Shown piece by piece: positions 1-64,000 of a DNA stretch of 64,000 nucleotides. The position numbers and the translations under genes were made by a program. The DNA is taken from assembly GCA_907163375.1 (NCBI GenBank), contig CAJQUW010007105.1, forward strand, positions 1 to 64,000. Reading direction: 5' to 3'. The DNA comes from Prostheceraeus crozeri. Its lineage: Eukaryota > Platyhelminthes > Polycladida > Euryleptidae. A model generated the notes under the pieces. The model worked only from the letters and a program-made list of their open reading frames with translations. It was not told the origin of the DNA and did not search any database. Position 1 is the first letter of the stretch. The number at the start of each line of letters is the position of its first letter.

Positions 1-1636
1 TACCAAAGAAAAATCTTTCAGCAGCTTGGTATCTTCTGGCAGACAAGTCGGGTAGGACAATTCCATTGTAAATGACCGAAATTATTGCCAGCAGGCCTAC
101 ATGTATTGGCAAATTACATTATTGTTGACGTCACACTACCTTGTTTGCATCCAAATGCAAATGAATTTCAGTCTTTTTTCCGATTGCTCCTCATTCCGAA
201 TACCTAGAATAGATTTCCGTTAAATCGCAAAATCAAACAATATAACTACATTTTTGAATTTTTACATTTTTAAACTTACGTTTTATCCAGCTAAATGGCA
301 AACACCGATGGGTCCATTATCACAAATAAAGATAAAACATTGCTAGCTTCTGCCTTTTTTATAATAAAAAAGCAGTCATGGATATGTTGACAACACCAGA
401 CGCATTCATTTAGTTTACAAAGCGAACTCCACTTTTAATTGGAGTTAATGAGGATCAATTTCATTAGCATGGCCTTTCCTGAACAGGACGAGGCCGAACC
501 GAGACGGGCAATTAGGCTCATTTACAATTTGGGCCACATGTTATGCTGAACAAATTGAGATTTATTTTATATGTCTATTACCCTATTCAACAATGTATTA
601 TTATCCTGATTAATAAATTGAGAGACAGTGAAACTGAACTAGTAAAACTACATCTCATTCAGTTGGAGTTTATGAATTTCAAATTTTTTGTACATACACT
701 ATGAAAATCAAGCATATTCGCACTCACAACCTTTTTTACACATGGCATGGATGGCCTGCTTCCAACCTTGAATGTTGTGCATTAATCGAACATATCTTGC
801 AATTTCGATTTGACGCACACGGCCACTAATGACAAATAAATTTCAGATCGTTATCATAAAAATGGTCAGAATGAACGTCAACCCAGAGGTCATAAATATT
901 TTGACTTCGATGGATTTTATTTCCGACAGCGGAAATGATGGTAATAGCAATTTCCCAATTATTTCCATCGCCAAAACATGGAAATAGTTTCATTTTTATT
1001 CAGTTATGTATTGGAAAATCGGAGCTGTTCAAATCCATTTTTCATTTAAACGAACATGTATCTTGAGAGTTGGTATGAGGTCAATGTGAACATCAAAAAT
1101 GTCGTTTTAGCCGAATTTTAGAAAATGTTTTCATAAGAAATACTTATTCAATCACTGACTCACTGACTTCGGGACACAGATCTATTATGTGCATGTTTCA
1201 AACTTATCGATTGAGCATGACGATAAAATACCGAACTTTTCCAATGAAACTGATACAAAACATTGCTTCATCGGGAACTTGGATGATTAGATGGTTATGA
1301 GAAGCATTTTTGACATTAATGTTTTATTCATGTTTAGCAGCAATTATGAAAAGATAAAATCAAAGTGGAGTTGCCACAAGAATACTCACAGCTTATAGCA
1401 AGAAAATACACTGAATGTCACAGAAAGGTTGTAAAATAAAGCGGTTCAGTGGCTTTGCCTTTCGTCTTATCTTGAAAATCACAGTGATTTCAGTATATCT
1501 GTAGGAACGAGATGGAGAATTCCACAACTTTCGGCCTCAAGCCTTAATTAAAGGCTGCTTTGCTTATTCGATTTGACACCACATGTTGATATACTTGAAT
1601 CTATACTTGAAAAGGTGCTGATATAGCATTCAATAG
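1..1636. other. Gene-free AT-rich stretch
   Basis: I see no coding exon, RNA gene or transposon end here. Open frames are short and show no recognisable family motif on either strand. Base composition is uniformly AT-rich with scattered A/T runs. Confidence 0.5.
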
Positions 1637-2296
1637 CAGGGACTTAAAAAAATAATTGATTGGAAAATAATTGCAATTTATTGATTGCAATTAGTTAATT
1701 GATGAACTTTCTTTAATTCAATTAATTGATTGGATCAGACACCAATTATTCCAATTAATGGCAATTATTTACAAATCAAATAAGGGATCATTGCATAAGA
1801 TGCACGGTGGATGATGTGATATTCTTTACTCGTATTTAAGGATTAGACAATTTTGACAGCATTCAGTCAAATTTTAACTCAAAAGCCTCCAACTGTGCGT
1901 GTGTTTCATATATTTTGAAAATCTTAGATCAATTCAAATTCTTCTAAACCTACTGAAACATGCACTATCGCGATGGCCAGAATGTGACATTGATATAAAA
2001 TATATAAATAACAAACAAGCCTCCAAATTCGTGTCAATCATTATAAGTAGATTCAAGTTCTGTGCATTAATGCATGTCTTCATAGACCTATACGTCTCGT
2101 ATGAATATAAGTTCCAAGAATTTATCCCAATCATGCAATCATTTAGCATATGGACAAGAGGTAATCGCATTGAAAAGCTATCCTCTTATAGATTTGACAG
2201 TGATAAATTGATTGTTTATGTGATCCAATTATATTAGTTGATTACTAACAAAACATGAAGCCAATTAAAGTGCAATTTAATATTTTCCAACCCCTG
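1637..2296. mobile_element. Non-autonomous hAT-like element (MITE)
   Basis: The left end reads CAGGGACTTAAAAAAAT and the right end, read inward on the other strand, CAGGGGTTGGAAAATAT, the CAGGG start usual for hAT elements. The flanking 8 bases are TTCAATAG on the left and CTCACTAG on the right, matching at 6 of 8 as expected of an old 8-bp hAT target duplication. The subterminal parts are rich in AATTGATTG-like motifs. The interior has a 112-codon open frame without a recognisable domain, so this is a non-coding passenger element that would depend on a transposase made elsewhere. Confidence 0.6.
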
Positions 2297-3637
2297 CTCA
2301 CTAGGTAGACCTACTCAGGGCTTTCTCCTTAAATACTAGGCAATGTGCTGCATATTCTATTATGAGAGATAATGTTAACCATTTTTCTTCCAAGATATAA
2401 AGTGGAGAAAAATGAATTTCTGAGCAAGCGTTATTAGTCGTTTAATTCGTTTTTAGCGATTTTGTAGTCACTTGTTGGAGATTGGTGACGATGACATTCA
2501 GTTGGCAGACAGTTGGCACTTCAAGCACAGTAAGCTTGAGCAAGGCAGAACGAGAACATCCTTGCGAAGAGTACTCGCATGTTAATGACAGTAATAGAAA
2601 AGGGAGATCACATCACCAGCTATGTGGAAAAATTATTGAGAACTGTATGTCACATTTTCAAGACCTATGCCGATAGCGCTTCTATCTCTGCAGGCTAAGG
2701 CTCATCGCAGATGTAGAGGATACTTCAGAAGTGTAAATTGTTGTGAATTGCAATTAGCAAGTTAATGAAATTCCGACGGGCATTCATTAAAGATCACTTT
2801 AAACTCACGGCTGACAAATTACCTGAGTTAGTGCGCCTGCCATAATTAATAAATGCTGTTTTTTTGCAACCACAATGTAAATAGAATAATTAAATACTGA
2901 GCTGCATCCTCAGTTGAAAAATGTGAACAGACTTGAATAGCTACCATTTATCGAAATTTCACTTACCTGCTAATTGCAATTCTCAAATTGACCCGGGCAT
3001 GGCTGCAGTAGGAAGTTGGTTTTGTCGATGCTAGTGATGAAAATTTTCCGGAAAAATTTGATTTTTGTGATAGGCTCTATAATTTGTGCGCTTACTACCA
3101 CAACTGAGCCAACTACACATCAATAGAATTGGTCTAAAACTCTTGATTTCATCATTATTTCGATTAAAACGATGGTAGCAATTCGAGTCGCTGATTTTTG
3201 AGCATTTCTTTGCGACCAGTGGCTTGTGCTAATTTGTCAGCATTACATATTATCACACAGACACCGTTTTGGATAACATGAATCTTGCTTTACAATGGGG
3301 TATATTTTCATGCAATGAGAAAATCTAGAGAAAAATAAATCATGCACATTATTTTTTTAGTTTGCTTATAGCAATTGAAAGTTAAGCTTTATTGTGCAGC
3401 GTTGATTACATAGTGATACAAATTCTCCATGTGTTGATGAACATGTGAAGTATAACATCACACACTCCACCCAGCATTATACATGAACGACCATATTGGA
3501 AGATATAAAGACTGTAAACTCGTGAAATATTTGGAAGCTAAAGATATCTGTGATGAGTAGAAGAATATCTATGATAGCTTCTAGCTTCTGGCGTTTTGTC
3601 CGATAACCTCGTTGAGGACAAACTACACATCCATTTG
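2297..3637. other. Gene-free stretch
   Basis: No coding or transposon signature recognised. Only short open frames without family motifs. Confidence 0.45.
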
Positions 3638-3876
3638 TGCACCTTTTTCCATTTCTATTTCAGATATTTCCAAATCGATATCAGATACACTAATGACACA
3701 CATTTTTGGGATTAGTGTATTTCCAAATGAATTTCAGACATTTAGAGATGGATTTCAGATTTCTCCAACTGAATTTCAGATATCTTCAACTTTAAGTTTG
3801 TGATAGATATCTGAAATTCAATTGGAGAAATCTGAAATGCATCTGGAAATATCTGAAATATACATGGAAAAGGAGC
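3638..3876. repeat. Imperfect fold-back repeat of TTTCAGAT units
   Basis: The left arm (3638-3785) and right arm (3807-3876) are imperfect reverse complements. Both are built from repeats of the type TTTCAGATTTCTCCAAATG. The left arm is longer and holds an extra small hairpin (ATACACTAAT near 3685 paired with ATTAGTGTAT near 3711). RNA or single-stranded DNA from here would fold into a branched stem. It may be a MITE remnant or a local inverted duplication; no clear target duplication is visible. Confidence 0.6.
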
Positions 3877-5526
3877 AGTTGGTTCGAAAAGTTAACATGC
3901 ATGGGATAGAGAAGTTTTCGTTCTTTGAATTTTATATAGTCTTTTCAAGCGACTATAATAAGTCTTCAAGACAATGATTTAATAGGGCAAAAACGTCAAT
4001 CACCGAAAAAATTCAAAATTTTCCATTCACATCACTGGTCGATGTTGAGAGATGTGAGTTAGACATGATATTGAAAATATTGATATTCCTGATATTGGAT
4101 GAAATGGCAGCTATTCAGGTCTTTTCCCATTTTCAACTGAGGTTGCAACTCAATATTTAATTTTTCTATTTACTTTGTAAATTGTTGCTCCAGTTGCCTA
4201 TAACTTCTATTCAAGTGCATAACAGAAAGCATTAAGCTTCTCATCCGTCTGTCACAGATAAATTCGAGAGAAAAGTGACCGTGCTTGTTTAACTTTAATT
4301 GCCTTATAGTCAATGTCTCTATAGTCAATGTAAAAGATAGGAATGAAAGAATGTTAACCAAAAACATATCACGAACAACTCCTTACAAAAAAGCAAATTT
4401 CATTAAACCGAAAAAATGTTAACTATTTAGAAAATCAAATGCGTTCACATCGCTTCAAAATCTAGGCTGTTCAATGTTCAATATTGCATCAAAATTTTGG
4501 CGTATCATTATCAGATTTATAGAAATATGAGCATTTTAATAGGCCGATTATAGTGATTGTTCCAAATCCTAATCATAACCGTTCGAACTTTGTTGTTTCT
4601 ACCTAACAAAAAGCACCGTTTGGCTGCAACTGCTACACTGTAGTCCATGTCAAATTTGATCCATCACCTCCATCAAAACTACATCTCCTTCTATTGACTC
4701 TATCGTCTTGCGTCTCGGTGCGCTCCGAAAGTGCTCAGTATAACTGAATTTGTTTTTCTTGCCTACATTGGGCCTCAGGGATTTCCTCTAACATAAACAA
4801 ACAATGCATCATGTCAATCCTTTATTTTCAACAAAGCACTGAGCCAAGCAGTTTGTATATTTCCCACTTTTGCATGGACTTTAGTCTACAGAATTGATTT
4901 TTCTGATTTTGAGATAATTTTCCACCTCTTTCGTTGATAACAGATGATGTTTTTGAAATAAATTGAGGGTGTTCCCTTGGAAAAGATTTCCTAGCTGCTG
5001 TGTTAATTGATGGCATCATTTCGAATCGCGCTTTTAACTTCTCATTTTTACATGTACAATTGAATGTACACTTACAACTGGCATCCGCTCCCGTCCACGT
5101 TACGGCTGCCCGAATGTTGTTTGATATCTTACTTTATTTGCCTCTGCCATAAAATCTGCTAATTTCAGGCTTTTTTCGACGCAGAACGTCATTGTGTTAT
5201 TTGTTGATCCCAAAACTGAATGCTGTGTTTCGCTTAATTTTCTAGGTGTGATATTTTCTTTTTTACATGTTCATTTGAACAGTGTGCAGTTTTACATGCA
5301 TCCACTAAATTGGTACAGTTTACTGAATAAAGCAGAATACTGGCACTTTTATTGTCAATGTGAGAAAAATTGTTTGGGGTAACATGCTACACCTTCCCGT
5401 AAAAAATGAATGAGAAGTATTTCCATTTAGTAGAAGGGTGAACCCTGTACACTTCGCACAATGAAAAAGTGAGCAACTGTTGAAGATAAAAGCCAAAATC
5501 AATTTCACTGTATGCTGTCTGACTTA
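3877..5526. other. Gene-free stretch
   Basis: No gene, RNA or element recognised; frames are short and lack family motifs. Confidence 0.45.
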
Positions 5527-5618
5527 TATTAATAACATATATTATATTCATAAATATATAATTAATTAATAATAAGAATAATATTATTAATATTTTTAAT
5601 ATGTAAATAATAAATAGG
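5527..5618. repeat. AT-only low-complexity tract
   Basis: About 90 bases of almost pure A/T (ATATATTATATT, TTAATTAATAATAAG, ATTATTAATATT) able to form several small hairpins. Simple sequence, no coding content. Confidence 0.7.
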
Positions 5619-6983
5619 CCTCCAAATGAGAATCGCAGGAGATCCAGAATAGTGTATAATACATGATTTCACATTAAAAACAGACACTATACAAAAAAGC
5701 ACTACAGATTTTGATTATGCAGCAAGAGAGAAGAAAAAAATGGATCCGTCTATTTGGATTCGTTTGGGTCTGACTAATGGAAGCATCAAACACTTACTAC
5801 CAACTGAATCTGTAGGTAGCTGTTTGCGCAAAGCATGAACCATTGATCCGAAAAACAATTTGCTTGACTAAACAACTCTATAATAATGATTGTCAACAAT
5901 TAATAAAATTCAGCTTTTTGCAATTTTCATACTATCGAACAACCGCATCACGTACGATGCGATCTTTCCGTAACATTTGACAGCAATCTTCTGTGTTTTT
6001 AAGGCTGTGCCAGTTTCTGGGCTTTGTTTGATTTGATGTTTGAATCCATAAAAATATCTGATGAATTTTCTCAGACAATACCGACTTCACCGACTGCCGA
6101 TAGAATAACTTATGAAGGATGCTTCATTTTGATTATAGAGATCACACATGTTTTTCAAAATTTCCAAATATTTTTAGCAAGTGGACCAATACATGTCACA
6201 ATCTTGCATTAAAAGTGATACACGTCATCTCAGTTTCCACATATCATGAAAGATATATGGGGATTTCCATCATAAAGCGTATTTTGATAACATCCAGGCA
6301 AATAGAAATTTAATATTGAGAAAAAATCTGAGAAATTGACAAATATTTGCTCATAGAATATTGATAATCCGATGATGTTTATCAGAAAGTAATCCTTACA
6401 TGGATTATCCATTTTGAAACATGAAGTCAGTTTCTCATCATTGATTTACTAGACGAAATTCGCGTATCGATATTTGGCTACACTTTTCGGTTTCTTTCAT
6501 CTTGCGTCTATAAATAATATCTCTGTAGACTCACAAGCTCTCATTTCATTCTAAGAAGGACAATTAATTCGAAAGACTTCCTCTCTCGTCATTTTTTCAT
6601 AAAAGTAGACGCTCTTTCAGCTGTCGGAAAATTCACATTTATCACCAATGGAAAATTTGGTCTCTAATAACCTTTCCTTTATTTTTTATCTATCTGAATC
6701 TACATCGCGAGGATAAGGAAATGTGAGGTTAATATCGTCAAAGAGATATGATACAAACTTTCACTTTTATGATAAATCTTCAGTCTCACGACTTGAGAAG
6801 AAATGAAGTTAAACACTAATTGCTGATGATTCGGTTGGGAAAATACAGAACTCGTGTATCTTTCAGCTGCTTGTGTTGTTTTAAAATCGGACAATTAAAT
6901 TCGGCTACTGCACTGTTTGTCAAAGTAAGATAACAAAGACTAGAGGTAAACAACAGTGCAGTTTGTGACCAGTGTTAAGAAAT
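5619..6983. other. Gene-free stretch
   Basis: Nothing recognisable. Small overlapping frames on both strands (for example 6024-6313) have no domain. Confidence 0.4.
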
Positions 6984-7075
6984 ATCATTTTGATAAATAA
7001 TATATCAAAATAATGATAACAAATCAAAAAGAAAGAATCTACAGAGAATTAACAGAGATTCTTTCTTTTTGATTT
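6984..7075. repeat. Two adjacent hairpins, one perfect
   Basis: A first imperfect hairpin pairs ATCATTTTGATA (6984-6995) with TATCAAAATAATGAT (7003-7017). It is followed at once by a perfect 20-bp inverted repeat, 7021-7040 against 7056-7075, with a 15-base loop. The perfect arm contains a purine run (AAAAAGAAAGAA) that faces its complement. Possibly the core of a small palindromic element or a transcription-stopping structure; no function is shown. Confidence 0.7.
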
Positions 7076-8486
7076 AATTCTTTCTGTTATATATGTCAAT
7101 GCCAAAAAAATGAGCAATTTTCATTTTTGTGTAGTCACCTTGACATCAGCCTACACGCAGTCCATTTAATGAACAATGAGAAATACATACTAGCTCATCA
7201 GAGGAACTTGGGGCACGTATTACGCAGTTGATCAAATGGACCGCATGTAATTGTCAAGCTGACTTGATAACAATTCCTTTTAAGTTCACTAAACAACACA
7301 GCTTTCAAAAGATGTCAATGACACAATTAACTAATTAAAACTCATTTAAAATCTGAAGAGAAATTTGTGATAGAGCCGCACGAAATCAACATGCAGGAAA
7401 TAAGCTATTTTTCTGCTATTTCGACGATGTAAGCGCTAAGATGTGTGCATGTAGTTTTTAAGTTCATTTTAGAGCTTGGACTTCGACATCGCGAGACGAC
7501 TTGGATGTTTCCACTTGAACTCAACGTTCACTTCGACTTCAGTTCTTGGCCATACAGTAATTATTGTTGAGGGGTGGTACCACTTCCGCTGCGTACAAAG
7601 TTGATGTCAACTAAGATGAGGTTCAGTTGCTTGTTTACCTCCGTTTTTAGGCCTTTTTCGCAACAGCCGTCGATTGTACAATAGCTCGAACCTGGCTATC
7701 TGTTTGCAATAATTTCTTTTCAAATCCCAACACTTAGCGCCATTCTAATACTTAGGTATTGGAAATACGAGAGTATGAAATAGCCGAAGCCCTTCCAAAT
7801 GATTACCACAGACTGACAGGCAAACTTGGCCATACCGTTCGTCTTTTGATTTCCGTTGCACTTTCATTTACAGTTCGATGCAATAGCTGCACCCAAGTAA
7901 CAGAGTGCGTTAATGTTTCTGAATCCGAACTCGTTCACTGTTTTTATCTCCTTTACGTCTGACTGAAGCTCTTTCGGATCCCAGCAACTTATCACTATGA
8001 TAGATTTATTGAAAGGCTCATTGTTGCTTTGTTGACAGTTAGATAAGATTATGGCAAGTGAATCAGGTGTTCTGCTGTCCATTCATGTGGCTTCAGATGT
8101 CTGGGTTTGTGACACGAACGTGATCGTGCTTCCTGTCTTGTTTTCATAATTTGAGAAGTGTTTTAGTTTCGTGCTGACAAGAATTCATTGCAAAATTCTA
8201 AATCGAGATAATTTGATTGCTGAATCTTTTCTAGCTAGAGACAAGCTGTCTACAATAGATTATATTCCATGCCGATGAAGGATAAATATACAGCTTTCTT
8301 TATGCATATTACCAGCATTTTCTACAGCAGGGTTTGCTAGAAGCAGTAAGTGGTGCACTACGAGTCCAGAGCAGCTTGATACACATTTCATTACTATTAG
8401 ATAGGCTGAATTGAACTGAATTGAACAGGAAGCACCAATCGCTGTATATAATGACTGAATTTTCTGATTCTCGTGTTAGCCAGCTA
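7076..8486. other. Gene-free stretch
   Basis: No recognisable gene. Short frames at 7759-7962 (+) and 7864-8082 (-) lie over each other and have no family motif. Confidence 0.4.
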
Positions 8487-8520
8487 CCGATGAGTATGTC
8501 TCTGTGAGACGAAACATCGG
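8487..8520 (+). other. Hammerhead-like stem-loop (GACGAAAC motif)
   Basis: An outer stem CCGAT (8487-8491) pairs with ATCGG (8516-8520). Inside it is GATGAG, then a hairpin GTCTC-TGT-GAGAC, then GAAAC. This resembles the hammerhead ribozyme core (CUGAUGA, stem II, GAAA), but one conserved core base is changed (C instead of U) and three extra bases follow GATGAG. Downstream, GTAAAAG (8542) pairs with CTTTTAC (8570). A related motif occurs at 55947-55973. Self-cleavage is not shown by the sequence alone. Confidence 0.35.
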
Positions 8521-9926
8521 GTATTAACTATCTCATCCTGCAGTAAAAGTCCACGGAGCAGAGGAACTTGCTTTTACAATCGAAATGAACTACCTCCCGT
8601 CAAAAGCAGTTAACATTATTTAGGCTACAGGTCACTGAATTTTTAATATAATTCAAATTGCTTTGTAATCAATTTAACTTTTGCACGGAAAAATCAATGG
8701 TGGTGTCCGTTTTTCCATAGTTGCACATAATTATTCTAAAATTAGATCTTTAAAATTTGAATTTAATTTTTGGGATCTTTTCGTTTCTGTTACTGACCTA
8801 CTTGTCAAAAATTGGCATTTTAGAAAATTTAGGGATTGTACGTAGTTCTGACAATAACTATATTATTCTGGTACACAATAATGCAATCCTAAAGAAATCT
8901 CAATATTCAATAGATGCTTTTTATCTGAATAATACTTAGCAAATCACATAGAGATTCATTAAATTGTGGCGATTGTATCAAAATATAAAAGTCACTGCAA
9001 GATGGCTCTACTGTGAAATGAGCTTTGAGCTGCTTATTTGAGTGAGAAAATGTATATAGCTCAGAACAACATGAATAGGTTACACTAAAACACAGCAAGC
9101 ATATTTATTTTGTAAAAATGTAGAATTTAGAATTTTTCACATATTTGAGTTACTACGCATGTATTAGTAGTATGAGTAAGGTATGCGCAAGTGTGTTCAA
9201 GACAATTGTGTATTCTCTTACACACGTAGATCATTGGTATGAACTCATATCATCGATATGTTTTTCCGACGATGTGCAATTTTCCGACGACTGCAGCTCT
9301 CTACATAGCACGTAAATGTCTTGGTGGGGAGGCGAGTGACTCTTGGAAGTTTAGAATACTTCCAGAAACTGAGTAGCTGCCGAAGAATGCAAGGAGTATG
9401 ATGCAAACATGCAACACGGCAAACTTACGAACAACTTGATATCGACATTACATTTGTTGCATTCAACAAATGAAAACTTCTTTTGAGGCTTTCTATTCCC
9501 TTGATTGGTTGTGTAATAAAAGAAAGCGATGTGAATAACTAAATGATAAGAAACAGTAAAAAACCAATGACAAAGGTCAAGAACCCTCAAGCATTTTTGT
9601 TTGTTGTAACGCTTTTTGATGGTGACATTTTCCATGCACATTTTTGTTCTCAACATGAATTTTGTGTGTTATGATCACCTTTCAAACCGCAGTAGGCTAA
9701 AGACAGTTCATTTTACACATGTTTGCTGTCGTTCTCATTAATATTGCTTTTACTATAGATACTATTCATTTATAGTACATTTAATATATTTTATTACATA
9801 TTCAATTTTTATTTTCCAGAAATGCGTAGAATTTGGTGACTCGCATAGCGAACTGATCTTTTTGAGCAGGAAGCATGGCAGAGGGAATAATATATGGACT
9901 GATAACAACCTGGAATAACATGAGAC
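8521..9926. other. Gene-free stretch
   Basis: Nothing recognised. The longest frame, 9351-9656 on the minus strand, has no domain and ordinary AT-rich composition. Confidence 0.4.
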
Positions 9927-10245
9927 CAGAGCTGGAAAAATTCCACTGAAAGTTTTTAATTCCAATTCCAAATTCTAATTCCAGAGAGAAATTTTAGTTC
10001 CAATCCCAATTCCAGTGGAAACAGTTCAATTCAATTCAATCCCAATTCAAATTCCATAGTAAGATTTAATTCCGATAATTGCATGTCGTGCAAAGTGTAT
10101 TATGTTAATGTATCTGACGTTTGTTCGTTTCAATCTAAACCATGTGCCTTTATCCTATCCTCGTTGTTCCTGTGTGCCGTTCCCTGCGACGTTCCTTTGT
10201 ACGTTTTCATGTTCATAGTTCATATTTCTTGTGTACATGTATATA

Positions 10246-11634
10246 CGAGGGTCATCCTAAAAGTTCTCTGTTTTGTTGTTTAATTCATAAAGTACGTCAG
10301 ATATTATAACGTATTGATTCTGGTATGTCAGGCTGTGCATATTGATTGAAATTGGAACTGTTAATTGTTGTGACTCGCTATCATTGCTTAGAAATTTAGT
10401 GGTTCGCAAGAACATCGTTCATTGTCTGACCGGACTGTCATTTGATCATTGAGATGAATAGAGAAGAGATGCGAGAAAGCTTTTGTAAAACTGACATTCG
10501 TCAGTTAATAAAATTTCATGTTCTTTTGAATAAGTCGCTAGTAGAAACGCATGGTATCCTACAAGAAGGTTTGCAAGAACATTGTCCTTCGTATGAGACT
10601 GTGAGGAAGTGGCACAAGAGTTTCTGTGGTGGAACTGTGGACGTTCAAGATGGTGTCAGATCTGGTCGTCCGAGTACCGCTTAATTGTGACGATGTTCAT
10701 GTTGACCATGTGAGCTCACTACTCGAAGAAGACAACCGCTAGACATGTGAGAAGTTAGCGAACCAGGTGGGCATCAGTTCTTCTTCCATCCACCTCATCC
10801 TTACTGAGAAGTTGAAGAAACGGAAAGTGGCTGCCAAGAGGATTCCCATCTGCTCAACGATCATCAATTAAGTGAACGTGTACGGATTTGCTCCGCTCAT
10901 CTCCGACGTTTTCGACAGAAAGGGAACAGCTTCTTGCATCGTATCATTGCTGGTGATGAAACATGGGCCAGAAGTTTTGAGCCTGAGCTCAAGCGCCAGT
11001 CAGGTCAATGGATTGGCCATGACGACCCACGTCCAACAAAGGCAATCAGAAGTCCGTCCCGCATCAAGTCAATGCACATTCTTTTTTTCGACGTTCATGG
11101 GCTCCTTATTGACCATGCTGTACCAACTGGCACAACTGTGAACGGAGAATATTACAAATAACTTTATCCGCAATCATCTTCGACCAGCCATCCGCAGAAA
11201 AAGACCAGGTTTACTGGAAGAAGGTCCGATAATCCTCCATGACAATGCACCATCTCACACGAAAAGAGACGTGGTGCAACTTCTCAATGATGAGTACGAC
11301 TGGGAGATCCTTCAGCATCCACCATACTCGCCAGATTTATCACCGTGTGACTTTTACTTTTTCCCGTTGGTGAAGAACGAACTTCGTGGTCGTCGATTTT
11401 CCACCGTGGAAGAAGTCAATCATGAATTTCACCGTGAATGTGTTGCCCGGGCATCTGGTGGTTGCAGTGATGGTATTGACGGGCTGGTGAAACGCTGGAA
11501 GAAGTGTGTGGACCAGGAAGGATATTATACTGAGTAATGATACCCATGAGTGTTAAATAAAAGTAATTTTGGATTACAGATGCTTATTTTTATTTTTCAT
11601 AATGCAATACAGAGAACTTTTAGGATGACCCTCG
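10246..11634 (+). mobile_element. mariner transposon, complete with TIRs
   Basis: The first 26 bases (starting CGAGGGTCATCCTAAAAG) are repeated perfectly in inverted orientation at the right end. Both sides are flanked by TA, the mariner target duplication. The length of 1389 bp is normal for the family. The element carries a broken transposase on the plus strand and is inserted inside the hAT-like element 9927-17055, so it arrived later than that element. Confidence 0.92.
10442..11537 (+). pseudogene. mariner transposase, inactivated
   Basis: This would be the cut-and-paste transposase that binds the TIRs and moves the element at TA sites. The N-terminal helix-turn-helix part is open to a stop at 10682; a further in-frame stop (CGC TAG) follows near 10740, and the middle and C-terminal parts lie in other frames, so at least two stops and frameshifts separate the pieces. 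The catalytic domain is well preserved in fragments: GDETWARSFEPE (first Asp), LHDNAPSH (second Asp) and YSPDLSPCD (third Asp). I count 35 residues between the second and third Asp, against the 34 usual in mariner. The start at 10442 or the ATG at 10454 gives the usual N-terminus. Not functional as read. Confidence 0.9.
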
Positions 11635-12928
11635 TATGTAACCGGTCAGCCTATGCCATTTTCGTTTCGTAAACGAGATATTCAATTTATCTCGTGAAAA
11701 AAGAAAAGAAAATTAACGGTCAGCAAAGAATCAATGCTATGAGAGAGAGAGAGAGATCAGATGCGAATAAATCTATTAATAAACTGACAGAAGAAAGAAA
11801 TTCAATGTGCGAATAACGTGATTGTTGATAAAAGAAAAAACGACAAGAAAAATGAAACATGAAAACTGATTAATAGTCCATGTTAATGACCATGTAATGT
11901 AATAGAGATAAAAAATTCCGTGATAAGAACGAATTATGGTCGGGTCAAAAGCTAACGACCAGAGGTTAAAGGAACCTCTTTCAATTTTCAAAAGAAAGTG
12001 GTTTTATCGTCAAGTCTCAAAAATTTTTATAAATTAGAAACCATGAGAAATTGACACAACAACAACAACACATACGGCATCTTCAGTAGCTGTTAGAAGA
12101 AATCCGGGCTCTCGCGGTGTAGCGTAACTACAGAAGTAACAACAACAACAGCCTGCCAGCGAACAACAACACAGCAGCGTATACGGCAACACATCAGCGA
12201 GTGCGATTGAAGATTGGCATAAGCGACTCTGATATTTATGATATTCATGATACTATTTTGGTATAAGTGAGTCTGATCGAATTGAAGTGAATTCAGCATT
12301 AAGAAGTGAACTGTAAGTTTAAAGATTTTTCTTTCATCGTTGCGTATCGTATCTGTATAATTACAAGTATAGTCTTGAAAATTAATATTGTTAATATTTG
12401 TGATTGAAAGTTAAATAATAGTTCATGTAATTGCCATTTTAATTAAATCATTAATTACTAGAATAATTTGTTGACACTGTCTATATTGTGATTTGAACTG
12501 ACAGGCTGCCCTTTAATGCAGCGTAAATTTTCCTCTTTCCAAACCATTTGTTTTTCGTGTGTACAACAATCAAGTTAATCTACCATTTTTGTGCTTGTCC
12601 TATCAAGAACTAAATTCAACAACTGTTTTATTTTGATTAATTATCTTACTTGATAGATAATTACATAACAGATTGAACAAAGATGATTATCTTTTCATTG
12701 TTTGCTTAATCGCTGAATTAACATTGTCCGGGGCTGTAGGCCCATCGAAGTCACAATTAACAACCATTATTCAACAATAGAATAAAGCTTTCTCTGTTGA
12801 TCTATCTATTTCTCTTATCTCTATGTGGAGTTAACACAACGGCCGAGCACTGTGATTTCAAGTTTTGTACAAATAGTCATCTTTATCAAATAGTCACCAC
12901 TTATCACAGGTCTATCGAAAAAGTGGAA
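11635..12928. other. Interior of the hAT-like host element
   Basis: No gene seen. It holds a GA microsatellite (11740-11756), CAA-rich tracts (12056-12070 and 12138-12172) and AT-rich sequence. The CAA-rich part could be a 5' leader of a lost gene or element, but nothing coding can be followed from it. Confidence 0.4.
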
Positions 12929-13302
12929 TAATAATAATAATAATATGCGTTTTTATTTCCAGTAATTAAAAATCGTAGTGTACAAGCAATACAAGGTAAT
13001 TAAGGTAATGAAATTAACATCGTATGTAAGACATAAAGATCGTTCATAGGCAATCACAGTATATGGAAAGTTAAGGAAGAACGTCAAAGACGACGAATGT
13101 GGCGTTCATTCTCCCATTTTGAGGTTTTAATAATGAATGTGTTGCTGCGTCTTGTGGTTTTCACTGTAGGCATAATGATCCTTCCGGAAGAAGAGACAGG
13201 AGGCACCAGAGGGTTCAAAATGTGTGATGGGGACTTGGCATGTGAAAGGAGTTTCAAAGAAGCGCACTTTCTTCTACTAGAGATAGGTTCGAAGTGATGA
13301 CT

Positions 13303-15725
13303 TTAGCACTCTTTGTAATCCCTGCCGCACAATATTCGATGAAAACGATTTTGAATTCTTTCCAGCTTAAGTGAATTTTCTGTCGACAGTCCAGCTAGTA
13401 ATGGTGAGCAATACTCCAAAATCGATCGCACAATTGCGATGAAAGCGTTGATTAATGATGCTTCACAAACGTCATTTTGTTTAAGCACACGGATGATAAA
13501 TAATCTTCTTGCTGCGGTTCTTACAGTAGCATTGATGTGGGTATTCCAATTATTGTTCGGGTCAAAAATCACACCAAGGATTTTCAGCTCTTCCACCAGG
13601 GGAATGTTCGACAGACGTATAGGAGTAAAGCTTGGAGAACGTGCAATTGCCAACATTTGCACTTATTCATATTGAGATGTAAGTCAACGCTCACAGACCA
13701 TTCCAATAGCGAATGATGGACTTCTTCCACGTGAGCATTTGCTGAATCTATAAAGATTGGAAGGCAGGTAGTAAAGTCATCGGCGTATTTCACAATTTTA
13801 CACGGTTTGCCGGATATATCAAAGCTGCCAGTCACAATGGAGAACAGGTAAGGACCAAGTATTGAGCCTTGAGGGACACCTGAACTCACTCTGACGTAGT
13901 CACTTTTCACCATTCCGATGCGCACACATTGCCATCGTCCCGTTAAGTAACTGCTAATCCACTGAATGAAATACGAAGGTAAGTTGCACTCGATTAGTCT
14001 GTTAATGATTATATTGAATTTTAATTTATCAAATGCCTTGATGAAATCGTAGGCAACGATTTGGATGCCAGATACACCATGATCGTCCAAACATTTGGTA
14101 TAATAATCATGAAGAGCTATCGTGGCGCATGCTGTAGACGACGCGGGTCGGAATCCATATTGATCTCTTCCGTACCCAAGAAGAAGTTTATCTCTCACGT
14201 CATGCAAAATGAGGCGCTCTAATACTTTCAATGGCACAGAAATCACAGTAATTTGGCGAAGTTCATCCACTGATGCCTTTGAGGATTTGGGAACAGGTGT
14301 TGTAATCGAACATTCCACCGTGTAGGGACAATACCACTTCTCAAAGATAAATTATAAATTTCAGCCAGAGGTTCCGCTATGAAAATTGCAGCCGATTTGT
14401 ATAGTATTGCTGGAATATCTGGAGAAGACTTTTTAGTTTTAATTTGACACAAAGCTTCGTAAACTTCATGAGTTTCCAATTGTGGTAAGTACTGAGGTAG
14501 AAAAGACAACTCATAATTGTCACTCTCCTGAAAATTATTAGCAAAATTACAGTTAATGACGTTCACAGCGGGCTTCAAGAGATCCTATTTGCTCGCAGAT
14601 GGCGTCAATTACATTTTGTCTATTTTTGCCCGATACACAATTGATCGCATGCCATACATTGTTGCCCCTTATCCTTTTATTCCAATTGCGCTTTGCCTTC
14701 TCGATTTCATACTTTACTTTTTCCCTAAAATGGGCATATTTCGAATAATCTCTTTCGCGGTACGCCTTCCACCGACTATTAATCAACTGCTTTATAACAG
14801 GAGTCATCCAAGGCTTATCGTTCTTCGTGAAGGTGACGTAATTCACAGGAATACAGGATTCGAAGGCCGAATCAAGGTTATCGTGAAAGTAATGGCATTT
14901 GCTCTCTATATCGTAACGATTGTCATATACAGGACTCCAGTCCATATTCATTAGACACTGCACAAATTGATCTACATTTGACTCACGGAGATCGTAAACA
15001 GGCTTTTTGATATACAAACTTTCGTTTTTGATAGGCACAAATGGGGTTGCCAGCATGCACATATGAGGAATTTTCGAGGTGTCAATAGGTAGCTCAGTTT
15101 TTACTGTGTACATATTCACATTTCCTCAGACATCAAAATATAGTCCAGCTGAGAGTTTCCGTAGGTAGGTCCGACATATGTATTGACCAGATTAAGGTTA
15201 GAGCAGACCTCAGCAGTAGGAAATCTATTCAGGTCACCGCATAAGACTATGTCATGATTTGGATAGTTCGCTAAAATATCATCCATGGTGTCAATTAGAA
15301 AGTTTGTTAACACTGACTTACATGATACAGACATAACAGGAGGAATGTAGATGCCAATCATGCATAAATCTGGAGATCCCTTAATAGCCACAGTCTCAAT
15401 ACCAGTTGGTACATTTCTCAACTGTATAACATGAGCTTGCAAATGATGTTTTGCCCAAATGGCAACTGCACCACCCATTCGTCCTTCTCGATCATTTTCG
15501 AAAAACCCTGAAGCCAGCTATTGAAACAAAATCATCACTGTGTAAGTATGAGAACCACGTCTCAGTAGCGACAAAAATATCAACGTTCATTCTGGATAAA
15601 ATTGATGAAATAATTTCGATTTTCCGCACTGCTGATCGTGTGTTTGCTAACAAAATTTTTGGCTTTTCTTTTTGATTTCTTGACTTGCTTCTATCACGCA
15701 TATTACTGTTAAAATACACATTCAA
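13303..15725 (-). pseudogene. LINE ORF2: APE endonuclease plus reverse transcriptase, frameshifted
   Basis: The protein would nick target DNA and copy the LINE RNA at the nick. In order: an APE-type endonuclease (NTRSAV, TETWF, GGAVAIWAK, GIYIPP, CGDLNRF, QLDYILMS), a linker with KPWMTP and VKYEIEKAKRNW, then the reverse transcriptase with the SPDIPA region, YGFRPASST, YDFIKAFDKL (first catalytic Asp), SGVPQGSILGP, KYADDFT (catalytic Asp pair) and LKILGVIFD, ending in LEYCSPLLAGL. At least four frame changes (near 15485, 15117, 14560, 14290 and 13620) break it. The ORF1 stop overlaps the ORF2 frame and no ATG starts ORF2 there, which suggests termination-reinitiation or a lost start. Confidence 0.9.
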
Positions 15726-16468
15726 AAATCCTCCTTATCTTGTCTTTTGATGATTTGCCCACGATGAATAATCACATCGTGTCCTTCGGCTCGCAGATTT
15801 TTCAGTCTTTCTCTGAGTAGCTTTTGGGCTTCTTGTTCACATCGAGTATAATCAGGATTGATGAAAACATTCTTAAAAGAGTCATCAGAGCGTAAATGCC
15901 TAGCCAATCCAAGAATTCGTTTCTTCGCCTCAAGATTCTTGCACTGAACTCTTACGAGTCGGATTTTACCGGTACTTTGTTTACCGATCCTGTTTATCGA
16001 AATTACAGAATCTTCCTCTACATTCAGCTTCCGCAAAACACGCTTTACTTTCCCATCATCCTTAGATTTCCTTTCGTTTAAATTACCATCCACTTCCTCC
16101 TCAAAACCAGAGAAAACAAGGTTATTTTCCTTCTGCCTGCGTAATTCACCTTCTCTCAGGATGAAGTTAAGCTTATCCTTCATACCACTCATAGAGTTAG
16201 TATTAATACTACTCTGAAGGTTGTCATATTTCCGTTTTAGTTCAACTACTTCAGAAGTAAGAGTATGTAGCCGGTTGACCATAGGATCAAGCTGTTCTTT
16301 GATCTTCGACTCAATCACGGATGATATCTGATTGACTACGTCAGACTGGTCATTTTGAACTTGAGCACGCATTTGGATGATGGTAAGAATAAGGTCCTGT
16401 TTGTTCAAGGAGGTTTTGCGCTCCAAGAGTTCACGGTCCGTCAATATTGTTATATCATTAACTCCCAT
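15722..16468 (-). CDS. LINE ORF1 protein, coiled coil and RRM-like
   Basis: An intact 248-residue frame directly upstream of the endonuclease/RT. ORF1 proteins of this kind bind the element's RNA and act as chaperones. Residues about 30-110 are rich in heptad-like hydrophobic and charged positions (coiled coil for oligomerisation). RRQKENNLVFSGF at about 110 begins the RRM-like RNA-binding part, as in many L1/CR1-type ORF1 proteins, followed by a basic C-terminal region. The ATG at 16468 gives a normal start. It is the only undamaged frame of the element; ORF2 overlaps its stop. No zinc knuckle is visible. Confidence 0.8.
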   Translation of the reverse strand: MGVNDITILTDRELLERKTSLNKQDLILTIIQMRAQVQNDQSDVVNQISSVIESKIKEQLDPMVNRLHTLTSEVVELKRKYDNLQSSINTNSMSGMKDKLNFILREGELRRQKENNLVFSGFEEEVDGNLNERKSKDDGKVKRVLRKLNVEEDSVISINRIGKQSTGKIRLVRVQCKNLEAKKRILGLARHLRSDDSFKNVFINPDYTRCEQEAQKLLRERLKNLRAEGHDVIIHRGQIIKRQDKEDF

Positions 16469-16553
16469 TGCAATTTTGAATACGGATGATATTGGATCAA
16501 GTCGGAGTCAAAAATTGAATGTCACAAGTCATCAATAGAAAATAAGCAAAATG

Positions 16554-16624
16554 TAGTCTGGAAGGCCTCGAACCCGGTGTCTTTAGTTTCAAATCCAACA
16601 CAGTAACCAACAGACCACGTAGAC
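16554..16624 (-). ncRNA. tRNA-like segment with A and B boxes
   Basis: On the minus strand, TGGTCTGTTGG (16617-16607) resembles a Pol III A box and GGTTCGAGGCC (16574-16564) fits the B-box consensus GGTTCGANNCC. Their spacing is that of a tRNA, and the ends GTCT and AGAC can pair as part of an acceptor stem. The T-stem pairs poorly, so a working tRNA is unlikely. It lies about 85 bases upstream of LINE ORF1, so it is either a tRNA-derived SINE fragment or an internal promoter-like part of the LINE 5' region. Confidence 0.45.
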
Positions 16625-17055
16625 AAAGTTCAGGGGCTTATTGAAGCAACTGATGATCGGATACTCAGCATAGATATCGAATGCGTGGACACCAATTCTA
16701 TCCAGACCAGATGACCAAATTTACAACTTGTCGAAAGAGACCGATGAACAAAACTCATCGATTTGATGAAACTAGGATTTAGGAAGCTGATCGTAGGCAA
16801 TCCACACTGAATATAGGAACACTGATAAGGCAACGATGATAACACTACCACAGCTTGAGACACACGAAAACGCGACGAAAAACGACGTCGGGAAAGTGGA
16901 GAACGGCGTTATGCTTCCAAATCGCTTTCAGCACCAGCTCTGACAGACGACCTCTCTGCAGTTCGATTCGAATTGAGGTTTATCAAGGTCAATTCCAATT
17001 CCAATAGATTTAAATATCGTCACTTCCAATTCCAATTCCGACTTTTCTAACTCTG

Positions 17056-18562
17056 CATCAGACATTATATATCTGATTCTGACAAAGATTTACTGAATCT
17101 GCCATGTCAATGTTTCAATTCACACAAAGAGCGTATAACATATTGGATGATACAACAAAACTATAGGAGGATGACAAGGATTTCAAATGAAGTAGTGATG
17201 ACTCATTATTCAGTGATTCATCTCTTCCCATTTAAATTAAAAACGATATTGATGATGCCTTCAATTTCAGAAATGCATAAGCGCATTAAGTTTCGACAAG
17301 CATGAAGCTACGTTTTATAATGTTCCAGATGTGCATCATTGTGATAATTCAGATAGCTAAGACAAACATGTGCAGTAAAGAAAAAATGTGCAGGATATGA
17401 GTTGCGTTATAATCATGGTTGCAATAAATTGATTGTTTATTTATTAGTTATATTGTTCCCATATTGAAGATTAGAGGAGTACTTCATGTAGTTTTTTTTA
17501 AATAGACTCGACAAATGTAAAGGCTTACGGATATTGGATAAGATTGCGAATTAAAAATTCGAAAATCCTAGCTGTACACAAATGACGACGAACGACATTG
17601 TGGTGCAGTATCGACAGATTCGCGACAGATACGTGTCTGTAATGTGTTGGCTAAATTTCTCAATCGGGAAAATTTGCAGAAAGCGATCAAAGTCATTAAG
17701 AAAGAAAACACTCAGCTTTAATCTTCTGGAGATATTTTTCACTATTTAAAGAGCTTGTCAATCCAACTGAATGGCATTTTCATCAACAGCTTCTCCCATG
17801 AATCAATTAGCAAGCGGATATGCGAATCGATTATCAAGACACCACATAATATTAACGATTACGCAATGATGGCATCAAGCAATAATTGATGTCAAATTAC
17901 ATAAATGATTTGATCGAAAATTAGTTTAGAAGGGAAATGATAGTTTTCAGTCGACTGCAAATTTAATCAATGTGAACTCACGATGAATTTGGAAAACTAA
18001 TACTGCTTCGTGAGATTATTAATCATGCGTTTTAGAACAAAACTCCAGATGACTGATGGAAATTTCTGAATGGATTTACGAATGAATGAGTGCGGTAAAT
18101 ATGGATGTTTGACAATTTGATCAGTCAGAACATGATATCTGATCAACTAGCTATTTGCTTGGAAAAGCGAAATTTAGATTTTGTCATGTCTGTGGATGAG
18201 TGCATAGTAAATTGAACAGAAGGCTCTTTAGTCAGACCCTGGAAAGCTTCAGATGCACATAACAAGTATGTTGTGCGAAGCAGGGGCGTGCGTCGGGTTT
18301 GTTTGCAAGTTGTGCATTTACTTCTTTTATCTGAGGTGCTATTCTGAAGTATCCAGTCTAATTCAAAACTGTTTAATTTAATAGACCATCTTTAGCCCAT
18401 TGTCTCTAGAAAGCTACATATATTCATTCTATCATTTTTGAGGAAGTGTTTAGTGGTGCCAATGTGCATGAAGTGAAATGCTTTGTGCAGATGTGAAGTT
18501 AGTTGAAAGTTGTTGACATCATCACATTATTGGTTAACTTTCGGCTCTGACAATTTGACATT
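17056..18562. other. Gene-free stretch
   Basis: No confident gene. A CAGGGGCGTGCG sequence at 18285 looks like a hAT end but has no partner. A degenerate frame just before it (around 18170-18280) vaguely recalls a transposase but cannot be assigned. Confidence 0.35.
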
Positions 18563-19330
18563 CTACATTCTTTTGTTATACAGTGAAAACACAATCTGGA
18601 AATACGATTTCCACTTCAAATCCGTATTCAAAGCTACTACCAGAATTTTGAGTTCGTTCACAATAATAAATGGAAAAGGGAGGACCCTAGAAAATTCTTT
18701 CCGTAGAATACACATAGCCTTTGTTTTACATTGATTTAGTTTCAATTTGCTCAAGTCGGCCCACTGGAATATGTGGTAAAACTCCTCGAACATTGTAATC
18801 AAAGACTTGACAATGTTATTCCTATAAGTGGGACAGATTTCGCAAATGTCATCAGCAAGTTAACGCAGTAGTCGTGGATATGGGCTTTATGTCGCTGCAA
18901 TACAGGACAAGAACATATGAACCCAAGAACCACCCTGGGGTGCACCACTGGTCATAGTACGTTGCTGACTGAGAGAATCAAGCATTTTCACAGATTGGTA
19001 CCTGTCATAGATAGTAGCAAAGCCAAGAAATAAAGCCTAATCGATGGCCATAATCACTAAGTTTACAAACAAAAACTTTGTGACAAATCGTGTCAAGAGT
19101 TTTGGAAAAGTCATCATTTATCTTAATGCAACCTCTTGAGTCAGACCAGTCTAACATACTTGTCACGGCATCATGCATGGTAATTAGAAAAGAATCAGTC
19201 AACATTCAAGAGACTTGCAAACTGAAAATCAAGAATGTCTCTGCAAAATTTATCGCACATATCATTCGTCACAAGCATTTATGCACAACATACGACAATA
19301 TGAGGATTATATGCATAATTACATAAATTT
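18563..19330 (-). pseudogene. LINE reverse transcriptase remnant (palm region)
   Basis: Read on the minus strand, about 19200 to 18563 carries, in separate frames, DDFSKTLDTICHKVFV (palm motif A with the first catalytic Asp, as in DFSKAFD of LINEs), TMTSGAPQGG (motif B) and KLKLNQCKTKAM followed by LKIL (C-terminal palm/thumb). The metal-binding YADD motif is not preserved and several stops and frame changes are present. It belongs to the same broad CR1/Jockey-like group as 13303-15725. A dead fragment with both ends missing. Confidence 0.75.
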
Positions 19331-20638
19331 TGCTGATTTGTAGCTTGATGCCGATTATTTTTATTTATTCTAAATCGATCGATTATTTTTTGGTCATGAT
19401 TAATTAATTTTTGATCGTGCAGTGCACAGTGCTATCTTTCGGCTCATTATCAGATAAAGACGATAATCAAAATTCATATGGTCAATTATTCACATTGCAA
19501 CACGGATTGGTATCTGCTCTACCTGGCTTTAATGATGTTGTTTCATAAACCTTCCAATCAATCATTCACTCATCATAATAGTAGCAGCATAGAGTAGGTA
19601 TATTAGGTAGAGTGGTAACTCCGCATTTATTAAATACCCAATGTGTATACACTTTCGATTTTATTAAATGAACTCAATGGAGATGCAGGTGGAATTGTCA
19701 CCAAATGTGAGATATGCACATTTTTGCAGTTTTGAAGAAATTACAAGGGATTTGAGTGATCATGATATTGCAGAAGGAATGATGGTATTTTACAGATTCT
19801 CATGACAGCCTTGGAGATTTAATGTTTGCTAAATTAGCAATTCGATGGGTTCCTATTACATTCATTCTGAACCTCAAGAGTATTTTCTTAAGCGTGATCA
19901 TATCAAAGGCAACCAGCCACTGGAAGAGAAAAATAACTGAATCAAAGACAATGATTTCAATTAACTTTGAAAGATGTAAATGGGTCCACATCACTATTCA
20001 GATTCAAGAAGTGAAACATGAATTGTGAATCATAAAATCATTGAAAAATGGTGAAAATTGAAAAAAAACTTGAAATTTCAGCCAAGAAAGCACGAATAAT
20101 ATAGCGACTTTTTCATGAAGACTTCCATCATAATACTGATCATGAAATTTCCTTGATCATCAGCTTGATTTCCGCTTAGTTAGGATGATTATTAGCAAAT
20201 ATTCACCCCTTTTGATATCCAACATGTTTCATACTACTTTTATAGGGACGTCATCTCGGTAGTATATAAATTGGCAAAATTTTGACCTTTTTCAAAAGTG
20301 CTCAAAAAATTTTTTGGACCACGGGAACGTAATCTCCGCAAAAAACTGAATCTTTTGATATAAAAATTGTCACTGTATACAGATACTTTTTTGAGTCGAC
20401 ACTCTACCTACATATCCCTACTCTATGATCTTCACAAAAATAGATATTCTCCCCATCTACATTCACCCATATTTGCTAGGGTTGGCGATTCCCCCCATCA
20501 CCTGTTTGCAAAGCCGTGCGACCTACTATTTGGTGAAATATATTTATCAGCATCAGAATTTTTGAAATTGTTTATCAAATCTCTGCATACCTGTGGTCTA
20601 TGCTTAATCCATAGAGTAGGGATGGCTTAATCCAAACA
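19331..20638. other. Gene-free stretch upstream of the transporter copy
   Basis: No N-terminal exon of the following transporter or any other gene could be recognised. The frame at 20367-20630 lacks membrane-protein character. Confidence 0.4.
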
Positions 20639-21859
20639 TTGTTGCTCAATCACGATTCCTCAAACGCTTCGGAAGAATCCATCGACCTCACTAACTATGA
20701 ATATGAACTATTCATTGGACTACCCTATTTTGTCGCCGCTATGCCTACGATTTTTAGTGGATTCTTCGTAGATAGTTTTGGAATGCCCACTTGTGGCGTC
20801 ATATTTTCCTTTTGTTGTCTCCTTGGTGTAATAAATGAATCATTCGGAGCTCCTATATCGTCTGTGCATGCTTTTAAAGCTATCTGCTTGATCTCTGGAG
20901 AATGTTTATTCATTATCGTACATTGTGGATTGTTGGTGGTACGGAATTATGCCTGTGAATTATTTCAACAACAGATGGAAATCAGCAGTAGCTGGTATAC
21001 TTAATGGTACCAGTAAAATCAGTAAAATGGCATCCAATCTGTCTTCACCGCGATTTGCGCTTGCTTTCGCTGTTCTCTGCTTTGGTTGCTGTCAAGGCTT
21101 CTGCCACTTCTCGTGGTGGATGCCTCCAATATATATGTGCTATCAATGTTTTCTGATAGCTTTAATCAAGAGGAGACTTGAAACTTCCATCCTCAATCGA
21201 TGGCAAATCAAAATTGGATGTCTTACGGTCATATAAAACTGAGTATTGGCTACTTTTGGTGGAAGCAATATGCTTGCGAATATCAAGTGTTGCAATTACA
21301 ACTAGCTCAGCCGAAATTCATCGAGTTCTGTTTAATATATCAATTAATACAGCTTCTTGCAGTACAACACTCGGTAGTGTGGTCGATTTATTGACCTCTT
21401 TGATATTTGGCTGTTTAGTGGAACATACCAACCAAGATCTTCTCTTTGGTGTATTTGGGAGTACTCTAACATTGTGCGCAACACTAATTTATGGCTGCAA
21501 TTGATAAACCCTATTTTCGCATTCATCTTCTTTGTGTTGAGTGATAGCATATTGTATATTTGTACTTGGAGCATACTTGGACTATGTGCCTAGTAAGTTT
21601 TCAGGGATTGGCCTTTCAAATGTCATTGCAAGCTGTAGCGTCTGTACATCAACACTATCTCTCATATTTAGTGCCATTTTGTCCGATGGAAAGCAGAATG
21701 AAACAACACGTTCAATGGGTAGTCTGCATTGCAATTGGCGCAGCTGTAACTTCTATAGCTCTTATTTGTAGCATTGTTCTGTTGTTTCCCTCTCGGGATT
21801 TATGTGCAATTGTCAACAAAATGGCTCATTGCAAATGCAAAGATGACAATGAAAGATGA
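20639..21859 (+). pseudogene. MFSD1-like major facilitator transporter, broken intronless copy
   Basis: The family consists of 12-helix membrane transporters; MFSD1 sits in lysosomes and exports dipeptides. Here about 400 codons run without introns but across at least four frames (20639-20935, 20925-21170, 21178-21504, then about 21505-21590 and 21590-21859). Recognisable pieces are GLPYFVAAMPTIFSGFFVD (helix pair with the MFS GxxxD loop), SGECLF, YFNNRWKSAVAGIL near the fourth helix, EYWLLLVEAICLRIS at the mid-protein start of the second half, and DYVPSKFSGIGLSNV in the late helices. The first helix region is absent. The lack of introns suggests a processed copy, or one long exon with assembly indels. 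Homology is by motif recognition, not by search. Confidence 0.6.
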
Positions 21860-22456
21860 AATCTATGTTTCAAAAAATGATGAAATGATAATTTTATGCC
21901 CTTTGTACTTCCATGTGGCATGGCCATGCTGGCTCAGAAGAATTATGAAGACAGCGCGCGTTCTCTGCAACGTTGAATATCATTGCTACAGTTTATGTTT
22001 CTTCCTTTGATTACATTTTGTCAAGTTATTTGATCATGAAAGTCTTGCGTCATAATACAGACTCAGAGCATGAAGCTGCTAGCCAATAGACATATGGACA
22101 TGTCTGTCTTCTATAAAGAAGATACATGTTATGGACTATTGAGTATGAAGCAGCGGCGTTGGAGGTAGAGGAGATGCAAGCATTCCCTCTTACCACAATG
22201 TCACCTAACCATCTGGCGATAGCGAGAATTATGTCAGCAGCCATGTTTCATATTGGTTTCTTGCTTTGCAATCCGTGGGAGGATGTGAAATTTGGTTTGA
22301 AAAACGTTGTTGCATAAAGAACATTGAATTCCTATACATATGTCAAACTTTATTAATTGACAGAGTATATCAAGCAGTGTCACTGACCACTAAACATCAC
22401 TCATAAAAAAACTACAATTGCATTAAAGTTATAATTACGTTCAGTGGAAATACACA
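21860..22456. other. Spacer, no gene recognised
   Basis: Short frames only (for example 22126-22317, plus strand) with no family features. Confidence 0.35.
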
Positions 22457-23193
22457 TCACTTTCTATGTCTTAAAGGAGTGTGAGAGTGCGAGCATGACT
22501 TTATCGAAGATATGAAAGTTGTTGATGAGGAGTTGCGAGGATGTTGTATGATCACTACGTTATGTGTAGCCAATTCGAGGCAGACGTCGCTCGTATGATC
22601 TGCGTTTAATTGCTGGGATATGTTGTTGATGGGTCTAATTACTAAGTGCTTGGACATGGACTAAGTCCATTGCCGTGATTTGACAAGCGAGTCGGATAGT
22701 GAATTCCTGATGCGTAGCTGTCTATGGCTCGCATCTGAACGATTCTGCAATGACGGCGTCAAAGGCACAGCCTCCAGTCCGTAGAGGAGTACGGATTCCA
22801 CTGCAGCTTTAAAGAGTCTGATTTTATTTGCGTTTGAGGTGTGTGAGTCAAATAGTGGTCTGAGGGTTTAAGCAGCTTTCCAGCTGAGGTTGTGTCTTCC
22901 TCGAAGAAGATGTTGCGGATTTTTGACATTCACGCAAAGGTAGTTGAATTCTTCGCAGACTTCAATAATGTTTCCACTTGGAAGTGATGGTTTAGCGGTT
23001 GTCTAATGAAGCCGAGACAGATAACTTTGGTTTTCGAGGAGCTGATTCGTAGACTGATCACAGAGGTATTGTTATTGACACGACCGAGTGCTCATTGATC
23101 TCCTGGAGACTTGCAGAACAGAGCAATGTCGCCTGCGAATGAAAGGGCACTCAGGTAAATAGTCGGGTGTCCTCGACCGCGGTGTTTTGTATT
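22457..23193 (-). pseudogene. LINE reverse transcriptase C-terminal remnant
   Basis: Read on the minus strand from 23193, the sequence shows LSALSFAGDIALFCKSP, a decayed form of the LINE motif FADDIALL (first Asp of the pair lost), then SSKTKVICLGF, GNIIEVCEEFNYLCVNVK (the usual FxYLG region), and FKAAVESVLLYGLEAVPLT, the well-known SVLLYGxETW block. It ends with a basic tail. At least one in-frame stop and a frame change separate the blocks. The motif style is that of the LINEs often annotated as craniofacial-development-protein-2-like RTs, different from the CR1-like copies elsewhere in the window. The endonuclease and fingers are missing. Confidence 0.82.
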
Positions 23194-23879
23194 TTTGATG
23201 TACTTTCATTGATAGTTGTGATAGTTATTTCTCCTTACATGCCTGTTCAGAAAAATTGTTTAATCATCACTGATTAGTCTTCAATTTAATAAAGGCATGA
23301 ATTCTCTGACGGCATTACTTTTGAGTGTCAAGCAATGTGGACATTCCAAAATCTTATCTGTCAAAAATTCCATCTTGCTAGCTCTTGCTAGCTACATCAA
23401 TCGTCGCCATAAAGCGCCGATGGACGATGAAGAATGCGCCTGCAATTTTGAGTTAGAAGGTCCTGATTTATAGAGACACGTTATAACGTTTGTGTAATAT
23501 CAAGCCATACAAAATAACAGTTCACTTTTTACATGTCTTATTGCACTACATTCTCTTCTACAAAAAGGAGGCTGCTATGTCTATTCGTTGATTTCAGAGC
23601 GTGCAAAGCCAGCACGGGTCTAAGAAGCTTCATTAATGACAAAAAGAAATTACATTGATGACTACATAATGTTGAATGTTAACGAATTTTGAATGTTGAC
23701 TGTTACTTGTTGACTAATAGTCGGCTAGATATACGCTATAATTACTGACGTTTAATGTTCTTGGGTTTACTGGTTACCCCTTTTGGTAGGATTTTGGTTA
23801 AGTGATGGCGTGTGGAGACTGAATGGTGGCTCTTGGATCTTTGCAAAAGTGGGGCGACGGGAGCATCGACAGCGTTCTT
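23194..23879. other. Spacer, no gene recognised
   Basis: Nothing assignable on either strand. Confidence 0.35.
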
Positions 23880-24290
23880 CGCTGTACTTAGTGAAAAATG
23901 AGCAAATATAAGCTTGCTCTGAAATCGCAGCAAACCTGAATCTGCCGAAATCTGTTGTTCATCGGATTTTTACTAAATATTTTTGGCTGCGGAAACTATC
24001 AGTTCGTCGGATGCCACACAACCTGAGATTTAGAGTCTCAGATGAGTCTCAAGAAGACAATTTTCTTGACCGATTTGTCGCAATTAATGACTCTTGGGTG
24101 TGATTCTAGGAGCCCAAACTGAAACGCCAAAGTGCGGAATGTCGATGACAAGGATTTCTGTTCTCCATCAAATTTCGCCAAAAGCCTCCAGATGCAAAGA
24201 TGATGCCAGTCGCAACCTACGACAGAAGGTCATATTTAGTGCACCAAAGGAAGACTGCTTCACAAATTCTCTCTCGAATGGCATTGATAA
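23880..24290 (+). pseudogene. Degenerate mariner transposase fragment
   Basis: A stretch translates to NLPKSVVHRIFTKYF (second helix-turn-helix of mariner), then NFLDRFVAINDSWV (the FLxRxVTGDETW block with the first catalytic Asp retained as ND), EPKLKRQSAE (the usual EPExKRQSxEW) and KFRQKPPDAKMM. Stops occur within it and the second half, including the other two catalytic residues, is not recognisable. No TIRs are visible. It is unlike the mariner at 10246 in sequence and much older. Confidence 0.65.
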
Positions 24291-25799
24291 GGTGGAATAT
24301 TTTAATGTGCATTTTATTTCCGATTATTTTCTTCCTTGCATCTCAAACAACACGGAATCAAAATATTTTGTATTCTACCAGAAGACAGATGAAAATGAGC
24401 AATATTAAAGATGAAAGAAATAAATGGAATTCTCCCTTTATCCTCTCGGGATCCGAAATCCGCTATTTGAACTGAAGGAGAATTTGAAGTTAATCTGATT
24501 TCACAAGAATGATAGAAAATGTTGATCAGAAACGAAAATCATCAGAGACCGAAATTATTATCGCAACTGAATATCAGAATCAGGCAATGAAATAATTTGG
24601 ACTTTAAACCGAACAGAATTAGTGACATATTTTTGTTTTAGTGGAGGAGAATGAACGTGAAGAACTCCAGTGAAGAAGAAGAAGGAATGTGTTATATTCT
24701 CGGTGCAGATGCACATTTTCAGATGCGGAGACGAACAAGATGGAAATTGAATCGCTTTATGTTCGCCTCTGGAACATTTTAACTTTTGTTCATGGAAACT
24801 TCAAAAAACGGGCTAGGACGAATTCAGAGAAAACTCCTACTTTTTGGCAAAATTTTTTAAAATATGAAAACTTGAAATTCGTCAAAACTACCCACAGGCA
24901 CAGCTACCATGAAATAAATCATAGATCACATAAGACCTATTAGTGAGTCGCACAACAACGAAGAAACGTTAATACTGAATTTATTTTAGGAATCTTTAGC
25001 ACATTTTCAGAGACATGTGGCATTGGTTAAGGGACATTCGGTTTCCGGAAGGGAACATGTGGCGTCGATTAAGATATAAGATTTTGACTTGAAGACACGA
25101 GAAAACTGCACACCTAAGACTTCTCCTGAAAGTGTTATCACGTCAACACGCACGTCAAAACAGTTTCTCGATTGTCGTGATATGACGTCGCTGCACAAAA
25201 ATGAAATCAAATTTGTATGCGTGCGGCAGCAAGGTGGAAATTTTCTCCGTAACTGGTATGCTTGTTTTCAACTGATGCAGAGTGAAGACATACATTCTGT
25301 GCAGTCAGTGAAGGAGACAGAATCATCATCATCATGTATTATTATTGACGAAACCAATTTCCTAACGATGAAATGAAGGCAATTTCTGTCATAAAAACAA
25401 TCCATCTTACATTAGGTTTATATCTGGATGTAAAAGGCGAATTATTTTCCCGTTTGCAAAAAAATTGAGAGAGAATCATGCGGACTCAAAACCATTGTAA
25501 ATTTGATATCTTTTTAGAATTCGATCAAATAATTGGTAAACTCTAAGTAATAATTTAAAATTTCTGCTGATCAACTGATTCCTAGACAAATTACTGGAAT
25601 ACATTGCCAAGGATCTAGTCATGTACCCGAAAACAATCATAAATATTTATGCCAATAAGTAAATAGTCTTCTGTGCTGTCCGGCAGGGCGTCGAGTTGAG
25701 AAAAGCAACAGCTCCCGTTCTTGAAAATAGAAAGTGTATTCTGTATGTGTTCGTACTGCGATCATGTGCGAGAATAAGACGTGGACCTGAAAAGGCTGT
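24291..25799. other. Spacer with short unassigned frames
   Basis: Frames at 24689-24943 and 25089-25376 (plus strand) show no known domain. A CATCAT microsatellite (about 25323-25335) lies at the end of the second one. Confidence 0.35.
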
Positions 25800-26016
25800 C
25801 ACATTATCATGAAGATGGAAGGAACAGAAAAGGAATTAGGGAAAAGAAAGTGTGATGTATACTGATTGATGGATGCAGGAGTGAAGATCTCGGGAAGAAG
25901 ATTAACATAGCTGGCATTTCCGATGTTCTGCGAAGAAGGCTGCAGTGGTACGGTATAGCCACATTATGAGAAGATAAGATGACTGGACGAAGAGATACTT
26001 CCACCTTGAGGTACAA
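25800..26016 (+). pseudogene. Possible LINE RT tail fragment
   Basis: The phrase SDVLRRRLQWYGIATL resembles the conserved C-terminal block (RRRLRWFGHVxR) that follows the reverse transcriptase in SVLLYG-type LINEs, and GRRDTSTL resembles the text after it. Stops interrupt it and nothing upstream can be followed. It ends just before the CACGGTG element, which may have inserted into it. Weak assignment based on one motif. Confidence 0.35.
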
Positions 26017-26023
26017 GGCAATT

Positions 26024-26532
26024 CACGGTGGGTTTGAAATATGTTTTTGGTCAAAAAAATGCCTGGTCATTTTGAATGATTTTTCTATAAATGTGATGTC
26101 CACAAATCATTTTGCAGCAAAAACGAAAAAAATTTAACGATTGGATTTAAAGATATTGACCATAATACCCTAAACATACTACTTATAATAAATATTTTCA
26201 TAAATTGGTCCATTTTGCATAATGAACACATATTTTGGTCTGTTTTTGGTAGGTTGGCTGTCGTAAATATCATTAAACAGTAACTGATGACAATATCACA
26301 TTTATCATAATATATCAATCACATATACGCTGCATACTACTTATAATAAATATTTTCAAAAAATGGTCTATTTTGCATATTGTATTCATATTTTGGTCTG
26401 TATTTGGTAGGTTAGCTGTCGTAAATATCATTAAACATAACTAATGACAATATCATATTTACCATTAATATATCAATCACATATACGCTGTATACTATTT
26501 ATTTGCAACTTTTTTATTTAAAAACATATTCA
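26024..26532. repeat. Left TIR with internal 158-bp tandem duplication
   Basis: Inverted copy of 29209-29563 but longer, because a 158-bp block (about 26175-26332) is repeated imperfectly (26333-26490). The first copy matches the right TIR almost perfectly while the second is clearly more diverged, so the duplication predates this insertion. The inner edge (GCAACTTTTTTATTT) matches the inner edge of the right TIR, showing that the right end simply has one unit fewer. Confidence 0.85.
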
Positions 26533-27036
26533 TGAATATTTGAAAGCACATTTGTAGATGTAACGTGAAAGTAGGCTCTAACTAATAGTTACTCTGATAA
26601 TTCGCAATCATATGTTGATAATTCAGAACAATATATTCGATTTTGCATCGAACATGCTTCCTACGGATTCCTGATATTTGATTCTTTTCGTATTTGATAT
26701 TTCTGTTGTAATAGAATGAGCACAACGTTATAACTTGCTAATTTAGTCGCATTATTATTCCAAATTTGAAATCGATGAAATGTCTTGCTTGCTCTGCTAA
26801 TACGACGTACGATATCATATCTATGCTGAGTTATCAGTCATTTTTTTCATTTAGAAGATGGTGAAACAGTGGCAGTCACATGGTGCATAGAGTGCGTGCG
26901 TGCTAGCAGTCGGTTATTTCAAATCTGAAATCGATGAAGCGATGGTTAAGAACAAGATATCTATGTATATTTTTGAATCATTTCATTTAACTTGTCGAAT
27001 ACGTCATACTTTATTTACAGTTCATTGCTGCGCAAG

Positions 27037-29058
27037 ATGCCGAAGTCGCATGATGAAAACAGAATATGTGTCTGTCTTATTTGCCTCGGAAAGACTAAAG
27101 AAATGTTTCAAATTACCGATGACCATAAGAAGATCATAAATACGCATATCATATTTGGATAAGACGACGATGATGTACGCTTACCTTCAGCCCTCTGTTC
27201 CACCTGCAAGCGCGTTATCCAGGACTATTCTAAAGGAAACTTTGCTCGCCGAATCAACGTCGTGGATCATTCCATCTTGTTTGGGTTTCGACCCGAAACG
27301 AGGAACAGAGCCTGTGAGTGCACTGTATGTGAGATGGCGACAACTTCGATTAACGCAAAGATTTCTTCGACGAAATTCAAACGTGGCAGGCCTCGTACTG
27401 AAGACGACACTTCGAATCAATGTAATCCATCAGCGATCAAGCTCTGCAGCAGGTGTTTGTCCATCTTACAACGTGGGAAAGAGCATAGATGTTCAATGGA
27501 CACTCGTCATTCTAACATTCTCAATTTCGCAAACGTGTCATCAAAATCGAGAGAAATGATGCTATCATCTCTTGTGAAAGAACAAGTTGCTTCAGCAGAA
27601 TCTACTGAGTTGTCTGTATCGAACGCAACTGGAGGTCGACCTACGAAAATCATCGTTTCTCCTCAGCACACAGCCTCAAGTAAAGGACAACTGTTCACCG
27701 TGGATGACATGAGCACACTGCAAGTTGACTTGAATCTCTCAACAAACCATACATTAGAAGTTGCGAAGAATTTGAGAGCCTCGTCTTCCAATAGAAAGAT
27801 AATTGAGACTGGTCTAAAGGAAAAGCTTTCAACAGTTAACCATCGACTGGACGATTTCTTTGATGTTATATCCATCGATTTCACAAGGAAAGAGGACTCA
27901 GTTGTTACACGAGATGAACATCCGACTGTGATTTGTACAGATCTGAATGCTCTTCTTCAATATGTGCACGATCATCGACAATATTCAGAGGAGCCCAATG
28001 TGAAAGTCGGCATCGATGGAGGGGGCGGCTTCCTCAAGATAAGTGTTACCATGGAGCGTGCATGTACTGAATCTTCGGAAATTCAAGTCTCCAAGTGATC
28101 TTCTTACAGAGATGAAACAAAGAAAACCTTGAAAGAAACCAGCGTGAAACGTTTATTTATTGTGTTCATTACACCTGATATTCAGGAGAACTACGGAAAC
28201 ATCTTGCATTTGTGGTGCTTATTGAAACTTTCTAATGTAGCTTTCCCTTATACTCTGTCAACTGATCTGAAAATAGCCAACATTCTATTTGGCTTGAGTG
28301 CTCACGGATCTGCCCATCCATGCTGTTGGTGCGACGTGGAAAAATCAAAATTGGACACGCGAGGTAATGTTCGGACTCTTGGCAATATTCGTCAACAGTT
28401 TTGGGAATACCACAAACATGGAAGTAAGCCAAATACTGCTAAGAATTTTGCAAACTGTATCCACCCACCTATATTGAAGGGAGACGACTCTATTCTAGCG
28501 ATTGACGTACTCCCACCACCTGAACTGCATTTATTATTAGGTGTAGTGAACTATATCTACAATGCAGCTCAAAAAGATTGGACTAACATAATGAAATGGG
28601 CAAACGCTTGTCATGTTGAGCGCACTGTGATACATGGAGGGTCATTTGATGGAAATTCTTGTAAAAAACTTTTAGAAAACATTGATCGACTTCAGTCAAT
28701 GTGTCCTATTCATATTTTGAAATACGTTGATTGTTTGAGGTGTTTTCGTAATGTAGTTAAGTCATGTTTCGGTCGAACCTTGGAACCTGATTTCAAACGT
28801 CATATTTCTGATTTTCAACAAAGTTACATCAGTTTGGACATCAATGTCACTCCCAAGGTACATTGTGTATTTTTTCATTTAATTGATTTTATTGAACGAA
28901 AAAGTGAATCGCTTGGGCGTTTTTCGGAGCAGGCGTTTGAGTCTGTGCATGTTGACTTCAAAGCTACCTGGTCAAAATTCAAAGTGCATGTGAATCACCC
29001 TGATTATGAAAGACGTCTTCTGTGCGCAGTTCGCGAGTACAATGCAAAGCATTTGTAG
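27037..29058 (+). pseudogene. RAG1/Transib-like DDE transposase, two in-frame stops
   Basis: A single 673-codon frame from ATG 27037 to 29058, broken only by TAA at 27160 and TGA at 28096. N-terminal zinc-ligand clusters: CVCLICLGK, CSTCKRV, CECTVCE and CSRCLSILQRGKEHRC (residues about 10-155). The core shows VGIDGGGGF (Asp 327), TDLKIANILFGL (Asp 410), CCWC (Cys 429/432), VHCVFFH (His 609/614) and SEQAFESVH (Glu 635). In RAG1 the corresponding residues are D600, D708, C727/C730, H937/H942 and E962: D-to-C spacing is 19 in both, and H-to-E is 21 here against 20. I infer a zinc-containing RNase H-fold transposase acting on the CACGGTG ends. Related uncharacterised proteins are common in cnidarians and arthropods; the formal superfamily is uncertain. 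Confidence 0.75.
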
Positions 29059-29208
29059 TAGCTAAGTTTCATGTTATATCATTTTACAGATGAAATATTA
29101 TTAAATGTTTGTTAAACAAATTATCTTGTTTTTTAATCTCGTTTAGTTTGGATAAATGTCTATGTATAAAAATGCCTTCAAACACAATCCATAAACGTAT
29201 TTATAGTA

Positions 29209-29563
29209 ATAAATATGTTTTTAAATAAAAAAGTTGCAGATAACTAGTATGCAGCGTATATGTGATTGATATATTATTATGGTAAATGTGATATTGTCAT
29301 CAGTTACTGTTTAATGATATTTACGACAGCCAACCTACCAAAAACAGACCAAAATATGTGTTCATTATGCAAAATAGACCAATTTATGAAAATATTTATT
29401 ATAAGTAGTATGTTTAGGGTATTATGGTCAATATCTTTAAATCCAATCGTTGAATTGTTTTCGTTTTTGCTGCAAAATGATTTGTGGACATCACATTTAT
29501 AGAAAAATCATTCAAAATGACCAGGCATTTTTTTGACCAAAAACATATTTCAAACCCACCGTG
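29209..29563. repeat. Right TIR of the RAG1-like element
   Basis: A 355-bp inverted copy of the left terminus, ending CCCACCGTG at 29563. It holds one copy of the 158-bp unit found twice on the left. A 78-codon frame here mirrors a frame in the left TIR only because the DNA is duplicated; it is not a gene. Confidence 0.88.
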
Positions 29564-29759
29564 GCAAATAAACAAGAGAAAGAGCAAAGAATACATGGTC
29601 ACAAGTCATCTCTGATGACCTCTGAGCTCTGGGTCACGATCCAGCAATGTTCTACTATCAGTAGAAATGGCGGCGCGCTATCCGAAAGCAGGAACCGTCT
29701 GACCCTTTTCAACATGGAGAAGGGCGAAAGTAAAGAGTCAGTCTTACAAAATCTTCTGT

Positions 29760-29856
29760 AGACGTCGTGGGTCGCACAAGTCGGCAATTTTGAAGCCGCG
29801 GACCGCACGAGATTGGTTCTGTGACACGTCCGCGGGCCGCAGGTTGCCAACCCCTG
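29760..29856. mobile_element. Solitary hAT terminus
   Basis: The sequence CGCGGGCCGCAGGTTGCCAA followed by CCCCTG is, on the reverse strand, a classic hAT end (CAGGGGTTGGCAACCTGCGG). GC-rich subterminal motifs (GTCGGCAATTTTGAAGCCGC, GGACCGCACGAG) precede it. No matching left end was found nearby, so this is a truncated element or its partner has decayed. Confidence 0.6.
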
Positions 29857-30793
29857 GTCTACATAGACAAGAAGTGTGTGATTACTTATCTTTCTCCATT
29901 CACTACCTTCTCCTTTCTCATTCTATTTTTATCACTCTTTCAGAAGAATCGAGCTGGAATGTTTGTGCGCCTCAAGTTAATCTAATTCGATATACAGACA
30001 CCAACAAATAATAGAATGTTGATTCGCAAATTGCCGTTCGTGTCTGATGAATATTAGTTACTGAGATGCTAAATTGATTTTCAGGATTTGAAATCCTTGT
30101 TTCGAAGGAGCACAAGAGCGAGCTGTCACGTTCATGGGATTAAGTTTTAAGTGGTGTTGACGAGTGGTATTGTTCAGTTACGCAACTCCATTAACATTCT
30201 GATTAAAAAGGACGCAACCTTTCCTGCCATAATATCTTTCTAAAACAGCTGCATCTCTCGGCGACGTAATTTCAGCTAACTTGATTTTATTGATTGAAGA
30301 TTGAATGCGATAATACTTATTCCTGGTGTTTAACAATTTCCTCCCAGCTTCTTGTGAGCTTAGGCGATAAATATGATGAATCTAGAAGAAAATAGACTGA
30401 AGGAATATTAATTGCGCGTCAGCCAAGCAATCCTTCTTTGATGATTTTTGTGGTGGAATTACAGAGAATTTAACGCATTTTAAAATAGTATGCATGTCGA
30501 TCAAAACACGTGTGTGAAGCTAGCGAAACTTCCCAGCTGAGCCAAATTCTTAGTATTGCTGATAGGTGCAGTAAACGAATTTCAATTTCTCACTATCTGT
30601 TCCAATTTTTGCGCTGTTCACAAATATATGCTTCAATTTTTATAACAGTGCAGTTTTTCGACGTAAATCCGGATTTAGCTGTTTTCTGCGATCTGATTGT
30701 CAAGATAGCAAATCATTTTTTAATCTTAAGACTTTATCTGTGAAATAGCTAAGCACTCACATCAATTTGAAGTTCATTATCACAAATCTGCCG
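29857..30793. other. Gene-free stretch
   Basis: No gene or element signature recognised. Confidence 0.4.
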
Positions 30794-30841
30794 TTAAAAG
30801 GCAAAACGACGTATTTCGAAATACGTTGTTTTACCTTTTAA
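30794..30841. repeat. 48-bp near-perfect palindrome
   Basis: A self-complementary sequence centred on TTCGAA. The inner 18 bases (ACGTATTTCGAAATACGT) are a perfect palindrome and the outer arms (TTAAAAGGCAAAAC against GTTTTACCTTTTAA) differ only at bases that could still form G-U pairs. Its core is the same as the unit of the minisatellite at 32430-32665. Confidence 0.85.
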
Positions 30842-30984
30842 GGGTCTATTAGAGCCAGTGAGATCTGAACTTTCAGGGTATATGCTTGAAATGTGATCAT
30901 ATAATTGTGGTATTCCTACATTTTTGATATTGTACTGTAAACGTAGTAATTGGAAAATAAATAATTGGAAAAACTGGGTGGATG

Positions 30985-31125
30985 GTTTAAAAGGTTAAAA
31001 CAGCGTATTTCAAAATAAATACTTTTTTTAAGGAAAGGAAAAAAGGCAAGGCAAAACAACGTTTTCGAAATTTTTTTTTTTTTCAAGGCGTTTTGGCAAA
31101 ACAAAGTTTAAAAGGCAACAATACA
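30985..31125. repeat. Degenerate copies of the AAAAGGCAAAACAACG repeat
   Basis: Contains GGTTTAAAAGGTTAAAACAG, AAGGCAAGGCAAAACAACG, GGCAAAACAAAG and TTTAAAAGGCAAC, decayed relatives of the arm of the palindrome at 30794, in the same orientation as its left arm. The sequence between here and 32430 has no gene; the frames at 31364-31564, 31624-31866 and 31905-32252 lack recognisable domains. Confidence 0.55.
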
Positions 31126-32429
31126 TTTTTATTATGATTTTTTTTTAAGATTCTTTATACAAGCAACGATAATGCGTACAATATTTATATAATAATAATA
31201 ATTTTGTATGAATTATTCAAATTAAAAATAATAGCTTCAATTCATTTATTTTCATATGATTCATTTTCGGGGGCGTTTGACAAGCAGCAGGGGCGTTTTT
31301 GCAGACATTAGAATTATCCGGAAATATAGTGATTTTCCGGAAAATTACTTCAGATGATATGAAATGAATCTTGTATTCTACGCGGGTATTCAAGAGAAAA
31401 AATTCGAGAGATACTTCTTAAGCAGAGAAAGAAAAACTCTAGGCGCGAGAAAAAACTTTCAAAACTTACGTGGCTTATCTGAAGAAAGGTTCATACGATG
31501 TATTTTAAAGGTTAGATTCGTTGGACCTCTGAAAAGCTTCCTTTTTCAAAAAATCCTCTTTTAAAGATATCATGAATAATGAAAAGTGCTTAAAGATATC
31601 AGATATGAGCAAGATCAAAGAAATTGAAGGATACCAAAAGAAATCAAGAAACGGGGTATTTCTCAACAGACAGAAAGAGACCTGGTGATTTTCAAAAACA
31701 TATCAAATTGGTCGTTAATAAGGAATACCAAAGATATGGAATTGGAATTGCTGGATTTTCAGGAATGTTAGGAATGTTATTTTTAGCTTTTTTTAGATTA
31801 ATTAAGATACGAGATTTTAAAGACATTAAAGTGTTATTTGTACAATTTTGTGGCATAAATGCTTAATTACACATACTTTTTGTATTTTTAACATTTTTTA
31901 TTTTTTATATTTTGTCTTGAAATATTTCTAACACAGACTTGTCTTGAAATACCAGTACCAGTATCATTCGTCTAATAGCAATATGTAAACAGGACATCAA
32001 TAAGTAGATAGTGTGAGAGACCGAACGTATATATATAAATATAGAATAAATAATAATAATGAATATAACATGGAAAAAGTATTGTATGGGCATCGTTTCT
32101 TTAAAACTTATTTTTTGTGTACAAATATGTGTACAATGTACATAAAACTGCAGTAGTGTTGCTATTATAAAGTTGGGTGTAATTGCAGTACAATTCATGT
32201 GGGTAGTGGCAAAAATAACGAAATACCCTTTTGCAAAAACTATACATATCACTATTTTCTAGTAATCACTCCAATTGCATTTTAAAAACGGCACTAAAAT
32301 GGTTAGTAGTTGCAAAATTTGACAATACCCTTTTATATGTAAATGTTTTTTAATTTTCTTGAGTTCAATTTACGCTGTGATCGAACGTTATCGGTTCTGT
32401 CTTTTGAAATCTAAGCATAAAGTAAAGCG

Positions 32430-32665
32430 CAACATATTTTTGAAAATGGTTTGTTTTCTTTTTTGAATCTCGCAAAATGGGAAACGTATTTGTTATACGT
32501 TGTTTTGCCTTTTAAAACCACGCACATGGGAACGTATTTCGAAAAAATTGTTTTGCCTTTTAATTTAAAGGACATGGGGGAAAATTTCGAAATACGTTGT
32601 TTTGCCTTTTTAAATCCATGCAAATGGGAAACGGAAATCGAAATCGAAAAGTTTTACCTTGCCTA
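32430..32665. repeat. Minisatellite, ~49-bp unit, 4-5 copies
   Basis: The anchor ATGGG recurs at 32477, 32526, 32574 and 32624 (steps of 49, 48 and 50). Each unit reads approximately AAATGGGAAACGTATTTCGA then AATACGTTGTTTTGCC and TTTTAA. The orientation is opposite to the copies at 30985-31125, so the region 30794-32665 may be one 1.9-kb element bounded by inverted clusters of the same repeat. The apparent 70-codon frame across it is an artefact of the repeat. Confidence 0.75.
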
Positions 32666-33344
32666 AAATATCATCAGAGACACCCGGAAGGTATAAAATG
32701 CAGAATTCACACCTAGAATGATCATTTACAACAAATGGGAAAGAAATATGAAGTCAAATTTACAAAATGTCTGCACTGCAAACATATTGTACCACAAATA
32801 CGCGAGAGTGGTTCCACTATGAGGTTGGCTGGACCACCCGGCGTAACGTATAAATTTGCAGAGAATTAGCCTAAGCAAAATATACCTACCAAAAGACTGG
32901 AAATAATACTGACCACGATTTGCCGCCCTATTTCACGTGTGAATCAGTGTCGTGCGAGAAAAATACGTTTTTTTGGATTCCATCGGATTCTCTCGAGTGG
33001 ATAATTTGCTTATTATGATGATCATTGCCTAGGACGACTTCATTTGATGCATCATGCTTTTTTCTTGCAAATGAAAAGATAATTCTATTGATTGCATAAA
33101 GCTCGTATTTTAAAAGCACCACATTAGAGAATAAAGTGTGGATGAACAGAGATGTGTGACGTTGAACAACATGCCTATTGTATGCAAAGGGACAAAAGAG
33201 TAGATAGTTGACATCTCATTACGTCTATTAATAATGTGATACTGCGAAAAAATTGATGGAATTTATAGAAACCGTAAAATGAGTTTTTCTCGGTGTCAAA
33301 TACATGAAACTTTGGAGATAATTTTATCTCTATAGTTGCAATCA
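32666..33344. other. Gene-free stretch
   Basis: No feature recognised apart from short AT-rich runs. Confidence 0.4.
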
Positions 33345-33564
33345 ATTTATGTTGTAAGCCTTGCTGCTGATCGTTGAATAAGATGTTTGATAGAATTATT
33401 TTGTTTTATTACTTTTTAAACAATATTTCGGAGTTATGACTCCGATATCTTATATACTGGAGAATGAAGCTACAACTCCGAAACATTGCTTAAAAAGTAA
33501 TAAAATGAAATAATTTTATCAAAGATCTCATTCAACAATCAGCAGTAAGGCTTGCAACATAAGT
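33345..33564. repeat. Fold-back element, ~95-bp arms
   Basis: The left arm 33345-33439 (from TTATGTTGTAAGCCTTGCTG to TTTCGGAGTTATG) is inverted at 33472-33564 with about ten differences. The centre holds a further small palindrome, TCGGAGTTATGACTCCGA. It has no coding content and no obvious target duplication. It has the size and structure of a palindromic MITE. Confidence 0.78.
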
Positions 33565-34965
33565 TATAATTATCCTAAAATTCCATCAAAATGCTGTTTA
33601 AGGAAAATTACGTTTTGCTAAAGTCGCATTTTGCATGAAATGAACATCTTCCTTTGCTCTCACATGCATAATCACGTATTTCGATCTACAAGGTTAACAT
33701 TTAGACATCAGAAATCATATAGAAATTCTATTTTTTACATCAGATCAGCAATTCAAAAACAAAAACTCAATTACAATATAATCACAATAAATCTTTAATA
33801 TGATTGAAAGAAGATTTTCCGTGTTCAAATCAGCAACTGTGTGATAAATGGGAACTATAGGCTGCCAGAGTATTTCTCTTAAAATTTCAAATGTAATTTT
33901 GCAAAGCTCAGGCTTGGGTTTGCGGTCTTTGATACAATTATTTTGTTTCCTGCTTGCTGCTTTGTAGGGCCTTAATAATTTTGCAATAGCATTCTTTTGA
34001 AATGCTGATTTGCGGTTGATAATCGATCAAAAAGGCTATGTAGAAGAATATGTCACCGGGATGCACTGGGACCCCCCTACTCAGGTCTCTGAGGGTTAAC
34101 AGCATTGTCATGTTTTATGAAACTATTGACGGCGGTTTTGTGGCTATTCTTATTTCGCTCCATCGAACCAATACAATGCTTAAAAATCTTGTGTGTTGCT
34201 ACCTCCGAATAGTCATTAATTGTGACCGAAACTGTTTGTAGCTGATAATGCATGTACACAAGATAAAGCATCACCTTCAACTTTGCTCTTCTCATACTAG
34301 CGTGTGTATAAAAGTCAAGATATCAACATGCTCGATGGTCTCTATTCATGCATGGATAGATGTTACTGGTGAACAATGAATGTGCCACAATTACGCTAGT
34401 TAATATGAATGTTATAAGGCAATGATTGCAAACACGAAGTTCATTCAATATTCAGCTGTCTTTCCAATGAATTGAATTTTACACGGATTATTTATTGAAT
34501 TGACTTACGCTATTGCAAGCAAGCTTGATTCTTTCCTTGACCAGATATTCGATTTCATAATAAATTTTGACAGAACTTTGGTAGTTCTGATCTATTTTTA
34601 TCATCTGGAGAACATGTTTGCTCAAATTCGTCAATTTTTATGTTTGATTTTCTCAGCTGTGATCTGGCAAAACAGCTGCTCAATGTTACACTTTTATTTC
34701 AAGGAATAATTAATAGAAATGAAGATAGTATTTATTCAAAGGATTTGAACATGCGATAACGAATCGTCGAGGGAATTATGAAAGAAAAACTTGATTGATG
34801 GGCAAATGCTCATGTCAATTCAGAGTTCTAACGCCTTGATATAATTATTTAAGAAAACTTCAGGTACAGATGTAAAGGTTGTCGGACACTTTCTCGATTT
34901 GCTGTAATCCCTTACAAATTTCAATTATCGGATGCGGAGGTGGTGGGAAGCAACGTTTCTTGTCG
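33565..34965. other. Gene-free stretch
   Basis: No gene recognised. The frames at 34050-34241 (+) and 34077-34295 (-) overlap and have no family motif. Confidence 0.4.
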
Positions 34966-35490
34966 GAATCGGACGCTTTGTGCGGAGGCGGAGTCGGCCC
35001 AAAGCAAGGCTTTGCACTGAGCGAAGGCGGGCGGAGGCAAAGCTTTGCACAGAGGCGGGCGAATGCAAGGCTTTGCGCTGAGGCGGAGGCGGCCGGAAAC
35101 AAACGAAGGCCGGGCCTTGAAAGACCTTGCGCAGAGGCGGAGAAGGGCGGAGGCGAGGCGGGTGCAGATAAGGCTTTGCCTGGAGCGGAGGAAAACGAAG
35201 GCCAGACTCTTCGCAGAGGCGACGGAGGCAAGGCTGTTTGGAGAGACGGAGGTGGGTGGAGACAAAGCTTTGCGAGGAGGCGAAGGCAAGAGTTTGCGCA
35301 GAAGCGGAAGCGAAGGTGAGTGGAGACAAGGCTTTATTCGGAGGCGGGCGGAGATAAGGCTCTGAGTGGAGGCGGAGACGAACGAAGGCAAAGTTTGTGC
35401 AGAGGCGGGTAGAGGCAAGGCTTTGTGTGAAGGCGAACGGAGAAAAACTTTGTGCGGAGGCGGGCGAAGGCAAAGCTTTGCGTGGGTGCG
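34966..35490. repeat. CpG- and G-rich minisatellite, ~30-bp unit
   Basis: About 17 irregular copies of a unit like GGCGGGCGGAGGCAAGGCTT followed by TGCGCAGA, with spacings mostly 24-42 bases. It stands out sharply from the AT-rich surroundings by GC content and CpG density. Long frames exist on several strands only because stop codons are rare in this composition; no protein family is apparent. AAGCTTTGC-type half-palindromes recur in each unit. Confidence 0.85.
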
Positions 35491-36897
35491 ATCTTTCCAA
35501 AAATTATAGTGCATGCTCGTTTCAATTTGTGGCATCAGTTTCTACCAACTCGATCTTCTTACTACCACAAATAGATGTTCAACATTTTGATTCAACTTTT
35601 TAGAAAATGATGCTTTGAAGTTTTATCGAAAATTGATAGTAGATGACATGATGTTTTGATCAACTATCATGCGATGACGTGTTTCGACAATGTTGGAAGT
35701 GAAGTTGAATCGTTAAAGCTAAGAGGCACATATTGCAACTCAAATAAAAGATTTTCGAAAATCAATGTGAATTACTTACTTTCACTGCCATCTTAGTTAC
35801 AATTTCCTGCAGAAAAATTGTAGAAACGGCATCCGAATGAATGAACGCACCAAATATATTGCAAGGCATGAGAAACTGATTGATACTTGGGCTCCAGTGC
35901 ATTAAACAGATAGCACTGCAGTGTTATAAATGTATATTGTGTGCAGTGTTTATATAATGATATTGCTATTATTCATATATGATAACTACAAGAATAATTT
36001 ATGGATAAATGAATATGTTGATCTTATCTTTATATGTATGTGCACGCACTTTCACAATGGTCTTCTATTAATGAATTGATTAAGATACCCAATTTTGTAA
36101 GAAACAGACGAAAGTGACCAATTTTCACAGAAGTACCTTTTTTGAAGGTCACATGGTTGATGCTTCCATGGATAACATTTGGATTGATTATCGGAAATAC
36201 GATGAAACTGAAATAAAAAAAAAATATTGGAGCCGTGTCTGTTGTGGCTGTGTAGCAACATCAAGTGTAAATATTAGGTAACTATAAGGGTCAACTTAAA
36301 AATTGTCAGCAAACAGTGAATTTTTCGCCTCAATAGATTCAGTTTTATGAGGAGATTATGCTCCTGTTGTCAAAAAACATTTGATAATTTTTAAAGAAAG
36401 TGCATTTTTGCAAATTATTCCTGTGTTAACATACTAGCGATTAGCCACCAAAGATTTCAAAATTTATGTAGCATGAAGCTTGTTAGATATAAAACAGAGT
36501 GAAAATTTACTGAGAACAAACCTAATGAAAAGGAAATTGAGTTGATTATGAAAGATTTTTCAATACAGCACTATTATTAAATTCATCACGCTAAAAACTG
36601 AAATTTCGTTCACTTCTTGGCTCAATTTTCGAGCTTACTAACTTAAGAAATTTAGGTATAGCTCTTGTTCGATCAGGCTAAATGGATGTGTTGATGCACT
36701 TGTCCCTAACTGAATGCATTCTGCAGGAAGTAAAAATCATCATGCAGAATTGATTTATAAATGGTTGGAATGATATTACTCAGCAAAAATTCAATTTCTT
36801 GCATGTTAATTAATTCAATTTTATCTAGTTTGATTTTATGATTCAGTAAATTAGGTTTCATTTTATATTTACAGTATTATTGCGGACCTTTTACTTG
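35491..36897. other. Gene-free stretch
   Basis: Nothing recognised. Confidence 0.4.
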
Positions 36898-37341
36898 TTT
36901 CCTTTTGGCTGAAAATATCATATTCTCACTATTTCATCAAAAATGTTCATGATTGGTATGCTCTGAATTCTTGCGATGTAGGGAGTGCTAATATTTAAGT
37001 TTTGTTCAAATAAGTCCAATAGCTTTTCAAACTTCTTCAACATTTTTTTCTCATTTCCGCTTAAGTACACAAACACAGTGTAAGGTGAACGAAGGTTCAA
37101 AACAAAGCAATTAGCAATGGCATGTCTTTGTTCTCTCACAGTGACTGCTGATTGTCTACCATGATTCTTTGTGTGCTTTCGAAGTGATGACAAAATGTAG
37201 AAGAAGTCTGAAAAAGAGCTATTGGACTTATTTGAATAAAACTTAAATATTCGCACTCCTTGCATCGCAAGGATTCTGAAGATACCAAACATGAACATTT
37301 TTAATGAAATAGAGAGAATATAACATTTTCAGCCACAGGAA
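36898..37341. repeat. Fold-back element, ~145-bp arms
   Basis: The left arm (36898-37050) and right arm (37186-37341) are reverse complements with roughly 85-90% identity by eye; they start TTCCTTTTGGCTGAAAAT and end with CAGCCACAGGAA. About 135 bases separate them. A 126-codon minus-strand frame spans the whole structure and is internally self-complementary at the DNA level, so I do not treat it as a gene. Probably a MITE or fold-back transposon. Confidence 0.8.
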
Positions 37342-37901
37342 TCATGATATTGTGACAACTTCACGATATCACTGACTTTTTCTTAGTTCACTGATTTTGA
37401 TGACCAGTTTATCAAAAGAGAGCTCAGAAAATGCTCGCTCTCCTCGTGCCTGATTCAATCATACCCACATGCCTTCTTATTGAAAAATTACGATTTGCAA
37501 ATATTCAGCGATTTTCATTTTTTGAGTACTGCTAAGAAAATGCAGCAGCGGATACAAAGCTGTCATACATGTAGCTCATTTTAAAGCTGAGAACACAGGC
37601 TTTCGAATGATGTATGGTACGTTGTTGTGCAACACGATTGGAAGGCATGAGAATCGATTGAATTTAGCGAAATTTAGGTGGTCCGTTGTTGTAATCAGCT
37701 CTATATACTAGTCACTTTCATGGTTGATTTTGAAAAGTATCACCTCTCCACGGTAATGGTGCATTCCTCGTTAATGTCCCTAAAACAGCAGAAAATTTCA
37801 AATCTATGTCAGTGCGTAGCAACAACAGTTCATTTAACAAAATTGATGCTGCATTCACATTGGAGTTTAAATAGTACTGAGTGGTGAATCCACCTAATAT
37901 A
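37342..37901. other. Spacer between two fold-back elements
   Basis: No gene or repeat recognised. Confidence 0.4.
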
Positions 37902-38479
37902 CACTTCAAAAAAAGTCCTCGTGTAAAACTTTTTACTGTTTTTCTAAAGCGATTTTCTATAGGTTCTAGCAATAGTTTGACGTTTCTCTTTGATACAATT
38001 GTAGCACATGCCCGAAACTTTCTCTCAGTCACTCGAATTTTCAAAAATGTCTGCTTCCCTGCCTGGTGGGTCCTAATTAATAAAAACGGGTGCTCTTTTT
38101 CTAAGCTCGCTCCTGACTAGATATCTTAAAGCAAACTTGAAAATACCAAAAAGTGACTGATTTTCTAATAACTCTGTTGACATTATTTCTTCATATTTCT
38201 TTATCGTTTCTGTGCCATCAGATAAAGCAGATCGTTATCAATCGCAGCAATATTTTAAATTTTTGATGCTGTAAGATATCTAGTCAGGAGCGAGGTTAGA
38301 AAAAGAACATCCGCAGCAGACATTTTTGAAAATTCGATTGACTGAGAGAAAGTTTCGGGCATGTGATACAAAAGCATCAAAGAAAAAAGTCAAACTATTG
38401 ATAGAGCCTATGAAAAATCGCTTTAGAAAAAGAGTAAAAAATGTTGTGCTGTTGTGCGAGGACTTTTTTTGAACAGTGC
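37902..38479. repeat. Fold-back element, ~210-230-bp arms
   Basis: The left arm 37902-38132 pairs with the right arm 38268-38479. The outer edges read CACTTCAAAAAAAGTCCTCG and its complement; the inner edges read CTCGCTCCTGACTAGATATC. The left arm has a short insert (around 38055-38090, CCTGCCTGGTGGGTCC) absent from the right. The spacer is about 135 bases. The 79- and 67-codon frames on opposite strands that look like paralogous proteins are simply the two arms. Largest palindromic element of the window. Confidence 0.85.
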
Positions 38480-40688
38480 ACATATCTTACTATGAGAAAC
38501 ATAAAAAAATTATAAATTAATTAATTTAATTTTTTTTCATTATCTAAACAATAGCCTACCTCCAGGTAAAATAGTGTTAAATAGAAATCAAACACTGCTA
38601 GAGTTTTCCGCTATCTCTCTCATGCATCGAAATTAGCAATACTAGAGAAATTTTATACTATTATCTACCGTACTTCTATGCAATCAAGCAATCTCAAGCA
38701 ACTACTTATACCAGGAGATTCAAGCAATCAGTCAGACTTTAAGAATTGAATTGTCCTATAGCTGGCAGTCATGTAAAGAATAAACAACATTATTTTTCTC
38801 ATAAACATAAACAACAATGAAGAATAAGCAACCTCAGTTGTAGGCAAAATGGAGATTGAAAAACTAAATTCTAATAGACAAAAATTTCCTTTTCTTTTGC
38901 CGAAGTCAGAATTCCCTATCTCGTAAACATAAGCATGTAGTCGCTCATCTGTCAGAAAAAATCGTGTTGTACGTTATCAACTTTGAAAAACATAATATTT
39001 CTGCATTTCCTTATAGACTATACTTGTTGCAAGCGCAAAGAAATCCAAGTTTGTTTTCTAGAATTCTATGTTAATTGCTACCAAGCTAGTCGAGATTATT
39101 CAATCCAAAAGCATCATAAAGCAATTTATATGGATGTAGCATGAAACTTCAAAGCAGGTGTTGTCTTTAAAATGATCATTCCATTGGTGGAAAATGAATA
39201 TTTGTTGTACTCAGATATTGGGCGACATAATAACACAACGATATTTAGGCTTTTAACATTTGTAAGAGACATCTACTTATTATATTCTTCGTGAACATGA
39301 GCTTGCATGCTTTCTTAGCTCGATTTCCTCAAACACAGTTCTTTGATGGGAGTACTTTGAGAGGAGCACGGGGAAGTATCACATCAAGAAACGTCATAAT
39401 TTGAATAGCGATGCGATGGCAATTACAGCCCTTAGCATAGGCCTAAGATTATGTGTGGTCTCTGATGTGAGATGGTAACATGACTTATGATCACAAATCA
39501 AAAAAATATTCATTTTCAGCTTTTCTAAGTAAGTACGTGACAGATCTTCTTCGATAATACTCTAAAAATAGGCCTATCTCTTTTACGGATGCATTGATAA
39601 ATGGTAGCATATCATATTTTGGATAGGGGATCTAATCAAAAAACTAACTAATTGATTCTATTTCTATAAAATGAAATCTTTTGGGTGCAACAAAAATAAG
39701 GCCTTTTTAGGTGTGAAAGAGTGTTGAATAATAAAAAATGTGTTGCCCAGCATAATCAAAGGCTCAACTAATTAGTAATTATTAAAATATCAAATTAATT
39801 TACTATAGTTTTATAGTTTCAGTTCACTATCAATTTTCAAAGTTTGAGAAACATGATCAATTGATTTATGTCATGGATGGAAGAAAGGTGGTAATTATTC
39901 AGCAATATTCCTCTTATCTGTCACAAGTCAGTTTGGAAAGTTGAAAAATGTGATGATTTCTATCCTTTTCGTAAGTTGTTTTACTCAACACCTGATAATC
40001 GCTATACGAATGATCAGTGAAAGGTATTTCTCGCGAATCTACAAGCCAACATCTTTCTTTTCTACCCTCATGGAATTATATGTTCAAGAATTTGACAACA
40101 AAACAATTTATAACGGGTGTGAATGCAATTCTATTCATTCTCTTCAGCAGCATGCTCCCAGACATCATCTGAATTCTGGATAATTTTGTATTTCATTTTT
40201 CTCTGCGAGCACATTTTTCCCATGGTTTTCTGTGATAGCTATTGGCATGACTTCAATCTGAAGTTACCTTTTTCCTCGTTCACTATTTTCATATTTGCTA
40301 TCATCATTTATTAATTTACTCAGTCAAGGTAGATTCCAATGGAATTTTGCTGACTTTCATTTCGTGCAACACAAAACGTTTTTCAATGACATGAATTCGA
40401 AACTGTGATAATGAAGTAGGTTTAGCAAGTAAACTCTCCTGATATCTGCTTAATATCTTCTCACTTTGTTATTCGTTCTTGTCTCAAACATTTTTTCGTA
40501 AGTTAAATATCAGTCATTATTCTTCTGCCTTCATGTATGCGTAAAGATGGAACGTTTTTCAGTTAGCAACTTGAGTCTATTGCATCAGTCCGTGGGCGCT
40601 TTCTTCTTAAATTCGTGCACAAGCTTTTTTGAGACAGTCTTTGGAACAGTTCTGAACATCAAAAACCTCAATTTGGACAACAAATACT
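38480..40688. other. Gene-free stretch
   Basis: No gene recognised. Frames at 39941-40314 are short and lack domains. Confidence 0.4.
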
Positions 40689-40822
40689 TCAAATTAGACA
40701 CTCTTTGTAAATGAAACAATTTATGAGAATTTTTGTTAGATGACAATCTACAAATCAAAACTAGTACTGTATCTTCAAATTCTTCAAGTTAGACACTTTT
40801 AAAAATGAAATAATTCATGTAG
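40689..40822. repeat. Diverged direct duplication, ~96 bp apart
   Basis: CTTCAAATTAGACACTCTTT with the following AAATGAAACAATTTATG (from 40689) recurs as CTTCAAGTTAGACACTTTTA with AAATGAAATAATTCATG (from 40785). A small local tandem duplication that has decayed. Confidence 0.6.
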
Positions 40823-41027
40823 TTGTAAAGCTTTCCATGTCCACAGATTAATAAGCTCCACGAAGCAGGAATTTATTTTCCTGGATGAAATTGTTAACCT
40901 GGTGTAGATTTCTATGAAATATGTCATGTAACAGATAATGCATAGATCTCTTCGTCATTACTTGTCATAATAACCTTAAGCCTCCGGCTCTCGGGAATTT
41001 TGGCAAATAATGACTTCGTATATATTA

Positions 41028-41132
41028 ACCAAATGTAACATAGCGATGAAGTGACATGACAAATATCAGACGAGGCCGTAGGCCGAGGCTGATATTTAGG
41101 TCATGTCGCTGAAGCGCTATGGTACATTTGGT
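41028..41132. repeat. 105-bp palindrome with GGCC loop
   Basis: The ends ACCAAATGTA and TACATTTGGT pair, followed inward by CATAGCG/CGCTATG, GACATGAC/GTCATGTC and ATATCAG/CTGATAT, with GAGGCCGTAGGCCGAG at the tip. A very strong extended hairpin on either strand, without coding content. Confidence 0.85.
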
Positions 41133-43073
41133 ATGTCCTATAGCTACAAACAATGCTTTCTATGTAGTTGCCTGAAATTATTGATATCTTGGAAAGCAAG
41201 TTATTGTTCACTCAATATTATGAACTAGGGCATAGACTTCTAGATTTCTCTGGACAGATAGGTGAGCAAAATTTGAAATCACTTTATACATGTTCAGGCC
41301 AACCAACGTTTGTGTTACAAAGCTCAACATGATTTTGCTTATTATGTCAGTGAATGATGACTATTTTCTCCGTTCATCTCCTGTTTCAATGCGATACATA
41401 ACATGTCATGTGCATACCATGTCATAACGTCAACCGAAATCATAACAAAATTCTCTGTTGCAGAGTTAAGAGTTGTTAAGTAGGTATTCTCAAGTAAACA
41501 TTCATAACGATGCACTTGTGTAATTCACACTTCCATGAATCTGACTTCCATACCACTGACTTCACATAAAACATTCCAAAAAGGAAACAGGAAAAATGGA
41601 GAGAGAAAAGGAGTGTTTGTGTCAACAATCAACAAAATCTCCTAGCTGTCCCAAACAACTCCAAAGCCGCGATCCGGTTAGATCCATTTTCTATATCCGG
41701 TAGGGTGCCTGGCCCTGCCAACCAAACACAGGATTTGAATTGGAAGATTTTTGATCAAATATCTTCTTACTAATTTTTCGACATAGAAAACAAAGTGGAC
41801 ATTCTATCTGGGTTTGGTATCATCTCAATCGATCATGGATCGATCATGGCGAAAATGAGTTTGAATTTTTGAATATTCCAGTTACATCATTTAAAAAATC
41901 TGCGAATTGCGAATGTCTGCTAGAAAAGAATGTCAGTTCAACAAGCACAGTCATCTACATTCAGTCTATCACAAGTCTTCCATCGATTATCGTTTGTATA
42001 ATATCCATGAAATATAGCACGATTCAAGTGCGATATCGGATTCAACCCGGAGATCGATGGGAAAGCTTAAGAAGCCGAAGTCAATGGAAGGAAGAAGTCA
42101 ATGGAGAGAGTCAATCCGCTAGACCATGGTAAAGCACAGTTTCGAGAGGAAAAGAGAAGCTGCCGAAAAGGAGAAGCTGCCAAGGGAAAGCAAATAATTC
42201 ATTGAACGGAAAATGACAGAAAAAGTGAAGACTCCAGGTGAACTATACGGAGGAAAATTCTTGCATATGTAGAATCATGATGACAACATGATCAGCTATA
42301 AAAGCAAAAAACGATGAAGAGATAAGGTCTCTGAGAAGGTGTTGACAGCGCTGTGAACAGACCGACCCTGTGTGATGGAGATGCTTCAGAGGCTAATGAC
42401 CAATACTCTGGGGCTAAAGAAATCGGATCTGGGTATTTAACAACATGAAAACGATGGTGAGATGAGCAAAAAAATTATTTAATTACCAGCGTCACTACAG
42501 AGAGTTTTCAGAAAATAAAAAAACAATTTCTTTATTGAAGTCATCTAAAAAACAAAGGCTGAGAGAAAACACATGAATAATATAGTCAAGCAGTCCAAAA
42601 ACACATCGATATGATGGTTTAACATGCAAGATGTCATTCAATATGAATGCTAAAGTCATCGATGAAATAAGAAATCACTTTTGTTGCTCTTTTCACTCTT
42701 GAAATGTTGCTCGTCATCAAATGTTTGGATGGCACTATTTCCTCGTGACGGCAAAACAATGTTTACATCTATGATTTCCCTGAAACTGCATCCCTATAAT
42801 GGAATGAAAAATGTGGTCCTGGAATTAATCTCTACCGAGTAATTAATTTAAAACTTTTTGCTTTAAAAAGGACTAACATTTTAAAAATCAAATTGAATTG
42901 AATAAGAATATCACTAGGGAGGCTGATCATAGATTTCCTTGCCGTTTTATCAGTTCATTTCTTGAAAGTCATCCTTATGATATCATTTTTGAAATTACAA
43001 ATTTGTTCCAATTTTGAATTGATATTTTGTTGATCATAATTTCTGTAGTATTGCAACCGGTAGCGACTGAAAT
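41133..43073. other. Gene-free stretch upstream of the recombinase
   Basis: No gene recognised. The frame at 41869-42132 lacks a domain. The 5' part and left end of the recombinase element at 43074 probably lie here, but no terminal sequence can be recognised. Confidence 0.35.
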
Positions 43074-44130
43074 ATGGCGACTAGCTCACGTTTTCGAGAT
43101 GATTCCCAAGAAAGAGACAGATTGTTAAATAATTCAGTACCAGAACACACAGAAAAAAGCACGAAATGCTCAATCAAAATTTTCAATGAATTCCTACAAT
43201 TGAAATACATTGACCTTAATGACATCACAAGTGACAGTGACATGTTAGATGAAGTCTTATCAAGGTTCTTTTCATCAGTGTTGCAAAGAAATGGAAATGA
43301 CTACAAAAAGAACTCATTTCTGTCGTTGAAAAATGGAATTCGACGATCATTGAAACGTTCTTTTGGGATAGACATTTCTGACAAGATCATTTTTAAGCGA
43401 CCTTCTGACATGTATAGAGCAAAACTCAAAGACATAAGACAAAAGGGACTTGGAAACACAGTACACAAGCCTGCAATTCAGCCTCAGGATTTAGCAAAGT
43501 GCTACGAATCTTTGGATCTTCGTAAGGCCAAAGATTTGCAGCGAAAAGTTTTTTTGGACATCATCGTATACGTCGGTAGGCGGGGTCGCGATGAGCTTCG
43601 GTGCATGACATTTAGTATGCTTAAAGAAGAAAATTCAACCGATTCAAAATGGTTCCGCATTGTTCCTCTGTTTGATAAAAATCACAGAGAAGATGAAGAG
43701 CAATCTGATTTTGATGGTGGTGTCATTCCAATGATTCCAGATTCTAAACACTGTCCATTTACATCATTGAAAAAGTATATATCGAAAAGAAATTTGAACA
43801 TCGATGCTTTTTGGCAGCGTCCAAAGGATCATGTAAATGATCAGATGCCAATTTGGTATGATGCCGTGCCTGTAGAGAAGTGTCGATTAAACGCAATGAT
43901 GAAAGACATAGCGTAGACTACAATTTATTAAAAGTGTACACGAATCACAGCGGTCGGGCAACAACTGTTCAAACGCTAAATATCTGGATATTCTGATCGT
44001 GAGGTGATGAGCGTTACAAAGCATAAATCAGCTCAATCATTAATATCCTATGATTCGATTGACAGCGATAGGAAAATATCAATGGGCATGAATATAGCCA
44101 AAAAATGCTTTCATATTCGTGCTGGAACCT
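43074..44130 (+). pseudogene. Crypton-type tyrosine recombinase, two frameshifts near the C-terminus
   Basis: The enzyme would cut and rejoin DNA through a phosphotyrosine link to move a Crypton element. The first 280 codons are open from ATG 43074: an N-terminal SAM-like DNA-binding part (STKCSIKIFNEFLQL, LDEVLSRFFSSV, YKKNSFLSLKNGIRRSL), then the catalytic domain with GRRGRDELRCM (first Arg, about residue 170) and CPFTSLKKYISKRN. After a stop at about 43915 the frame shifts to YTNHSGRATTV (His-x-x-Arg) and again to VMSVTKHKSAQSLISYDS (final His and the nucleophile Tyr). All catalytic residues are therefore still present. The style (MMKDIA, FWQRP) fits animal Crypton/DUF3504 proteins such as the KIAA1958/ZMYM relatives. 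Either a young pseudogene or two sequencing indels. Confidence 0.82.
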
Positions 44131-44639
44131 CAATGTCATTTTTATTGAACAAATTCAATCAGACATTCTAGATGGTGTTGAGGATGATGACATCCCAGAT
44201 GAAAATCCGTCCAAAAAATTGAAAATTTGTACCTCCTGGGGAAAAATTGAAATTGACTTATGACTTTTGAACACCATGATGTTAAGCTATATTCTTCAAT
44301 GTTTGTATTGTTTGAGTGCATATTTCTATACAACATATAATTGTTTTATAAGGCATCACAACGGGAAGTACAATTGATTAACAGCTGATTGATTTTTAAA
44401 ATTACTAAAAGTCCTTTTCTATTATGAAATAACTAAGTTAATGGATAGATCTAATGGAAATAGTAATGTACAAAAAGTGAGGTACAAAAAGTAATATCGT
44501 ATACATAGACATATTTTTACAGATATATGTATTCATGATAATACATATATTTGTCTATTCTGCTATCGATATCAGAACGATGCCATAGATTTTCTTTGAT
44601 CATACATTACAAATGTCATAAATCGGAAATACATTAGGA
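44131..44639. other. Spacer, AT-rich
   Basis: No feature recognised beyond ATATATGTATTC-type simple sequence near 44510-44560. Confidence 0.35.
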
Positions 44640-45990
44640 GCATAGACAAGCTATAGGACATATATATACATAGTAGAGAATGCACCGAAGTTCAGGGACG
44701 CCCTCGATCAGAAATAACAAATCACACACGGAGCTCAAGGCCAACCATTGTTCAAAAGTCCCGAGACGGGTCCAAGCAAAAGAGCCCATCAGTTGGACAT
44801 TTTTTTTCTCATTACTTGGAGAAGAGAGATGAGATGAGTTGAAACCCAAACCACCCATACCAGACTGACAGCAGCACCGCACCTTCTGCCTGAATGAACG
44901 ACGCTTGTTGTTTGCTGTGCTATGCTTTTCAGAAATACGGCAAACATTGCGGCAGAACTGACAGATAGTTTGGTGGCCGAAAAGCCAGTTGTCAAATATC
45001 AGGTACAAACTATAGACATAACTTCAGTTACTGGTTCCCTGAAAATCCGCACTCCCTGCAACAAATGTGCACATATTTCCCTGGCTTAACCGTCTCTCTG
45101 GGGGGCTGGTGGTGGGGGGGGGGTGTGTCCCGAGAACAACTTTGGCAAGAACTGGTGATTTATGAAAAGGTGTTGACTGTTAATGGTGTAATCCTTTTTG
45201 CTCCAATGAATGAGCTGAACTGAAACAACAGAGGTGATGAACAACAGACATTGGATGGTGCACACAGCGAAATTTTGGCAGTGAGTGTCAGAAGCTATCT
45301 GAGTGACCTGGCGCCAGGAAAGTGGACATTTTCTCCCGCATGGCAATCCGGGAGATATGTCTGTCTCCCTTTGGAACTCCGCTGGACTTAAACGGACGAA
45401 AACCTCACCAACTTTCTCAACTCCGGACCTACATCACAACACTGTCTCAGAGATCCGTGGCTACATCACAGATGCCAGACAAGTGTCACAGATGCCTGCG
45501 AAAAGACTACAACTGGTGCCACAAGTCATGCCGAAAGACTACAGCAATGTGAGCGTGTCCACTTTGACCAGAATGAGGCATTTGCGTGGTTGAATTTTTT
45601 GCAAGCCTTGGTTGATTAATTGTTCATTTTTTTGAAAGGGATTTGGTATGAATTTGTGGTTTTTTGTTTTAATGTTAAATAGCTTTCAAAAATGGTAGCC
45701 TCCTCTATGTTAATACCTTTAATTCGGACGGTTATAGAGAAGCATCGTGGAATTAACAAAGTGATCCTCATTTGGATGGTCAGAAGTTTTCCTTTCTTCG
45801 CTTCCTGGTCTTGCTTTCTTCCCGTCTTCGCGTCCATGATCTTGTGTTGAGCGAGGCGTCTTCGTGCACCCCTGTGTTGTGCGGGAGGGACAGTCTTTTC
45901 AACAGCTGTTCTTCTTCCTTCTCCGCAGTAACACTGGATTTTTTTACTTATCTTGTTTACATTGGAACACTGAAACAACTATTTTGATGT
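44640..45990. other. GC-elevated block without recognisable gene
   Basis: This block is clearly less AT-rich than its surroundings and holds 80-125-codon frames on both strands (44634-45008 minus, 45303-45593 plus, 45616-45978 minus), none with a family I can name. One plus-strand frame (around 45475-45550) gives KCHRCLRKDYNWCHKSC, a cysteine spacing loosely like a PSI/plexin repeat, but it is too short to assign. It could be part of an unknown mobile element or captured gene fragments. Confidence 0.35.
45099..45123 (+). repeat. G-run cluster, possible G-quadruplex
   Basis: GGGGGG, then GG, GG and a run of ten G within 25 bases on the plus strand. Composition alone suggests quadruplex-forming potential and also makes this a likely site of sequencing length error. 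Confidence 0.6.
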
Positions 45991-46718
45991 CACTTTGGTT
46001 AGTTTATTCGACTTTGATATGGGTATAGATAAAATTGGGTTGTCTCATGAATGAATAGGCATGATGTTTGGTTGTAGTGAAGATTTTTTAATATTTTGCC
46101 CCCTTAGCTATCTGTGGCATCGTGAAAAAGATTATTATGACATAGCTTATTAATCTATAGCATTAAGACATAGCTTTTCAAGGCCAATTTCTACTGTTAG
46201 CCTACTTTTGAAACACCTTGTATATATGAAGCATTATATCTGCTAGATATTTTATATTAATCATAGATAATATTACATAGCTTTCTTCAATGTTATGAAA
46301 ACATAATCAATATTGCATAATCAATTCAAAGCATGTGTCTATAGTTCAATATTTTCTTGCTTTAAGGAACAAACTTCCTGCTCTATTCACTAACTTCATT
46401 TTACTTCGAAATTGTGTTCATTTAATTTATCGAAAAAATCCGTGACTAAAGAGTTGAGTGTCGTGATTATTCTAGGTTATTGAAAAATTGAATTATTCTC
46501 ATATTCTGGCATTGTAGTTCAATTGATAATAGAATAATAGACTGCAGTTCCTAGCTTCACAAGTGTGTATTAATAGAATTTTGTGTATTTGCATTGGCAA
46601 CCATGGACACTTCCTTTCGCCATACAAAGGCTGGGAAAGGCTCGAACCAGTTAAAATATCTAGTGGCTGAGGAAACTGAAGGATTGCACAACAGGCTGTT
46701 CAGCCTCTTTTTATGACG
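45991..46718. other. Gene-free stretch
   Basis: Nothing recognised. Confidence 0.35.
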
Positions 46719-46880
46719 TGCGACTGATTATCATGAAGATCACAAAGCGCCAGTTCGCCTGGACATAGGATAAGAGGATGTCAGCAGACTTGAACTATTT
46801 AAGCTCACACTTCCTTGGCAGCCGTAGATGCAACGTTTTGCGACGATAATCATAAAGATTTCAGAGTGACAGGTCGCCTA
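46719..46880. repeat. Pair of ~42-bp direct repeats, possible SINE-like unit
   Basis: GCGACTGATTATCATGAAGAT with CAGTTCGCCT (46719-46760) recurs as GCGACGATAATCATAAAGAT with CAGGTCGCCT (46839-46880). The block continues with GACGAGGCCGAAAATGAGAC (46904-46923), and CATTTTCGGCCTCG, its near complement, occurs again at 48172. A short interspersed element is possible, but I cannot identify a Pol III promoter. Confidence 0.45.
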
Positions 46881-47159
46881 GTAGTAGTTAGAGCGGGCTT
46901 CCGACGAGGCCGAAAATGAGACTTTGGCTACTAGGCCCTATGGAACATCCTGAAAAAGTACATCCTGTGGCTACTGCAAACCTGCGTGTCTGCCGAGTTA
47001 TATCCGGCACCTCTTCTTGTCACACGGGGTCAAAGAATGGCAGATGAAATCCACTGGGAAGCAGATTGAAGTTTTGCTAAGTTTGTCAATAATCTTCAGA
47101 TATTCTATATTTGATAAGATATTGAAATATTCTTCTAGCAGCATTTTATTAAATTACGA

Positions 47160-48030
47160 GAAATGTGTACAGAAGCTCTAAGCTGCAGCTCTAATTTTAT
47201 TGACCAATATTTCGGTTTCTTAACCAGCATTAGAATCAGATAGCATTACAAAGAAGGCCAAGTTAACTGGAGGGGAAATCTAAAATTCAAGAGTGTGATT
47301 CACAGAAGAACCAAGACATACATCTATGATGATGATATTATGGTTATAGAAATAAAAAGTTCCACAACACCTCCCTCTCCTCCCTTGAGTTTATTACTGG
47401 AAACAGAGATCTAATGAAAATTATCTCTCTAATTCTGACATTGGCAGTATCAATGTCTTTGGTCAACATAACATTAACATGGATTTTTGAGGGCAACAAT
47501 GTAGGAAAAGAGCGGGCAGCACTGCTATGAATGCACATGCAGATATATCAGATTTCAAAAATGTCTTTCAAATGCATAGATAGAAAAATCATCATTGCGG
47601 GATGCATTGTTGCCTTCCTTTTTCCACATTGTACCATAGCTCAATTGCGCACAACACTTTTTGTGTTTACTGAGTTGCTCTGACAGAGTTCTGGATGGTT
47701 TATATACTGATGACTTTGGTCAAGTAAGATGTTCTTTTACTCTGATATGTAGAGGTCTTATTGAAGATCCAACGTATGTGGCAAAGCACTTTCTGCACTG
47801 CTCTATTAATGACAGTTGATTTTATTGAGAGAATTACAGAGCTTAGAACTTCTTTACATTTTTCTCGTAATCCAATGAGAGGCAGATTGAAGTTTACGGC
47901 AATGCTTTCTCTGATTATGCAAAAAACACTCTGATGGATAATGAATGTGAAATCATACTTTAATGTGGCGAAAATGTTGGGTTGGCCACTATAAGAATGC
48001 TTACAAAATCTGGATGTGTCTCTCATTTTT
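47160..48030 (-). pseudogene. Penelope-like element: GIY-YIG endonuclease remnant and 3' end
   Basis: Read on the minus strand, 48026-47800 resembles the linker after a Penelope reverse transcriptase (RESIAVNFNLPLI, then KCKEVLSSVILSIKSTV). After a frame change, 47818-47740 gives QCRKCFATYVGSSIRPLHIR followed by VKEHL: the zinc-binding CxxC, the YVG half of GIY-YIG, and the Arg and EH of the nuclease. Downstream TLSEQLSKHKKCC matches the usual histidine/cysteine tail. Further on, CCGAAATATTGG and TCAATAAAATTAG (about 47218-47190) look like the common Penelope 3' region. The RT itself is not found upstream. Stops and shifts make this a dead fragment. Confidence 0.65.
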
Positions 48031-51000
48031 ACTGAAAATTTCTATCTGCTTCTCGTCGGATTTACATGCGTTTTTCTGTGATTCTGTCTGACAAGGAGAG
48101 GAACCAGGTAGAACTCAACAGACGCGCAAATTCGAAGTAGGCATAGGTTGTGTATCACCTTGCGAGAGTTTCATTTTCGGCCTCGTTCCCTGCAGATCTT
48201 ATAATTAGATGGACTATTATAAGATCTACCAACGAAGACGCTGGACGCCGAAGATATGTCCATTTAAGATTTTTACTTCATTATTAAATCGACAACCTTA
48301 AACTGGTTGGGGAGTTTTTGCTACACGTTTTGCTGAAGAATAACTATTAGACCTAATCCTTTTCGACAAAAATAGAAATACGACCAGTTCCAAGTCTTGA
48401 AAGGATCGAAGGATCACATTTATTGCTGTATGTTTTTTATGAACTCATTGACAATTGTTAAGTATGAAGAGTCTGTACTATGACTTTGGTAAGATAAACG
48501 CAGGTTGGGAAGAGAAAATCAGTACTCAAGACTTATTGCGATGCACATATATATGTTATAAAGACAGTTGGCTTTGCAGCCATTTCTTCTCATTGTTCAT
48601 TTTACTTCAGCTGATGCGCATAAACATTTGACTTAATTACATCGACAATCATATGATTTCCGGAGCTATTATTCTTCACATCAAAAATGATGGCAGAAAA
48701 TTAGGAAGTAATGTTTTGTTAACTTTGCTGAAGAATTAACGATCGGATATTGCCAATCAAGTTTGTCCATGATTTTGGTCCGTCAATTGGTTCAGACGGT
48801 TTTGATAATGTCTTCCATTGCGCTAATGGTAATGATTATGAATCTCTTTCATTTGATGTCCGACTAATTTTTGTTCTTCCAATTATATCTAATTCAAATG
48901 GAGATGGTCAAATGAACTCTGTAGAATATCAATGTAAAAGTCAAGTATTTTTTATGTATCCCATGCACACCAGCGTTTTAGATGTTGCATGTTTTTACCA
49001 GCAATGACTCAGTCTCGCATCTGAAAGTAGCATCAGAGATCCGATTGATTCCCATACTACTCCTTGGCTTCTTAGTGAGTAGTGGTGGCAATAGATAAAT
49101 TTCCTCAACTGTCAAAGATAAACAACGATAAGCAATTAATGCGTGACAATATCTCTATCGAAAAAGGAATATTATTTGATTTTGACGACTTTGATTGATG
49201 CCCAAATTCAATACCCTGATTCAATTAACCGATTGATTCGATGAAATGATTTTTTAAGATGATTACCTGTGCAACATGTGCGGCTGATCTACAACTTTTG
49301 GCTAAGCTTATCGTTTGGATTCACTTTGTTGACATAATCTTACTAGGCTGTGTACGATGAATCTTTGTCTGAAATACTAGTAACAAAGGATAACGAACTG
49401 CTTCGAACTTTGGTCAGCATTTTGAAGGAAACTTTCGCTACAGAGATGGCAGTTCCTAACCTTCGAAAGCATGGAAACATATGTATAATCGCAGGGTATT
49501 CATAATTTATAGTGATCGATAGCACAAACTCTCACTGACTCGATTTCTGCACAAATTATTCAAATATCTTCTTATGCGAGGCACGAATCATTCAATTATT
49601 AACTCAATTTATGAAACATCGATGAAAAACCCTACGATAAAAACGAATTTGCTATCCGTTTTGCCATCCCTCTGTAGTTATCACAATGTACAAAGATTTG
49701 ACAAGTGGTGAACTCCAAAATGCAATTTTCCGTGACTTTAAACTGTGACGAGGTTCGACGTATGTTAAACTAAAAATTCAAAAGGGAACCGCCACCAGCT
49801 TGAACCTTGAGGGACTGGGAGTCTCGACCACGGCAGGACCAGATCTTCCCTTCCACGATCTCATGCAGATGATCCAATCTACCCGACGATTACTTGAAGA
49901 AATAGATAATGAAAAAACGAACACTGCTTCGCAATGCCAACCATCCCTAGAGTATGACTTATCATTAGAATGTGTGATCTTATAGAAGGTTGGCTTCGAC
50001 TATGGATACAAAAAGTTACGGCGATTATATCCTGACACTGTCTAATATTTTCTATAGCAATTAAGTCACTTTCCAGCGACTCAGTGAATCGCCACAACAG
50101 CTTTTACATAAACAAGAATCCGTTAAAGGATTTTATTAGAAAGTATAGAAGTTATTGAAAAGTGTTGCCACTCTTTCGTTAAACGCTGCAACTAGTGTGT
50201 GGCCGCAGATGGGCATTTTTTTAGCAGCCTGTTATATGCTTTGAATTTCTTTGTTGTATTTCAAATGAAGCTTTTATTGGTCATTTTTGGTATTGACAAT
50301 ATTTTTGGTATTAACGACAATTCTAGTTCTTAAAATAATCATCCGCTTGATCAACGTGAATATCCTGTTATTATAGTTATGAGTTGCATGAGTACACTTG
50401 ATCTTGATGACAAAAATGATAAGAAATATTCTTCAATGGAAAGCTGATCAAATGTTTTGTTTATGACATGGATGACAACGAATCAAATCAGATAAATAAA
50501 CAATGAAGTGATGTATTTGCGAAATGGCTCATTGTCAATGTATTATGATGAAGTGTAGTCATTTCATTGGCAGAGATTTATGATTATGGCAGATGTATGC
50601 GACATTTTATCAGAGAGGGCATTCAATTTATTGCAAGAATGATATTTCGATGAAGATGTCCTAAATAAATCGAGCAGAGCTACACTGCTTCACCTGTGAA
50701 AGTTCTACTCATCATATTTTTCTGAAGAAATGCCTGTTGGTGGTACGAGAAACTCATGTGAATTTCATGGAAAATGGATTAGGGACCTTATAGAATATAG
50801 AAATTATCGCTAGTTAAAACTTTTAGATGACGTTGGCGAGACATAAAGTTAGGACAGAAACCGTCCAAATACGTATCAAAGTGTAATTATAATAAATTAT
50901 TATACACTAGCAGAGGCAGTTGCAAATAATTTTAAACCGATAGTTATTCTGCTTGGTGATCAAAAAGCGGATAACGACCTACGACGTACAAGTGGCTTTC

Positions 51001-51410
51001 ATGTATATACAGTGCATAGTGAAAGATTTTATCATTTGACGCACATTTTAAAGCTAGCAATAGGAAAATATAGGAAAGCAATAGGAAAACGCCTGTTCAA
51101 AAACACTGAATAGAGCATTCCTCTATTAAATTTGGCGATAGTGTCTCAATAAGGAAAATGACTATTTGTAATTTTAATTGAGAATAGCAGTCATGTGTCA
51201 AGAAACCCGTTTTTTCGCAGCCTTTGATCTACAACCTTGTTTTTCAACCTTTGATTTAAGGAGATCTTTCAACTTTTCATTAATGGTCATCTTTTTCGTC
51301 TAGTAATAATAAAAATAGCAAAATAATCAGACATGGTTGTTGTAAAGAATAATCAGAAACATAATCTCACATTTTCTGCTGAGATTCACCACACTGCATT
51401 GCATTACAAG
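48031..51410. other. Long gene-free stretch
   Basis: No assignable gene. Frames at 48750-49007, 49800-49985 and around 50580-50810 (plus strand) are short, interrupted and without known domains. Confidence 0.35.
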
Positions 51411-52278
51411 CAGAGCTGGGCATCGAGGAAGTTAAATCAGCGATTCCACGATCGCGATAGTGGAATAAATTTTGACTTTTAGTCCGCAATTGCGGATTGA
51501 ATTCAGATTTAAGTCCACGATTCCGCGATTTTGATTGAAAATGTCAGAAATGTTGAAGACAATTTAGTCCATACAATTTTAAAATTTACAAATTTAAAAA
51601 CATCTCTGCAATTTTTCTTCAATTACCTATTAAATGAATTGCTTTATTTAGCGGTAAGCTAAATCTTCGGTAGCCACAGCAAAGCTTAAATTCCACTGTG
51701 CTTTTTAAAGGACAACGTGCATAGTATTTGTATCCGAATCATTATCTATGTAGGTACACATGGGCCTAAGGCCGCTGTCACACAGGAAAAGGCGTCTTCC
51801 ATTTTTCATCTTCTATTTGGGATTTCCCTTTAATTGCATCTAGAAAAGAATACAACCTATCACACAGAAAAAGTCATAAGGCGTCGTCCATCGGACATAA
51901 GGCATGAAATTATGCGGTTGATCAAGTTCATTTCCATCAGTCGCAAGACTGTTCTAAAAATAGAACAACGTGAAGTGGCGTCTGAGTGAAGATATAGGAA
52001 ACTGTGATTTGCAAAGAGAAGCAGTGTATCAGAAAACAGCCTTTGTTTACAATGTTGAACGAGGACGAGGATCAAGACAGTAGTGATAGCAACGGTAGCG
52101 AAAAATAGCTCTGACTGTATCGGAAATTTATTTCCCCAGTGTGACTGCAGTAGGTGGAAAATGGACGATGGAAGCTGGAAGACGTCAGATGAAAATCGTC
52201 TCATCACGCCTTATGGTAGACGCCTTATTAAGAATGTGCAAAAAGGCCCATGATGTTTGGATCGCATGCCCAGCTCTG
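51411..52278. mobile_element. Non-autonomous hAT element (MITE)
   Basis: Begins CAGAGCTGGGCAT and ends ATGCCCAGCTCTG, a 13-bp perfect terminal inverted repeat of hAT type. Flanking 8-mers ATTACAAG and ATGATAAA match only 5 of 8, so the duplication has decayed or the right flank is altered. The interior has no transposase. It contains inverted copies of a CTGTCACACAGG / GGAAGACG motif (51770-51790 against about 52130-52185, plus a direct copy near 51860), which may mark a second nested element. Confidence 0.7.
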
Positions 52279-53946
52279 ATGATAAATTAAGTAATGCAAT
52301 TTACGTTTGGCAAACAAAAAAAACTAGCATGTTAATCGAAATTTTGTCTTCTCCAATGCCTGCTTTGAAAGATGTAAACCTGAACTATGGCAGAGTTGAG
52401 GTGTTTTGATGCATAAATCTTTTAAGTCTAATCAATTAAATGACTAATTTCTTTGCTATACCTGTGCATTTGAAAAGACAGACATTTATAAATAAGGCTT
52501 GCTAAATTCTCAAGCGTTTGATCTGATAAGACATTGCAATACAATTGAGGAAAGATCCTGAACTAAAAGATTGTCAAATCATTGAATTTTGAATATTTAA
52601 ACAGTTTTGCTGAAAACTGCTAGGGCCATCATTCACCTAACACTATCAGAAGTAATTTAAATAAACTTTTACTCTCAAGAAAAGAACAAAAGTTGTCGCG
52701 ATTGCATTGTGTAATTAATGTGCACGCTAATTTAGAATTTCTAAATCAAACCGACACTGGTTTAAATATTGCTACCAATTGTTCATATCTCCAATTGCTC
52801 CTGCGACATGTTTGGCATATCCCAATATTGTGTGAACTGTTACTAAAAATGGATTATTATCTTCAATGGATTATGTGTACAATGGAATGGAAAATATCGC
52901 AATTATTGATGGATAAATAAGCAGTTTCCTATTTTGGAACTAGATGATAACAGTTGCTGTTTCATCTACAGCATATGATTGATACAATTACAAGTGAATT
53001 ATTGAGCGATACACAACACTGCGGAAACAATCGATGTAGACCGAATTGACTCGTAGCTTCATTCATCATTCAAACATGTTTGACACCCCATAGTTTCGAT
53101 TAATGTACTATTAAGGCTCAAATTCGTTAAATTGGAACAAATAATGTCACAAACAAATGACTTCGTCAGTGACATGTATTGCCAATGATCTATTACATAA
53201 ATGCACTCTGCACCAGCAAATATTCAATTAATTATGCACTTCACTTCAAATATTTTGTCCACTGGCGTAAATTCAGGTTATAAACAAATCATCTAAAAGA
53301 TATTTCTGTCAATTTGATGTTGAGCATAACTACATGCACTTGCATCTAAATTATATATAATTAGTTCACCAATACCGGAGCAGGATTGTCTCTCAGCTTC
53401 GGCATCGATATTGGCTCTCTCTCACACACACACATTCACTTACGATTTTCAAAGTTCAAAATTCAAAAATGCTTTAACTTTATGAGTGTAGACGCATTTT
53501 GTTGACTCTAATCAAAATAGATCAGAATATTCCTTAAAAATTGATTAGGGTCAAAGAAATGCATCGGCACTCATGAAGTTATTCATTTTTCATTTGGGAT
53601 TCAAGTGTTGGGACTTTAGTTTTTGACGTCATTCTCTATCCATGCTCGTCATACGCTATTAGCAAGCTTCTGTACCGGTGGTATTGACTAGTATAAAACC
53701 GATAGGCCATTGCTCATGTCCATGTATCCATTGATATCTTGTAACCCCTTAGCTAAAGTCCATTGACATTTTGTATCATACTTGCCGATGTCTATGTGTC
53801 CCATTGAAGCATTGTATGGTGTCGTCGATTTCTATGATGTGTCCATAGCTTTTGTAACAATTTGAAATTCATACCGTTCATGACAATCATAAACAAGGAA
53901 AATTGTGAATTCAATGCACAAAACTGAAAGCATAGAATTAACTGCA
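52279..53946. other. Gene-free stretch
   Basis: A CT/CA microsatellite (53415-53432) and diverged ATGTCCATGTATCCATTGA-like repeats (53690-53840). No gene recognised. Confidence 0.4.
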
Positions 53947-54700
53947 TGATTACGAATAATCAAGAGACATGTACATACCTTTCTGCAGAAGAACTTGAAG
54001 AGCTAAAAAGCTCACGAATTCTCCCAAACACGCTAAATAAGACTAAATGGATGTGGAAGTGAATACTTTGAGAAATGGAGATGTGGATGGAGATTTCAGA
54101 TAGACAATGCAGCAAAAGTATTGAAAACTCCCGAAGATTTCACCAAAGAAGATCTAAATATATGTGTCCAATGTTTTCTAGCAGAAATCCGTAAGGCTAA
54201 TGGGGAAAAAATATCCCCCAGAAGCACAAAAAGGAATTGTTTCCAATTTCATTTTCGAAATAGTTTCAGAAGAAACTGGTCCGTTTTCTTAGATGCTGAA
54301 TTCACTGTAGCCAGAAAAGTTTTAGAGGCAATGATGAAGAAGTCGACAAAGGATGGAAATGCGAAACCGAAAATATGAGCAAGATCAAGTACAGTTTTGA
54401 AGAAGATGAGAAGTTGGGGGGAAAATGGGCTTTTGGTTCATCAACTGGACAACATGGTATGGCAAAGTCGAAGGCCATTTCATTTGACCCCATTTAAAAA
54501 TCCCAATTTTGGTACAAAGCCTCACCCTATGGGAGTTCATTCTATAGAGTCTTGCATTCAGAGAATCATGCTGCCTATAAATTCAAAGGACTTTGTTTCT
54601 AACACAAGTGTACGCAGAACTGCAAAAAATAATGATGAAAAAAAAGTGGCATACCAAGAGAAGTAATTGAAAAAAAGACTGGTCGTATTAGCGAAAGAGC
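53947..54700 (+). pseudogene. Second Crypton/DUF3504-like recombinase remnant
   Basis: Pieces in order: LSAEELEELKSSRILPNTLN (the usual start, ...NTxKxTxWA...), then the open part from 54121 with KTPEDFTKEDLNICVQCFL, AEIRKANGEKISPRSTKRN and FLDAEFTVARKVLEAMMKK, matching the N-terminal region of KIAA1958/ZMYM-like Crypton-derived proteins (FxxEvRKxDGexYpPxSL...LdaxMKeL). After a frame change, KLGGKWAFGS and ENHAAYKFKGL correspond to the start of the catalytic domain. The Arg-His-Arg-Tyr residues are not recognisable. Clearly a different subfamily from 43074-44130, and more decayed. Confidence 0.65.
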
Positions 54701-55900
54701 TGACATGGCATAGGCCTACGTGGAAGAGGAGGTATATATAAGAAGGAGATGCATCTTGCATTGACCAAATGGAACCAATGAGTTACCACAGATCCCATTT
54801 AGCTCTCTTGCCACAATTTGCACTCTTTAGGAGAATGCATGCAGTGCTATAAATGTTTGTAAATCTCGCTACAGACGACTACCTATTCCCCGTAAGAAGG
54901 CTTCACTCCAGAAAGATAGCCCACCGGACAGTCTGTTACTGTTTGAGGAAACTATCGTGCTAGAATGCATTATTGGATAAGAAGGTCGCGGATGCGGTCT
55001 AATTGTTTGATATTGCACATTCATGATCAAGTCAATTCACTTGATGAAGAGTGTGAAAACACCTTCAGCAATCAATGATCTATATGAAGATCGAGAGAGA
55101 AGAAGTAATCGAACAATATACTGCCTCATGGGAGTGGATTAGCGCTACCCCTCTTCAACACTAAGAACAAATGGTAGAGTCATCGAGTCATGAGATTATG
55201 GTGGGAGCGAGCCAGAACACTTTGGTGGGAAACTGTCCTGATTCAGCCGAAAACTAAACTACTGAACATTTATTGGCATGCCAAGAACGATCCGATAACG
55301 CCCAGTGTTCGATGACTCTTTGTTATGGACTTTGGCAAAGACCGAATAGAATGAACTAACTATTCGAAGAATATTTAATCAAGAATATACTAACACCATA
55401 ACATTGACATGACCAAGCATATCCTAAACACAATGAGTCCCTTTCGCTCAGGTAATAGTCAAGTGTTTCGAAATCCACAATGGCAGCTGGGATGGCCTCC
55501 CTTACTCCATCGATAGAAGTGTAAGCACAATGTGGCGTTACTTTGAATCGTAGCATGATTCTTTTTCGGAAAAACAAGAATGATATGCCAAATAATTTAA
55601 GCACAAGAAACAATGTACCGTAGAAGTTTTGAAATGCACTGCAAACCCTCTTGATATGCTCCACCATTCTAGTTTTGACAAAGTCCTCAACAAATTATAT
55701 ATTCTCTGGATTTCCGCTCTGCTCCTCGACACAATTCACATGGATAACAAAACACATTTCATAATTCTTTTTAGATCTTCTCAAATGTAGTCAGCTTTGC
55801 AGTTAGCGACACCATTTTATATAAAATCAATATAAAATTTTGCGTAATTTGTTTCAAAAAGAAAAACCGTCTCTCCCTTTGTTTCGACACGTAGTGTTTA
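54701..55900. other. Spacer with unassigned frames
   Basis: The minus-strand frame at 55356-55667 (103 codons) has hydrophobic stretches but no recognised domain. May contain decayed sequence of the preceding recombinase element. Confidence 0.35.
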
Positions 55901-56047
55901 TTTGATAAAGAGAATAAAATTCCTTTGATAAAGAGAATAAAATCCCGACACGTTTCGTCCTGTGGACAGTGTCAAGGGTGCTGGCGGTTCTTGTGAGATT
56001 ACAAGAGTTATATACTGCCTGCTGTGTAATGGGAACTCATCAGATTA
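55901..56047 (-). mobile_element. Penelope-associated repeat with hammerhead-like motif
   Basis: A 23-bp unit (TTTGATAAAGAGAATAAAAT plus TCC) is tandemly repeated at 55901-55946. It is followed by GACAC (55947-55951) paired with GTGTC (55969-55973), enclosing, on the minus strand, GTCC-ACA-GGAC then GAAAC. The minus-strand text GACACTGTCCACAGGACGAA is common near Penelope-like elements, whose terminal repeats carry hammerhead ribozymes. Further up on the minus strand CTGATGAG (56043-56036) supplies the other half of a hammerhead core, but about 85 bases away. A complete ribozyme is not proved. Confidence 0.45.
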
Positions 56048-56451
56048 GTTCATGACGACGGTTTATTTTTGGCATGTTCAACGCAATACAGCGTGCTTCG
56101 GCCATCTTAGTTGTAATCGCTGTTCTTTGCTTATCCATGATGGCAGTTGAAATTATTAATGGTAGTATTTTGTGTATTTTATGTACTTCGATTGGCTGCA
56201 GCTTCCGAATGACCATTTGTCATTTGTATAAGAAACTTTTTTTCAAAAAGATACATGCTGATTTTTCTATTATCATTGTTAATTAATTCAGACATGTGTC
56301 AATTACTCATGAAAAGTAATTTATTACAATTATTAGTTACATATCTATCAATGTTGTTTATCATCTATCAATATCTATCAATGTTTTCATATCAATTCTG
56401 TTTAACCTTGTAATTGGTCAACTAAATCCCCTTTATCAAACGACCTCAATC

Positions 56452-57155
56452 ATCAGATTCGTGGAGGACTGCACATTAATAGTGCCTCAATTCAAAAACA
56501 ATTTGGATTCCACGTCCTAGGACACAAGAATATCTTGAATTGGTCGCTGGAAGCTGGTCTTAAGTTGAATTTCAAGAAATGCAAGTTCCTTTGGATACCC
56601 AGATCAAGGAATTATCAACCGGCTTTGATACCGGAAATCGCCGCTGTGACTGATCTTAAGATCCTTGGCGTTCATCTCAGTGATGATTTGAAGTGGGACT
56701 AGCAAACTGAATTCATAATTCGATGTGAGTCTCGGCGCTTATATGCTCTTCGTTCTTTAAAGCCATTTCTTGCACGGTCTCAATTGATGCAAGTCTACGA
56801 GTATAACGGTTTAATTCGTTCTGTGATTGAGCATTGTTCGCCTGTGTTCATTAGACTGTCCTCACATAACGAGTATCTTTTAGAAAAGTTACAGAGATGG
56901 GCATATTTCATAATATGTGTCGATTATTCCTTTCCTTGTGGTTCATTCCAAAACCTACACCAGAGACGTGAATCTGCAACTTTGAAACTTTTCTTTAAAA
57001 TTTTTGATTATCGAAATCATCCGTTGCATTCACTGTGTCCTTTAATATCTTCTGTATCCAGCAAGGTTTTGCAGCCATCGTGTCAAACATCTCGTAGAAG
57101 GAACTCCTTTTTTCCGAGAGCAGTCATCATTTTGAACAATGCTTTCGTTGATTGA
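56452..57155 (+). pseudogene. CR1/Jockey-like LINE reverse transcriptase C-terminal half
   Basis: Starts in the catalytic loop as IRFVEDCTLIVPQ (degenerate form of KYADDxTxxxP, the first Asp replaced by Glu), shifts frame to NWSLEAGLKLNFKKCK and TDLKILGVHLSDDLKWD, meets a stop (TAG at 56700), then continues as SRRLYALRSL, IEHCSPVFIRLSSHNEYLLE and LQRWAYFIICVDY, ending in a region like ...RRNSFFPRAVIILNN before the stop at about 57155. These blocks match the thumb and tail of the LINE at 13303-15725 in order. The copy is 5'-truncated, as usual for LINE insertions, and inactive. Confidence 0.85.
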
Positions 57156-59539
57156 TTTTCTTTCTGACTTTTACAGAACAGCATGTATCTTGACTCCATA
57201 TCTTAATCATGCCGGAAATGTACTCCGAAACTGCATTGATTCCCATTTTTTCTTGAAAAATGTGTATGATTTATTATTATGATATGATTTATTAATGTCA
57301 TTGATTACAGTTACAAATTTTCTCCTTTTTTGTTCAATTTCACTTGAATTACTTTGCAAAAGGCTTAGATAATTGTTGTTGCTACACTGTTGTAGAAGAA
57401 ATTGCTTGTCCCTTTCTGAAAGAGGGAAATTAAACTGAAGTCGTTTTCTGATTTGTATTTTCCAGTCAGCAAGCTTCTTTCAGTAAAAATTTATGAACAA
57501 AATTGCTAGCATGTGTGTACCCGGTACACCTCCAAGTATGGTAACGCCTAATCGGCGTGAAGAGCAAAATAATTTAGACTGCGTGCTAAATGAATATTTA
57601 ACAGCGCTGACTGTTGAGTAATTGCAGTAATTTTTCAATTGCATGGCTAAAAATAAAATCGATTACAATTACAAAATACTCATCAGAATATGTAATAGAA
57701 TTCAATAGCCAAATGTACTTATTGTAATTGCAATTACAATTACGACGCAAGTATTATTTTTCAAAATGATTTTAATTATGCTTTGATGAAATATAAATAT
57801 ATTTTAGAAAATGTACCTATGCAACTCCGTTACGAGCTAGCAATGCGTATTTACAGACAATTTAAATAAAGACACGAAATAGACATGGGTCTTTACACTT
57901 TCTTCGTATGTAAGAAGACCACATCATTCGAATCCTTCGAATACACAGCTTTAATTATGACGCAATCGCCATGAAGTGTAATTATTCTCGATTATAATAA
58001 CCACGGCATGGTGTTCAAAGTAAACCTGTCCTTTTAGTTCTTTTATCAGTATGAATCAAATTTCTTGGGAATCTGTCTCCCATGCTCGTTCTTCATCAAA
58101 CTGGATGAATAACTTTGATCATTCCAAATGAGTTGCAAAAAAGTTTCTTCCAAGATCTGAAACATTGTCGGAGATTCGCAGACTTCACGCTACCTTTTGT
58201 GAGGTTGTGAGTAAACATTAGAGGAGCCGCTTGAATTATCGCGATTGATCATTTACCAATGCTCAGTTCAATTTGACGTGAGATTTTGTAAAATATTTCA
58301 ATCATTAAATTGATACACGCTCCAATGTCTGCGATTTTAATGCTACAACGCAGCCACCAAATTTATGAGTAGTAATTGCCACTACTCCCTGATGATTCTA
58401 AAGCTAATGTTGCACTTCCTCTTTCCATGATACGGCGGTAGCAATTTCATTGATGAATTTAGTTCATTCCAAAAATTAAAGGCCACCTCCATTTTACTCA
58501 TAATTTCCAACTGTTTCATTATAAGAGTAGGATGCACTGTGATCAAATTTGACTCTCTTGGGAATAATTTCCTGACATCAAAGGAATTTTAATTTATGCG
58601 CAAAATATGAATCAGAAATGAGTCAGCTGAGAGCGTGACTTTGTGCTCAATGAAAATAGTAACATGCAACACTGTTTAAATAGCTTTCTATATTCGAACC
58701 ATTTTTTACACGTTGATCCTACTTCGTCACACTCAGGGATGGAAGCGAGCCGTGACCTGATAAGCTCGGTGAACAATCGGGCTCAGATTAATTTTGTCTG
58801 AAATCAAAAATTGTTTTCATCACATAATCGCTTGAATTCTCTTCGTCAATTCATGTAGCGGCTTTTGAGATAATTCTTGACCAATGAGACGACTTAAATA
58901 TCGGAATAGTACGGTAAAATAAGTCGCAAATAAAGTTAGATATAAAACAGTCAACCCGCTATTGTAAAATGCGCCTAAAATAATGAACATATATAATGTG
59001 CATGTGTTGAAAAAATCCATTTATGAATGTTATAAAATGAAGGAAAGGAGAACATTTTAAGATGAAAATTATCATTGATATTAGAACACGCAACATGACG
59101 TTAAAAGATCGAGTTACTTGCTTTAATATTAAGTTTCATCTAGACATCATCTTAGAATTATGCACTTTCTCTTTATTATTAAGCACATTATATTATATTA
59201 TGTACACAATATAAACGGGTAATCGGATCAAGACACGACACGATCAAAAAATTTCGAAGGATCCAGGAAACGGAAGATGCCAAAGTTAAACAACTACCCT
59301 AGTGGAGAATCCTGTAAATAATTAGGTAATTAAAAGTCATGAACGAATGAATATAAATTAATACTAACAACATAGAGCAACCTACTCCAGTATAGAGTAG
59401 GCACATAAATACGTATAAAGGCTAGTCGACTCAACTGAAGACGGTAAAGGAAATAAATTAATACTTATAAACGATTTTATTTTATCATATAAGAACTGAA
59501 ATAAGAGTTCGTCATGGACCTGGCGAGAAGCTAACTAAA
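57156..59539. other. Gene-free stretch with TAATTGCAATTAC repeats
   Basis: The first 150 bases are probably the 3' untranslated part of the preceding LINE fragment. GTGTACCCGGTACAC (57517-57531) and ACGCCTAATCGGCGT are small palindromes. From 57620 to 57745 there are several ATTGCAATTACAATTAC-type units. Elsewhere no gene recognised; a CAGGGATGG at 58734 resembles a hAT end without a partner. Confidence 0.4.
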
Positions 59540-60563
59540 AATAACAAAAGGTGAAAATAAGAAACCTAAAAAACCAAAATTAAGTTTGCTATGTATGGGG
59601 TCATCAGGGAGGAACCATGTGGCTGCATGAAGCAAGGTTTCGGCCCCTAACCTCCAACCTATACCACATGGCGGAGCCAGGCCAACCATATCGAATGTAC
59701 GATATGGAAGGTCTCTCCAAGCCTGAGGAAACATAGCAGAACCAAACCGAAAATAAATTTTTTTTGGAATTTATTAGGACAAAAAGAAGCACATGAAACT
59801 AGAAGAGGTTTTCTTAGCCCAACATGCCAATGATGGATGGCATCTGGCGGGGCGAAAAACAACCAAACTTAAAAACGAGGAACCTATTCTTGGAGAAGGA
59901 CTTTATGCAAGAATTAACCAGCAAATTAGTCTTATAACCCCGTCCTTTGAAGATATCAAAAATGCCCTTAGCTCTTGATGTGAAGGCGGAAGCATCAGAT
60001 GAAATCCTGGCGAACCTGATGAGTTGGGCAGCAAAGATGTTTAAGCCAGTGTTCAAAGGCATGTTACTCTCGGGGAAAGTATACAGCACCACTGGGAAGC
60101 TGAACTCATTAACCTTATGGTAAACCTCTGTGATGTATTGGCCACCATCTTCGATCCTGATTTTGACATCCAAATAATTAACACATTTGTTGTTGTCTCC
60201 GCTTCTGCTAGCTAAGAGATCTACCGGGTAGATTTCAGGAAGGATCTTATCAAAATGTTTGTAGTTAAACACACAAATGTCGTCGACATACCTAGTGGTA
60301 CGAGAGAGAAGTTTGGCTAAGCCAAATCTCTTACTCGCTAGGAGCCCCCTCACAAACTTAAACTCCCTGTAAGCCAAAAACAGGTCAGCTAAGAGTGAGC
60401 TGGAATTCCCACCCATAGGTATGCCTCGAATTTGCTTGAAGACAAGTCCCCCGAAAGTGACAAAAGTGTTATCCAGGATGAAACTTATTGCATTAAGGAA
60501 TTGGGTTTTGGACCAGCAGTGATACCCTCTGTATTTTTTATTCGAGAAGAAGGTTCTATAATA
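59540..60563 (-). pseudogene. Penelope-type reverse transcriptase, 5'- and 3'-truncated
   Basis: An open minus-strand frame from about 60563 to 59814 (250 codons). It contains YRGYHCWSKTQFL, FVTFGGLVFKQIRGIPMGGN (template-grip motif, GIPMG), ADLFLAY, TRYVDDICVFN (catalytic YVDD), VNYLDVKI, FSFPVVLYTFPESN and RFARISSDASAFTSRAKGI with GYKTNLL, all typical of the Penelope-related RT family widespread in cnidarians and other animals. The start of the RT (fingers) is missing after a stop at 60564. Below 59814 the frame breaks; pieces such as FGLVLLCFLRLGETFHIVH and a CATTTTCCACATGG-poor 3' region continue to about 59540. No GIY-YIG nuclease is seen attached. Confidence 0.8.
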
Positions 60564-61231
60564 GCCAAACTATAAAGATGATAATAATAATGATTCATTT
60601 TCATCAGTACAAATTGTGGTACATGACGATTGACAAACAAAGTGACGAATTCATGACATAGTGGAAAATTCAATAAAGGAGTTGGAATAAAATTTGGACT
60701 TTTGCATCAAGGTAGGAAGGAACGACAGTATCTGAGGCGGGGATTGTCTCTTACAATGAAAAATTGGGTAGGGGGTGAATGTTCACGTGTTTCACGATCT
60801 TATTCATGAGGTTGCAGCAAGTTCTTTTCAGCCGTGTTCGTAAGCTGGGCTGGTTGACCCGATTGATCCACTTTCACGCCAGACGGTCCAATAACTCAAG
60901 CTTGGAGAAATATTTCTGTGGGATATGCTTTTTCAATAGAAGTGTCAACCATAAACCACGTGGAGATGGTGCTGAATAATAGATCACTAGATGACTAGGA
61001 AGTGACATTTCTCTGGAATTTTGGTCTAAGGAGTCGATTGAACATCTAAACCTTTGTCCGAGTTCAGCTTTTGACTTAGTGAATTCATTGTTCAAACTTC
61101 AAATATACGTCATTTCACTGACGCTGCTTTAAAAACCTAAAGAGAACATACAAGAGTTGGTAGTGATAATAACATCATTATTATATTCGATAGACAAGCA
61201 AGCTATACGTGTACATGCATAACCTTCAAAG
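60564..61231. other. Probable decayed upstream part of the Penelope-type element
   Basis: Short minus-strand frames (for example WINRVNQPSLRTRLKR near 60870-60820 and KSKAELGQRFRCSID near 61080) may belong to the N-terminal region of the RT, but the similarity is too weak to annotate. No other gene. Confidence 0.35.
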
Positions 61232-61288
61232 CAGGGCTGTGGAGCCTTAAGGAGCCGATGGTTTTGGTCGGAGCCGATATATCACAAA

Positions 61289-61296
61289 GGCTCCGA

Positions 61297-61343
<47 letters not shown>
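61289..61343. repeat. Subterminal (GGCTCC)n array
   Basis: Eight or so tandem copies of the hexamer CTCCGG just inside the left hAT end. The right end has matching but interrupted GGAGCC copies between about 63890 and 63960. The array probably grew by slippage from the terminal GGAGCC motif. Confidence 0.85.
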
Positions 61344-62516
61344 ATAGTTTGAGCTTTGATATAAATCTAGAATTTTGAAAGGTGTTAATTGGAATCATAA
61401 AAAAATTAAATCATTTGAAATCTAAAGATATGTCTTTTGATAAGTATACCAATCATCTGTCCTCCACGATATCTTTCTTTGCAGTTGCCGCCTTCTTTTG
61501 TATTATATGTATTATATTTACACACATGTGTAATATTTTTTTATTACATACTCGTATGTTTCGCAAGACTAATTTCCATAGCTTTTAGTGACAACGTATT
61601 CTCCAAAATCCATTAATTTGAAGACTTGTTATATGCATGCTGACCAGATGATTGTAGAGTCCTAGAGACAAGTCGCCATTCATTTATGTACACATTTCCA
61701 GTTCAGTCAGCAAAGATAATATAGCTACCTTTCTTGTGCAATGTCTTAAATCTAATACGGTTACTATGTAGGTAACCATCTATCGGTATGGCTACTGGCA
61801 GAAGCTGCTGGCATCTGTGACAATGCCAATTTCCTTAGATTGTATTGTAGGCTCTTGTGCAGTCCCCCCACCTACATTTTTCAAAACAATCGATTATTCA
61901 ATTTGATCAATTTTGATTGGAGAGATAACTCTTCACACTCACACGAATGACCTGATTACAAATCCTCGCATGGCTATAGCAATAAGCGACCCAGCCACTT
62001 CTAGTAGCGCCCTATTATTTCAAAGGTATCTCATTCACAATGAATTTTCTTTGACTTCAAAATTCAAAGGGTATATTTCAATGCGAAAAAACCCGAAGGC
62101 AAATTACAATGTTGACTTGCTGACGAAGTTTGCGACTATGACATCGCAATTACCCACGTAGATTTTTACAACAGCACGGAATGCTTCACTCAAACCGGTG
62201 ATGCTGAAACGGACATCCAATGGTGCTGCATCCTTTGACCAGAGAAAAAATTGGGGGGGGGAGGACTGCACAAGAGCCGTATCGTGTAATAATATTTCCC
62301 CAAATGTCATAGACCTGTGGATTTCAAGAATTTTCATTATTATTTTTTCCGTCTGTCAACACCTTGTGCTGATATCATGTTGACTTATATGTAAACAATA
62401 AAAAAAGACTGAGACGCTCTCAATAAAGGCGCCTTTTGACATCCCTTTTCTATTGCCTATGACATTAAACCGCACGCGCATTCGAATGCTAGCAAAGTAG
62501 ATGGGATTTCTGCTCG

Positions 62517-62852
62517 GTGCTCGCAGTCAAATTTTTATTATGCATTGCACCCTGCAACATGCTGTGTGATACTCCCAGTTCAGTTTCATCAGCTTTGGAG
62601 AAAAATATTGAAGCATTAAGAAACAGTGGTCGACGAAAAAGAGACCTCTGGAAGTTATTGGACAGCGAAGATAAGCAATATGAATTATGCGATGAATTGG
62701 TACAGGCTAGAAAAATTGTATCTGCAATGCCGATATCACAGGTGTCCGTCGAAAGACTTTTTAGTTCCCTTAAACTTTTGCAGCCATCAAACAGGAGCTG
62801 CATGAAGCTAGATCTCATCGATGCACTGTTGTTCATTAGAATCAATGAATAG
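62517..62852 (+). pseudogene. hAT transposase C-terminal dimerisation region
   Basis: The last 100 or so codons of a hAT transposase. Conserved blocks are MPISQVSVERLFSSLKLL, matching the hAT motif SVxxERxFSxxxxI, then RSCMKLDLIDALLFIRIN, matching LxxxxLxxLLFLRxN, directly before the stop. This region mediates dimerisation and helps build the active site (the final Glu lies in ERLFS). The DDE aspartates, the helical insertion and the BED zinc finger are absent from the 1.3 kb upstream, so the gene is internally deleted or scrambled. It lies on the plus strand within the complete hAT insertion 61232-63972. Confidence 0.85.
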
Positions 62853-64000
62853 TAGTATTGTTGAATGACATACATGCATAAGCCCTATCAGCAAGATTTA
62901 GATTTTAAGATTTTGAATTTTGATTATAGGCTAAATAGTTGATTCGTATTCTATGTTTCTTGTTTTCATTTCATCAGCTTAACCATCATCAGAGGAATAG
63001 TGGTAATATGTTATACATAAATTAAATATAATAATATGCATGAATCATTGATGAATTATTTAGTGCAACTTTACGCCATAATGAAAAATAAGAAATTAAC
63101 ATAATGTAAGTTAAACCTTAACTTATTATGTATGCTGTATAGAATTACAAAACTCGTCCTAAGTTAGATATTCTTAATTTTTTAAGTATAATTTTCAATT
63201 GTACATTTCTAGCCTACACTGCAATGAGACTATCTAAATTACAATTTCTACAGATGATGAGTCGTGGGCTACCCACCGATCATATTATTCATGGACCAAC
63301 AGACTTTTGGATAAAGGCAATACCAAATAGCAATAACAACCTAAGCTAGCCGATATACACTTTAGTATTCAATAAAGCAATTGATATCTTTATTGATGCG
63401 GTATATTTGGCTATATAGCCTATAACCTTTCCATGTTCGAGTAGATACAGGCCCTATAAGCTATTTAGAGGCATACGCTATCCAGTTTCATGTTCAAGCT
63501 TTGTTAAAAAGCTTATACTACTATTCGGCCCCTGTGACGGCTAATTAGGTATATCATCATCACTCATGTGGTCTTATTTAATGTAGCCTCGTAGTAGACT
63601 GGTTGCAGGCTAGGCCAATTTATATTTAGCCAGTGCGGGAGATCTAATTTAACCAATATAACTTTACTTTATCTTTCAGAGATAGTCAATTCATGCAAAA
63701 ATATATGACAAGTATGTTATTTGTCATTATATTAGGCTATTATCATTTTTATTATTAACTTAAGTCGTTGCTTGTTAATGAAAACTAATTTGATGATTGT
63801 AGCAAGCCTCTATAGGCCACACCGTTATCCAAAAAACCCGTTCAACGGATCCAGGATAACCAGCATAGATGGAACCTGAATTTGAAGTCGGAGCCGGAGC
63901 CGAGCCGGAGCCTTTCACATCAGTGTCGTGGAGCCGGAGCCGATGAGATAACGCATCGGCTCCACAGCCCTGATTCAAAGCAAATGAAAGTTTACAATTA

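Follow-up and report, generated by a model that had tools for sequence, protein, structure and literature searches.

A probable Chapaev-group transposon with a RAG1/Transib-like catalytic core in the polyclad Prostheceraeus crozeri

Introduction

What kind of mobile element occupies positions 26024–29563 of the window (the whole analysed stretch of 64,000 nucleotides of Prostheceraeus crozeri), and how is its transposase related to RAG1? An earlier note had read the locus as a RAG1/Transib-like transposon that was inserted recently. Kapitonov and Koonin (2015; PMC4411706) treat Transib, TransibSU, Chapaev and Chapaev3 as a single superfamily and place RAG1 in its TransibSU clade. The CMCT group, as set out in 2025 (PMC12730594), comprises EnSpm, Mirage, Chapaev, Transib and others, with C(2)C and H(3–4)H motifs common with RAG1. 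The earlier note held similar invertebrate proteins to be not formally tied to RAG1, which is wrong if these proteins are Chapaev, since PMC4411706 joins Chapaev with Transib and RAG1. Here, the element, its protein and its relatives are described in a genome of 2.05 Gb in 14,165 contigs. Residues of RAG1 were counted on the mouse chain.

Structure of the element

Comparison of the terminal inverted repeats (TIRs) and of seven other family copies defines a complete DNA transposon of 3540 bp, most probably of Chapaev type, at 26024–29563 (forward strand); the extent and the CACGGTG ends are as first reported. The left TIR (26024–26312, forward strand) begins with CACGGTG and pairs with the right TIR (29275–29563, reverse strand), which ends with CACCGTG. 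The window copy starts CACGGTGGGTTTGAAA and its opposite end is the reverse complement. Each arm is 289 bp long and the left arm differs from the right at four sites, where about six had been estimated by eye. The termini are one base apart from the V(D)J heptamer CACAGTG, as had been noted. Tandem Repeats Finder identified a subterminal repeat of approximately 158 bp in 2.1 copies (26175–26502, forward strand), pieces of which recur in inverted orientation within the right arm (29203–29412).

The transposase frame (27037–29058, forward strand) has 673 codons and a stop. It had been described as a single long coding frame and is otherwise open, but it is interrupted by in-frame stops at codon 42 (27160–27162) and codon 354 (28096–28098), so that the window copy does not encode a full-length protein. 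An intact 673-residue frame is carried by locus L009, one of the loci fetched from the genome. No second long frame was found in the element, the listed open reading frames outside the two-part transposase frame being at most 134 residues long.

Catalytic core

The RNase H-type catalytic core with a zinc-type insertion (28015–28959, forward strand) was recognized from motifs, a fold search, a model of the core and a profile alignment. Its motif residues are D327, D410, C429/C432, L497–H498, H609/H614 and E635. The catalytic and zinc residues that the earlier note had named are present, and the spacings hold as given there: 19 from D410 to C429, like RAG1 708 to 727, and 21 from H614 to E635 against 20 in RAG1. 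Among 13 core sequences from the genome, 12 of which are 40–52% identical to the first, D410, C429, C432, H609, H614 and E635 are invariant and D327 is conserved in 12. Because of this conservation, the named residues are more than a chance arrangement.

A full-length template-free model of the L009 protein (mean pLDDT 57, pTM 0.41, with pLDDT below 50 in stretches near D410 and E635) was compared with the PDB in Foldseek, along the lines that had been proposed. Ranks 1–19 were all RAG1 or HzTransib, with E values from 3e-7 to 2.5e-3 (18 of them at or below 1e-3); rank 20 was unrelated (E = 0.45). The TM-scores to RAG1 and HzTransib were 0.30–0.47 and the r.m.s. deviations 8.5–15.3; with scores this modest, a common fold is claimed and not a close similarity. 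The match is not wholly independent of known RAG1 structures, as AlphaFold may have learned the RAG1 fold. A model of the core built with the 13 sequences has pLDDT 82.4 and pTM 0.76. In this model D327 (model residue 123) lies in strand 117–125, read as the first RNase H strand, D410 (206) lies just past strand 201–204 and E635 (431) lies in a late helix (428–444). The three residues are thus placed in the model as in RNase H-type transposases.

Profile–profile alignment with the mouse RAG1 core in hhalign gave a score of 33.7, which was not reached by any of 100 shuffles (best 29.8); the reported probability was only 19%, with E = 0.0012 for a one-target comparison. Such a profile comparison had also been proposed earlier. 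D410, C429, C432 and L497–H498 were paired with RAG1 D708, C727, C730 and L794–H795, and H609, H614 and E635 with H937, H942 and E962, whereas D327 and RAG1 D600 fall outside the local alignment. With earlier alignments the probability was 0.8 and 2.6%, in the same register. Global alignment with RAG1 produced no more than a 43-column match, which is meaningless. Single-sequence Pfam and PDB searches with pieces from the window returned nothing useful and no Pfam match above the cut-off, a Pfam scan of ten relatives likewise gave no passing match and a HMMER profile found no RAG1 among PDB sequences. The Pfam RAG1 family (PF12940) had no match in this genome; this null result does not show absence, because the control genomes gave no match either. 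Taking the fold search, core model and profile alignment together, we regard the predicted RAG1/Transib-like catalytic core as real.

N-terminal region

Approximately 200 residues with conserved cysteine pairs sit N-terminal to the core. The cysteine-rich part (27073–27492, forward strand) is a candidate Chapa-type zinc domain, Chapa being the name given by Kapitonov and Koonin to the N-terminal region of Chapaev and RAG1 (PMC4411706). Cysteines and histidines invariant in five full-length relatives are C13xxC16, C54xxC57, C93xCxxC98, C137xxC140 and H150xC152. The pairs C13/C16, C54/C57 and C95/C98 come in the same order as RAG1 C110/C113, C175/C178 and C210/C213. With a full-length profile, the hhalign alignment covers the second and third pairs and the likeness to the RAG1 N-terminus exceeded that of all 60 shuffles; with a dedicated profile only the second pair is aligned and the match is weak, being equalled by three of 200 shuffles and by eight of 200 in which the cysteines were fixed. 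Weak matches to Pfam zf-AD were obtained in seven of 12 sequences, and no RING domain was matched in the Pfam scans. The score obtained here exceeds chance only weakly; since a Chapa domain is described in print for both Chapaev and RAG1, homology of the region to that of RAG1 is likely.

Relatives aligned over the following region revealed a GGRP motif (27631–27642, forward strand); the nonamer-binding domain of RAG1 has the comparable GGRPR. In the five full-length relatives G200 and P202 are invariant and R201 is variable.

Target-site duplications and empty sites

Target-site duplications (TSDs) were counted in the window copy and 20 fetched loci, minus six loci without readable end pairs (L015, L016, L018, L021, L027 and L028), and then in five further elements, the only ones added, with both ends readable. 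An exact 4 bp TSD was found in 15 of 20 elements (10/15 in the first set and 5/5 in the further set); at shifted positions, used as a control, 4-mers matched in eight of 1596 cases. In the first set no element had direct repeats of 3 or 5–10 bp and two had a 2 bp match. As to the element termini, one of the 15 elements (L013) has TAC at its two ends. The duplications of the five further elements vary in sequence (GGAG, AGGT, CTTT, TTCT and AGCT). No exact 4 bp TSD was found for the window copy, L012, L013, L022 (with ends CACGGTGG) and L025.

Two insertions have exact empty counterparts. The joined flanks of L011 with one ACGT are identical to an empty paralogue at C10279:99367–99606 (240 of 240 bases, 100%), and 11 of the 17 matches listed for them span the junction. 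For L010, an empty site at C6403:302588–302830 matches the whole joined query at 97%, with an exact junction and one GACA.

The window copy sits within an old dispersed repeat, and every one of the 38 listed non-self matches spans the joined flanks (40 were scored of 488 candidates). Aligned with four empty copies, the window copy has six extra bases, GCAATT, at the left (26018–26023), and its right flank begins GCAAAT (29564–29569), so that GCAA repeats the left flank. These flanks would fit either a GCAA duplication with two extra bases on the left or a 6 bp duplication with one change. As the empty copies lack the six bases and the matches span the joined flanks, the window copy is a real single insertion, though without a clean 4 bp duplication.

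Copies, age and selection

The genome-wide TIR search that the earlier note had called for gave 47 matches, including 17 pairs of arms; the window's family thus has 17 elements with both arms, one of which was seen to hold the intact 673-residue frame. Intact relatives, which had been thought possible, are therefore present. Searching with the C-terminal 319 residues yielded at least 125 scored places (from 5735 first-look candidates), and 14 of the scored places combine a stop-free match with a continuous frame of at least 660 residues. Many older subfamilies are present beside the window's family and share approximately 40–56% of residues with it. No relatives were found in the viral contigs, prokaryote genomes and phage records searched.

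Pairwise divergence among eight copies of the window's family is 0.8–2.1%, and the copies depart from the column majority by 0.6–1.3%. By this divergence and the identical empty site, the family, which is of low copy number, is young. A recent move had been argued from the similarity of the TIRs. The arms of a DNA transposon, unlike LTRs, are not made as mutual copies at insertion, and their divergence was therefore rejected as a clock; the youth of the family stands on the comparison between copies and on the empty site.

In all six computed pairs of relatives pN is lower than pS: 0.35–0.40 against a saturated value of approximately 0.82 for L009–L020, L009–L025 and L022–L025, 0.26 against 0.82 for L025–L027, and 0.013 against 0.026 and 0.002 against 0.017 for two close pairs. 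Selection has therefore kept the transposase between moves. Between the window copy and L009 there are seven synonymous changes and 13 others, counting the stops, which fits a copy without further selection.

Searching by end pattern gave 72 matches in total, against ten with a reversed control. Related ends spaced 1.3 kb apart were seen at C10515:871923–873264 and C572:35129–36428; judged by this spacing, they are probably non-autonomous copies.

Classification

In print, Chapaev is marked by TSDs of 3–4 bp, by CAC..GTG termini and by the motifs C(2)C, LH and H(4)H (PMC4079192). All these hallmarks are found here together with the DDE residues, and on this match we assign the element with good confidence to the Chapaev group (CMC/CMCT clade). 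The likeness to Chapaev (Kapitonov and Jurka, 2007, as described in PMC4079192 and PMC4411706) may extend to the N-terminal cysteine-rich region, the candidate Chapa-type domain; as a difference, two Chapaev subgroups are said to have a RING domain, for which the element has no match. The likeness is to published descriptions of Chapaev, and no Pfam match passes the cut-off; both points would also suit a separate, unnamed CMCT lineage beside Chapaev instead of inside it. Such a lineage is considered quite unlikely, as TSD length, ends and motif set coincide with the hallmarks given in PMC4079192.

The earlier reading of a RAG1/Transib-like transposon holds for the core, in fold, model and profile, and fails for Transib itself. 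Membership in Transib or the RAG-like (RAGL) transposons has in its favour the best fold matches, the CAC ends and a profile alignment with RAG1 in register, yet it is very improbable on the TSDs: RAGL and Transib make duplications of 5 bp (PMC7204232), and the family makes 4 bp, with none of 15 elements at 5 bp. Transib (HzTransib; PDB entries 6pqx and 6pqy) shares with the element the core fold, a DDE triad with a zinc-type insertion, CAC ends and a single gene; the long N-terminal cysteine-rich region is an addition missing from canonical Transib as portrayed in PMC4411706. Transib identity was rejected on TSD length, from the family count and the two empty sites. With RAG1, RAGL and ProtoRAG the element has in common the core fold, catalytic and zinc residues that agree in order and spacing, a GGRP-like motif and heptamer-like ends. 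It differs from them by its 4 bp TSD, its long symmetric TIRs, the absence of a RING match and the absence of a RAG2-like gene, and hence of the convergent RAG1L and RAG2L pair of RAGL transposons. The missing PF12940 match also speaks against RAGL, with the control genomes equally lacking one.

In non-Chapaev3 Chapaev a 4 bp TSD is expected. The Chapaev3 subgroup shares the core motif set (C(2)C, LH and H(4)H) and CAC ends with the element and makes TWA duplications of 3 bp, between A and T (PMC4079192); with no 3 bp TSD among 15 elements and 4 bp TSDs of varied sequence, the probability of Chapaev3 is close to negligible, and that identity was rejected. CACTA/EnSpm elements have ends of the CACTA type and a 3 bp TSD, in contrast to the CACGGTG ends and 4 bp TSD found here. 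N-RAG-TP of Aplysia (Panchin and Moroz, 2008, as cited in PMC8355894) likewise has a RAG1-like N-terminal region, a likeness that is weak in the present element; N-RAG-TP is described there as the N-terminal part only, while the element adds a full catalytic core in the same frame.

Reading of the ends

Could the ends consist of two parts, as V(D)J recombination signals do, with a heptamer and an A-block, the latter recognised by the transposase through its GGRP region? In the window copy an A7 tract lies at 26053–26059 (forward strand; element positions 30–36), 22 bp after CACGGTG, and in the same placing at the right end (29528–29534, reverse strand). Across subfamilies the heptamer is CACGGTG (CACGGTT in one) and a block of A7–A9 follows 21–22 bp further in, at positions 29/30 to 35/37 in four of six tested subfamily ends, which are 24–53% identical outside the block and the first eight bases. 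When each end was rotated the chance of at least four with the block was 2e-5, for a feature chosen post hoc in subfamilies that are related. Against this reading, the block is absent from two of the six tested subfamilies and from the L027 end, outside the test, and the heptamer-to-block spacing does not differ between the two ends of an element. Two subfamilies that have the tract keep the GGRP arginine (the window copy with L009; L016, by eye of the L017 kind) and two others that have it show a replacement (L020; L022–L023); the arginine is also present in two that lack the tract (L019; L025). As the arginine does not track the A-block, the protein side fits poorly. We infer a function of the A-tract post hoc, and rate the bipartite reading as rather unlikely. 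If it were true, recognition of a heptamer plus nonamer would predate RAG1 and Transib and be a trait of the common CMCT ancestor.

Proposed mechanism and significance

By homology, the transposase would bind the two TIRs as a pair and cut beside the CAC ends with the D327/D410/E635 site. Release of the element would probably pass through a nick and a hairpin, as it does for RAG and Hztransib, and the freed element would be joined to target DNA with a 4 bp stagger. Lacking a full-length protein of its own, the window copy, if mobile, would have to rely in trans on intact copies at other places of the genome.

Taken alone, the element is an ordinary representative of a group already described; the relationship to RAG1 has been published, which makes it informative and not surprising. 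Intact elements of several subfamilies are present in this genome, and for two copies there is an exact empty site. Chapaev, which published work relates to the V(D)J recombinase, combines an N-terminal Chapa region with a RAG1-like core and can therefore be used to test ancestral parts of RAG1: the zinc region, the GGRP motif and the heptamer-like ends.

Transposon ends and flanking sequences

At the left flank of the window copy, the Chapaev-type transposon of this stretch, TT seems to separate a GCAA target-site duplication from the left end of the element (window 26018–26023). Alternatively, these positions may be read as a 6 bp duplication carrying one change, instead of GCAA with an extra TT. 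The Chapaev copy at L022, a related locus of the P. crozeri genome, is centred exactly within a palindrome whose arms, at 2975–3014 and 6611–6650, are each 40 bp long. The ends of this element are normal (CACGGTGG), its flanks are inverted copies of one another and it has no direct target-site duplication. Related ends at G000:C8281:420272–420291 and C12338:314332–314351 (contigs of the searched genome) start with CACAGTG, identical to the V(D)J heptamer, and have two mismatches against the search pattern.

N-terminal region

The candidate Chapa region, the cysteine-rich N-terminal segment, gave weak zf-AD (PF07776) matches, below the cut-off, at residues 12–65 in the proteins of loci L009 and L027. 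This domain was matched at E values of up to 1 in seven of 12 sequences; in a separate Pfam scan of ten relatives the best match had an E value of 0.0035, also below the cut-off.

Other frames and repeats in the window

Remains of a reverse-transcriptase element occupy window 13584–16468 on the minus strand, where the frame at 13587–14318 (minus strand) matched Pfam RVT_1 at 1.5e-23 and the remaining two frames tested matched nothing at 0.01. On the plus strand, a 280-aa frame (43074–43916) contains DUF3504 (PF12012; 1.2e-8), a domain known from Crypton-type tyrosine recombinases. A 200-aa minus-strand frame (59814–60416), for which there was no Pfam match at 0.01, looks by eye like a Penelope-type reverse transcriptase. 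G+C-rich tandem repeats with 28 and 55 bp units (34921–35535) lie inside a stretch that is open in two minus-strand frames and is probably not a gene.

The L011 target repeat

Adjoining the related insertion at L011 is an open frame of 398 aa (L011 4458–5651) that, judged by eye, looks like a piggyBac-type transposase. The empty paralogue of the insertion site (C10279:99367–99606) is 100% identical across 240 bp. In G000:C517 and G000:C6648, which carry further copies of the target repeat, the match is interrupted near the same junction (query 112–122) and the matched parts lie kilobases apart; given these gaps, additional insertions may be present near the junction used by L011.
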